40,363 bases of DNA from Solirubrobacteraceae bacterium (lineage in GTDB: Bacteria > Actinomycetota > Thermoleophilia > Solirubrobacterales > Solirubrobacteraceae): contig JADGPN010000005.1 of NCBI GenBank assembly GCA_017882465.1, positions 1 to 40,363 on the forward strand. The letters run 5' to 3'. The notes below the pieces were generated by a model that made no database searches, was not told the origin of the DNA, and was given only the letters and a program-made list of their open reading frames with translations. This document shows positions 1-40,363 of the stretch, one piece after another; the first letter of the stretch is position 1; the number at the start of each line of letters is the position of its first letter. Made by a program: the position numbers and the translations under genes.

Positions 1-1433
1 GTCATTGCGGGCGTCGGGTGCAGCGCGCGTGCCTTCCAGCCCTCGCCGACCGGCTCGATCAGCACGACCGGACGCCCCTGCTTCTCCACAGCGCGACCCT
101 GGTAGCCGGTCTCGCCGACATTCAGGCCCATGTCCCAGGCCAGGACGCTCTGGAACTCGACCTCGGTCACCGGCTGTCCGCAGGCCAGGATCCGCTTGGC
201 CCCGCCGAGCTCGGCGATGATCGAGTGCAGGCGGCCGATCTGCACCGTGCGGGCGCGCTCGTGCTTGAGGTCCAGGCCCTCGATCTTCACGCGCGACTGC
301 GCGGACGGCACAAGCGTGGCCAGCAACAGAGCCGAGACGGCTACCGGCCCCAAGGCCGGGGCGCGGGTCAAGCGGGGCAGAGCGGCGGCGAGCTGGCCGA
401 CACCCACTCCGGCCAGGACCGCAACCACGGCCACCGGCTCGAACAGGTACCTCGGCACCGCGGGCCAGCCGTGCAGCGCGAAGGCGATCTCGACGACCAC
501 CCAGGTGAACGCCGCCCCGGCGATCACCAGCGTCGGGCGGTCACGACGGCCGATAGCGAACGCGATCGCGACCAGCGCCGCCAGATGCACCGGCAGCTCG
601 TGCAGATCGAGGAAGCGGTCGATCACGCCGGTGATCTTGTTCTCGTGCAGGGCCCGTGGCGAGTTGAGGGCCAGGTTGCCGGCGACGAACCAGCTGTTGG
701 CGGTCAGCGCCGGGATCCCGAACCACAGCAGTGGAATCGAGAGCAGACCGGCGGCGATCAGGATCCATGTCCTGATCGCCGTATGCAGCAGCCAGAATGC
801 GTACAAGCCGACGAACGGCCACGCCTCCGGTCGCCCGAGCGAGGCCAGCACCAGCAGAATGAAGGCGATCCGGAAACGCCCACAGAGGTGGCAGTCGATC
901 GCGCCCAGGCAAAGCGCGACTATGACGGTGTCAGATTGGGAACTGAGAATGAAGTGCGCGTAATCGCGAATCCCCAGCACCAGCAACCCGGCGAGGATCG
1001 CGGCGGCGATCGCCGCGTACCGGCGCTCCGGCGTGGGTCCCGTGAGGCGGTAGGCGATCCGTGCCGCGAACACGACTGCCGCCAGCGAGCCGGCCACCGC
1101 GGTGAGGATCCAGAGCCACAGTTCGTAGTGGCCCACCAGCGCGTACGGAACCGTGAACAGGTACGGAAGCGGCTTCCACGACGGAGCGCCGTTGGTGTCG
1201 AGGTTCCAGTGCAGGGTCTGGCGGCCCCACACGATCCATCCGAAGGGATCGAAACCGGGCCGCGTCCCCGCCCACAGGATCACCAGCGCCGAGACCGCGA
1301 GCAGGGCAAGCGTGCCGATGACCCACGGATGAGCGCGGAGACGACTTCCCAGCGCGCCGCCTGTGGGCGACTTGCCCGGGCGCTGGGCGCCCGATGCGGG
1401 AATCGCCGGTGCTTCGATTGTCTGCTCCGACAC
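1..1433 (-). CDS. Multi-pass membrane protein, possible GT-C type glycosyltransferase (C-terminus cut off)
   Basis: An open minus-strand frame runs without a stop from a GTG at 1433 to the window edge, about 477 codons, so the C-terminus lies outside. The product begins MSEQTIEAPAIP, has a basic stretch (RLRAHP), then repeated hydrophobic segments such as VIGTLALLAVSALVIL, AAIAAAILAGLLVLGI and IRTWILIAAGLLSIPLLWF. A loop after the first membrane segment reads DPFGWIVWGRQTLHWNLD, and SWKPLPYLF follows; this layout resembles membrane sugar transferases using lipid-linked donors, but I see no decisive catalytic motif. The last visible part (from about residue 370) is hydrophilic. It is divergent from the sqdB-like operon, with about 200 bp between starts. 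A role in surface glycan assembly is inferred from neighbours only. Confidence 0.72.
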   Translation of the reverse strand, partial: MSEQTIEAPAIPASGAQRPGKSPTGGALGSRLRAHPWVIGTLALLAVSALVILWAGTRPGFDPFGWIVWGRQTLHWNLDTNGAPSWKPLPYLFTVPYALVGHYELWLWILTAVAGSLAAVVFAARIAYRLTGPTPERRYAAIAAAILAGLLVLGIRDYAHFILSSQSDTVIVALCLGAIDCHLCGRFRIAFILLVLASLGRPEAWPFVGLYAFWLLHTAIRTWILIAAGLLSIPLLWFGIPALTANSWFVAGNLALNSPRALHENKITGVIDRFLDLHELPVHLAALVAIAFAIGRRDRPTLVIAGAAFTWVVVEIAFALHGWPAVPRYLFEPVAVVAVLAGVGVGQLAAALPRLTRAPALGPVAVSALLLATLVPSAQSRVKIEGLDLKHERARTVQIGRLHSIIAELGGAKRILACGQPVTEVEFQSVLAWDMGLNVGETGYQGRAVEKQGRPVVLIEPVGEGWKARALHPTPAM

Positions 1434-1639
1434 AGGTCCACCGACCGTATCAGCGATCCTGTGGGCCCCGAGTTCTGTGGAACTACTTATGAGGGAGCGC
1501 TCTTTCCCTGTACTTGTTCGGTTATTGTCGACCGAGGCACGCTACGCGGCGGGCCCTGGATCTTGGCCGATTGCCGGGCCGCCTTCTCGGCAGAGGAGCC
1601 TCTTCGTCCTGTCAAACGAGCGGGTGGTAGACGATACGT

Positions 1640-2809
1640 ATGCGCATTCTGGTACTAGGTGGGGACGGTTACCTAGGATGGCCGACCGCGATCCATCTTT
1701 CGGCGGCCGGCCACGATGTGGCTGTGTCGGACAACTTCGTGCGACGTCGGTACGACGAGGAGCTCGGCGTCGAGAGCCTGACCCCGATTGCGACCCTCGA
1801 TGAACGCGTATCGACCTGGGCCGAGCTGACCGGCAAGACGCTCAAGTCCTACGTGGGCGATCTGTGCGACGCCCGGTTCGTTCACGCGATGGTGGCCGAC
1901 TTCCGGCCCGAGACGATCGTCCACTTCGGGCAGCAGCGGTCGGCGCCGTATTCGATGATCGACCAGGCCCACGCTGTCTACACGCAGACCAACAACGTCG
2001 TCGGCAACCTCAACCTGCTGTACGCGATCGCCGACATCGACCGTGACATCCACCTCGTCAAGCTCGGGACGATGGGCGAGTACGGAACGCCCAACATCGA
2101 CATCGAAGAGGGCTGGATCGAGATCAACCACAAGGGCCGATCCGACCGTGTCATGTATCCCAAGCGGCCGGGCTCGTTCTATCACCTGTCCAAGGTTCAC
2201 GACAGCCACAACATCGAGTTCGCCTGCCGGATCTGGGGTCTGCGCGCGACCGATCTGAACCAGGGCGTCGTGTACGGCGTCGACACCGAGACGACGAAGC
2301 TCGACCCCCGCCTGGCGACGCGGTTCGACTATGACGGTGTGTTCGGCACCGTGCTCAATCGCATGGTGATCCAGGCCGTGCTGGGCTATCCGCTGACCGT
2401 GTACGGCACCGGCGGTCAGACCCGGGGGCTGATCAACCTGGTCGATACGGTCGAATGCATCCGGATCAGCGCCGAGAGCCCGGCCGATCCCGGCGAGTTC
2501 CGTGTCTTCAACCAGTTCACCGAGCACATGTCGGTGCGCCAGATCGCGGACACCATCGCCGCCGACTATCCGGGCCCGTGCACGATCGAGGAGATCGAGA
2601 ACCCGCGCGTCGAGGCCGAGCAGCACTATTACAAGGCGGCTCACACCGCGCTCGTGGATCTGGGGCTCGTCCCCACGCTTCTGAGCGACACCCTGATCGA
2701 TCACCTGTTCGCAGTCGTCGAGCAGCACCAGGACCGCGTCGACCAGGCCGCGATCATGCCCACGGTCCGCTGGCGTGAGACCTCGAGCGAGTTGGTCCGC
2801 AGCAAGTGA
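1640..2809 (+). CDS. sqdB: UDP-sulfoquinovose synthase-like NAD-dependent epimerase (SqdB/SQD1/Agl3 family)
   Basis: 389 residues, an extended short-chain dehydrogenase. The NAD-binding motif GGDGYLG is at residues 7-13. The segments SDNFVRRRYDEELGVESLTP, HFGQQRSAPYSMID (95-108) and KLGTMGEYGTPNIDIEEGW (141-159) are hallmarks of plant and bacterial SQD1/SqdB. The catalytic triad is visible as T144, Y181 and K185, almost the same numbering as plant SQD1. Known family members convert UDP-glucose plus sulfite to UDP-sulfoquinovose, the donor for sulfolipid or, in Sulfolobus (Agl3), for a protein N-glycan. The gene overlaps the next epimerase by 4 bases (GTGA), so the two are probably translationally coupled. 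No sulfoquinovosyl-diacylglycerol synthase is adjacent; the nearest transferase is a GT2 enzyme, which favours a surface glycan. The family call is strong; the end product is inference. Confidence 0.88.
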   Translation: MRILVLGGDGYLGWPTAIHLSAAGHDVAVSDNFVRRRYDEELGVESLTPIATLDERVSTWAELTGKTLKSYVGDLCDARFVHAMVADFRPETIVHFGQQRSAPYSMIDQAHAVYTQTNNVVGNLNLLYAIADIDRDIHLVKLGTMGEYGTPNIDIEEGWIEINHKGRSDRVMYPKRPGSFYHLSKVHDSHNIEFACRIWGLRATDLNQGVVYGVDTETTKLDPRLATRFDYDGVFGTVLNRMVIQAVLGYPLTVYGTGGQTRGLINLVDTVECIRISAESPADPGEFRVFNQFTEHMSVRQIADTIAADYPGPCTIEEIENPRVEAEQHYYKAAHTALVDLGLVPTLLSDTLIDHLFAVVEQHQDRVDQAAIMPTVRWRETSSELVRSK

Positions 2810-3789
2810 GCAACGATGCCTTCGGCAGCCGAGCGGCGGCCGCGAAGGTCCTGGTCACCGGGGGGTCGGGATTCATCGGTCGCAACGTCGTTGCGGCGCT
2901 GCGCGCGGTGGGCCTGCCCGTCCGCGTCGTGGATCTGGTGCCCCATCCTGACCCTGATGTCGAGATCGTGCTCGGCGACCTGGCGCGGGCCGAGGTGATC
3001 GACGCCTCACTGGCCGGCGGCATCGACGCGATCGTGCATCTCGCGGCCGTGACCTCGGTGCTGCGCTCGGTCGAGCAGCCGGCGCTCACCTACCGCACCA
3101 ACGTAGCCGCGACAGCTGCTCTGCTGGAAGCTGCCCGCGAGGCCGATGTCCGGGCGCTGGTGTTCGCCTCGACCAACGCTGTCGTCGGTCCGATGCAGGG
3201 CGCCTCCATCACCGAATCCGATCTGCCGCAGCCGCTGACACCCTACGGGGCCACCAAGGCCGCGGGCGAGATGCTGATGTCGGCCTACACCTCGTCCTAC
3301 GGACTGCGCTGCGCCTGCCTGCGGCTGACCAACGTCTACGGACTGGGGATGGCGCTCAAGGACAGCATCATCGCCCGCCTGATGCGCGCGATCCGCACCG
3401 GGTCGACATTCGAGGTCTACGGGGACGGTCGCCAGGTGCGCGACTACGTGAACGTCGCCGATGTGACGGCCGCGATCCAGCTCGCGCTCGGCGACGAGCG
3501 CTGGCACGGGCCGGTGGTCATCGGCAGCGGCACGTCGCGGTCGGTGCTTGAGGTCGTCGAGGCGGTTCGCGAGGTGACTGGGGCCGTGATCGACGTGACC
3601 AATGGGCCCGCCCGAGCCGGCGAGATGCCGGCCGTGGTGGTCGACAACGCCGTGGCTCGCAGTCGCGGCTGGTCGCCGCGGTACACCCTCGCCGGCGGGC
3701 TGGCCGGAGTCTGGGAGGAATGGTCGGGCGCTGACATGAGCGCGGCTCCTCCGCACGCACCAGCGGCCCAGGCGGGAGGAGCACGGTGA
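2806..3789 (+). CDS. NAD-dependent sugar epimerase/dehydratase
   Basis: 327 residues, extended SDR fold. The nucleotide-binding TGGSGFIG is at 18-25; the active-site Y147-x3-K151 sits in TPYGATKAAGE, with the Ser/Thr partner in FASTNAVVG (120-128). The segment RLTNVYGLGM and a late RQVRDYVNVADV match UDP-glucose 4-epimerase/dTDP-glucose dehydratase-like enzymes acting on nucleotide sugars. The GTG start overlaps the stop of the SqdB-like gene, and its own stop overlaps the GTG of the GT2 gene, so three genes form one coupled unit. The substrate cannot be told from sequence; it probably makes a second activated sugar for the same glycan. Confidence 0.88.
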   Translation: MSNDAFGSRAAAAKVLVTGGSGFIGRNVVAALRAVGLPVRVVDLVPHPDPDVEIVLGDLARAEVIDASLAGGIDAIVHLAAVTSVLRSVEQPALTYRTNVAATAALLEAAREADVRALVFASTNAVVGPMQGASITESDLPQPLTPYGATKAAGEMLMSAYTSSYGLRCACLRLTNVYGLGMALKDSIIARLMRAIRTGSTFEVYGDGRQVRDYVNVADVTAAIQLALGDERWHGPVVIGSGTSRSVLEVVEAVREVTGAVIDVTNGPARAGEMPAVVVDNAVARSRGWSPRYTLAGGLAGVWEEWSGADMSAAPPHAPAAQAGGAR

Positions 3790-4637
3790 CGGTCGCTCCC
3801 AGCCGCCCCTTTGCGCTCGAGGACGAGCTGCGTCGATTGGCGCCCGAGGAACGCGGGGCGGCCGCCGCCTTCCTCGACGCACATCCTCCCGGCGAGGGAG
3901 CTCCGCTGGCGGTGGTGATCCCGGCCTTCAATGAGGAGCCAACTGTGGCCGGGGTGGTCACGGAGGTTCCCCGGGAGGCGGCGGGCCTTGCCACGGAGGT
4001 GATCGTGGTCGTCGACGGGGCCACCGACGCCACCGCCTCCGAAGCGGCCGCCGCGGGAGCGCTCGTGTGCGATGTGTCGGTCAACCGCGGCCAGGGCGCT
4101 GCGCTCCGGCTCGGCTACTGGCTGGCTCGCGCGCGGGGAGCAGCGGTGATCGCCACCCTCGACGGCGACGGGCAGTACGAGCCCACCGAGCTCGCGAGGG
4201 TGGTCGAGCCGCTCGTTGCCGGAAGGGCCGACTGGGTGACCGGCTCCCGGCGGCTGGGAACCGAGCTGACCACGGACTCGGTCCGGCACGCCGGCGTGCG
4301 CGTGTTCGCCGCCGTGATCAGCCTGCTGATCGGTCAGCGCATCACCGACCCGGCCTGCGGCCTGCGCGCGATGCGCTCCGAGGTCGCCGCGTCCGTCGTG
4401 CTCGAGCAGCAGCAGTATCAGGCCTCGGAGCTGATGATCAGCGCCGCGCTGTCGGGCTTCCGCCTGGCAGAGGTTCCCACCACGATGCGCGATCGCGGCG
4501 CGGGCGCAACCGCCACCAAGAAGGGCGGCAACTTTGGCTACGGCGTTCGGTTCGCGCGCGCGGTCCTGAGGACCTGGACGCGTGACCGCAGGGCAGCCCG
4601 GAGGCGGCTGCGCTCCGAGAAGACCCAGAACTCGTAG
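3786..4637 (+). CDS. Family 2 glycosyltransferase (DPM/ArnC-like)
   Basis: 283 residues with a GT-A fold signature: LAVVIPAFNEEPTVAGVV at 41-58, EVIVVVDGATD around 71-81, NRGQGAALRLG at 100-110 and the metal-binding DGDGQ at 126-130. No long membrane segment follows, as in soluble polyprenyl-phosphate sugar synthases of the DPM1 type that move a sugar from a nucleotide to undecaprenyl or dolichyl phosphate. The start is GTG 3786, overlapping the upstream stop by 4 bases. Its last 100 bases overlap, tail to tail, the end of the opposite-strand GtrA gene. GT2 plus GtrA is a familiar pair in which the lipid-linked sugar made here is handled by the small membrane protein; which sugar is unknown. 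Confidence 0.88.
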   Translation: MTVAPSRPFALEDELRRLAPEERGAAAAFLDAHPPGEGAPLAVVIPAFNEEPTVAGVVTEVPREAAGLATEVIVVVDGATDATASEAAAAGALVCDVSVNRGQGAALRLGYWLARARGAAVIATLDGDGQYEPTELARVVEPLVAGRADWVTGSRRLGTELTTDSVRHAGVRVFAAVISLLIGQRITDPACGLRAMRSEVAASVVLEQQQYQASELMISAALSGFRLAEVPTTMRDRGAGATATKKGGNFGYGVRFARAVLRTWTRDRRAARRRLRSEKTQNS

Positions 4638-5053
4638 ACCGCGAACTTCGCGAAGAACAGCACCACGAAGACGGCCAGGTAGGAGGCGGTGACCAGCGCC
4701 ACGCGAATCCCGTGGTGAGCCGGAATGCTCTGCACCTGGGCCTTGGTCCACGCGGTCGCCGCCGAAGCCAGGATCAGTGCCACCGCCGACGTGGCGATGT
4801 AGCCGATGACCTCGCGGCCTACCGCGGGACGGCCCTTTCGCTGCCAGGCCCAGCGCCGGTTGAGGAACCAGTTCGGGATCGCTCCGGCCAGGAACGCGGT
4901 CACCGAGCAGGTGGTCGTGCCCGCCCCGCTCACGAACAGCACGGCGAACACGATCGCGCTCACGGCCGCTGCCACGACCGACCCGATCGTGTAGCGCGTG
5001 ACGCGACCTGCCAGAGGCGAGCGGCGGAAAGCCGCATAGCGGTCAGCAAGCAC
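4538..5053 (-). CDS. GtrA-family small membrane protein
   Basis: 171 residues with four predicted membrane helices: YTIGSVVAAAVSAIVFAVLF, CSVTAFLAGAIPNWFLN, VIGYIATSAVALILASAATA and VALVTASYLAVFVVLFFAKF. The GtrA family hallmark PNWFLNRRWAW lies near residue 60, and the helix-4 end KFAVYEFWVF also fits. Family members are thought to help flip or present polyprenyl-phosphate-linked sugars for cell-surface glycosylation. The start is GTG 5053. It converges on the GT2 gene with a 100-base coding overlap, so its Arg-rich C-terminus (about residues 139-171) shares DNA with the GT2 tail. The partner is probably the GT2 enzyme despite the opposite strand. Confidence 0.85.
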   Translation of the reverse strand: MLADRYAAFRRSPLAGRVTRYTIGSVVAAAVSAIVFAVLFVSGAGTTTCSVTAFLAGAIPNWFLNRRWAWQRKGRPAVGREVIGYIATSAVALILASAATAWTKAQVQSIPAHHGIRVALVTASYLAVFVVLFFAKFAVYEFWVFSERSRLRAALRSRVQVLRTARANRTP

Positions 5054-5109
5054 TGTTCGAAGGGTATCGGGCGCCAGAGATCGGCCGGTCGCGGCGCTAC
5101 GTTGCCTTC

Positions 5110-5967
5110 ATGGTGCGTTTACACCCGCCCGGCGAGCCGATCGTGCTCGGCGACGATCTGATCCTGGCCGGCGACTGCCTGACGGCGATGCGAGAACTGC
5201 CCCCGGCGAGCTTCGAACTCGTGTACATGGACCCCCCGTTCAACACCGGGCGGGCCCAGGCTCGCCACACGCTCTCGGTGACCGAGAGCGAACACGGCGA
5301 CCGCACCGGGTTCGGCGGCCGGCGTTACCGCTCGAGTCTGCTCCAGACGCTCAGCTACGACGATGCGTTCGGCGACTACCTGGGATTCCTGGAGCCGCGC
5401 CTGAGCCGTGCGCGGGAGCTGCTGACCCCCCACGGGAGCCTGTACTTCCACATCGACTACCGCGAGGCGCATTATTGCAAGCTGCTGCTGGACGAGATCT
5501 TCGGTCGCGATGCGTTCCTGAACGAGCTCATCTGGGCCTACGACTACGGCGCCAAGCCGCGACGGCGGTGGCCCGCCAAGCACGACACGATCCTCGTCTA
5601 CGTCCGCACTCCCGGCGCCCATCACTTCGACGCCGAGGCGGTGGAGCGCGAGCCGTACATGGCACCGGGTCTGGTCACGCCCGAGAAGGCGGCGCGCGGC
5701 AAGCGCCCCACGGACGTCTGGTTCCACACCATCGTGCCCACCAACGGGAGCGAGAAGACCGGTTACCCGACGCAGAAGCCCGAGGGCGTGCTGCGCCGGA
5801 TCGTCGCCGCATCCGCGCGTCCCGGCGGCTGGTGCCTGGACCCGTTCGCCGGGTCGGGCACGCTCGGCGCCGCGTGCCAGGGCCTGCAGCGGCGCTTCGT
5901 CCTGATCGACGAGAGCAACGAGGCGGTCGAGGTGATGCGCAAGCGACTCGCCGCCGCCGGCGACTGA
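5110..5967 (+). CDS. DNA methyltransferase, N6-adenine/N4-cytosine type, beta-class order
   Basis: 285 residues. The catalytic motif IV DPPF is at 41-44 (VYMDPPFNTG), and the S-adenosylmethionine-binding motif DPFAGSGT is at 244-251. Motif IV before motif I is the order of beta-class amino-methyltransferases (Pfam N6_N4_Mtase). The middle holds TEKTGYPTQKPEG-like sequence (SEKTGYPTQKPEG), usual in this family. No endonuclease or specificity gene is beside it, so it is probably a solitary methylase acting in gene regulation or a remnant defence activity. The start ATG 5110 lies 56 bp from the divergent gtrA start and has no clear Shine-Dalgarno site. The recognition sequence cannot be predicted. 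Confidence 0.86.
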   Translation: MVRLHPPGEPIVLGDDLILAGDCLTAMRELPPASFELVYMDPPFNTGRAQARHTLSVTESEHGDRTGFGGRRYRSSLLQTLSYDDAFGDYLGFLEPRLSRARELLTPHGSLYFHIDYREAHYCKLLLDEIFGRDAFLNELIWAYDYGAKPRRRWPAKHDTILVYVRTPGAHHFDAEAVEREPYMAPGLVTPEKAARGKRPTDVWFHTIVPTNGSEKTGYPTQKPEGVLRRIVAASARPGGWCLDPFAGSGTLGAACQGLQRRFVLIDESNEAVEVMRKRLAAAGD

Positions 5968-5982
5968 CAGCGCCGCCCGCGC

Positions 5983-6651
5983 TTATTCCCGCCCGTGGAC
6001 GAGCGGCACGAAGCGGACCGGGTCGAGGGTCACTCGGGTCACACCATGGTCGGTGCGGGTGGTCAGCGTCAGGTGCTGGTAGTCGCCGCCGACGGGCACC
6101 ACGAGCCGTCCCCCGGGTGACAGCTGGTCGACGAGCGCCTCGGGTACGAGCACGCCGGCGGCGGCGACGTTGATGGCGTCAAACGGGGCCTCATCGGGGA
6201 GGCCGAGGCTGCCATCGCCCACCAGGCATGTGACGTTGGCGAAGCCGCGCTCGGCCAGGGTGCGGCGCGCGAGCTCGGTCAGCTCCGGATGGCGCTCGAT
6301 CGACCACACGTGGCCGGCCAGCTTGGCCAGCAGCGCGGCGTGGTAGCCGGAGCCGGTGCCCACGTCGAGGACCCGATCGCCGGGCTCCACGGCGAGGAGA
6401 TCGAGCATGCGGGCCACCACGAGCGGCTGCGAAATGGTCTGCCCGCAGGAGATCGGAAGGGCCACGTTCTCATAGGCCCGCTTGCGCTCGCGCGCGCGGA
6501 CGAACCATTCCCTGGGCACCGAGGCGATCGCATCAAGGGTGCGCTCGCGACCGACCGCCGGGCGCAGCCGTTCGGCGAGTGCGATCGCCCGGGCGAGCGG
6601 GTCCTGGCCGGCCGATTCCCGATCTTGGTCGCCTGGCTCCATGACCAGCAC
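5983..6651 (-). CDS. pcm: Protein-L-isoaspartate O-methyltransferase
   Basis: 222 residues, the usual Pcm length. It uses S-adenosylmethionine to methylate isoaspartyl residues in damaged proteins. Visible motifs are ISCGQTISQPLVVARML (substrate and family signature, about 68-84), the SAM-binding VLDVGTGSGYHAALLA (about 95-110), and GRLVVPVGG near the C-terminus. The start could be GTG 6651 or ATG 6642 (three codons later); neither has a good ribosome site, so the longer form is given. It faces the GT39 gene with only 38 bp between starts, so promoters overlap. It is convergent with the methyltransferase gene, 15 bp apart. Confidence 0.93.
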   Translation of the reverse strand: MLVMEPGDQDRESAGQDPLARAIALAERLRPAVGRERTLDAIASVPREWFVRARERKRAYENVALPISCGQTISQPLVVARMLDLLAVEPGDRVLDVGTGSGYHAALLAKLAGHVWSIERHPELTELARRTLAERGFANVTCLVGDGSLGLPDEAPFDAINVAAAGVLVPEALVDQLSPGGRLVVPVGGDYQHLTLTTRTDHGVTRVTLDPVRFVPLVHGRE

Positions 6652-6689
6652 TTTAGGAGGCCCAAGGACTGGTCGATTAGGGTCGAGTT

Positions 6690-8627
6690 GTGTCTGTCAC
6701 AGAAGGCGCGCCCTCTGACAACATTGCCCCGATGCTCGGTGAGTCCCGGGTGGCCGGTAAGACGAGCGGCACGGTCGAGATGACGAGTCTCGACGAGTCG
6801 CCGCCGTTCGCATTTGGATCAGTGGCCGTGCCACGCGCCACGAGGCTGGGCGCTGGGCTGGCCCGGATCGCGCGCTCGCTGCCATGGGCGGTGTGCCTGA
6901 TCACCGCCGTGGCCGCCGCTCTGCGGTTCGCGGAGGTGGACGACGTCAGCGCCAACCAGTTCTACGACGCGGCGGTGCGCAGCATGTCGCTGTCGTGGCA
7001 CAACTTCTTCTTCGGCGCATTCGATCCCGGCGGCATCCTGGCCGTGGACAAGCCGCCGCTGGACCTGTGGCTGCAGGTGCTGAGCGTGAAACTGCTGGGG
7101 TGGAACGCCTCGGCGATCAAGCTCCCAGAGGCGCTCGGCGGGACGCTGGCGGTGCCGCTCCTGTACGACGCGGTGCGACGGGTCGCGGGGCGGCCCGCCG
7201 GACTCGCGTCGGCCGTCGCCCTGGCGGTGATGCCGGAGTCGGTGCTCACCTCGCGCAGCGACACGATGGACTCGGTGATGATGCTGCTGGTCGTCGGGGC
7301 GCTGTGGCTGACGGTGCGGGCCTGTCAGACGGGCCGTCACCGGTGGGTCGTTCTGGCGGGGGTGTCCCTGGGCCTGGCGTTCAACGTCAAGCTGCTGGAG
7401 TCTCTGGTCGCCGCTCCGGCGCTGCTGGTCCTGTACGCGATGGGCTCGCAGGTGTCATGGCGCCGAAAGCTGGTCGATCTCGGCCTGGCGGGGGCCTCGC
7501 TGGTGACGGTGGCGCTGTCGTGGGCGATTGCGGTATCGCTGTCTCCCGGCAGCCACCCGTATCCGGTCGGGTCGACCGACGGGACGGTCTGGAACGTGAT
7601 GTTCGTGTTCAACGGCTTTGGCCGCGTCTCACATGCGCCCGTATCGACCCGGCCGGGAGGGCCCGGTCCGCTACGCCTCGTCCAGGCCTCGGGTTGGAAC
7701 TTCGATGTCTTCTTCGGCTGTGCCCTGATGGCCGCGATCGCGATCGGGGGTGCGGCGCTGCTGCTGGCGCTCGGCCGGCGGTGCAAGCACGGCGCACACC
7801 CGAACACGATGGCTCGCGCATTCGCGGTCTCGCTGATCGTCTGGGTCGTGGTGGCGTCGGCCCTTTTCAGCCACGTGAGCGTCCTGCATACGCGCTATCT
7901 GGAGGCTCTCGCCCCCGCGGTAGCGGCGGCGATCGGCTTTGGTGCCGCGTCGCTGTCAGGGCTCGCGGATCGGCGCCAGGAGCCTGGCCGGCCCGCGGTC
8001 CTCGCGATCGCCCTCGCGCTCGGCGGAGTGTGCGCGTACACGTTCAACCTACCTCCGGTCACGATCGCCTGGGGCGCGGTTGCGCTCACGATCGCGGCGG
8101 TCGCCGCCGCCCTGATCGCCACCTCGGGTGGTGGGCGCCTGGGGCTGCTGACCAAGTGGCTGACTCTGACGCTGATCATCGCCTGCAGCGTGCTGTTCCC
8201 GGTCCACGAATCGCTGAAGCTGGTCCGCGCGCACACCAACGACTCGCTTGGCCTGGCGACCCATCCGGCAGTCACCGAGGCGGTGCTGTCCAGGTACCTG
8301 CAACCGCGGACGACCGGAATCCGGTACGAGCTCGCGGTCGACGAGCCACTGGCGCTGGCGCCGATGATCATCCACGACCAGCGGCCGATCTTCCCGCTCA
8401 CGAGCTTCCACGGGCTGCCGGTCCGCAGCCTGGCTCAGTTGCAGACGGCGGTCGGGGCCGGTGAGGTGAGGTATGCCCTGGTCGGCAACTACACCTGCGG
8501 CCCGCACCAGCGAACCTGGGCCTCATGCGGTCCCGCCGCGCTGTGGATCCGCAACAACGGCATCGACGTCAGCGCAGCCGCAGGACTGACCGGGGCGTCT
8601 AAGCTCTATCTTATGCTGCCATTCTGA
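6690..8627 (+). CDS. ArnT/PMT-like family 39 membrane glycosyltransferase
   Basis: 645 residues. After a polar N-terminus of about 60 residues comes a helix (LPWAVCLITAVAAAL), then the large first external loop with the sequence SLSWHNFFFGAFDPGG and VDKPPLDLWLQ typical of the bacterial ArnT-like branch of GT39. About ten further hydrophobic segments follow, and the last 100 or so residues form a soluble domain. Known relatives transfer sugar from a polyprenyl phosphate to lipid A or protein on the outer face of the membrane. The acidic catalytic residue expected in the first loop is probably the Asp of EVDDVSANQFYDAA. The start GTG 6690 is weakly supported; AGGAGG at 6655-6660 is too far upstream to serve it. 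It is a likely consumer of lipid-linked sugars made by GT2 enzymes such as the one at 3786. Confidence 0.85.
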   Translation: MSVTEGAPSDNIAPMLGESRVAGKTSGTVEMTSLDESPPFAFGSVAVPRATRLGAGLARIARSLPWAVCLITAVAAALRFAEVDDVSANQFYDAAVRSMSLSWHNFFFGAFDPGGILAVDKPPLDLWLQVLSVKLLGWNASAIKLPEALGGTLAVPLLYDAVRRVAGRPAGLASAVALAVMPESVLTSRSDTMDSVMMLLVVGALWLTVRACQTGRHRWVVLAGVSLGLAFNVKLLESLVAAPALLVLYAMGSQVSWRRKLVDLGLAGASLVTVALSWAIAVSLSPGSHPYPVGSTDGTVWNVMFVFNGFGRVSHAPVSTRPGGPGPLRLVQASGWNFDVFFGCALMAAIAIGGAALLLALGRRCKHGAHPNTMARAFAVSLIVWVVVASALFSHVSVLHTRYLEALAPAVAAAIGFGAASLSGLADRRQEPGRPAVLAIALALGGVCAYTFNLPPVTIAWGAVALTIAAVAAALIATSGGGRLGLLTKWLTLTLIIACSVLFPVHESLKLVRAHTNDSLGLATHPAVTEAVLSRYLQPRTTGIRYELAVDEPLALAPMIIHDQRPIFPLTSFHGLPVRSLAQLQTAVGAGEVRYALVGNYTCGPHQRTWASCGPAALWIRNNGIDVSAAAGLTGASKLYLMLPF

Positions 8628-8652
8628 GTGCGGCGGGGCACACCTCGCCGGT

Positions 8653-8672
8653 CGGTGGGCAGGAGCCCACCG
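8653..8672 (+). other. Perfect 8-bp hairpin abutting a ribosome site
   Basis: CGGTGGGC (8653-8660), loop AGGA, GCCCACCG (8665-8672). The last stem base touches the GGAGG at 8672-8676 that serves the ATG at 8683. There is no T-tract. It could end transcription of the GT39 gene or fold over the esterase ribosome site; the sequence alone does not decide. Confidence 0.5.
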
Positions 8673-8682
8673 GAGGCAGCGC

Positions 8683-9657
8683 ATGATTCGAGCACAGATG
8701 AGACCCCCGCCGGGGCCAGGCCGCCGGCGCCTCTCACCGGCGGTCCTCGCCGGTCTGCTGACGCTCGCCATGGGCGCCGCAGTGGCGGTTCCGTCGGCGG
8801 CCACCGCGCTCGGCCGCTGCTCCGTGCCGCCGGCCCGCGGTGGCCATGCGATGCACATCGTCTTTCAGGGCCGGACCCGTTTCGTGCTCGTTCACGTGCC
8901 GGCCGGGATCCCCACCGGGCGCCGCGTTCCGCTGCTGCTGGCGTTTCACGGGGCCGGGGGCAATGGTGGCGCGATGGAGCGCTACAGCGGCTTCTCCCAC
9001 CAGGCCGATCTGCATCGGTTCATCGCCGCCTACCCGAATGCCGCGGGTCCGACGTGGAACATCACCGCCGCCCGGGACCAGGCCGACGACGTCACGTTCG
9101 TCAACGACGTGATCCAGACGCTCGAGCAGGGCATGTGCATCGACCCACATCGCATCTACGCCGCCGGGATCTCCAACGGCGGCGGGATGGTGGCGCTGCT
9201 CGGATGTGCGCTGAGCGGAGAGCTGGCGGCGATCGCGCCGGTCTCCGGAATCTACGACGGCCAGCCGTCCTGCCGGCTGAAGCACCCGGTGTCGGTCCTG
9301 GAGATCCACGGCACGGCTGACCAGATCGCTCCCTATTTCGGCACTCGGACGCGGGCCTCGGGGGGCGGCCTGCCACCGTACGTCAAGAGCTGGGTTCACC
9401 GCGACGGGTGCTCGACGAACGCGCGGGCCCAGGGTATCGCCGCCCGGACGACCGAGTACCGTTGGCTTGGATGCGCAGACGACACGGTGGTCGAGCACGT
9501 CCGGATCCTGGGCGGCGCCCACCAGTGGCCCGGCGCGCTTCCACCCGATCCCGGTCCGCCCTCCACGATCTGCGGCGCCTGCACGATCTGGAGCTTCTTC
9601 TCGAGCCTTCCGGAGGCCGCCAGCACCTACAGCGGCGGCTCGGGACTTCCCGGCTGA
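8683..9657 (+). CDS. Secreted alpha/beta-hydrolase, PHB depolymerase/feruloyl esterase-like (LpqC type)
   Basis: 324 residues. The N-terminus has arginines, a hydrophobic stretch (AVLAGLLTLAMGAAVAVPSA, 20-39) and a likely signal cleavage near ATA-LG. The catalytic serine is S164 in GISNG (162-166), with D213 (HGTADQIAP) and H280 (GGAHQWPG) completing a triad in the right order. HGAGGNGG at 89-96 supplies the oxyanion loop. Several cysteines (46, 152, 175, 197, 243, 264) suggest disulfides outside the cell. COG3509 enzymes cut polyester or feruloyl/acetyl esters; the substrate here is unknown. GGAGG lies 6 bases before the ATG. It is convergent with the acyl-CoA ligase gene. Confidence 0.88.
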   Translation: MIRAQMRPPPGPGRRRLSPAVLAGLLTLAMGAAVAVPSAATALGRCSVPPARGGHAMHIVFQGRTRFVLVHVPAGIPTGRRVPLLLAFHGAGGNGGAMERYSGFSHQADLHRFIAAYPNAAGPTWNITAARDQADDVTFVNDVIQTLEQGMCIDPHRIYAAGISNGGGMVALLGCALSGELAAIAPVSGIYDGQPSCRLKHPVSVLEIHGTADQIAPYFGTRTRASGGGLPPYVKSWVHRDGCSTNARAQGIAARTTEYRWLGCADDTVVEHVRILGGAHQWPGALPPDPGPPSTICGACTIWSFFSSLPEAASTYSGGSGLPG

Positions 9658-9670
9658 GCCGGCGGCGCGG

Positions 9671-11296
9671 TCAGTCGCCGGTCTCCCGCTCCTGCAGCAC
9701 GCGCTTGAGCACCTTGCCGGTGGTGTTGCGCGGCAGCTCATCGACGAACTCGACGTCGCGGGGGACCTTGTAGCGGGCCAGGTTCCGCTTCACGTGGTCC
9801 TTCACATCGGCCTCGGTCACGCTCGCGCCGGATCGAGGGACGACGAACGCCTTGAGCCGGGCGCCGAACTGCTCGTCGGGAATCCCGATCACCGCCGCCT
9901 CGGCGATCTTGTCGTGCTTCAGCAGCGACTCCTCGATCTCGGCCGGAAACACGTTCTCGCCGCCGGACACGATCATGTCGTCGCTCCGGCCCTCGACGAA
10001 CATCCGCCCGGCCGCATCGAAGTAGCCCACGTCACCGGTCGCCATCAACCCGTCGATCATGTCCTTGCCGCCGCCGCCGGTGTAGCCGTCGAACAGCATC
10101 TCGTTGCCGACGAAGATGCGGCCCCGCTCGCCCTGGGGAACCTCGTGGCCGTCCTCGTCGAACAGCTTCACGATCGTCCCCCGCGGCGGCTTGCCCGTGG
10201 TCCCCGGGGCGGCGCGCAGGTCCTCGGGTGTGGCGATCGTCGCCCACGCGACCTCGGTCGATCCGTACAGGTTGTAGAGCACGTCGCCGAACACATCGAG
10301 CCCCCGCTTGGCCAGGGGCACCGGAAGCGCGGAGCCCGACAGCGCGATCACCCGCAGCGACGAGGTGTCGTGGCGGCGGATCTCCTCCTCACCGAGATCG
10401 AGGATGCGCTGCAGCATCACGGGCACCACGACCAGGGTGTCCACCTGGTGGGTCTCGATGTCCCTGAGCGCCGCCGCCGGCTCGAACCGGCGCCTGAGGA
10501 CGAGCGTGCTCGAGAGCGTGAGCGCCAGCAGGAAGTGGGAATAGCCCCAGCTGTGAAACAGCGGCGCGGCGTCCGCGGTCACGACCCGCGAGTGGAGCGG
10601 GATCTTGGACAGGAGCGCCCCCAGCGGGTCCAGTCCTCCGGGGGCCCCTCGCGAGGCGCCCTTGGGCGTCCCCGTCGTTCCCGAGGTGAGGATCGTCTGG
10701 CGGCCATGCTGAGCGGGCGGTACGACGTCACTGGCGTCGCCCATCGCGATCAGATCCTCGAGCGAGGGCTCGGAGGGAGGATCCTCCGCATCGCCCACCC
10801 AGGCGACGAACCGGCGGCCGCCGTCTCCGGCCTCCCCCATCAGGCCGGCGAACTCGTCGTCGTAGATCAGGCACGCGGCCTGCTCCCGGGCCACGACGTC
10901 GGCGGTCTGGGGACCGGCGAATCCGGTGTTCAGATACAGCATGTTGGCGCCCAGCTTCGAGCAGGCGACCGTGGCTTCCACGAATCCGCGGTGGTTGCGG
11001 GCGAGCAGGGCGACGTTTTCGCCCTCGTTCACGCCGTGGTCGGCGAGCGCGTGGGCGAGCGCGTTGGTCCGCAGATGCAGCTCGGCGAACGTGACCTGTC
11101 CGCGCTCGTCGATGATCGCTCGCGCATCCGGGTGGCGGGCGGCGGATGCAGCGCACGCGGCCGCCGGCGTGGCCCCGAATCGCCACAGCGCGATCCCGGC
11201 TTTGAGCAGGCGGTCGGGCATGGTGGGCCCGAGCAGCCCCGCCTCGACGAGCCGCCGCAGGGTGTCGAACTTGTAGGCGACCGGCTCGAGGCGCAT
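9671..11296 (-). CDS. AMP-forming acyl-CoA synthetase (FadD-like)
   Basis: 541 residues, ANL superfamily. The P-loop-like motif TSGTTGTPKG is at 204-213, the adenine-binding YGSTE is in the middle, TGDVGYFDAAGR and the hinge GRSDDMIVSGGENVFP follow, and the catalytic lysine is K528 in NTTGKVLKR. It would activate a carboxylic acid to an acyl-adenylate and then to acyl-CoA. The first 45 residues precede the usual N-terminal fold and resemble fatty-acyl-CoA ligases, including a segment GLLGPTMPDRL. The ATG lies one base after the stop of the preceding 27-codon ORF, so translation is probably coupled. It is the last gene of a minus-strand array reaching up to thiE. Substrate chain type is not readable. 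Confidence 0.92.
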   Translation of the reverse strand: MRLEPVAYKFDTLRRLVEAGLLGPTMPDRLLKAGIALWRFGATPAAACAASAARHPDARAIIDERGQVTFAELHLRTNALAHALADHGVNEGENVALLARNHRGFVEATVACSKLGANMLYLNTGFAGPQTADVVAREQAACLIYDDEFAGLMGEAGDGGRRFVAWVGDAEDPPSEPSLEDLIAMGDASDVVPPAQHGRQTILTSGTTGTPKGASRGAPGGLDPLGALLSKIPLHSRVVTADAAPLFHSWGYSHFLLALTLSSTLVLRRRFEPAAALRDIETHQVDTLVVVPVMLQRILDLGEEEIRRHDTSSLRVIALSGSALPVPLAKRGLDVFGDVLYNLYGSTEVAWATIATPEDLRAAPGTTGKPPRGTIVKLFDEDGHEVPQGERGRIFVGNEMLFDGYTGGGGKDMIDGLMATGDVGYFDAAGRMFVEGRSDDMIVSGGENVFPAEIEESLLKHDKIAEAAVIGIPDEQFGARLKAFVVPRSGASVTEADVKDHVKRNLARYKVPRDVEFVDELPRNTTGKVLKRVLQERETGD

Positions 11297-11297
11297 C

Positions 11298-11381
11298 TCA
11301 AGCGACAGCAGTCCGGGCGATCAGCGCGTCCCGGCCCTTGTCGGCGATCCGGCGGGCGGTGTGCTCGAGCGTCTCGGTCAT
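11298..11381 (-). CDS. 27-residue micro-ORF bridging two coupled genes
   Basis: Predicted product MTETLEHTARRIADKGRDA then LIARTAVA. Its ATG overlaps the stop of the E2-like gene (ATGA) and its TGA is one base from the ATG of the acyl-CoA ligase gene, so it fills the gap exactly. The peptide is a plausible charged helix with no known motif. It may be a real small protein, a coupling device that carries ribosomes forward, or chance. There is no strong ribosome site of its own. Confidence 0.4.
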   Translation of the reverse strand: MTETLEHTARRIADKGRDALIARTAVA

Positions 11382-12097
11382 AACGTGTGTGGTGCCTCCA
11401 GCAGCTCGGTGATCTGGACGAGAAACAGCGCGGCCTGTTCCCCAAACAGGATCCGGTGGTCGCACGCGAGCGTGATCGACATCGCGAATCCGGGCACGAT
11501 AGTCCCGTCGCGGACGATCGGCGTTTCCCGCACCGCTCCCGCCGCGAGCGCGGCGGCCTGCGGTGCGACGATCACCGGGGTGGCGCCGGCGATCCCGTAG
11601 GTGCCGGGGTTGGAGAGCGTGAAGGTTCCCCCCGAGAGCTCTGGCGGGGTGATCTCGCCGGACCTCGCTCGGGCGCTCAGCGTCTCGATCTCCGCATCCA
11701 GGTCAGCCGCGGGCTTGCGATCGGCATCGAACAGCGTCGCCGTCACGTAGCCGTCCGGCGTGTCCACCACGAGGCCGACGTTGACCCGCGAGTAGAGCTC
11801 GAAGCGTCCGTCGCGGTAGGCGGCGTTGGCCCGTGGGGTTCTGCTCAGCCCCAGCGCGCACGCCCGGGTCAGCAGCGCCGAGACGGACGCCACCCCGGGC
11901 CCAAGTGCCGCATAGGCGGACATGTCGACCTCCGCGCGCAGCTCCGAGTCGGGGATTGTCGCCCTCGCCTCGGCCGTGCGGCGGCCGATCGTGCGCTCGG
12001 CTCGGCTCGGCTCCTGCGCGCGCGTCTCGCCCTTGGCGCTCGACGCATCGGCGGGGGCCCCGGGTTCGGCGGCTGAGTCAGTCATCGGGCCCAACAT
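11378..12097 (-). CDS. E2-like (2-oxoacid dehydrogenase acyltransferase) catalytic domain, no lipoyl domain
   Basis: 239 residues. Only the catalytic domain is present: RTIGRRTAEARATIP and ELRAEVDMS (about 36-60), GGTFTLSNPGTYG, TPVIVAPQAAALAAGAV and CDHRILFGEQAALFL. Lipoyl and E1/E3-binding domains, which usually fill the first 150-200 residues of E2, are absent. In the active-site HxxxDG motif the sequence is H-R-I-L-F-G, so His is kept but Asp is replaced by Phe. It is therefore either a scaffold or an acyltransferase of different chemistry. It lies three genes downstream of lpdA, with a DsbA-like gene and a small gene between, and immediately before the micro-ORF and acyl-CoA ligase. A second ATG at 12085 is possible. 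Family assignment is good, function uncertain. Confidence 0.8.
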   Translation of the reverse strand: MLGPMTDSAAEPGAPADASSAKGETRAQEPSRAERTIGRRTAEARATIPDSELRAEVDMSAYAALGPGVASVSALLTRACALGLSRTPRANAAYRDGRFELYSRVNVGLVVDTPDGYVTATLFDADRKPAADLDAEIETLSARARSGEITPPELSGGTFTLSNPGTYGIAGATPVIVAPQAAALAAGAVRETPIVRDGTIVPGFAMSITLACDHRILFGEQAALFLVQITELLEAPHTL

Positions 12098-12106
12098 AGC
12101 CTCTGG

Positions 12107-12364
12107 CTAGGCGCCTTCCTGCGCTCCCGCGTCGCGCCCTTCCCAGGCACGCGTGAACTCCTCCACGCTGAGGCCCACCAGGTCGGCCCGGAGCTGGCGC
12201 ACCAGCTTGGTCGCCTGCTTGGCCGGCAGGTCCCAGAACAGCACCACCTCACCGTCGTCGATCGACACGACCTCGATCCGGTCGAGCCGGTGCGGATCGC
12301 GCAGGAAGGCAGGCTCATGACTCTCGCGGGAGACGATCAGCCGGAAGGCGCGGTTGGCCCTCAT
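12107..12364 (-). CDS. Small conserved-looking protein of unknown function
   Basis: 85 residues from the ATG at 12364 (MRANRAFRLIVSRES). It continues RIEVVSIDDGEVVLFWDLP and KLVRQLRADLVGLSVEEFTRAW. The pattern of two strands followed by amphipathic helices suggests a compact alpha/beta fold; no membrane segment, cysteine pair or known motif is visible. A longer in-frame extension (to 12439) would overlap the DsbA-like gene and is Arg/Pro-rich, so I reject it. It sits 28 bp after the DsbA-like gene and 9 bp before the E2-like gene, in the same array. Confidence 0.62.
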   Translation of the reverse strand: MRANRAFRLIVSRESHEPAFLRDPHRLDRIEVVSIDDGEVVLFWDLPAKQATKLVRQLRADLVGLSVEEFTRAWEGRDAGAQEGA

Positions 12365-12392
12365 GGCCCGGGCCGGGAGTCGGGGGCGCCGC

Positions 12393-12995
12393 TCATGGCT
12401 CGGCTCCGCCGAGCGCCCTCGCGGCCTGATGCACGGCATCCTCGCTCTGGAAGACGCTGCCCGCAGCGCAGATCGCGGGCAGCGAATCGACGCCCGCGCT
12501 CCGCGCCCGCTCGTTGGCCGCCTGCAGGGCGCTGCGCACGGAGCGAAGCTCGATCCCCTTCAGGACCGCGGTCGGGTGCATCTCGCAGGCGGCCGCCGCG
12601 ATCAGCACCGTGTCCGGATCGCCCAGATCCCGCCCGCCGGCGAATGCCTGGCGGAATGCCGCCAGCGAGAACGCCACCGCTCGGCCGACGTGCTTGGCGT
12701 AGGTCGCGGCGCGCATGGCGAGCTCGGTCTCGGGAGGCCAGGCCGACGGCCAGCGCAGCGGCTGGAGCCCCTGCGCGGCGGCGTGGCGCTCGACGAGCTC
12801 GCGGTCCAGCGACGCGGAGGCGCCGGCGTCCGCGGCGATCGCCGCTCCGAGCACCGGCTCCCATTCCGGGACCACCGGAAGCGCGCCCATGACCTCCTCT
12901 GCGGCCAGGTAACACGCAGGGCTGCCGAGGTCGTAGAAGAAGATCGGCTGCGCCGGGTCGGGGACGCCGGCCACGGTCAGCCGTGGATCAGCCAC
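12393..12995 (-). CDS. DsbA/2-hydroxychromene-2-carboxylate isomerase-like thioredoxin-fold protein
   Basis: 200 residues. The N-terminal strand and helix QPIFFYDLGSPACYLAAEEV (17-36) match the HCCA isomerase/GST-kappa branch of the DsbA family, where a Ser (here S25) replaces the redox CxxC. A long helical insertion follows, with ETELAMRAATYAKHVGRAVAF and FRQAFAGGRDLGDPDTVL typical of this branch, and a C-terminal AICAAGSVFQSEDAV (the cis-Pro loop region is altered). Members bind glutathione or act as isomerases; some are disulfide enzymes. GTG 12995 overlaps the end of lpdA by 19 bases; GTG 12974 is an equally possible start just after the lpdA stop. Function in this array is unknown. Confidence 0.75.
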   Translation of the reverse strand: MADPRLTVAGVPDPAQPIFFYDLGSPACYLAAEEVMGALPVVPEWEPVLGAAIAADAGASASLDRELVERHAAAQGLQPLRWPSAWPPETELAMRAATYAKHVGRAVAFSLAAFRQAFAGGRDLGDPDTVLIAAAACEMHPTAVLKGIELRSVRSALQAANERARSAGVDSLPAICAAGSVFQSEDAVHQAARALGGAEP

Positions 12996-14347
12996 CCGTC
13001 GGCGGCACGGGCGGCTTCCATCACGCCCTCGGAGAGGGTGGGATGGCCATGGATCGTGCGTGCCACCTCCGGGTAGCCGCCTTCGAGTGCCTTGGCGTTG
13101 ACCAGCTCCTGGATCAGCTCGGTCGCCTTGCTCCCGACGATGTGACCGCCGAGCAGCTCGCCGTACTTCTTGTCGCCGACGATCTTGATCATGCCGGTGC
13201 GGTCGCCGTACACGGTGCCGGCGCCGACCGCTCCGTACTGGAGCTTGCCCACCGCCACGTCGTACCCCTGCTCCTTGGCTTGGGCCTCGGTGAGCCCGAA
13301 GCTCGCGACATTGGGGGTGCAGAAGGTGGCCCGCGGAATGTCGATGTACTCGATCGGGTGGGTCTGGAGCCCGGCGGCGTCTTCGACCGCGATCACGCCT
13401 TCGTCCGAGGCCTTGTGCGCGAGCGCCGGACCCGGCACGAGGTCGCCGATCGCGTAGATCCCGGCGGCGCCCGTCCGCAGCGCGCCGTCGACCTCGATCA
13501 GGCCCTGCTCGCCCAGCTTCACGCCGGCCGCCTCGAGCCCGAGAGCCTCCACGTCAGGACCGCGTCCGGCGGCGATCACCAGCCAGTCGGCCTGACCCGA
13601 CTCTCCGCCGTAGCTGAAGCCGACGCTGTCATCGCCTGATTTCACGTTCTCCACCAGCGTGCTCGTGTGGATTTTCATCCCCTGCTTCTTGAGCCCGCGC
13701 TCAGCCAGCTTCGAGATGTCGGCATCCTCGGTCGGGAGCACCCGATCGAGCGCCTCGAGCAGCAGCACCTCAACCCCGAGCCGCGCATAGGCGGAGGCGA
13801 TCTCCGCGCCCGAGGCGCCCGCCCCGACCACGGCCATCGTCCGCGGCAGCTCCTCCAGCGCCCACGCCTCCTCGGTGCCGATCACCCGGCCTCCGAACTG
13901 CGTGCCCGGGATCGGCCGCTTCACCGACCCGGTGGCCAGCAGGATCGTCGTGGCCTCGATCACCTGCCCAGCGACGCTCACTTTGCCCTCACCGGCCAGC
14001 GCGGCCTCGCCCTCGATCAGCTCGATCGCGTTCTTCTTGAACAGCCCCGACACACCGCCGGTCAGAGTCGAGACCACCTTTCGGCGACGATCGCTGACGG
14101 CGCCATAGTCGACCTCGGGCTCACCCACCTTGATCCCGAACTCACCGGCATCGCGGATCTCCGCCAGCACGTCGGCCACCCGCAGCACCGCCTTGGCGGG
14201 GATGCAGGCGTAGTTCAGGCAGCGGCCCCCGACCTGGTCCTTCTCGACCACGGCGGTCTTCATCCCCAGCTGGGCTGCGCGGATCGCGGCCACGTAGCCA
14301 CCCGGCCCGGAGCCGATGACGAGGCAATCGTATGCGGAGTCAGCCAT
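12977..14347 (-). CDS. lpdA: Dihydrolipoyl dehydrogenase (E3)
   Basis: 456 residues from ATG 14347 (MADSAYDCLVIGSGPGGYVA). FAD-binding GSGPGG is at 12-17, the redox disulfide pair is C43 and C48 in GRCLNYACIP (usual form CLNxGC), the NAD-binding AVVGAGASGAEIASAYARLG is mid-protein, and the C-terminal HGHPTLSE carries the active-site His/Glu (H435, E440). It reoxidises dihydrolipoamide with NAD in 2-oxoacid dehydrogenase or glycine cleavage complexes. No E1 gene or normal lipoylated E2 is nearby; the only partner is the degenerate E2-like protein. Upstream, 17 bp away, is a 4-TM protein gene. The frame stays open further upstream, but that part is out of frame with genuine genes and is rejected. 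Confidence 0.94.
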   Translation of the reverse strand: MADSAYDCLVIGSGPGGYVAAIRAAQLGMKTAVVEKDQVGGRCLNYACIPAKAVLRVADVLAEIRDAGEFGIKVGEPEVDYGAVSDRRRKVVSTLTGGVSGLFKKNAIELIEGEAALAGEGKVSVAGQVIEATTILLATGSVKRPIPGTQFGGRVIGTEEAWALEELPRTMAVVGAGASGAEIASAYARLGVEVLLLEALDRVLPTEDADISKLAERGLKKQGMKIHTSTLVENVKSGDDSVGFSYGGESGQADWLVIAAGRGPDVEALGLEAAGVKLGEQGLIEVDGALRTGAAGIYAIGDLVPGPALAHKASDEGVIAVEDAAGLQTHPIEYIDIPRATFCTPNVASFGLTEAQAKEQGYDVAVGKLQYGAVGAGTVYGDRTGMIKIVGDKKYGELLGGHIVGSKATELIQELVNAKALEGGYPEVARTIHGHPTLSEGVMEAARAADGWLIHG

Positions 14348-14364
14348 GCCGAGTCGGAGCCTAC

Positions 14365-14928
14365 CTAACGCCGCCGGGGTGGCGCGGGGAGCTGCAGACG
14401 GCCGAGGACCCGGACCAGCTTGTAGAACAGCCAGCCGCCGGGAATGATGACCGCGAGGCAGATCGCCGCGCCGAGGAGGCTCGAGGCGCGGATCAGCGCG
14501 AGCGAGAAACCCAGCACGCCGATCGCCAGCAGCGTCTGGAACCCGAGCACGGCCCAGTAGCGCATCCGCCACATGCCGGCGGCGCAGACCAGCATCAAGG
14601 CGCAGAAGACGAGGACCTCGCCGAGGTGAGGTTGCTGGCCCCCGAGCTTGGGCTTGGTGCCGGCCAGGTAGAGGATCAGATTGACCGCGCCGAGCAGCGC
14701 GGCGCATGCGATGCTGATCCGGATCGCCCACGGCCGCTCCCCACTCCCGTATGGCTTCAGGGTCGCTCTGACCGCGGCGTTGCGCTCCTCGGAACGGCTC
14801 CGCCGCGTTGGCTTCGGAGCCTCGGCGGTCGCCGGCGGGGCGGCCGTCTCAAGTGCGGTTGCAGGGGCCTCGCGGCCGCCGGTCGCGGGCGCGTCGCGCC
14901 GGCCGCGCTTGCGGCTACGTTGTCCCAA
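14365..14928 (-). CDS. Four-helix membrane protein of unknown function with basic/Ala-rich N-terminus
   Basis: 187 residues from a TTG at 14928 (MGQRSRKRGRRD), chosen because GAGG lies about 6 bases before it and it overlaps the thiE stop by 14 bases. The first 70 residues are polar, Ala/Pro/Arg-rich and probably disordered. Four hydrophobic segments follow: IRISIACAALLGAVNLILYL, LGEVLVFCALMLVCAAGMW, WAVLGFQTLLAIGVLGFSLA and LLGAAICLAVIIPGGWLFY. The end is basic and Pro-rich. No family recognised; coupling to thiE suggests co-expression, not necessarily a thiamine role. Confidence 0.75.
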   Translation of the reverse strand: MGQRSRKRGRRDAPATGGREAPATALETAAPPATAEAPKPTRRSRSEERNAAVRATLKPYGSGERPWAIRISIACAALLGAVNLILYLAGTKPKLGGQQPHLGEVLVFCALMLVCAAGMWRMRYWAVLGFQTLLAIGVLGFSLALIRASSLLGAAICLAVIIPGGWLFYKLVRVLGRLQLPAPPRRR

Positions 14929-15571
14929 CCGGTTCCTCGCTTCGCTCGGCGCTCGAGGTGACCGCGGCTCGCAATCGCCGCGCGGCCGGCTCCGGCTGCT
15001 CGGCGCCGGTGAGCGCGCGGACGACCGCGACGCGCTGCGCGCCGGCCGCGTGCACCGCGGCGACGTTCTCGGGTCCGATCCCGCCGATGGCGAAGAACGG
15101 GACCCGGGCGTGCGCGGCGGCGTAGCGCACCAGATCGAGGCCGACCGCGGGCCGGCCCGGCTTGGTCGGCGTCTCGTGCACCGGTCCGACACCGATGTAG
15201 TCGATGATCTGAGCGGGGACACCGTCCACCTGCGCCGGCGAGTGGGTCGAGAGCCCGACCAGACGCTCGGCGCCGACGAGCGCGCGGGCGCGCTCCGGGT
15301 CGATGTCGTCCTGGCCCAGGTGAACTCCGTCAGCGCAGGCGAGCGCCGCCAGGTCGGGCCGGTCGTTGAGGATGAACAGCGCCCGGTGCTCGGCGCAGAT
15401 GCGGGCAATGCGCTCGGCGGCGGCCAGCACCTCCTCGTCGCCGGCGTCCTTGCAGCGGAGCTGGACGATGTCGACCCCGCCGGCCAGCGCGCCATGGAGA
15501 AAGGCGTCCGGCTGCTGGTCGCAGACGAGATAGAGGCGTGAGTCGCTCAGGCGCTGGCGGCGGTCGTCCAC
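14915..15571 (-). CDS. thiE: Thiamine-phosphate synthase
   Basis: 218 residues from GTG 15571 (MDDRRQRLSDSRLYLVCDQ); an in-frame ATG at 15604 would add 11 residues with two cysteines and is less likely. ThiE joins HMP-pyrophosphate and thiazole phosphate to thiamine phosphate. Motifs seen: QLRCKDAGDEE (pyrophosphate region), LFILNDRPDLA, DGVHLGQDDI, GLSTHSPAQ, DYIGVGPVHETPTKPG and FFAIGGIGPENV, in the order expected for the TIM barrel. It is divergent from the riboswitch-led thiO-thiS-thiG operon, so its own promoter must overlap the riboswitch DNA on the other strand. It carries no visible riboswitch of its own. Confidence 0.93.
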   Translation of the reverse strand: MDDRRQRLSDSRLYLVCDQQPDAFLHGALAGGVDIVQLRCKDAGDEEVLAAAERIARICAEHRALFILNDRPDLAALACADGVHLGQDDIDPERARALVGAERLVGLSTHSPAQVDGVPAQIIDYIGVGPVHETPTKPGRPAVGLDLVRYAAAHARVPFFAIGGIGPENVAAVHAAGAQRVAVVRALTGAEQPEPAARRLRAAVTSSAERSEEPVGTT

Positions 15572-15609
15572 GCCGCAAGTCTGGCATGAGTGCCGCGCTA
15601 GCATTGGCG

Positions 15610-15703
15610 GTACGGGAGCCCGACCCGTGGGCTGAGAGGGCGGATACGAGATCCGCCGACCGTCTGAACCTGAACCGGATAATGCCGGCGCAGGGAGGAG
15701 GCA
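15610..15703 (+). promoter_or_regulatory. TPP riboswitch (THI element)
   Basis: The conserved core is readable: GGGAGCC at 15614-15620, GGCTGAGAGG at 15630-15639, a variable hairpin GGCGGAT...ATCCGCC (15639-15657), then GAACCTGAACCGGATAATGC at 15666-15685 and CGGCGCAGGGA to 15697. These match the pyrimidine- and pyrophosphate-sensing halves of the aptamer. The ribosome site GGGAGGAGG (15693-15701) lies inside or just after the 3' edge and the GTG start follows at 15705, so thiamine pyrophosphate binding most simply blocks translation. No separate terminator hairpin fits between aptamer and gene. Confidence 0.95.
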
Positions 15704-15704
15704 A

Positions 15705-18335
<2,631 letters not shown>

Positions 18336-18379
18336 GGGCGGTGGGCGGCGCCGAGCCGGCCGCGGCGGCTACATCGGCC

Positions 18380-18493
18380 GAGGTGCTGGAGCGCGAGCAG
18401 ATGGCCTGGATCCGCGGGCACCACGAGCGCTGGGACGGGACGGGCTACCCCGACCAGCAGCTCGGGATCGCCGGCCGGAGCCAGCCCCTGGGC
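18380..18493 (+). pseudogene. Remnant of an HD-GYP phosphodiesterase domain
   Basis: The translation reads LEREQMAWIRGHHERWDGTG then YPDQQLGI and SQPLG. HHERWDGTGYPD is the diagnostic HD-GYP motif of cyclic-di-GMP phosphodiesterases, but the rest of the roughly 180-residue domain is missing on both sides: no HD motif upstream, no continuation downstream. It is in the same frame as argF and runs into it without a stop, so an ATG at 18410 could even give argF a spurious extension. Best read as debris of a lost gene. Confidence 0.6.
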
Positions 18494-18511
18494 CAACGTA
18501 CACTCCCGCGC

Positions 18512-19390
18512 GTGCCGCGCCACCTGCTCACCGGTGACGAGCTGACCCCGACCGAGCTCGAGGGCCTGATCGAGCGGGCGCTCGACCTGAAGGCCGCGCC
18601 GGCGGCGTCGCGGGTGCTGGCCGGCCGCTCCGTCGCGCTGCTGTTCGAGCGGCCCTCGACCCGGACCCGGGTGTCGTTCGAGGTGGGCATCGTCGAGCTC
18701 GGCGGCCACCCGACGGTGCTGAGGTCCGAGGAGCTCCAGCTGAGCCGGGGGGAGTCGATCCGCGACACGGCCCTGGTGCTCTCACGCCACTTCGCGGCGA
18801 TCGGAATCCGGACCGGCCCGGACGAGCTCGTGCGGGCGCTGGCCGCGCACGCCGGCGTGCCGGTGATCAACATGCTCACCGAGGCCAATCACCCGTGCCA
18901 GGCGCTGGCCGACATGGTGACCCTGCGCGAGGCGTGCGGCCGGCTCGCGGGGCTGACGCTCGCGTACGTCGGCGACGGCAACAATGTGGCGCGGTCGCTG
19001 GCGATCGTGGGCGGACTGGCCGGGGTGCAGGTGCGGATCGCCTCGCCGCCCGGATATCAGCTCGAGCCGGTGGCCGGCGCCGTGCTCCTGGAGGATCCCC
19101 GCCAGGCCGTCGCAGGCGCGGACGCCGTCTACACGGACATTTGGGTGAGCATGAGCGACGATCCGAGCACGGCTGAAGCCCGGCGCGCGGCGCTGGCCCC
19201 CTACCGCCTCGACGACGCGTTGCTGGACGCCGCCGGGCCGCAAGCGATCGCGCTGCACTGCCTGCCGGCGCACCCGGGAGACGAGATCACGGCCGAGGTC
19301 CTGTACGGCGAGCGCCAGCGGATCTGGGACCAGGCCGAGAATCGCCGGCACGCGCAGAAGGCGCTGCTCGAGCTGCTCACCCGCGGGTGA
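18512..19390 (+). CDS. argF: Ornithine carbamoyltransferase
   Basis: 292 residues from GTG 18512 (MPRHLLTGDELTPTELEGL), a little short for the family. Carbamoyl-phosphate binding FERPSTRTRVSFE is near residue 50, EANHPCQALADM in the middle, VGDGNNVARSL after it, and HCLPAHPGDE (ornithine site, catalytic Cys) near residue 250. TDIWVSMSDD matches the ornithine-binding SMG loop, though the Gly is replaced by Ser. It makes citrulline in arginine biosynthesis. No other arg gene is near. Upstream sequence in the same frame holds the HD-GYP remnant, so start choice matters; the chosen start places the usual first helix at the N-terminus. No ribosome site is obvious. Confidence 0.9.
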   Translation: MPRHLLTGDELTPTELEGLIERALDLKAAPAASRVLAGRSVALLFERPSTRTRVSFEVGIVELGGHPTVLRSEELQLSRGESIRDTALVLSRHFAAIGIRTGPDELVRALAAHAGVPVINMLTEANHPCQALADMVTLREACGRLAGLTLAYVGDGNNVARSLAIVGGLAGVQVRIASPPGYQLEPVAGAVLLEDPRQAVAGADAVYTDIWVSMSDDPSTAEARRAALAPYRLDDALLDAAGPQAIALHCLPAHPGDEITAEVLYGERQRIWDQAENRRHAQKALLELLTRG

Positions 19391-19392
19391 AC

Positions 19393-19418
19393 AACCCGCG
19401 GACAGAGAATCCGCGGTT
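19393..19418 (+). terminator. Candidate terminator hairpin after argF
   Basis: Arms AACCCGCGG and CCGCGGTT (one bulged C) around a 9-base loop lie 3 bases after the argF stop. It has no T-run, as is common in high-GC actinobacteria. The next gene starts 46 bases further on. Confidence 0.5.
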
Positions 19419-19464
19419 CGGGTAGCCTCGCGACAGCGTCTCTGCGAGGAACAAGGGGAAGAGC

Positions 19465-20202
19465 ATGCCCGCACCGAAATCGTCATCTTCGTCCGGCAGC
19501 TCGGGCGGCTCGCGCTCGACGGGCAGCAAGCCCGCGGCGGGCGGGAGCGGCGCGAAGAAGACCGCGGCCACCGCGCGCGCCGGCGCCAAGGCGACCGCCA
19601 CGAGCGCCCGCAAGGGCGCCTCAGGTACGGCGACACAGGCGAAGTCGGCCAGCACTCGGACCCGCAAGGCGGCCGCCAAGGGCGACGCCCAGAAGACCGC
19701 CGCCGCCGCGCGCTCGGGCGCCAAGGGCTTCGGCGAGCAGGTCGTGGGCAGCATCCTCAAGCCGCTCGACCTGGTGATGCTCACGCGCGAGCGGATCCAG
19801 GACACGCTTGACGAGGCCGCCGCGCGGGGCCGGGTCACCCGCGACGATGCCAACGAGCTGGTCTCCGAGCTGGTCCAGCGAGGGCGCGCCCAGACTGACG
19901 ACGTACTGGCCGACATCGAGCAGCTGCTCGACCGCGGGCGCAGCCAGATCGAGACCGCGACCAAGCGAGCCCGCCGCACGGAGCCGGTGGACCGCCTGGT
20001 GCGGACCGCGGACACGGCGCGGCGCAAGGTCGGCGTCGGGCCGTCGTTCCCGATCCTGGGCTACGACGAGCTGACTGCCGGACAGGTGGACGGCCGGCTG
20101 AGCGGCCTCACGCCGGCCCAGCTGCGCAAGGTCCGCGACTACGAGCGCCGCCACGGAAACCGGAAGTCGGTTCTGGCCGCGATCGAGAAGGAACTGGGCT
20201 AG
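19465..20202 (+). CDS. Histone-H1/phasin-like basic protein with a C-terminal helical domain
   Basis: 245 residues in three parts. Residues 1-90 are Ser/Gly/Ala/Lys-rich with repeats such as KKTAATARAGAKATATSARK, like eukaryotic H1 tails and PhaF/AlgP-type bacterial proteins. Residues about 90-160 form a phasin-like coiled coil (LDLVMLTRERIQDTLDEAA, VSELVQRGRAQTDDVLADIE). The last 50 residues, FPILGYDELTAGQVDGRLSG then LTPAQLRKVRDYERRHGNRK, resemble the actinobacterial DUF8129 helical module. It may bind nucleoid DNA or polyhydroxyalkanoate granules. It is a single gene between a hairpin and a convergent peptidase. The domain call is moderately sure; the role is inference. Confidence 0.75.
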   Translation: MPAPKSSSSSGSSGGSRSTGSKPAAGGSGAKKTAATARAGAKATATSARKGASGTATQAKSASTRTRKAAAKGDAQKTAAAARSGAKGFGEQVVGSILKPLDLVMLTRERIQDTLDEAAARGRVTRDDANELVSELVQRGRAQTDDVLADIEQLLDRGRSQIETATKRARRTEPVDRLVRTADTARRKVGVGPSFPILGYDELTAGQVDGRLSGLTPAQLRKVRDYERRHGNRKSVLAAIEKELG

Positions 20203-20247
20203 GCCCAATCCGGAACGCGCTGGCCGCTGGGACCGCCCTGGTTAGGG

Positions 20248-21738
20248 TTAGGCCAAGTCCAGGTCCTCGAGCAGCACCCCGAAGTCGAGCTCGGCTCCGG
20301 TCAGCTCGCCGAGCAGCTCCTCCGCGGTCAGGCGCTGGCCGTCGCGCCAAAGCGCCCGCAGCGCCTGGCCGGCTTCGAGCTCGCTCCACCAGCGCTCGCC
20401 GAAGCGCTCGCGCAGATGCGCCCGCAGCTGGGTCTCCAGCGCCCAGGCTCTGAGGTAGGCGGCGCAGTAGAAGCCGGGATCGACGTCGGACAGATAGGAC
20501 TCCCCCGGCCAGTCGACCTTCAGCGCGCCACCGAGCAGGGCGCAGTAGCGGCCGCGCAGCTCGCGCTCGCCGGTGCCGTCGCCGGCGTGGAGCTCGAGCT
20601 CGTAGGCCAGCTTGCCCGTGTAGCGGCGCAGGTAGAGCAGCCGCTGGGCCCGGGCGTGGGCGGCGATCGCGTCGGGGTCGGTGACGCCCAGGTGGCGGGC
20701 CAGCCACCCCGGATCCTCGACCAGGTGCTGGAACAGGAACGCGTAGGCCTCGGTAATGGCGTTGTCGCCCAGCTGACGGAACTCGAACGGGAGTACCGGA
20801 TCGACGTGGGCAAAGTGCTCCGTGTGACCGCCCTCGTGGAACAGGACCGCGAAGTCGTCGCGGCCGCCCACCGGCGAGAGGACCAGGTAGACCTCGCCGG
20901 GGACGCGGACCGGGGCGCAGAACGCGCGCGGCGACTTCTTGCGCCGGGCCTCGACGTCGAGCACGACACCGCGCTGGTGCTCGATGTCGATGCCCAGGCC
21001 GGCCATCGTATCGGCGAAGCTGTGCATCAGCGCGGCCGCCGGGAAGTGGACATCCTGGTCGGCGGCGCGGAAGAAACGCGGCAGGTCGGAGCGGCGCAGA
21101 TCGCCGAGGCCGAGATCCAGCGTCCGGCGCAGCTCCGGATCGAGAACCGTGGCGTAGCTGGCCTCGGTGGCGTCGGCGAACGCCGCCGTCTGGGCGTGGA
21201 GGCGCTCGAGGTCGATCGCCTTCAGCTCGGCGCACATGTCGCGATAGCTGGCGAAGCCGAGCTCTCGGGCGCCTGCGTGCTGGAGCTTGAGCGCGTCCCG
21301 GTAGAGCGGGTTGAGATCACGCTCGATGGCCTCGAGGCGGGCCCGATCGATGCGCGCGCGCCGCTCGGGATCGGGCTCGTTCGACTGCACGACGGCGGAC
21401 TCGCGGAAGCCGATGCGCTCGCCGTCGAGAACGAGCGAGAGCTCCGCCTCGCGGCGGGCGATCTCGGCCTCGATCGTCTTCGTGGCCTGTCCGAGACGGC
21501 CCTCGACCGCGAAGTCGAGCAGCATCCGGCGCCGGCGCTGCTCATCGGTTCCCGGCGTCGCTGAGCCGGCGAGCTCCTGCAGCGCCCGGACGCGGTCGGC
21601 GGCGAACAGGTCGGCGTGCCGCTCGTAGATCGCCTCGATCTCGTAGTCGTCCTTGAGGCCGGCAAAGTGGCCGTAGTACTCGGCGGTCAGGGCCGAGACG
21701 AACGCCTCGGCCGAGCCCCGGTATGCGTCCAGGTCCAT
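20248..21738 (-). CDS. M3-like zinc metallopeptidase
   Basis: 496 residues, mostly helical. The zinc motif HEGGH is at 301-305 (AVLFHEGGHTEHFAH) and the third ligand is likely E330 in AITEAYAFLF, spaced as in M3 peptidases. An upstream SPRAFCAPVRVPGEVYLVLS and a downstream YTGKLAYELELHAG fit the substrate channel of oligoendopeptidase-like enzymes; a late FYCAAYLRAWALE also occurs in that group. There is no signal peptide, so it probably digests cytoplasmic peptides. Its ATG is 9 bp from the divergent methyltransferase start, so the two promoters must lie inside each other's coding DNA. Confidence 0.85.
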   Translation of the reverse strand: MDLDAYRGSAEAFVSALTAEYYGHFAGLKDDYEIEAIYERHADLFAADRVRALQELAGSATPGTDEQRRRRMLLDFAVEGRLGQATKTIEAEIARREAELSLVLDGERIGFRESAVVQSNEPDPERRARIDRARLEAIERDLNPLYRDALKLQHAGARELGFASYRDMCAELKAIDLERLHAQTAAFADATEASYATVLDPELRRTLDLGLGDLRRSDLPRFFRAADQDVHFPAAALMHSFADTMAGLGIDIEHQRGVVLDVEARRKKSPRAFCAPVRVPGEVYLVLSPVGGRDDFAVLFHEGGHTEHFAHVDPVLPFEFRQLGDNAITEAYAFLFQHLVEDPGWLARHLGVTDPDAIAAHARAQRLLYLRRYTGKLAYELELHAGDGTGERELRGRYCALLGGALKVDWPGESYLSDVDPGFYCAAYLRAWALETQLRAHLRERFGERWWSELEAGQALRALWRDGQRLTAEELLGELTGAELDFGVLLEDLDLA

Positions 21739-21747
21739 GGGGCTGGC

Positions 21748-23118
21748 ATGCTAGTCGGGATGGAGGCACAAGCTTCACGGGCGCCGCGGCCCGCCCGCGG
21801 CACCGAGCTCGAGCTGACGATCGACTCGCTCGCGTTCGGCGGCGCCGGCGTCGCGCGGCTCGACGGCTACGTCGTGTTCGTCGCCGACGGGATGCCGGGC
21901 GACCGGGTCCGCGCCGTGGTGGGCAAGTCCAAGCGGGCCTACGCGGAGGCACGCGTGGTCGAGGTCCTGGCCCCCGGCCCGGAGCGGATCGCTCCGGTCG
22001 CCGACCACCCGGGGGCCCCGTGGCAGGTGCTCCCCTACGAGCGCCAGCTCGAGGTCAAGCAGTCCCAGGTGCAGGACGCGCTGCGGCGGATCGGCCGCCT
22101 CGATCAGTTCACGCTGGAGCCGATCGTGCCCGCCGTCCAGCAATGGCGATACCGCAACAAGCTCGAGTACTCATTCGGCACCGACGAGGCCGGACGCCTG
22201 GTGTGCGGATTCCACGTCCCCGGGCGCTGGGACGAGATCGTCGAGATCAGCGACTGCCTGCTGGCCTCCGAGCCGGCCAATGCCGCCCGTGAGGAGGTCG
22301 TGGGCTGGTGCCGGGCCGAGGGGCTGAGCGCCTATGACCGGCGCACCGGAGAGGGCTTTCTGCGCAACCTCGTGGTGCGAGAGGGCCGGCGCACGGGCCA
22401 GCTCCAAGTCCGGCTGGTCACGAGCGAAGGGCGGCTCGACACGGCGGGGCTGATCGACGCGGTCGGCGCGCCGAGCCTGCTGTGGACGCGCATGTCCGGC
22501 GTCGGCGAGACGACGCAGGGCGGCGAGACCGAGCTGCTGGCGGGCCGGGACCGCCTGGACGAGGAGCTGCTGGGGATGCGGGTCCGGATCTCGCCCCAGG
22601 CCTTCTTTCAGACCAACACGGAGATGGCCGAGCAGCTCTACGGGCTGGCGCGGGAATACGCCGACCTGAGCGGTTACGAGCGCGTATACGACCTGTACTG
22701 CGGGATCGGGACGATCGGCCTGACGCTCTCGCCGCGGGCCGCCGAGCTGTGGGGGCTGGAGCTGGTGGAGGAGGCAGTGGCGGACGCGATCGCCAATGCG
22801 CGGCTGAACGAGATCGACAATGCGAACTTCTTCGTCGGTGATGTGCGGCTGGCGCTGCGCGACCTGGTCGCCGAGGCCGGGAGTCCCGACGTGCTGGTCG
22901 TCGACCCGCCGCGGGCCGGCCTGTCGCAGAAGATCGTGCGGCGGATGATCGAGGCTTCGCCCAAGCGCATCGTCTACGTCTCCTGCAACCCGACCACCCT
23001 GGCTCCCAATGCCGCCCAGCTGGTCGAGTCCGGATATGTGCTGCGCCAGGTCCGGCCGGTGGACATGTTCCCGCAGACCCCGCACATCGAGTGCGTCGCG
23101 GTGCTCGACCGCGGGTAG
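21748..23118 (+). CDS. TrmA/RlmD-family RNA (uracil-5-)methyltransferase without Fe-S cysteines
   Basis: 456 residues from ATG 21748; ATG 21760 is an alternative. An N-terminal TRAM-like domain (ELTIDSLAFGGAGVARLDGY, VFVADGMPGDRVRAVV) binds RNA. The catalytic part has ISPQAFFQTN, the SAM motif DLYCGIGTIGL, VVDPPRAGL and the nucleophile C413 in VSCNPTTL. It adds a methyl group to C5 of a uridine in rRNA or tRNA. RlmD enzymes carry a CxxC-type iron-sulfur site before the LxYxxQLxxK segment; here that place reads HPGAPWQVLPYERQLEVKQ with no cysteine. The exact target nucleotide is not readable. Confidence 0.88.
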   Translation: MLVGMEAQASRAPRPARGTELELTIDSLAFGGAGVARLDGYVVFVADGMPGDRVRAVVGKSKRAYAEARVVEVLAPGPERIAPVADHPGAPWQVLPYERQLEVKQSQVQDALRRIGRLDQFTLEPIVPAVQQWRYRNKLEYSFGTDEAGRLVCGFHVPGRWDEIVEISDCLLASEPANAAREEVVGWCRAEGLSAYDRRTGEGFLRNLVVREGRRTGQLQVRLVTSEGRLDTAGLIDAVGAPSLLWTRMSGVGETTQGGETELLAGRDRLDEELLGMRVRISPQAFFQTNTEMAEQLYGLAREYADLSGYERVYDLYCGIGTIGLTLSPRAAELWGLELVEEAVADAIANARLNEIDNANFFVGDVRLALRDLVAEAGSPDVLVVDPPRAGLSQKIVRRMIEASPKRIVYVSCNPTTLAPNAAQLVESGYVLRQVRPVDMFPQTPHIECVAVLDRG

Positions 23119-23130
23119 GCTTGCGGCGTC

Positions 23131-24075
23131 ATGCGAGCGGTCACGATCAAGGACGGGGAGCTCCACGTCGTCGAGCGACCGGATCCCGAGCCGGGCTCGG
23201 GCGAGGTGCTGGTGCGCGTGCGCGGCGCCGGGCTCAACGGCGCCGACATGCTCCAGCGCCGCGGGCGCTATCCCCCTCCCCCGGGCGTCCCGGCCGACAT
23301 CCCGGGACTGGAGCTGGCCGGCCAGGTCATCGCGCTGGGTCCGGGCGCCGCGCGCTTCTCGGTCGGAGACCGGGTGATGGGAATCGTGGCCGGCGGCGGC
23401 CAGGCTGAGCTCGCGACCGTCCACGAGCGGGTGCTGATGCCGGTGCCCGAGCGGCTCTCATGGGCCGAGGCGGGTGGGCTGCCGGAGGTGTTCACCACCG
23501 CCCACGACGCGCTCTTCACCCAGGCCGAGCTCGAGCCGGGCGAGCGACTGCTCGTGCACGGCGGCGCCGGCGGCGTGGGTACGGCGGGGATCCAGCTCGG
23601 GCGGGCGATCGGCGCCCGCGTGATCGCGACGGTGCGCAACGAAGGATTGCGTGACCAGGTCGCCGCGCTCGGCGCCGAGGTGATCGCGCCCGAGGGGTTC
23701 GGCGCGCGCGGCCCCTTCGACGTGATCCTGGAGCTCGTCGGCGCCCCCAGCCTGGGCGAGAACGTCGGCGCTCTGGCCACGTGCGGGCGGATCATCGTGA
23801 TCGGGATCGCCGGCGGCGCCAAGGGCGAGCTCAATCTCGCCGCCCTGATGGCTGTCCGCGGCGCCATCCACTCCTCCACCCTGCGCCCCCGGCCACTCGA
23901 GGAGAAGGCGCTCACCGCCCGCGCCCTCGAGCGCTCGGTGCTGCCGCTGTTCGACGCCGGCGCGCTGGAGGTACCGATCGCCGCCACTCACTCGCTGGAC
24001 GAGGTCGAGGCGGCCTACGAGCGCTTCGGCGCCGGCGGGAAGCTCGGCAAGATCGTCCTGGTGCCCGAAGGCTGA
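23131..24075 (+). CDS. NADPH:quinone oxidoreductase-like MDR protein
   Basis: 314 residues, zinc-free medium-chain reductase. Seen: GEVLVRVRGAGLNGADMLQR (24-43), PGLELAGQVIALGPG (58-72), FSVGDRVMG, then the Rossmann motif LLVHGGAGGVGTAGIQLGR and a C-terminal AYERFGAGGKLGKIVL. There are no structural-zinc cysteines. It probably reduces quinones or enones with NADPH. The ATG is 12 bp after the methyltransferase stop, so the pair is likely co-transcribed. It is convergent with the small zinc-ribbon gene. Confidence 0.92.
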   Translation: MRAVTIKDGELHVVERPDPEPGSGEVLVRVRGAGLNGADMLQRRGRYPPPPGVPADIPGLELAGQVIALGPGAARFSVGDRVMGIVAGGGQAELATVHERVLMPVPERLSWAEAGGLPEVFTTAHDALFTQAELEPGERLLVHGGAGGVGTAGIQLGRAIGARVIATVRNEGLRDQVAALGAEVIAPEGFGARGPFDVILELVGAPSLGENVGALATCGRIIVIGIAGGAKGELNLAALMAVRGAIHSSTLRPRPLEEKALTARALERSVLPLFDAGALEVPIAATHSLDEVEAAYERFGAGGKLGKIVLVPEG

Positions 24076-24084
24076 CTCAAGCGG

Positions 24085-24255
24085 CTACTCCGTTTCCGCC
24101 TCGACCAGCCCGGGCTCGTCCTCGGCGGCATGGATGGCGCACAGCGCGGGACCACCGGACTCCATCACCGCCTGCAGCTCCTGAGGCGTCAGCTTGGCGC
24201 CACACTCCTCGCAGCGATCGCCGACCCTCTCGATGCTTTGCTCTTCAAGGCCCAT
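24085..24255 (-). CDS. 56-residue zinc-ribbon-like protein
   Basis: The product starts MGLEEQSIERVGDRCEECGA and ends EAETE. C15xxC18 and C39xxH42 form a plausible zinc site around the segment KLTPQELQAVMESG. It is acidic at the C-terminus. It lies 21 bp after the broken antiporter gene on the same strand and 9 bp from the convergent oxidoreductase stop. Function unknown; metal binding is inferred from spacing only. Confidence 0.7.
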   Translation of the reverse strand: MGLEEQSIERVGDRCEECGAKLTPQELQAVMESGGPALCAIHAAEDEPGLVEAETE

Positions 24256-24276
24256 GCGCTCAGTCTAGTCCTCTGC

Positions 24277-25244
24277 TCAGCTCGTTGCCGGGTCAACGGC
24301 GAGCTCAGGCGCAGCGGGCATCTGCTGGTCGGGTCGCCGGACGGCAATCGCCAGCGACGGGAAGATCAGCACCGAGAGGACGGCCGCGGTGACCAGCGCC
24401 ACCGCTGTCGAGGGTCGCATCTCACCCTGCTGGACGCCCAGACTGGTGATCGCCACCACGAGCGGCAGCTGGGTGGCCGAGAACAGGGCCAGTGCCTTGC
24501 GGTCGCCCCCAGGATGATGTCGAGCCCGAGCTTCGACGCGATCACGACCAGCGCGAACACAAGCAGCACCGTGAGCCGCACCGGAACCTGGCCGCTGGAG
24601 TCCATCGAGCGGTCGAGGAACGGCCACGCCCGGTCGATGGTCGCGTGCGAGGCGACGGCGGCGAGAATGGTCAGCAGCACGAACGCCGCCAGCAGCAGCG
24701 CCTGCGTGCCGGTGTCGGACTCGGTGCTCAGCACCAGGGTCACGATCAGGATCGGTCCGAGCTCGCCCACCGCGCCCGCGGCCAGCATCATCGGCCCGAA
24801 CCGCGCCGTCAGCTGCCCGGTGTCGCGCATCACGGGCAGGATCGTGCCGATCGCCGTGGTGCACATCGCCGATCCGGTGAGCAGGCCCGAGATCACGATC
24901 CCCGCCGCGGCCAGCACGCCGGCGATCGAATAGGCGAGCACGAGCGAGATCCCCCAGCCGATCACCGCCAGCCGCAGCGGGGTGCCGCGAATCCGCCTGA
25001 AGTCGATCTCGTAGCCGGCGAAGAAGAACAGGAAGCCCAGACCCAGGGTGGCCAGGAAGCTCAGGACCCCGGTGACCTTGGCCAGCTTCAGCCCGTGGGG
25101 ACCGAGCAGGGCCCCGAGCGCGATCTCGATCACCACGATCGGGACGATCAGCCCGGGCAGCCAGCGGCTGGCCAGGGCGGCGATCAGCGGCGAGAACGCG
25201 GCGATCATGACCACGACCAGGAACGAGCCGGGATCGGCGATCAT
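24277..25244 (-). pseudogene. Cation/proton antiporter (CPA2/KefB-like), internal out-of-frame deletion
   Basis: The ATG at 25244 opens a good frame (MIADPGSFLVVVMIAAFSPL) with eight or so membrane helices up to KLGLDIILG near 24510. The sequence then jumps to the C-terminal part of the family, ALALFSATQLPLVVAITSLG and RPSTAVALVTAAVLSVLIF, in the other frame, ending at 24277. About 90-110 residues normally lying between these parts (further helices) are missing. Read straight on, the first frame ends in an Arg/Trp/Ser-rich tail at 24366. Relatives exchange K+ or Na+ for protons. The call is a disabled gene; an assembly collapse is the alternative. Confidence 0.72.
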
Positions 25245-25403
25245 GCCCGCGCCCTCCCGAGTGCCCGGATCGCCGTGTCCACGATGATGCGGATCCCTCC
25301 TCGGACACGCTGATGGCGCCGCACAGGAGGGCGCGATCGGGCTCGGCGCCTCCGTGGACGCGCATCAGCGGCTGGCCTCGGGCCACGAACTCGCCGACGC
25401 CGG
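25241..25403 (-). pseudogene. Shattered DUF2254-like membrane-protein gene (C-terminal pieces)
   Basis: Two pieces in different frames can be read: VGEFVARGQPLMRVHGG with ALLCGAISVSEE (25401 down to about 25300), then GIRIIVDTAIRALGRARA and stop (to 25241). Both fit consecutive conserved segments of DUF2254 proteins (a GxFVxxGxPL region and a GxRxLVDIAIRALSP region), with about ten residues missing at the frame break. The stop overlaps the ATG of the antiporter. Identified from memory of the family, so moderately sure. Confidence 0.55.
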
Positions 25404-25516
25404 AAACAGGACCGCTGCCCCGACCAGCAGCACCAGGGCCGTCACGACGGTGACGTCCTGACTGTATGACACACGTTCCTGTTCGAGCTCGCGCAGCGGA
25501 TTTCCCACCCCCGACG
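25404..25516 (-). other. Gene debris upstream of the DUF2254 fragment
   Basis: One minus-strand frame reads ELEQERVSYSQDVTVVTALV then LLVGAAVLFPASAS, a membrane-segment-like piece without a start or context, before hitting frame breaks. No intact gene is visible. It is probably more of the same decayed locus. Confidence 0.4.
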
Positions 25517-26122
25517 CTAATACGGAGGTAGATCCGCCCACCATTGGCCGAGCACCCGGAATGCGGCCCAGAACGCGCGCTTGGCCGGCTCCTCGTCGAG
25601 CGCCTCATCGATGTTGGGTACAAACAGCGCCTCGATTGAGCCGGTCAGCCGCTGGAGCTCGCCCGGCTCCGGGCTCAGCTCGCGGGCCAGCGGGACGTCG
25701 AGGTCGTTCACGGCGCCCAGCGCATCCTCGCCCATCACCACGACGATCTTCGGCTGCACGATCGCCAGCTCCTCGACCAGCCGGGCGACGCAGGCCGGGT
25801 CGGCCATCACCGGATCGGAGACCGGGCACTTGACGCACAGGGTGCCGTACACCGCGAGCGGGTCGATGGACAGTCGCTTGAGCGACTTCATCAGCGCGTT
25901 GCCGGTGCGGCCGTAGAAGGCCACGCCCTCCTCGACCTCCGCGGGACGCGCGGAGTACTTGATCAGGAAGATGTCGGCCTGCGGATGGCCCGACCCGAGC
26001 ACGGGCATCAGGTTGCCCCGCGGACAGTGGGGACAGCTCTGGAGCTCTCGCGTGAGCGCATTGAGCTCGCGGATCGCGCGCTCCAGGTACTTCTCGCGGA
26101 TCTCGTCGTCCGTTGCGGGCAT
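25517..26122 (-). CDS. Divergent uracil-DNA-glycosylase-fold protein
   Basis: 201 residues from ATG 26122, which has GAGGAG just upstream; an ATG at 26167 overlapping the previous stop would add 15 residues. In the long numbering, cysteines C45, C48, C111/C114 and C126 fit the iron-sulfur cluster of family 4 UDGs, and YGRTGNALMKSL resembles their FVGRAGQLLxxxL segment. The motif A position (normally GEAPGxxE) instead reads IKYSARPAEVEEG, and the usual late HPS motif is VPNID. So the fold is probable but uracil excision is doubtful. It is the last gene of the inositol/glycosyltransferase array. Confidence 0.72.
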   Translation of the reverse strand: MPATDDEIREKYLERAIRELNALTRELQSCPHCPRGNLMPVLGSGHPQADIFLIKYSARPAEVEEGVAFYGRTGNALMKSLKRLSIDPLAVYGTLCVKCPVSDPVMADPACVARLVEELAIVQPKIVVVMGEDALGAVNDLDVPLARELSPEPGELQRLTGSIEALFVPNIDEALDEEPAKRAFWAAFRVLGQWWADLPPY

Positions 26123-26166
26123 GCTCCTCGGATTGGACGGCTGGCGGGCTTGTCCTTGCGGGTGCA

Positions 26167-28143
26167 TCAGGACTTGCGTGGACCTCGGCCGGTCACACGG
26201 CGCACGCGGCGGTCTCGCGAGGCCTTGCGGGCAGGTGCCGGCATGGCCTTCGTTTGCAGGAACTTCAGGGCCTGGACGTAGAACAGGCTGGCCGGATTGC
26301 GGACGATATCGGCGTCGCGCAGCGACTCCATGAACTCCTCCGGCCCGTTGAAATCGCGCATGCGGATCCGCACCGAGCCCAGGCCCTGGGGCACGTGCGC
26401 GTCCGAGCCGGCCCCGGCGGGAATCCGGTACTTGGCCGCGAAGCGGACCGCTTCCTCGTTGAACTCGCTGATCGCCACCCGCGGATTGAACACCTCGATC
26501 GCGTCCACGTCGTCGAGCACCGAGAGCAGATGCTCGTAGTCCGGGACCGAGTGCAGGCGGTCGAACGGATGGGGAACGTAGACCAGGCCGCCCTGGCGCT
26601 TGATCTCGGCGATCGTCTCCTCGAGCGTCAGCCCGCGCGGGATCTTCTCTTCGATGAACAGCCCGATCACCTCGCCCTGGTGGGCGGTCTTGACCTCCTC
26701 GGCCACGATCACCTTGACGCCGACGGCCTTCTCGCGCGCCTCGTGGGCGCCTGAGATCTCGTTGTGGTCGGTGACCGCGATCGCCCCGAGTCCGCGGGCC
26801 CGGGCCTCGGCTAGCAGCACCTCGACCGGCGTCGCACAGTCGTAGGAGTGGTCGGTGTGCATGTGCAGATCGACGTCGATCAGCGGACGCTCGGTGAGCC
26901 GCGGGCGAACGCGCCGGTCGCCGCGGCCGTCGTGGCGGCGGGCGACCAGGCGACGGTAGACACGCTCGAGCTCGTCGGTCACCCGCGGCCAGGTGAAGGT
27001 CGCCCGCAGCGCCTGCGCCGAGGCCCTGAGCCCGTCTCGCAGCTCCGAATCGGCGATCACCTTCGTCAGCTGCGCCGTCAGCGTCAGCACGTCTCCGGGC
27101 TCGAACACGAGCCCGTATTCACCCTCGGCGAGTACCTCCTCGTAGGGCGCCAGCCGCGAGGCCACCGGGACCGCGCCCGCGGCGATCGCGCGCACCAGGA
27201 CTCCCGGGGTGGTCCGCACACCCTCCGAGGCAAGCACGACGATGTCGGCGTCCGCCAGCACCTGCGCCTCGCTGCTCTCGCCGGCGCTGAGGAAGCTGAT
27301 CCGCTCGCGCACGAGCCGGCCCAGCGCCGCCGGTGCGGCCAGGGGGCGGGGGGAGAGCACGGTGGCGCTCCAGTCGAGCTCGGGCGGGAGCTCGCGCAGC
27401 GCGCGCAGAAGGGTGCGAAGGGCGGCTCGCTCCTCGCCGGCGATCATCGCCAACCGGACGTGGTCGCGTGCGGCGCGGGTCTCGCCCGGATCGGCACCGG
27501 GAGCTACGACCGCGTACTCGCCGGGGAAGTAGCGCTGCATCAGCTCGCGCGTGGCCTGATAGCTCGCGGTGCGCGCGTCGAGCCGCCCGAACAGGAGCTG
27601 GGCCAGCGGCCGTGCGAGCTGGGTCGAGAGGATGCGCTCGGTCGGAGCGTGGAAGCTGCCGACGTTGAGCGCCCGGGACTGTCGCAGCGCTGAGCTCGAC
27701 GCGCTGGGCGCGAACGGCTCGTGGACGTGGACGACGTCGAGCGGTATCGCGGTCAGCGCATCCTCGATCGTGCGGGCCACGTCGACCGGAAGCGAGGCCG
27801 CACGACGCCGGGTGGGGGAGAACGGCAAGACCTCGCCGACGCCGAGCACCAGCGGACTGGCGAGCGCCCGGTCGAGCAGCCGTTGCGGCTGCTCCCTCGC
27901 GGCTCGGATCGCGCGGCGCGAGTCACGGACCAGCGCGCTGGACTCAGACGGGGCGATCACGACCACTGCGTGACCGCGCCGGGCGAGCTCATCGGAGACC
28001 CGCGCGACGTACTCGTTGACCTCGTTCGCTGCCTCCCACGCGAACGGGGTGACCTGCGCGATCGCGAGGCGGTAGCCGGACGATGCGGCGTCCGCCCAGT
28101 TTGGCGAGCCTGATAGGCGAGCGGGCGGGCGAGCCGCGGACAC
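26167..28143 (-). CDS. GT4 glycosyltransferase fused to a PHP metal-dependent phosphoesterase domain
   Basis: 658 residues from GTG 28143 (MSAARPPARLSGSPNWADAA). Residues about 28-400 are a GT-B enzyme: YRLAIAQVTPFAWEAANEVN, DVVHVHEPFAP, GSFHAPTERI, VVAPGADPGE and, near the donor site, LASEGVRTTPGVLVRAIAAG, where the second Glu of the GT4 EX7E motif is replaced by Arg. From residue 421 a PHP domain follows: D425-L-H427-M-H429, VTDHNEISG (H460), AEEV (E482-E483), PHPFD (H525) and SDAH (D581, H583), so all metal ligands are present. PHP proteins hydrolyse phosphate esters. The tail is basic. No stop separates the parts, so it is one polypeptide. A lipid or inositol-phosphate substrate is inferred from ino1 next door. 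Confidence 0.85.
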   Translation of the reverse strand: MSAARPPARLSGSPNWADAASSGYRLAIAQVTPFAWEAANEVNEYVARVSDELARRGHAVVVIAPSESSALVRDSRRAIRAAREQPQRLLDRALASPLVLGVGEVLPFSPTRRRAASLPVDVARTIEDALTAIPLDVVHVHEPFAPSASSSALRQSRALNVGSFHAPTERILSTQLARPLAQLLFGRLDARTASYQATRELMQRYFPGEYAVVAPGADPGETRAARDHVRLAMIAGEERAALRTLLRALRELPPELDWSATVLSPRPLAAPAALGRLVRERISFLSAGESSEAQVLADADIVVLASEGVRTTPGVLVRAIAAGAVPVASRLAPYEEVLAEGEYGLVFEPGDVLTLTAQLTKVIADSELRDGLRASAQALRATFTWPRVTDELERVYRRLVARRHDGRGDRRVRPRLTERPLIDVDLHMHTDHSYDCATPVEVLLAEARARGLGAIAVTDHNEISGAHEAREKAVGVKVIVAEEVKTAHQGEVIGLFIEEKIPRGLTLEETIAEIKRQGGLVYVPHPFDRLHSVPDYEHLLSVLDDVDAIEVFNPRVAISEFNEEAVRFAAKYRIPAGAGSDAHVPQGLGSVRIRMRDFNGPEEFMESLRDADIVRNPASLFYVQALKFLQTKAMPAPARKASRDRRVRRVTGRGPRKS

Positions 28144-28202
28144 GAGGTGGAGGATAGAGGGGCCGCTACCGCGGCCCTGGTTTGACTGCCGGTAGCGGTC
28201 GG

Positions 28203-29405
28203 CTACTTCTTGGTGCTCGCGGCCCCGCGTGCGGGTGCCTTGGTCTTCGTCGCCGCCTTGCGGATCGGCGGCGGTGCGACCTTGCCGCCGTACTTGGCGA
28301 TGAACTCCTCCGTCAACTCCCGCGCGTCGTCGTCCGGACGCTGGTGCATCGGCGACTTCATCAGGTACGAGCTGGGGCCATCGAGCTGCCCGCTGAGCCC
28401 GTGGTTGAGCGCGAGCTTGCAGCAGCGCACCGCGTCGATCACGATTCCCGCCGAGTTGGGCGAGTCCCAGACCTCGAGCTTCAGCTCTGCGGTCAGCGGC
28501 ACGTCGCCGAACGCCTGACCCTCGAGGCGGATGTGGGCCCACTTGCGGTCGGTCAGCCACGGCACGTAGTCCGACGGGCCGACGTGAACGTCGTCGGCGG
28601 GCAGCGTGTGCCCCATGATCGACGTGACGGCGTTGGTCTTGGAGATCTTCTTCGACTCCAGCCGCTCGCGCTCGAGCATGTTGTAGAAGTCCATGTTGCC
28701 GCCCACGTTCAGCTGCGAGGTGCGCAGCAGCTTCACGCCGCGGTCGTGGAACAGCCGCGCGAGCGTCCGGTGGACGATCGTCGCCCCGACCTGGGACTTG
28801 ATGTCGTCGCCGACGATCGGCAGCCCGGCCTTCTTGAAGCGCTGGTTCCAATAGTCCTCGCGGGCGATGAACACCGGGATGCAGTTGACGAACCCGCAGC
28901 CTGCTTCCAGCACCTGCTCGACGTACCACTTGGTCGCCTGCTCGGAGCCGACGGGCAGGTAGGACACGACCACATCGGTGTTGGTGGCGCGCAGCACCTC
29001 GACGATGTCCGCGGTCGGCCCGGGGGCCTTGGTGATCTTCTGCTTCAGGTACTTGCCGAGGCCGTCGTGCGTCATCCCGCGCATCACCTCGACGCCCAGA
29101 TCGGGGATGTCGCCCCCGAGCTTCAGGGTGTTGTTCTGGCCCGAGAAGATCGCCTCCGAGAGGTCCTTGCCGACCTTGTCGGCGTCGATGTCGAAGGCCG
29201 CGGTGAACTCGATGTCGCGCACGTGATACCCGCCGAGATCGACGTGCATCAGGCCCGGGACCGAGTCGCCCACGCGCGCGTCCTGGTAGTAGCGGATGCC
29301 CTGCACGAACGAGCTCGCGCAATTGCCCACGCCGATGATGGCGACGCGAACCTTGTCCTGCTGGTGTCGCCCGGCGCCGTTGGCCGAGCCGTCGATCGTA
29401 CTCAC
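28203..29405 (-). CDS. ino1: Inositol-3-phosphate synthase
   Basis: 400 residues from GTG 29405 ([20 protein letters not shown]), with AGGGA about 11 bases upstream; an in-frame extension to 29495 is not needed. It converts glucose-6-phosphate to inositol-3-phosphate using NAD. Seen: [86 protein letters not shown] and [10 protein letters not shown], the actinobacterial type of the enzyme. The C-terminus has a Lys/Ala tail. It lies 59 bp before the GT4-PHP start and about 200 bp after the phosphatidyltransferase gene, giving precursor for inositol lipids. Confidence 0.95.
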
Positions 29406-29612
29406 GGTGAAGAGTTCCCTTCTCAAGTGCTCGCGTCGCTGTGCCGGAAGGCCCGGGAGCGCCGTCTTCTGCTGAGGCAGCGGGCTAGCCGCCAAACCAA
29501 CAGGCGCACCCGCTCCCGAGACCTCGCGCTATGTATCCCTGGACAACGAGTTGGTTACACCCGCGTCCTGACCCGGGATCGAGGCGGCGGCGGGCGCGGG
29601 GCGCACGGAGCG
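29406..29612. other. Non-coding gap upstream of ino1
   Basis: No gene is seen in these 207 bases. It is the longest clean gap in the minus-strand lipid array and probably carries the ino1 promoter and leader. An AT-richer island (rc GATACATAG, about 29530-29540) is a possible -10 region, but I see no convincing -35 partner. Confidence 0.35.
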
Positions 29613-30275
29613 CTATGCGGCGGCGTTCAGCTGCTTGCGCACGTGCAGGACGCGCTGCACGGTCGTGAGCACGGTGACCGCGGCGAGCACGTACACGGCG
29701 GGGGCCAGCAGCGAGAAGTTGCCGATGGCCGCTCCCCGGGCGAACACGAGCCCGACGGCGATGATCACGACCCGCACCGGCCGGGTCGCCAGCCCCACCT
29801 TGCAGGCCACGCCGAGCGCCTCGGCACGTGCCCGCGTATAGGAGACCATCAGCGAGAACAGGACGGCCACCACCACGGCGGCAACGGCCACCTGGTTGTG
29901 GCGGGAGGCGAAGTAGGCCGCCACCGCCGTCAGCACGATGCCCTCCTCGAGCCGGTCCAGCGTCGAGTCCAGGAAGGCGCCGAACGGAGTGCCCTTGCCG
30001 GACATGCGCGAGTAGCGCCCGTCCAGGGTGTCCATGATCGAGCCGATGATGAACGCGATCCCGGCCAGGAAGAAGAGGCGCTCCACGACCAGCGCCGCCG
30101 CGGCCACGTTCAGCACGAAGCCGGTCAGTGAGATCGCGTTCGGGGTCAGCCGCGACTCGATCAGCCGGTCGCGCATCAGCGTCGAGATCTCCTGCGTCGT
30201 CGGCCCCTCGCGCCTGGAGCGCCCGCGACGGGGCCCCCCGGCGGGGGTCTGCGCCGGCTTGGCCTGCTGAGCCAT
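29613..30275 (-). CDS. CDP-alcohol phosphatidyltransferase, probably phosphatidylinositol-phosphate synthase
   Basis: 220 residues. The family motif is complete near residue 83: DGRYSRMSGKGTPFGAFLDS then TLDR, that is DGxxxR-x8-GxxxD-x3-D (Ser replaces the usual Ala). About six membrane helices follow the order of the family. In actinobacteria this enzyme joins CDP-diacylglycerol to inositol-3-phosphate; the nearby ino1 makes that use likely, though a glycerol-phosphate substrate cannot be excluded. The N-terminus is basic (GGPRRGRSRREG). ATG 30275 is 2 bases after the stop of the PAP2 gene, so the pair is co-translated. Confidence 0.88.
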   Translation of the reverse strand: MAQQAKPAQTPAGGPRRGRSRREGPTTQEISTLMRDRLIESRLTPNAISLTGFVLNVAAAALVVERLFFLAGIAFIIGSIMDTLDGRYSRMSGKGTPFGAFLDSTLDRLEEGIVLTAVAAYFASRHNQVAVAAVVVAVLFSLMVSYTRARAEALGVACKVGLATRPVRVVIIAVGLVFARGAAIGNFSLLAPAVYVLAAVTVLTTVQRVLHVRKQLNAAA

Positions 30276-30277
30276 GG

Positions 30278-31057
30278 CTACGCCGATGCCCGTGCGCGTG
30301 ATTCGCGGAACGCCCAGGCATGTGGCCGGGCGCGGGCGAACAGCCGGTCGGCCAGCATCCAGGAGGCTCCCGCGGTCACGGCCCCGAGCACCACGTCGGT
30401 GAGGTAGTGATTACCGGTCGCGATCACGACGAAGCTGACCACCAAGGGATACAGCCGCCACGCGATCCGAGCCGGCAGGGGCTTGACCAGCCGGCCCATC
30501 GCCAACCCGACCAGCATCGCGAAGCACACGTGCATGGAGGGCACGGCGGCGTACAGGTTCAGGAAGCTGTGCAGCGGCCCATTATCGACCTGGACGCCCG
30601 TGAACTGCGCGATCGAGTCGGTGAAGCCCCACTCCGACATCAGCCGCGGCGGCGCGGTCGGGTAGAGCCAGTAGCCCACCAGAGCGATCGCCATGGCGAC
30701 CATGAACACGTTGCGCACGAAGTAGAAGGAATCGTTCCGGCGCAGGTAGATGAACACCAATACGCCCAGCGTCACCGCGTAGTGGGCGTTGAGGTAGATC
30801 CAGTCGGCCGAGTCGATGATCCAGTGCCGCGACGAGGCCCAGCCCTGGATGCTGGGCTCGACGAACACGTGCAGCACCCGTTCGAAGTTGATGATCTTGG
30901 TCGCGTCGCCGTAGGGCTTGTAGCCGCTGCCGTCGACGATCCCGCGCACCACCTGATAGAGCACGTAGGCGGCAGCGAACAGCCCGACCTGACGGAATAC
31001 GTCAGGCCAGCCGCGCGGAAGGACCCGCGCCTCGATGGACCGAAGCCGACGACGCAT
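30278..31057 (-). CDS. PAP2 superfamily membrane protein, Aur1/inositol-phosphotransferase-like
   Basis: 259 residues from ATG 31057 (MRRRLRSIEARVLPRGWPDV), with about six membrane helices. Motifs: YWLYPTAPPRLM, AVPSMHVCFAMLVGLAMG (conserved PSMH) and TGNHYLTDVVLGA (catalytic HxxxD). This arrangement is that of the PAP2_3/Aur1 group, which includes inositol-phosphorylceramide synthases and lipid phosphatases. Together with Ino1 and the CDP-alcohol transferase it suggests phosphoinositol headgroup transfer or dephosphorylation of phosphatidylinositol phosphate. No ribosome site is clear; the longer in-frame start at 31144 would overlap the membrane protein upstream. Confidence 0.85.
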   Translation of the reverse strand: MRRRLRSIEARVLPRGWPDVFRQVGLFAAAYVLYQVVRGIVDGSGYKPYGDATKIINFERVLHVFVEPSIQGWASSRHWIIDSADWIYLNAHYAVTLGVLVFIYLRRNDSFYFVRNVFMVAMAIALVGYWLYPTAPPRLMSEWGFTDSIAQFTGVQVDNGPLHSFLNLYAAVPSMHVCFAMLVGLAMGRLVKPLPARIAWRLYPLVVSFVVIATGNHYLTDVVLGAVTAGASWMLADRLFARARPHAWAFRESRARASA

Positions 31058-31115
31058 GGCAGGCGGGCATCCTATCGATGCTCGCGGGCCGACCCAATTA
31101 GGGTTTCGGGTGCTC

Positions 31116-32768
31116 TCAGCTGCACCTCGGCGAGCGCGCGCCAACGCGCCCCAGCGAGAACGCCGCCGCGAGGCGGGTCACACCGGCGTGCCGCAACGTC
31201 AGGTGCGTGAAGTCGCCCGCCGGCATCACGCACCCGAACCCATCGCCGAGCTTCCAGTACGGCGTGAAGCGCACGTGCACCAGCGCGGTGCCGGGACGGA
31301 GCACCGAGATTGTCAGCGAGTCCGAGCCGATCGAGCGCAGGGTCGCCGCGCCCTGCACGATCGGCGTGGCATCGATGACCTCGTACACGGCCCAGTGCCG
31401 CATCCGCCGGGCCAGCCGCAGGTAGGGCAGGCCGCGGTCGATCAGCCGCGTCTCGCGGTGGGCGGAGTAGTCGAGGCGCGCGTCCGGCACGGCCACGAAG
31501 CGCACGGCCAGGCTTCGCAGCCAGGCGTGGTAGGTCTGCGGGTTCAGCGCACCGCCGTAGAACAGGTGGTTGTCCTGGATATCGAGCTGTCGCTCCCAGC
31601 CGCGGGCGATCGGGAACCGCGGCGCGACCACGTACGCCTCCCAGTGGAACTGGGTGAAGGGGATCTCGACCCGGAACGGAGGCCCTGACTGGCGGCCGAG
31701 GAAGTCGAGCAGCGGCTGGTAGTAGGCAGCCGAGGCCGATGGATCGCCGGTGGCGGTGCGCACATCGCGGACGGGCGCCTGCCACTGGAGATAGATCAGC
31801 GGCACGGCGACGGCCAGCAGCAGCGCGGGGCGCCGGCGCCACCACAGCAGCGCCGCCAGGGGGCCCGCGACGAGCGCCCCGAGCCGGGCGACATTGCTGC
31901 CCACCGGGGTCGCGATCGCGAACGCCACCAGACAACCGGCCACGTACAGCGCCACGCCGGCGCGCAGCGTCCATGCGTCCCGGGGGAGCGCCAGCAGGGC
32001 GGCGACGCCGACCACCGGGATCGGCCACAGCGTCGCGAACGTGAACGGCTCGGTGCCCCCTTCCGGAAAGGCGATCGCGAGCGCCGCGACGGGGATCAGC
32101 GCGGCAGCGGCCAGCGCGATCCCGGCGAGGGGATTGGGGGGCTGGGCCCGCGCCCGCGCGGCCGCGGGCGGGTGAACGGGGGGATCTGCCGGCGTGGGCG
32201 CGGGCGGGTGCTGGTCCTCCCGATCCTGCCGTGCGCCCATCCAGGCGCCGATCGCGTAGGCGGCCCCGCCGATGGCGGCGAACAGCGCCGCGACCGGGCT
32301 GCACAGGGCTGACAGCGCCGCCAGGCCACACGCCGGCACGGGCCGGCGCCGCTCCAGCGCGAGCATCGCGGCCACGGCCGGGAGCAGCCCGAAGGCGAAT
32401 GCGAGCCGGCCGGTGAACAGGTTGGTGGCGGTGGCCGCCCCGAACCAGGTCGCGCCGAGCCACGAGTCCGGGCCGAAGCGATCGTGGGCCAGCGGCGCGA
32501 ACAGCGCGGCTGTCGCGGTCGCGGCGATCGCCGCCGCCAGCTGCGGGGTCAGCGCTGCTGCCGCCGGCGGGAACAGCACGCTGTAGCTGGGCGTGTGGTG
32601 CCCGCCGTACCACCAGTTGTTCCAGATCCCGAAGCCCTGGACGGTGAACAGCTTGGCCCGCAGCAGGTGCGTCGCGAGGTCGAGGCTGGGCGGCGAGACC
32701 ACGACGTAGACGAACGCGAGCACTCCGGCCACCGCCACCGGAGCTATCCGCCTGGGATCGACGCTCAT
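31116..32768 (-). CDS. Large multi-pass membrane protein, GT-C-like, unknown function
   Basis: 550 residues from ATG 32768 (MSVDPRRIAPVAVAGVLAFV). About ten hydrophobic segments occupy residues 8-330; the first outer loop holds FTVQGFGIWNNWWYGGHHTP, a layout like membrane sugar transferases. A Pro/Ala-rich hydrophilic insert (DREDQHPPAPTPADPPVHPP) lies near residue 185. The last 220 residues form a soluble domain with EIPFTQFHWEAYVVAP and FVAVPDARLDYSAH. The ATG overlaps the hydrolase stop by one base (TGATG). I cannot name a family; a role in envelope assembly is inferred from topology and lipid-enzyme neighbours. Confidence 0.8.
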   Translation of the reverse strand: MSVDPRRIAPVAVAGVLAFVYVVVSPPSLDLATHLLRAKLFTVQGFGIWNNWWYGGHHTPSYSVLFPPAAAALTPQLAAAIAATATAALFAPLAHDRFGPDSWLGATWFGAATATNLFTGRLAFAFGLLPAVAAMLALERRRPVPACGLAALSALCSPVAALFAAIGGAAYAIGAWMGARQDREDQHPPAPTPADPPVHPPAAARARAQPPNPLAGIALAAAALIPVAALAIAFPEGGTEPFTFATLWPIPVVGVAALLALPRDAWTLRAGVALYVAGCLVAFAIATPVGSNVARLGALVAGPLAALLWWRRRPALLLAVAVPLIYLQWQAPVRDVRTATGDPSASAAYYQPLLDFLGRQSGPPFRVEIPFTQFHWEAYVVAPRFPIARGWERQLDIQDNHLFYGGALNPQTYHAWLRSLAVRFVAVPDARLDYSAHRETRLIDRGLPYLRLARRMRHWAVYEVIDATPIVQGAATLRSIGSDSLTISVLRPGTALVHVRFTPYWKLGDGFGCVMPAGDFTHLTLRHAGVTRLAAAFSLGRVGARSPRCS

Positions 32769-33580
32769 CACGCGCTCCCGAGGAACGCGGCCACGCGGTC
32801 CGGCACGGCCGGATCGTCGAGCCACGGCCAGTGGCCCGCCGCGGGGAGCCGCTCCACGGTCGCCCGGGGCAGCCGCTTGCCGTAGGCGTCGGCCAGCTCC
32901 GCCCTGAGCCAGGGATCGTGCTCTCCCCACAGCACCAGCGCCGGGACGTCGAGCTCGGGCAGCCGAGCGCCGGCCGCGGCCAAAGCCGGCTCGCTCGTGG
33001 CCCGATGCAGGCGCAGGATCGCGCGCTGGGTGCCCTGGTCGAACTGCTCCCACACGGCGGTGATGCGGGCGCCGGACCACCCCTCCGGCGTGACCGTCCC
33101 GCGGCGGAGCTCGCGAGCCAGCAGTCGCCGGTTGGTGATGCCGTGCACCAGCTCGCCGAGCACAGGGCGCCGCCAGGCCCGGGCCAGACGGTGCCAGCGG
33201 AAGCCGTCGAGCAGCGGAAGGGCGTTGATGAGGACGATGCGATTCACGCGCCCGGGATGCCGCTGAGCGAACACGAGCCCGGCGGCCGCGCCCCACTCGT
33301 GGGCCACGAGGCTGACCTCGTGGACGCCCAGCGCGGCCAGGAAGCGCTCGACGAAGTCGGCCAGCCCGTCGAGCGTGTAGTCGAGGTTCCCGCCCTTGGC
33401 CGAGCGGCCGAAGCCGATCAGGTCCGGCGCCAGTCCACCGGTCCGCTCCAGGAACTCGGGCCAGTCGTCGGAGCTCGTCGGGGAACCGTGGAGGTAGAGC
33501 ACCGGTGCAGCTCCGCTGCCGGCGCTGCGATAGAAGAGGGGCGCTTCTGCGACCTCGATCGTGTGCTCGTCGACGCGCAC
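32768..33580 (-). CDS. Alpha/beta-hydrolase with Glu at the nucleophile position
   Basis: 270 residues from GTG 33580. It looks like the haloalkane-dehalogenase/epoxide-hydrolase branch: LYLHGSPTSSDDWPEFL (oxyanion HG at 31-32), LIGFGRSAKG, a cap of basic helices, LWGEHDPWL (acid) and AAGHWPWLDDP (His). The nucleophile elbow is A93-H94-E95-W96-G97, where that branch normally has GHDWG with Asp. So the catalytic Asp is replaced by Glu. The enzyme may be inactive, slow or of different use. It is translationally coupled to the large membrane protein and divergent from the PfkB kinase. Confidence 0.85.
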   Translation of the reverse strand: MRVDEHTIEVAEAPLFYRSAGSGAAPVLYLHGSPTSSDDWPEFLERTGGLAPDLIGFGRSAKGGNLDYTLDGLADFVERFLAALGVHEVSLVAHEWGAAAGLVFAQRHPGRVNRIVLINALPLLDGFRWHRLARAWRRPVLGELVHGITNRRLLARELRRGTVTPEGWSGARITAVWEQFDQGTQRAILRLHRATSEPALAAAGARLPELDVPALVLWGEHDPWLRAELADAYGKRLPRATVERLPAAGHWPWLDDPAVPDRVAAFLGSA

Positions 33581-33634
33581 CCGTCGGCGAGGATAACGTC
33601 CCGTTCGATGAGCACTCCGTCAGTGGAAGCCCGC

Positions 33635-34537
33635 ATGCCCACGACGACGCTCTGCCTGGGGGATGCGCTGGTCGATCTGATCGCCCCGGAACGCGGGCGT
33701 GACCTCGCCGAAGCCGAGTCGTTCGTGCCGCGGTTCGGCGGCGCGACGGCCAACATCGCGGTCACGGCGGCGCGCCACGGCGCCCGGGTGTCACTGGCCG
33801 GGGCGGCTGGCGACGACGACTGGGGTCGCTGGCTGCGCGACCGCCTGGAGGACGAGGGCGTCGAGCTGTCGTGGTTCAGGCTGGTGGCGGATGTGCAGAC
33901 GACGCTGGCCCTGGTCGTGCTCGACTCCGACGGGGAGCCCGGCTACACGATGTATGGCGAGGGGATCGCGGGAGTGATCGAGGCGCTCGGAGATGAGCTC
34001 GAGATCGCGGTCGCGGGCGCCGCCGGCCTGTTCCTCAGCACCAACACGCTGGTCGGCGCCGCTGAGCGGGCGGTGACCATGCGCGCCCGCGAGGCGGCGC
34101 TGGAGCTGGGGCGCCCGGTCGTGTTCGACCCCAACCTTCGCCTGCACCGCTGGCGGTCCCTGGCCGACGCTGCCGCCAGCGCGAACGCCTGCGTGCCCGG
34201 CGCGCTGCTGGTGCGCACCAATCGCGCCGAGGCGGCGCTGATGACCGGCGAGGACGACCCCGAGCGGGCGGCGACGGCGCTGCTCAAGGCCGGTGCGCGG
34301 TTGGTGGTGATCACGCTGGGGCCCAGCGGCGCGATCCTGCGCGGCGAGCTCCGGGCCGATGTGCCGGGCATCGGTGCGCGTGTGCTCAGCACCATCGGCG
34401 CCGGTGACGTGCTGATGGGCGTGCTGCTCGCCCGGCTCGCGCTGGCCGGTTACTACCCGCCGGCGGCCGCCGCCGCCCTGCGTGACGCCGTGATCGAGGG
34501 CGCCAGGGCGTGCGAGCGCCTCGGCGCACTGGAGTGA
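33635..34537 (+). CDS. PfkB/ribokinase-family sugar kinase
   Basis: 300 residues from ATG 33635, which has GGAAG 5 bases before it; ATG 33608 (9 codons longer) is possible, with GATAAC at 33596-33601 close enough to suggest a leaderless message. It would phosphorylate a sugar, nucleoside or similar alcohol with ATP. Seen: PRFGGATANIAVTAARHGAR, AGAAGDDDWG, VVFDPNLRLHRW and STIGAGDVLMGVLL, in which the catalytic Asp of GAGD is kept and the usual leading Asp is Ser. The stop overlaps the nth start (GTGA). Fructokinase-like by sequence; substrate uncertain. Confidence 0.9.
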   Translation: MPTTTLCLGDALVDLIAPERGRDLAEAESFVPRFGGATANIAVTAARHGARVSLAGAAGDDDWGRWLRDRLEDEGVELSWFRLVADVQTTLALVVLDSDGEPGYTMYGEGIAGVIEALGDELEIAVAGAAGLFLSTNTLVGAAERAVTMRAREAALELGRPVVFDPNLRLHRWRSLADAAASANACVPGALLVRTNRAEAALMTGEDDPERAATALLKAGARLVVITLGPSGAILRGELRADVPGIGARVLSTIGAGDVLMGVLLARLALAGYYPPAAAAALRDAVIEGARACERLGALE

Positions 34538-35283
34538 GCGCGGCGGCGCGGGGTCGGTCGCCGGCGGGTGGCGGTCGGGGCGGTGCCGCGCCTGGCGTCT
34601 GGAGGCGCCCGGCGCCACGGCGGGTGCGGGCGGTCCGTGACCGCCTGCGGGACGTGTACGGGCGCCCTCTGAACGGGCCGCATGGCCACCCGATCGCAGA
34701 GCTGGTGCTGACGGTTCTCTCCCAGAGCACCAACGATCGCAACCGGGACGTCGCCTACCTGGGGCTGCGCGACCGCTTCCCCAGCTGGGAGGCGGTGCGC
34801 GACGCGCCGGTCGACGAGATCGAGGCGGCGATCCGGCCCGGCGGCATCTCGAAGGTCAAATCGGCCCGGATCAAGGCGATCCTGGAGGCGATCGGTGAGT
34901 CCTCCGAGTCAGGAGGCGAGCTGTCACTCGACTGGCTGCCCTCGCTCAGCGTCCCCGAGGCCCAGGCCTACCTGTGCTCGCTCCCGGGCGTGGGGCGCAA
35001 GACGGCGGCGTGCGTGCTTCTGTTCGCGTTCGGGATGCACGACGTGCCGGTCGACACCCACGTCTCGCGGGTCGGCTCGCGGCTGGGGCTGTTCCGTCCC
35101 GGCGCGCCGTTCGAGGAGCTGCACGACACGATGCTCGCGATCACGCCCGCCGGCGAGGAGCTGGAGCTGCACATGAACCTGCTGCGTCACGGCCGGCGCA
35201 CCTGCAGCGCCCGGCGGCCGGCCTGCGCCTTGTGTGCTCTGAGGCGGATGTGCCCGAGTGCCGAGGCGTTCCTGGGTCGCTGA
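34534..35283 (+). CDS. nth: Endonuclease III (DNA glycosylase/AP lyase)
   Basis: 249 residues from GTG 34534. After an Arg/Gly-rich N-terminus of about 35 residues comes the glycosylase fold: IAELVLTVLSQSTNDRN, the helix-hairpin-helix LPGVGRKTAACVLLFAFG with the catalytic Lys, and DVPVDTHVSRVGSRLG with the catalytic Asp. The iron-sulfur cluster is C-x6-C-x2-C-x5-C in TCSARRPACALCALRRMCPS. It removes oxidised pyrimidines and nicks DNA. It is coupled to the kinase gene upstream; dnaK follows with its own promoter. Confidence 0.94.
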   Translation: MSAAARGRSPAGGGRGGAAPGVWRRPAPRRVRAVRDRLRDVYGRPLNGPHGHPIAELVLTVLSQSTNDRNRDVAYLGLRDRFPSWEAVRDAPVDEIEAAIRPGGISKVKSARIKAILEAIGESSESGGELSLDWLPSLSVPEAQAYLCSLPGVGRKTAACVLLFAFGMHDVPVDTHVSRVGSRLGLFRPGAPFEELHDTMLAITPAGEELELHMNLLRHGRRTCSARRPACALCALRRMCPSAEAFLGR

Positions 35284-35324
35284 GTGGTAGTACCCCGGTC
35301 GTGTCCTCGCGGAGCGTTGAGGAC

Positions 35325-35383
35325 TGGCGGAAACTTGTCAGATCTGCTATAACCTGACTGAGATTTTTACGAACGTACAGGAG
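35325..35383 (+). promoter_or_regulatory. dnaK operon promoter with dyad (candidate HspR operator) and ribosome site
   Basis: A clear -10 TATAAC is at 35348-35353; the -35 about 17 bases upstream (TGGCGG) is poor. An inverted repeat GTCAG (35337-35341) / CTGAC (35354-35358) brackets the -10, with AAA and TTT further out. HspR is encoded at the end of the operon and in known actinobacteria binds the HAIR repeat CTTGAGT-N7-ACTCAAG; here only a loose match (CTTGTCAG / CTGACTGAG) is seen. AGGAG at 35379-35383 serves the ATG at 35394. Position fits repression by blocking the -10; identity as an HspR site is inference. Confidence 0.6.
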
Positions 35384-35393
35384 CAGAACGAAT

Positions 35394-37304
35394 ATGGCTA
35401 AGACGATCGGTATCGACCTGGGGACGACGAACTCGTGCATGGCAGTGCTCGAGGGTGGCGAGCCCACGGTCATCGAGAACGCCGAGGGCGGGCGCACCAC
35501 CCCGTCCGTGGTCGCGTTCACGTCATCCGGTGAGCGTCTGGTCGGCACCGTCGCCAAGCGCCAGGCCGTCACCAACCCGCAGAACACGATCTTCTCGATC
35601 AAGCGCTTCATGGGCCGCAAGGAGGCCGAGGTGCGCGAGGAGGAGTCGATCGTGCCGTACAAGGTCGTCTCTGGACCCGGCGGCGACGCGCGGGTCGAGG
35701 CGGGCGGCAAGCAGTACTCGCCGCCGGAGATCAGCGCGATGATCCTGCAGAAGCTGAAGGCCGACGCCGAGGCCTACCTGGGCGAGACGGTCGACAGCGC
35801 GGTGATCACCGTGCCCGCGTACTTCAACGACGATCAGCGCCAGGCCACCAAGGACGCCGGCAAGATCGCCGGGCTCGACGTCAAGCGGATCATCAACGAG
35901 CCGACCGCCGCGTCGCTCGCCTATGGACTCGACAAGGAGTCCGACCAGACGATCCTCGTCTTCGACCTCGGCGGCGGCACCTTCGACGTGTCCGTCCTGG
36001 AGATCGGCGACGGCGTGTTCGAGGTCAAGGCGACCGCCGGTGACAACCACCTCGGCGGCGACAACTTCGACAAGGCCGTGGTCGACTGGCTCGTGTCCGA
36101 GTTCAAGAAGTCACAGGGCATCGATCTGAGCGCCGATCCGATGGCGCTCCAGCGGCTCTACGAAGCTGCGGAGAAGGCCAAGATCGAGCTCTCCACCACC
36201 CAGGAGACGCAGATCAACCTGCCCTTCATCACCGCCGACTCCAGCGGGCCCAAGCATCTCGACACCCGCCTCTCGCGGGCCAAGCTCAACGAGCTGACCG
36301 CGGCGCTGCTCGACCGCACCGTCGGTCCGGTCCGCCAGGCGCTCGACGACGCCAAGGAGAAGGGCGCCGCGAACATCGACCATGTGGTCATGGTCGGCGG
36401 TATGACGCGCATGCCCGCCGTGCAGGAGAAGGTCAAGGAGCTGACGGGCAAGGAGCCCCACCGTGGCGTGAACCCCGACGAGGTCGTCGCGGTAGGCGCC
36501 GCCATCCAGGCCGGCGTGCTCGCCGGTGATGTCAAGGACGTCCTCCTGCTCGACGTCACCCCGCTCACCCTCGGTATCGAGACCAAGGGCGGCGTGATGA
36601 CAAGGCTGATCGAGCGCAACACCACGATCCCGACCCGCAAGTCGGAGATCTTCTCCACGGCCGAGGACAACCAGCCGTCGGTGGAGATCCACGTGCTCCA
36701 GGGCGAGCGCGAGATGGCCGCGTACAACAAGTCGCTGGGCAAGTTCCAGCTGACTGGCATCCCGCCGGCGCCGCGCGGCATTCCGCAGATCGAGGTCGCG
36801 TTCGACATCGACGCCAACGGCATCCTCAGCGTGTCGGCGAAGGATCTCGGCACCGGCAAGGAGCAGAAGATCGAGATCAAGGCGGGCTCCGGTCTGTCCG
36901 ACGACGAGATCAAGAAGATGGTCACCGACGCCGAGGCGCACGCCGACGACGACCGTCGCCTGCGTGAGCTCGCCGAGGCCAGGAACAACGGCGAGAACGC
37001 CGCCTACCAGGCCGAGCGCCAGCTCAAGGACCTCGGCGAGGCCGTCGACTCGAGCTCCAAGGAGGAGATCGAGGCCGCGATCAAGGTCGTGCGCGAGGTG
37101 CTCACGTCCGAGGACGCGGCGGACATCAACGCCAAAACCGAGGCGCTGCAGGCGTCGTTCCACAAGGTCTCCGAGGCGATGTACCAGCGTGCCCAGGAGC
37201 AGTCGGCAGCCGGCTCGGCGGATGGCGCCGGAGCCGAGCACGCCACCAACGGCGCGGGCGCCGAGGACGTGGTGGACGCCGAAGTCGTCGACGAGGGCAA
37301 GTAG
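35394..37304 (+). CDS. dnaK: Hsp70 chaperone DnaK
   Basis: 636 residues, standard length. The ATPase domain starts [19 protein letters not shown] and has [18 protein letters not shown], the phosphate loop [14 protein letters not shown], and [11 protein letters not shown]. The linker is near [18 protein letters not shown], then the substrate domain with [16 protein letters not shown]. It ends with a Glu/Asp/Ala-rich tail ([11 protein letters not shown]). It folds proteins with DnaJ and GrpE, encoded directly downstream; the dnaK stop touches the grpE ATG. Expression is likely controlled by the HspR encoded last in the operon. Confidence 0.99.
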
Positions 37305-38045
37305 ATGAACTCGTCAAAGCGCGATCCGGGCTTCGGTGTCTCGGAGCCCGAGACAGACGTGGCCACCGCCGGGGGCGGTGCTGCTGCCGAGGCCACTCGA
37401 CCGGCCTCGGCTGCAGCCGCCTCCCCGGCGGTGGACGGTGGACGCGCGCCGGGCTCCCAGGAGCCCGGTGTCGTACCCTTGTCTCAGGGAGAGCCGGAGG
37501 GCTCGGAGGGTCGGGAGGGTCCGGCCGTCGCGGTGGGTCCGGAGGCCGATGGCCCCGAGGCCGAGCGGCAGCTCGAGGAGGATGTTGCCGTCCAGGCCCG
37601 CAAGGCCGACGAGTACCTGGAGCTGGCGAAGCGCACGAAGGCCGACTTCGAGAACTACCGCAAGCGGGCGACCCGAGAGATGGGCCTGGCCGAGGCGCGC
37701 GGAGTGACGAAGCTCGCCCGTGAGCTGCTGCCGGCGGTCGACAATCTCGATCGCGCCCTGACAGCTGCCCAGGCGTCAGGGCCGGAGGGCTCCTCCGAGG
37801 GCGTCGACGCGACGCTCGTCTCGGGGATTCAGCTGGTCCACGCGGACGTGATCGCGGCGCTCGCGCGCGTGGGCATCGAGCCGTTCTCGCCCACGGGCGA
37901 GCAGTTCGACCCGCAGCACCACGAGGCGGTGGCGCAGCAGCCTGTCGAGGGCGTCACCTCTGGCACGATCGTCGAGGTCTACCAGCGGGGTTACCGCCTG
38001 GGCGAGAACGTCCTCAGGCCCGCGCGCGTCGTCGTCGCGGGGTAA
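37305..38045 (+). CDS. grpE: Nucleotide exchange factor GrpE
   Basis: 246 residues. The first 90 are Pro/Ala/Glu/Gly-rich and low complexity, longer than in many bacteria. A coiled coil follows (ADEYLELAKRTKADFENYRK), then LARELLPAVDNLDRAL and the beta domain with PFSPTGEQFDPQHHEAV and GTIVEVYQRGYRLGENVLRP. It releases ADP from DnaK. The ATG is the base after the dnaK stop, so no gap exists; dnaJ starts 12 bp after its end. Confidence 0.97.
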   Translation: MNSSKRDPGFGVSEPETDVATAGGGAAAEATRPASAAAASPAVDGGRAPGSQEPGVVPLSQGEPEGSEGREGPAVAVGPEADGPEAERQLEEDVAVQARKADEYLELAKRTKADFENYRKRATREMGLAEARGVTKLARELLPAVDNLDRALTAAQASGPEGSSEGVDATLVSGIQLVHADVIAALARVGIEPFSPTGEQFDPQHHEAVAQQPVEGVTSGTIVEVYQRGYRLGENVLRPARVVVAG

Positions 38046-38057
38046 GGAGCCTGTGAG

Positions 38058-39197
38058 ATGGCTGAGCGACCCGACTACTACAAGATTCTCGGGGTAGGCA
38101 AGAACGCCTCCGACGAGGAGATCAAGAAGGCCTACCGGAAGCTCGCGCGCAAGTACCACCCGGACACCAACGCCGGCGACAAGCAGGCCGAGGAGCGCTT
38201 CAAGGAGGTCTCCCAGGCCAACGACGTCCTGTCCGATCCGGACAAGCGCAAGCAATACGACCGCGGCACGGGTCCGCTGGGCGGCTTCAACATGCCCGGC
38301 GGGTTCGACGCCAGCTCGTTCGGTGGCGGCTTCAGCGACATCCTCTCGAACCTGTTCGGCGGTGGCGGTGGCGCGGGTGGTTCCGCGGGCGGCCGCGGTG
38401 GCGCCGGCACTCGTGGCCGGCCCGGCATGCAGCGCGGACGAGACCTCGAGACCGAGGTCTCGCTCACCTTCCAGCAGGCGATCGACGGGGCCCAGATTCC
38501 GCTGGCCGTGCCGACCTCGCAGCCGTGCCCCACGTGTCACGGGACGGGCGCCAAGCCGGGAACGCAGCCCCGAGTCTGTCCCGTCTGCGAGGGCCGCGGG
38601 ATCGAGGCCCAGAGCCAGGGGATCTTCTCTATCTCCCAGCCGTGCTCAAATTGCAACGGGTCAGGCACGGTGATCGAGGATCCGTGCACGACCTGTGGCG
38701 GGACGGGCGCCCAGCGGAGCGTCCGCCGTTTGCGTGTCAACATTCCCGCCGGCGTCCGCGAGGGGAGCCGGATCCGCCTGGCCGGCAAGGGCGAGCCAGG
38801 TCTGCACGGCGCCGATCCCGGCGATCTGTACGTGATCACCAGGGTGTCCGACTCACCCGTGTTCACGCGCTCCGGCGACAACCTCGAGGTCGAGGTGCCG
38901 CTGACGATCCCCGAGGCGATCCGCGGCGCGGTGATCGAGGTGCCGACGCTGCACGGGTCAAAGCGCCTGCGCGTCCCGCGCGGGACCAAGCACGGCACCG
39001 TTCAGCGGATCCGCGGCGAGGGGCCGACAAAGCTTGGTGGCAAGGGTCGCGGGGACATCCATTACCGGTTCGTGATCGACGTTCCGGCATCGCTCTCGGC
39101 TGAGCAATCCGAGGCCGTCGATCGGCTGTCCGAGGTGATGAACGGCGACCCCCGGGCGAAGCTGTTCGCCCAGACCGCGTCCGGGGAGACGAGCTGA
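38058..39197 (+). CDS. dnaJ: Co-chaperone DnaJ (type I)
   Basis: 379 residues. The J domain has KYHPDTNAG (the HPD that triggers DnaK ATPase) near residue 33. A long Gly/Phe region ([18 protein letters not shown]-like) follows. The zinc domain has all four CxxCxGxG repeats: [24 protein letters not shown] and CTTCGGTG. The C-terminal client domains include [17 protein letters not shown] and [16 protein letters not shown]. It is third in the operon; the stop overlaps the hspR ATG (TGATG). Confidence 0.98.
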
Positions 39198-39667
39198 TGG
39201 CCACGCGGCGGGTGAGGTCGACCACCACCAGGGTGGAGGTCTCCACCGATCGCGGCGTGTTCATGATCTCGGTGGCCGCCGAGCTGGCCGAGATGCATCC
39301 GCAGACATTGCGGATGTACGAGGCGCGTGGGCTGATCGAACCCAAGCGCTCGCCGAAGGGGACCCGGCTCTACTCGCGGGAGGACGTCGACCGGCTGCGC
39401 CGGATCCAGGGGATGACCGCCGAGCTGGGCATGAACCTGGCCGGAGTCGAGCGCGTGTTCGAGCTCGAGTCGCAGCTCGCATCGATGGCGCGCAAGGTCG
39501 CCGCGCTCGAGCGGCGGGCCGGCGAGCTCAAGCAGGAGGTGGAGCGGCTGGAGGCGCTGCGGCGGGAGCTTCGCGCCGAAATCGTCCCCTACGAGCGCGG
39601 CGGCGAGCTCGTTCGCCGAGCGGACGTACAGCGCTTCAAGATCCGCGTCGAGCGCGGGCGGGACTGA
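39197..39667 (+). CDS. hspR: HspR, MerR-family heat-shock repressor
   Basis: 156 residues. The winged helix-turn-helix is ISVAAELAEMHPQTLRMYEA followed by RGLIEPKRSPKGTRLYSRED and NLAGVERVFELE, as in actinobacterial HspR. A coiled coil (about 95-125) and a basic tail follow, where dimerisation and DnaK contact are expected. HspR with DnaK as co-repressor shuts off its own operon until heat titrates DnaK. An ATG at 39263 would drop the first 22 residues, but the earlier start is coupled to dnaJ and is kept. Confidence 0.95.
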   Translation: MATRRVRSTTTRVEVSTDRGVFMISVAAELAEMHPQTLRMYEARGLIEPKRSPKGTRLYSREDVDRLRRIQGMTAELGMNLAGVERVFELESQLASMARKVAALERRAGELKQEVERLEALRRELRAEIVPYERGGELVRRADVQRFKIRVERGRD

Positions 39668-39680
39668 CTCTCACTCCGCC

Positions 39681-39737
39681 GGGGCCGCAGTCCCTGGCTG
39701 TCGTGCTCTCAGGGGCCGCAGTCGCTGGCTGTCGTGC
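39681..39737. repeat. Tandem direct repeat, two copies of 26 bp at 31-bp spacing
   Basis: GGGGCCGCAGTC-C-CTGGCTG and TCGTGC (39681-39706) recur at 39712-39737 with one change (C to G at the thirteenth base). The copies are separated by TCTCA. They sit in the short gap between hspR and the convergent Ig-like gene. There is no strong hairpin; a slippage duplication, perhaps of a protein site or part of a terminator region, is possible. Confidence 0.75.
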
Positions 39738-39742
39738 GGGCC

Positions 39743-40363
39743 TCAGCAGCCGACGCCGGGCCGGTGGCTTCCGGGCGCCAGGCACGTGTGATGGATGCTC
39801 GGGCCCTGCCGCGCGCGGATCGTGAACACGTAGTGCTTACCGATCCAGCCGGGTCGCACGATCTCGACGATGATCGTCGTTCCGACCCGGAGCTTGCGGT
39901 TCTTGAACCCGGGCTGCAGGTGGACGGTGCTCGACGGCACTTGGATGACGCACTTGCGCTTCGACTTGCCCTTCGACTTCACCGTCTTGCAGATGGTGTG
40001 CTTGATCTGCGCGATCGCGTGCTTGGCGTACGGGCACCCATGGCCGTGGCAGGTGATCAGCACGGTGGCGCCCGTCGGCACGCTGTCCACCATGAGTTGC
40101 AAAACCTTCGTGTAGGTCGGCGTGAAGAAGAACATCCATTCCATCGACGAGCCGAGCCTGCTCGGCCGGTTGACGGGCTTCTTCTGCACGGTCACGTCGC
40201 CGCTCGGCGACGTCGACCCGCCGAAATTGGCGTCCCCGAGATAGCGAGCGCTGATCGTGTGCCCAGCGGCCGCGCCATAGCTGATCGTGCACGTCGCGCT
40301 GGCCGTCGACCCCGAAGCGGTCAGGGGCTGAGCGGCGCAGCTTCCGATCACCTTGGTCCCGTC
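39743..40363 (-). CDS. C-terminal part of an Ig-like-repeat surface protein (N-terminus outside window)
   Basis: The frame is open from the window edge (DGTKVIGSCAAQPLTASGST) to the stop at 39743, about 206 residues. The first 50 residues fit the end of a bacterial Ig-like (Big_3_5-type) domain: a DGT turn, two cysteines in SCAAQ and ATCTISYG, and SARYLGDANFGGSTS. The rest has ATVLITCHGHGCPYAKH, a Lys-rich stretch (CKTVKSKGKSKRKC), HLQPGFKNRKLRVGTTIIVE and a cysteine end (TCLAPGSHRPGVGC). Six or so cysteines suggest an extracellular, disulfide-bonded module. The apparent GTG at 40351 is internal. Function unknown. Confidence 0.75.
   Translation of the reverse strand, partial: DGTKVIGSCAAQPLTASGSTASATCTISYGAAAGHTISARYLGDANFGGSTSPSGDVTVQKKPVNRPSRLGSSMEWMFFFTPTYTKVLQLMVDSVPTGATVLITCHGHGCPYAKHAIAQIKHTICKTVKSKGKSKRKCVIQVPSSTVHLQPGFKNRKLRVGTTIIVEIVRPGWIGKHYVFTIRARQGPSIHHTCLAPGSHRPGVGC

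What the first reader, a model, noticed from the sequence alone, without database searches (positions are those of the whole stretch)
26167..28143. Natural GT4-PHP fusion next to inositol-phosphate synthase
One polypeptide joins a glycosyltransferase, whose second EX7E Glu is Arg, to a PHP domain with complete metal ligands. It could transfer a sugar and then remove a phosphate, for example in glycosyl-inositol lipid or mycothiol-like synthesis (MshA-type GT4 uses inositol-3-phosphate and is followed by a phosphatase step). A fused transferase/phosphatase for that step would be attractive.
Basis: inference. Interest (0 to 1): 0.6.

Follow-up and report, generated by a model that had tools for sequence, protein, structure and literature searches.

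The report
Dead mannosyltransferase fused to PHP phosphatase
Across a class of soil actinobacteria, a gene beside the inositol-lipid synthesis genes joins a PimA-like sugar transferase that has lost its catalytic residues in most lineages, this one included, to an apparently intact PHP phosphatase, and the protein is a good candidate for the still unidentified enzyme that removes the phosphate from phosphatidylinositol phosphate.

Summary
The fusion is real: one 658-aa ORF (28143-26167, minus strand) with GT4 and PHP domains. It is not local: about 270 of 299 genomes of the class carry it, almost always next to phosphatidylinositol-phosphate (PIP) synthase and usually inositol-3-phosphate synthase. 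Both EX7E Glu positions (PimA E274, E282) are Arg; Gly16 and Lys202 are also lost. Two lineages independently deleted the whole donor-binding GT domain while keeping the N-half and the PHP domain (AU p = 0.0007). A separate GT4 with all PimA motifs sits elsewhere in the genome. The GT half is nearest PimA, not MshA, and no MshA reaches its cut-off. The PHP half is nearly invariant, with its metal ligands (one His replaced by an invariant Glu), in every family but one (f5), which lost them. Best explanation: a membrane-associated PHP phosphatase that dephosphorylates PIP to PI, the dead PimA half holding the inositol lipid. Activity and substrate are inferred, not shown. Main rivals: the neighbouring PAP2 protein is the PIP phosphatase, or the PHP acts on another phosphate.

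The parts
26167..28143 (-). GT4-PHP fusion protein, 658 aa, GTG start
   Evidence: Open frame; Pfam domains; class-wide family; AF2 model pLDDT 91.6, pTM 0.90
27469..28071 (-). GT4 N-terminal (acceptor) half, residues 25-225, with the PimA-like HEPFAPS motif and H165 (PimA H118)
   Evidence: Alignment to PimA; kept in the deletion variants
26944..27468 (-). Degenerate GT4 donor-binding half, residues 226-400; PimA R196->A, K202->A, E274->R310, E282->R318
   Evidence: Residue table; absent in G191, G273, G226, G235, G298
26299..26883 (-). PHP domain, residues 421-615, ligands H427, H429, D435, D459/H460, E483, E491, H525, D581, H583
   Evidence: Pfam; invariant columns; alignments to 3e0f, 7ug9, 2yb1
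26170..26298 (-). C-terminal helix and basic tail, residues 616-658
   Evidence: 13 K/R and 1 D/E in the last 46 residues; helices in the model
28203..29495 (-). Inositol-3-phosphate synthase (Ino1)
   Evidence: TIGR03450 E 3.5e-159, PF01658
29613..30275 (-). CDP-alcohol phosphotransferase, PIP-synthase type
   Evidence: PF01066; NF040950 / NF045883 E about 1e-38, below the equivalog cut-offs
30278..31144 (-). PAP2_3 membrane protein (AUR1 / inositol-phosphoceramide-synthase-like)
   Evidence: PF14378 E 1e-40; weak NF052609 match
25517..26167 (-). Uracil-DNA-glycosylase-superfamily protein, start codon overlapping the fusion's stop; constant neighbour
   Evidence: PF03167; near the fusion in 75 of 80 loci

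Best explanation
The protein is a PHP-type metal-dependent phosphatase whose N-terminal extension is a catalytically dead PimA-like glycosyltransferase. The kept acceptor half, with the basic C-terminal tail, probably holds the protein on the membrane and recognises the inositol headgroup of the lipid made by the neighbouring PIP synthase. The PHP site then hydrolyses the inositol 3-phosphate, turning PIP into PI. Shown here by computation: the fusion, its gene order, the loss of the sugar-donor site, the deletions of the donor domain, the kept PHP ligand set and the PimA kinship. Inferred: that the PHP domain is active, that its substrate is PIP, and that the N-half binds lipid.
For: PIP synthase lies beside the fusion in 17 of 18 class loci from nine families and in 53 of 80 named loci, many on short contigs. 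PHP ligands invariant in 52 members; PHP identity within the order 0.77 against 0.47 for the donor half. PimA donor residues lost, with their roles given in PMC9883506. Donor domain deleted independently in two lineages (AU p 0.0007), and the deletion variant still models well, pLDDT 91.2, pTM 0.88. The step after PIP synthase lacks a known enzyme in actinobacteria (PMC6506517). The Bacteroides PIP phosphatase family PgpA is absent from 40 of 40 genomes, and the cluster's PAP2_3 protein resembles the BT_1522 role rather than the phosphatase BT_1525. Basic tail.
Against: No activity data. In family f5 all 16 PHP-bearing members have lost the ligands and one genome lacks the PHP, although the gene stays next to PIP synthase, so that family needs another phosphatase. 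H118 and other N-half residues are lost in f7 and f10, and one f10 protein keeps almost no recognisable GT, so lipid recognition by the N-half is not general. A PAP2 protein is nearby in many loci and could be the phosphatase. PHP enzymes act on varied phosphoesters, so substrate cannot be read from the fold.
Confidence: 0.45

Rival explanations
1. The PAP2_3 membrane protein two genes upstream is the PIP phosphatase, and the GT4-PHP protein acts on a different phosphate, for example free inositol phosphate or a later glycolipid intermediate.
For: PAP2 proteins are often lipid phosphatases; PF14378 E 1e-40; in the cluster in 42 of 80 loci.
Against: PAP2 was not found next to the fusion in the sampled f6, f9, f8 and f12 loci and three of four f5 loci, although PIP synthase and the fusion are. 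Its best named family is phosphoinositol dihydroceramide synthase, a transferase role. Hydrolysing free Ins3P would waste the substrate of PIP synthase (inference).
Confidence: 0.25
2. Bifunctional enzyme: the GT half transfers a sugar to an inositol lipid and the PHP removes a phosphate.
For: Family f6 keeps PGGV, K202, E274, E282 in its best members and all PHP ligands; the GT half is PimA-like.
Against: In the window protein G16, R196, K202, E274 and E282 are all lost; relatives delete the donor domain altogether; a separate GT4 with all PimA motifs is present in the genome.
Confidence: 0.05
3. The protein is mainly a non-catalytic scaffold or regulator of the PIP synthase step, and neither half needs to be active.
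For: In f5 the PHP site is lost, or the PHP absent, while the gene stays next to PIP synthase.
Against: PHP ligands are invariant in all the other families sampled, hard to explain without metal-dependent catalysis.
Confidence: 0.12

Closest known systems
PimA, phosphatidylinositol mannosyltransferase (PDB 2gej, 4n9w)
   Same: GT4 fold and closest sequence kinship (E 1e-31; top Foldseek matches); HEP.APS motif and H118 kept; inositol-lipid gene setting
   Different: G16, R196, K202, E274, E282 lost; PHP domain added; donor domain deleted in some relatives
PHP phosphoesterases: RNase AM (7ug9), TM0559 (2anu), C. violaceum 2yb1, B. adolescentis 3e0f; CehA/McbA domain NF038032
   Same: PHP fold and ligand motifs; NF038032 at 75.8 bits against a cut-off of 80
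   Different: Fused to a dead GT4; one ligand His replaced by an invariant Glu; linked to PIP synthase
Bacteroides PIP phosphatase BT_1525 (PMC9246714)
   Same: Would fill the same slot in a PIP synthase / Ino1 / PAP2-like cluster
   Different: Unrelated PgpA family; PgpA absent from 40 of 40 genomes tested here
MshA, D-inositol-3-phosphate glycosyltransferase
   Same: GT4 enzyme that uses an inositol substrate
   Different: Separated by a 100% branch; profile match far weaker than PimA; no MshA or MshC over cut-off in the genome

Membership tests
PimA (active GT4) | GT-B fold and PimA kinship | tested here: met
   Profile E 1e-31, Foldseek, tree
PimA (active GT4) | EX7E glutamates E274 and E282 | tested here: not met
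   R310 and R318; variable across the order
PimA (active GT4) | Pyrophosphate-binding Gly16, Arg196, Lys202 | tested here: not met
   Glu, Ala, Ala in the window protein. R196 is also Gln in three PimA homologues of the class, so it weighs less
PimA (active GT4) | Essential His118 | tested here: met
   H165
MshA / mycothiol | TIGR03449 score over cut-off | tested here: not met
   26.3 bits against 462.5; no gene of the genome over the cut-off
MshA / mycothiol | MshC present in the genome | tested here: not met
   Best 274 bits against 485; assembly about 95% complete
MshA / mycothiol | MshB and MshD present in the genome | not tested
   Searches kept for other questions
PHP superfamily phosphoesterase | Metal-ligand motifs | tested here: met
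   All present, one His replaced by Glu
PHP superfamily phosphoesterase | PHP fold | tested here: met
   Foldseek to 7ug9 and 2anu, E 2.5e-10, with the deletion variant's model
CehA/McbA metallohydrolase (NF038032) | Score over the curated cut-off | tested here: not met
   75.8 against 80 bits
PIP phosphatase (function) | Gene linkage to PIP synthase | tested here: met
PIP phosphatase (function) | Dephosphorylates PIP to PI | not testable with these tools
   Needs an enzyme assay or lipidomics

The most novel reading that the evidence does not exclude
The unidentified phosphatidylinositol-phosphate phosphatase is, in this class of actinobacteria, a PHP enzyme built onto a dead PimA. The fusion began as a bifunctional mannosyltransferase-phosphatase, as family f6 may still be, and then decayed in opposite ways: the GT was lost in most lineages and the PHP in f5.
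Probability: 0.35. Interest if true: 0.72.

Novelty: new variant of a known kind. Interest (0 to 1): 0.55.

Why it matters
Actinobacterial phosphatidylinositol, the base of PIMs, LM and LAM in relatives, needs a phosphatase after PIP synthase that the literature still called unidentified in 2019 (PMC6506517). A conserved, gene-linked PHP candidate makes that step directly testable in this class. The family is also a clear natural example of a glycosyltransferase turned into a non-catalytic module, with intact, decayed and deleted stages all surviving.

Tried and rejected
Mycothiol reading: rejected; MshB and MshD were not searched. PgpA-type PIP phosphatase as an alternative: absent in 40 genomes. 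PHP linkage to inositol genes outside the class: stand-alone PHP relatives (L212-L229) are not near PIP synthase, Ino1 or PimA by tblastn; by eye, L212 has a UppP-like neighbour and L217 and L224 a PAP2-like one (not confirmed by a family search). Chance fusion by frameshift or misassembly: rejected by class-wide conservation. A replacement phosphatase beside the f5 gene: none obvious by eye in the ORF lists. Earlier reports of this architecture: none found in the open-access library, which does not exclude one elsewhere.

Full report
Observation. The minus-strand ORF 28143-26167 encodes 658 aa without a stop. It holds GT4 domains (residues 42-365) and PHP plus PHP_C domains (425-610), all over Pfam cut-offs. 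The same-strand run is PAP2_3 protein, PIP-synthase-like enzyme, Ino1, fusion, UDG-like protein. AlphaFold2 gives a confident model (pLDDT 91.6, pTM 0.90) whose best PDB matches are PimA structures.

Distribution. In the 61 genomes nearest to the window, a long fusion match is found in nearly all, across four families of the order, at 51-77% identity. In the class, 278 of 299 genomes match the family profile at E <= 1e-30. A handful of the weakest of these may be the PimA paralogue, which scores up to about 1e-46, so about 270 is the safer figure (my count from the list). Elsewhere in the phylum the listed matches cover only the PHP part (stand-alone proteins) or only the GT part (PimA-like). 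The fusion is therefore a class-wide trait in this sample.

Gene order. In the 80 named-genome loci, UDG is found near the fusion in 75, Ino1 in 66, PIP synthase in 53 and PAP2 in 42, many contigs being short. In 18 further class loci from nine families, PIP synthase is close in 17; the eighteenth contig ends inside Ino1. In f5 loci L236 and L237 the fusion directly follows PIP synthase with no Ino1 between.

The GT half. The profile matches PimA at E 1e-31 and MshA only at 8e-8. In a tree of GT domains (quick method, SH-aLRT support) the fusions group with PimA, and MshA is separated by a 100% branch. The fusions other than f6 form one supported clade (95); the position of f6 relative to PimA is not resolved. 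Alignment to PimA shows that the window protein has P14A, G15N, G16E, R196A, K202A, E274R and E282R and keeps H118. PMC9883506 gives the roles of these residues in PimA and reports lost or drastically reduced activity for Ala variants of the ManT equivalents of E282, K202 and E274. The donor-site residues vary across f1, f2 and f3. In genera g35 (f1) and g41/g42 (f3) the donor domain is absent: model positions 1-195 run straight into 367-613 in G273, with the like in G191, G298, G226 and G235. A PHP tree places the two groups apart, and the AU test rejects a single clade (p 0.0007). G220, of the same genus code as G191 and G273, keeps the full length. The deletion variant is predicted to fold well (pLDDT 91.2, pTM 0.88). 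One f10 protein keeps almost no recognisable GT. A GT4 with all the PimA motifs (PGGV, K202, ESFG, E282) is at G000:C610, fused to an LPG_synthase_TM domain.

The PHP half. Its metal ligands are invariant or nearly so in 52 aligned class members, f5 not included. One position that is His in characterised PHP enzymes is Glu in all of them (E491; alignments). Identity within the order averages 0.77, against 0.53 for the GT N-half and 0.47 for the donor half. Family f5 is the exception: all 16 PHP-bearing sequences tabulated lost most ligands, one genome has no PHP in the gene, and PHP identity drops to 0.46. In f5 most members keep the second EX7E Glu but lack the Gly loop. In f6 the best members look intact in both halves. 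The pattern is opposite decay of a fusion that may once have been bifunctional; that ancestral step is inference.

Mechanism. Bacterial PIP synthases make phosphatidylinositol phosphate, and a phosphatase must follow; in mycobacteria it was described as yet unidentified (PMC6506517). In Bacteroides it is most probably BT_1525, a PgpA-family protein, in a cluster that also has a PIP synthase, an Ino1 and BT_1522 (PMC9246714). PgpA was found in none of 40 genomes here, and the PAP2_3 protein of this cluster weakly matches the family named for phosphoinositol dihydroceramide synthase. The linked, conserved PHP protein therefore best fits the empty slot. The kept N-half and the basic tail (mean net charge +7.7 in the last 35 residues of 91 loci entries, some repeated, against -0.4 background) suggest lipid and membrane contact; this is inference. 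The f5 exception means that the function is not universal to the gene.

Novelty. Each domain belongs to a known family; the architecture and the decay history are not reported in the papers I could search. I rate it a new variant of a known kind. That the window protein is not an active glycosyltransferase is strong (about 0.9); the PIP phosphatase assignment is moderate (0.45).

Noticed in passing
L129:4004-6370 (G000:C610); open frames of about 780 aa in most relatives: The GT4 with all PimA motifs is fused to an LPG_synthase_TM membrane domain (PF03706, E 3e-32). A mannosyltransferase joined to a possible lipid translocator is worth its own look.
   Followed up: partly
L236, L238, L245, L265-L275 (family f5); L237: In f5 the PHP ligands are lost in all 16 members seen, and L237 (G066) has no PHP at all, yet the gene stays next to PIP synthase. 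What replaces the phosphatase is unknown.
   Followed up: partly
window 25517-26167: A divergent uracil-DNA-glycosylase-superfamily protein (PF03167; far below NCBIfam equivalog cut-offs) is a constant neighbour of the fusion, and its start codon overlaps the fusion's stop here.
   Followed up: no
just upstream of the fusion's start codon in many relatives; window about 28144-28155: A TAGACT-like box lies a few bases before the GTG in many relatives, as expected for leaderless transcription from a promoter of its own.
   Followed up: no
window 31116-32723: A conserved membrane protein before the PAP2 gene (near the fusion in 40 of 80 loci) has no Pfam or NCBIfam match.
   Followed up: no
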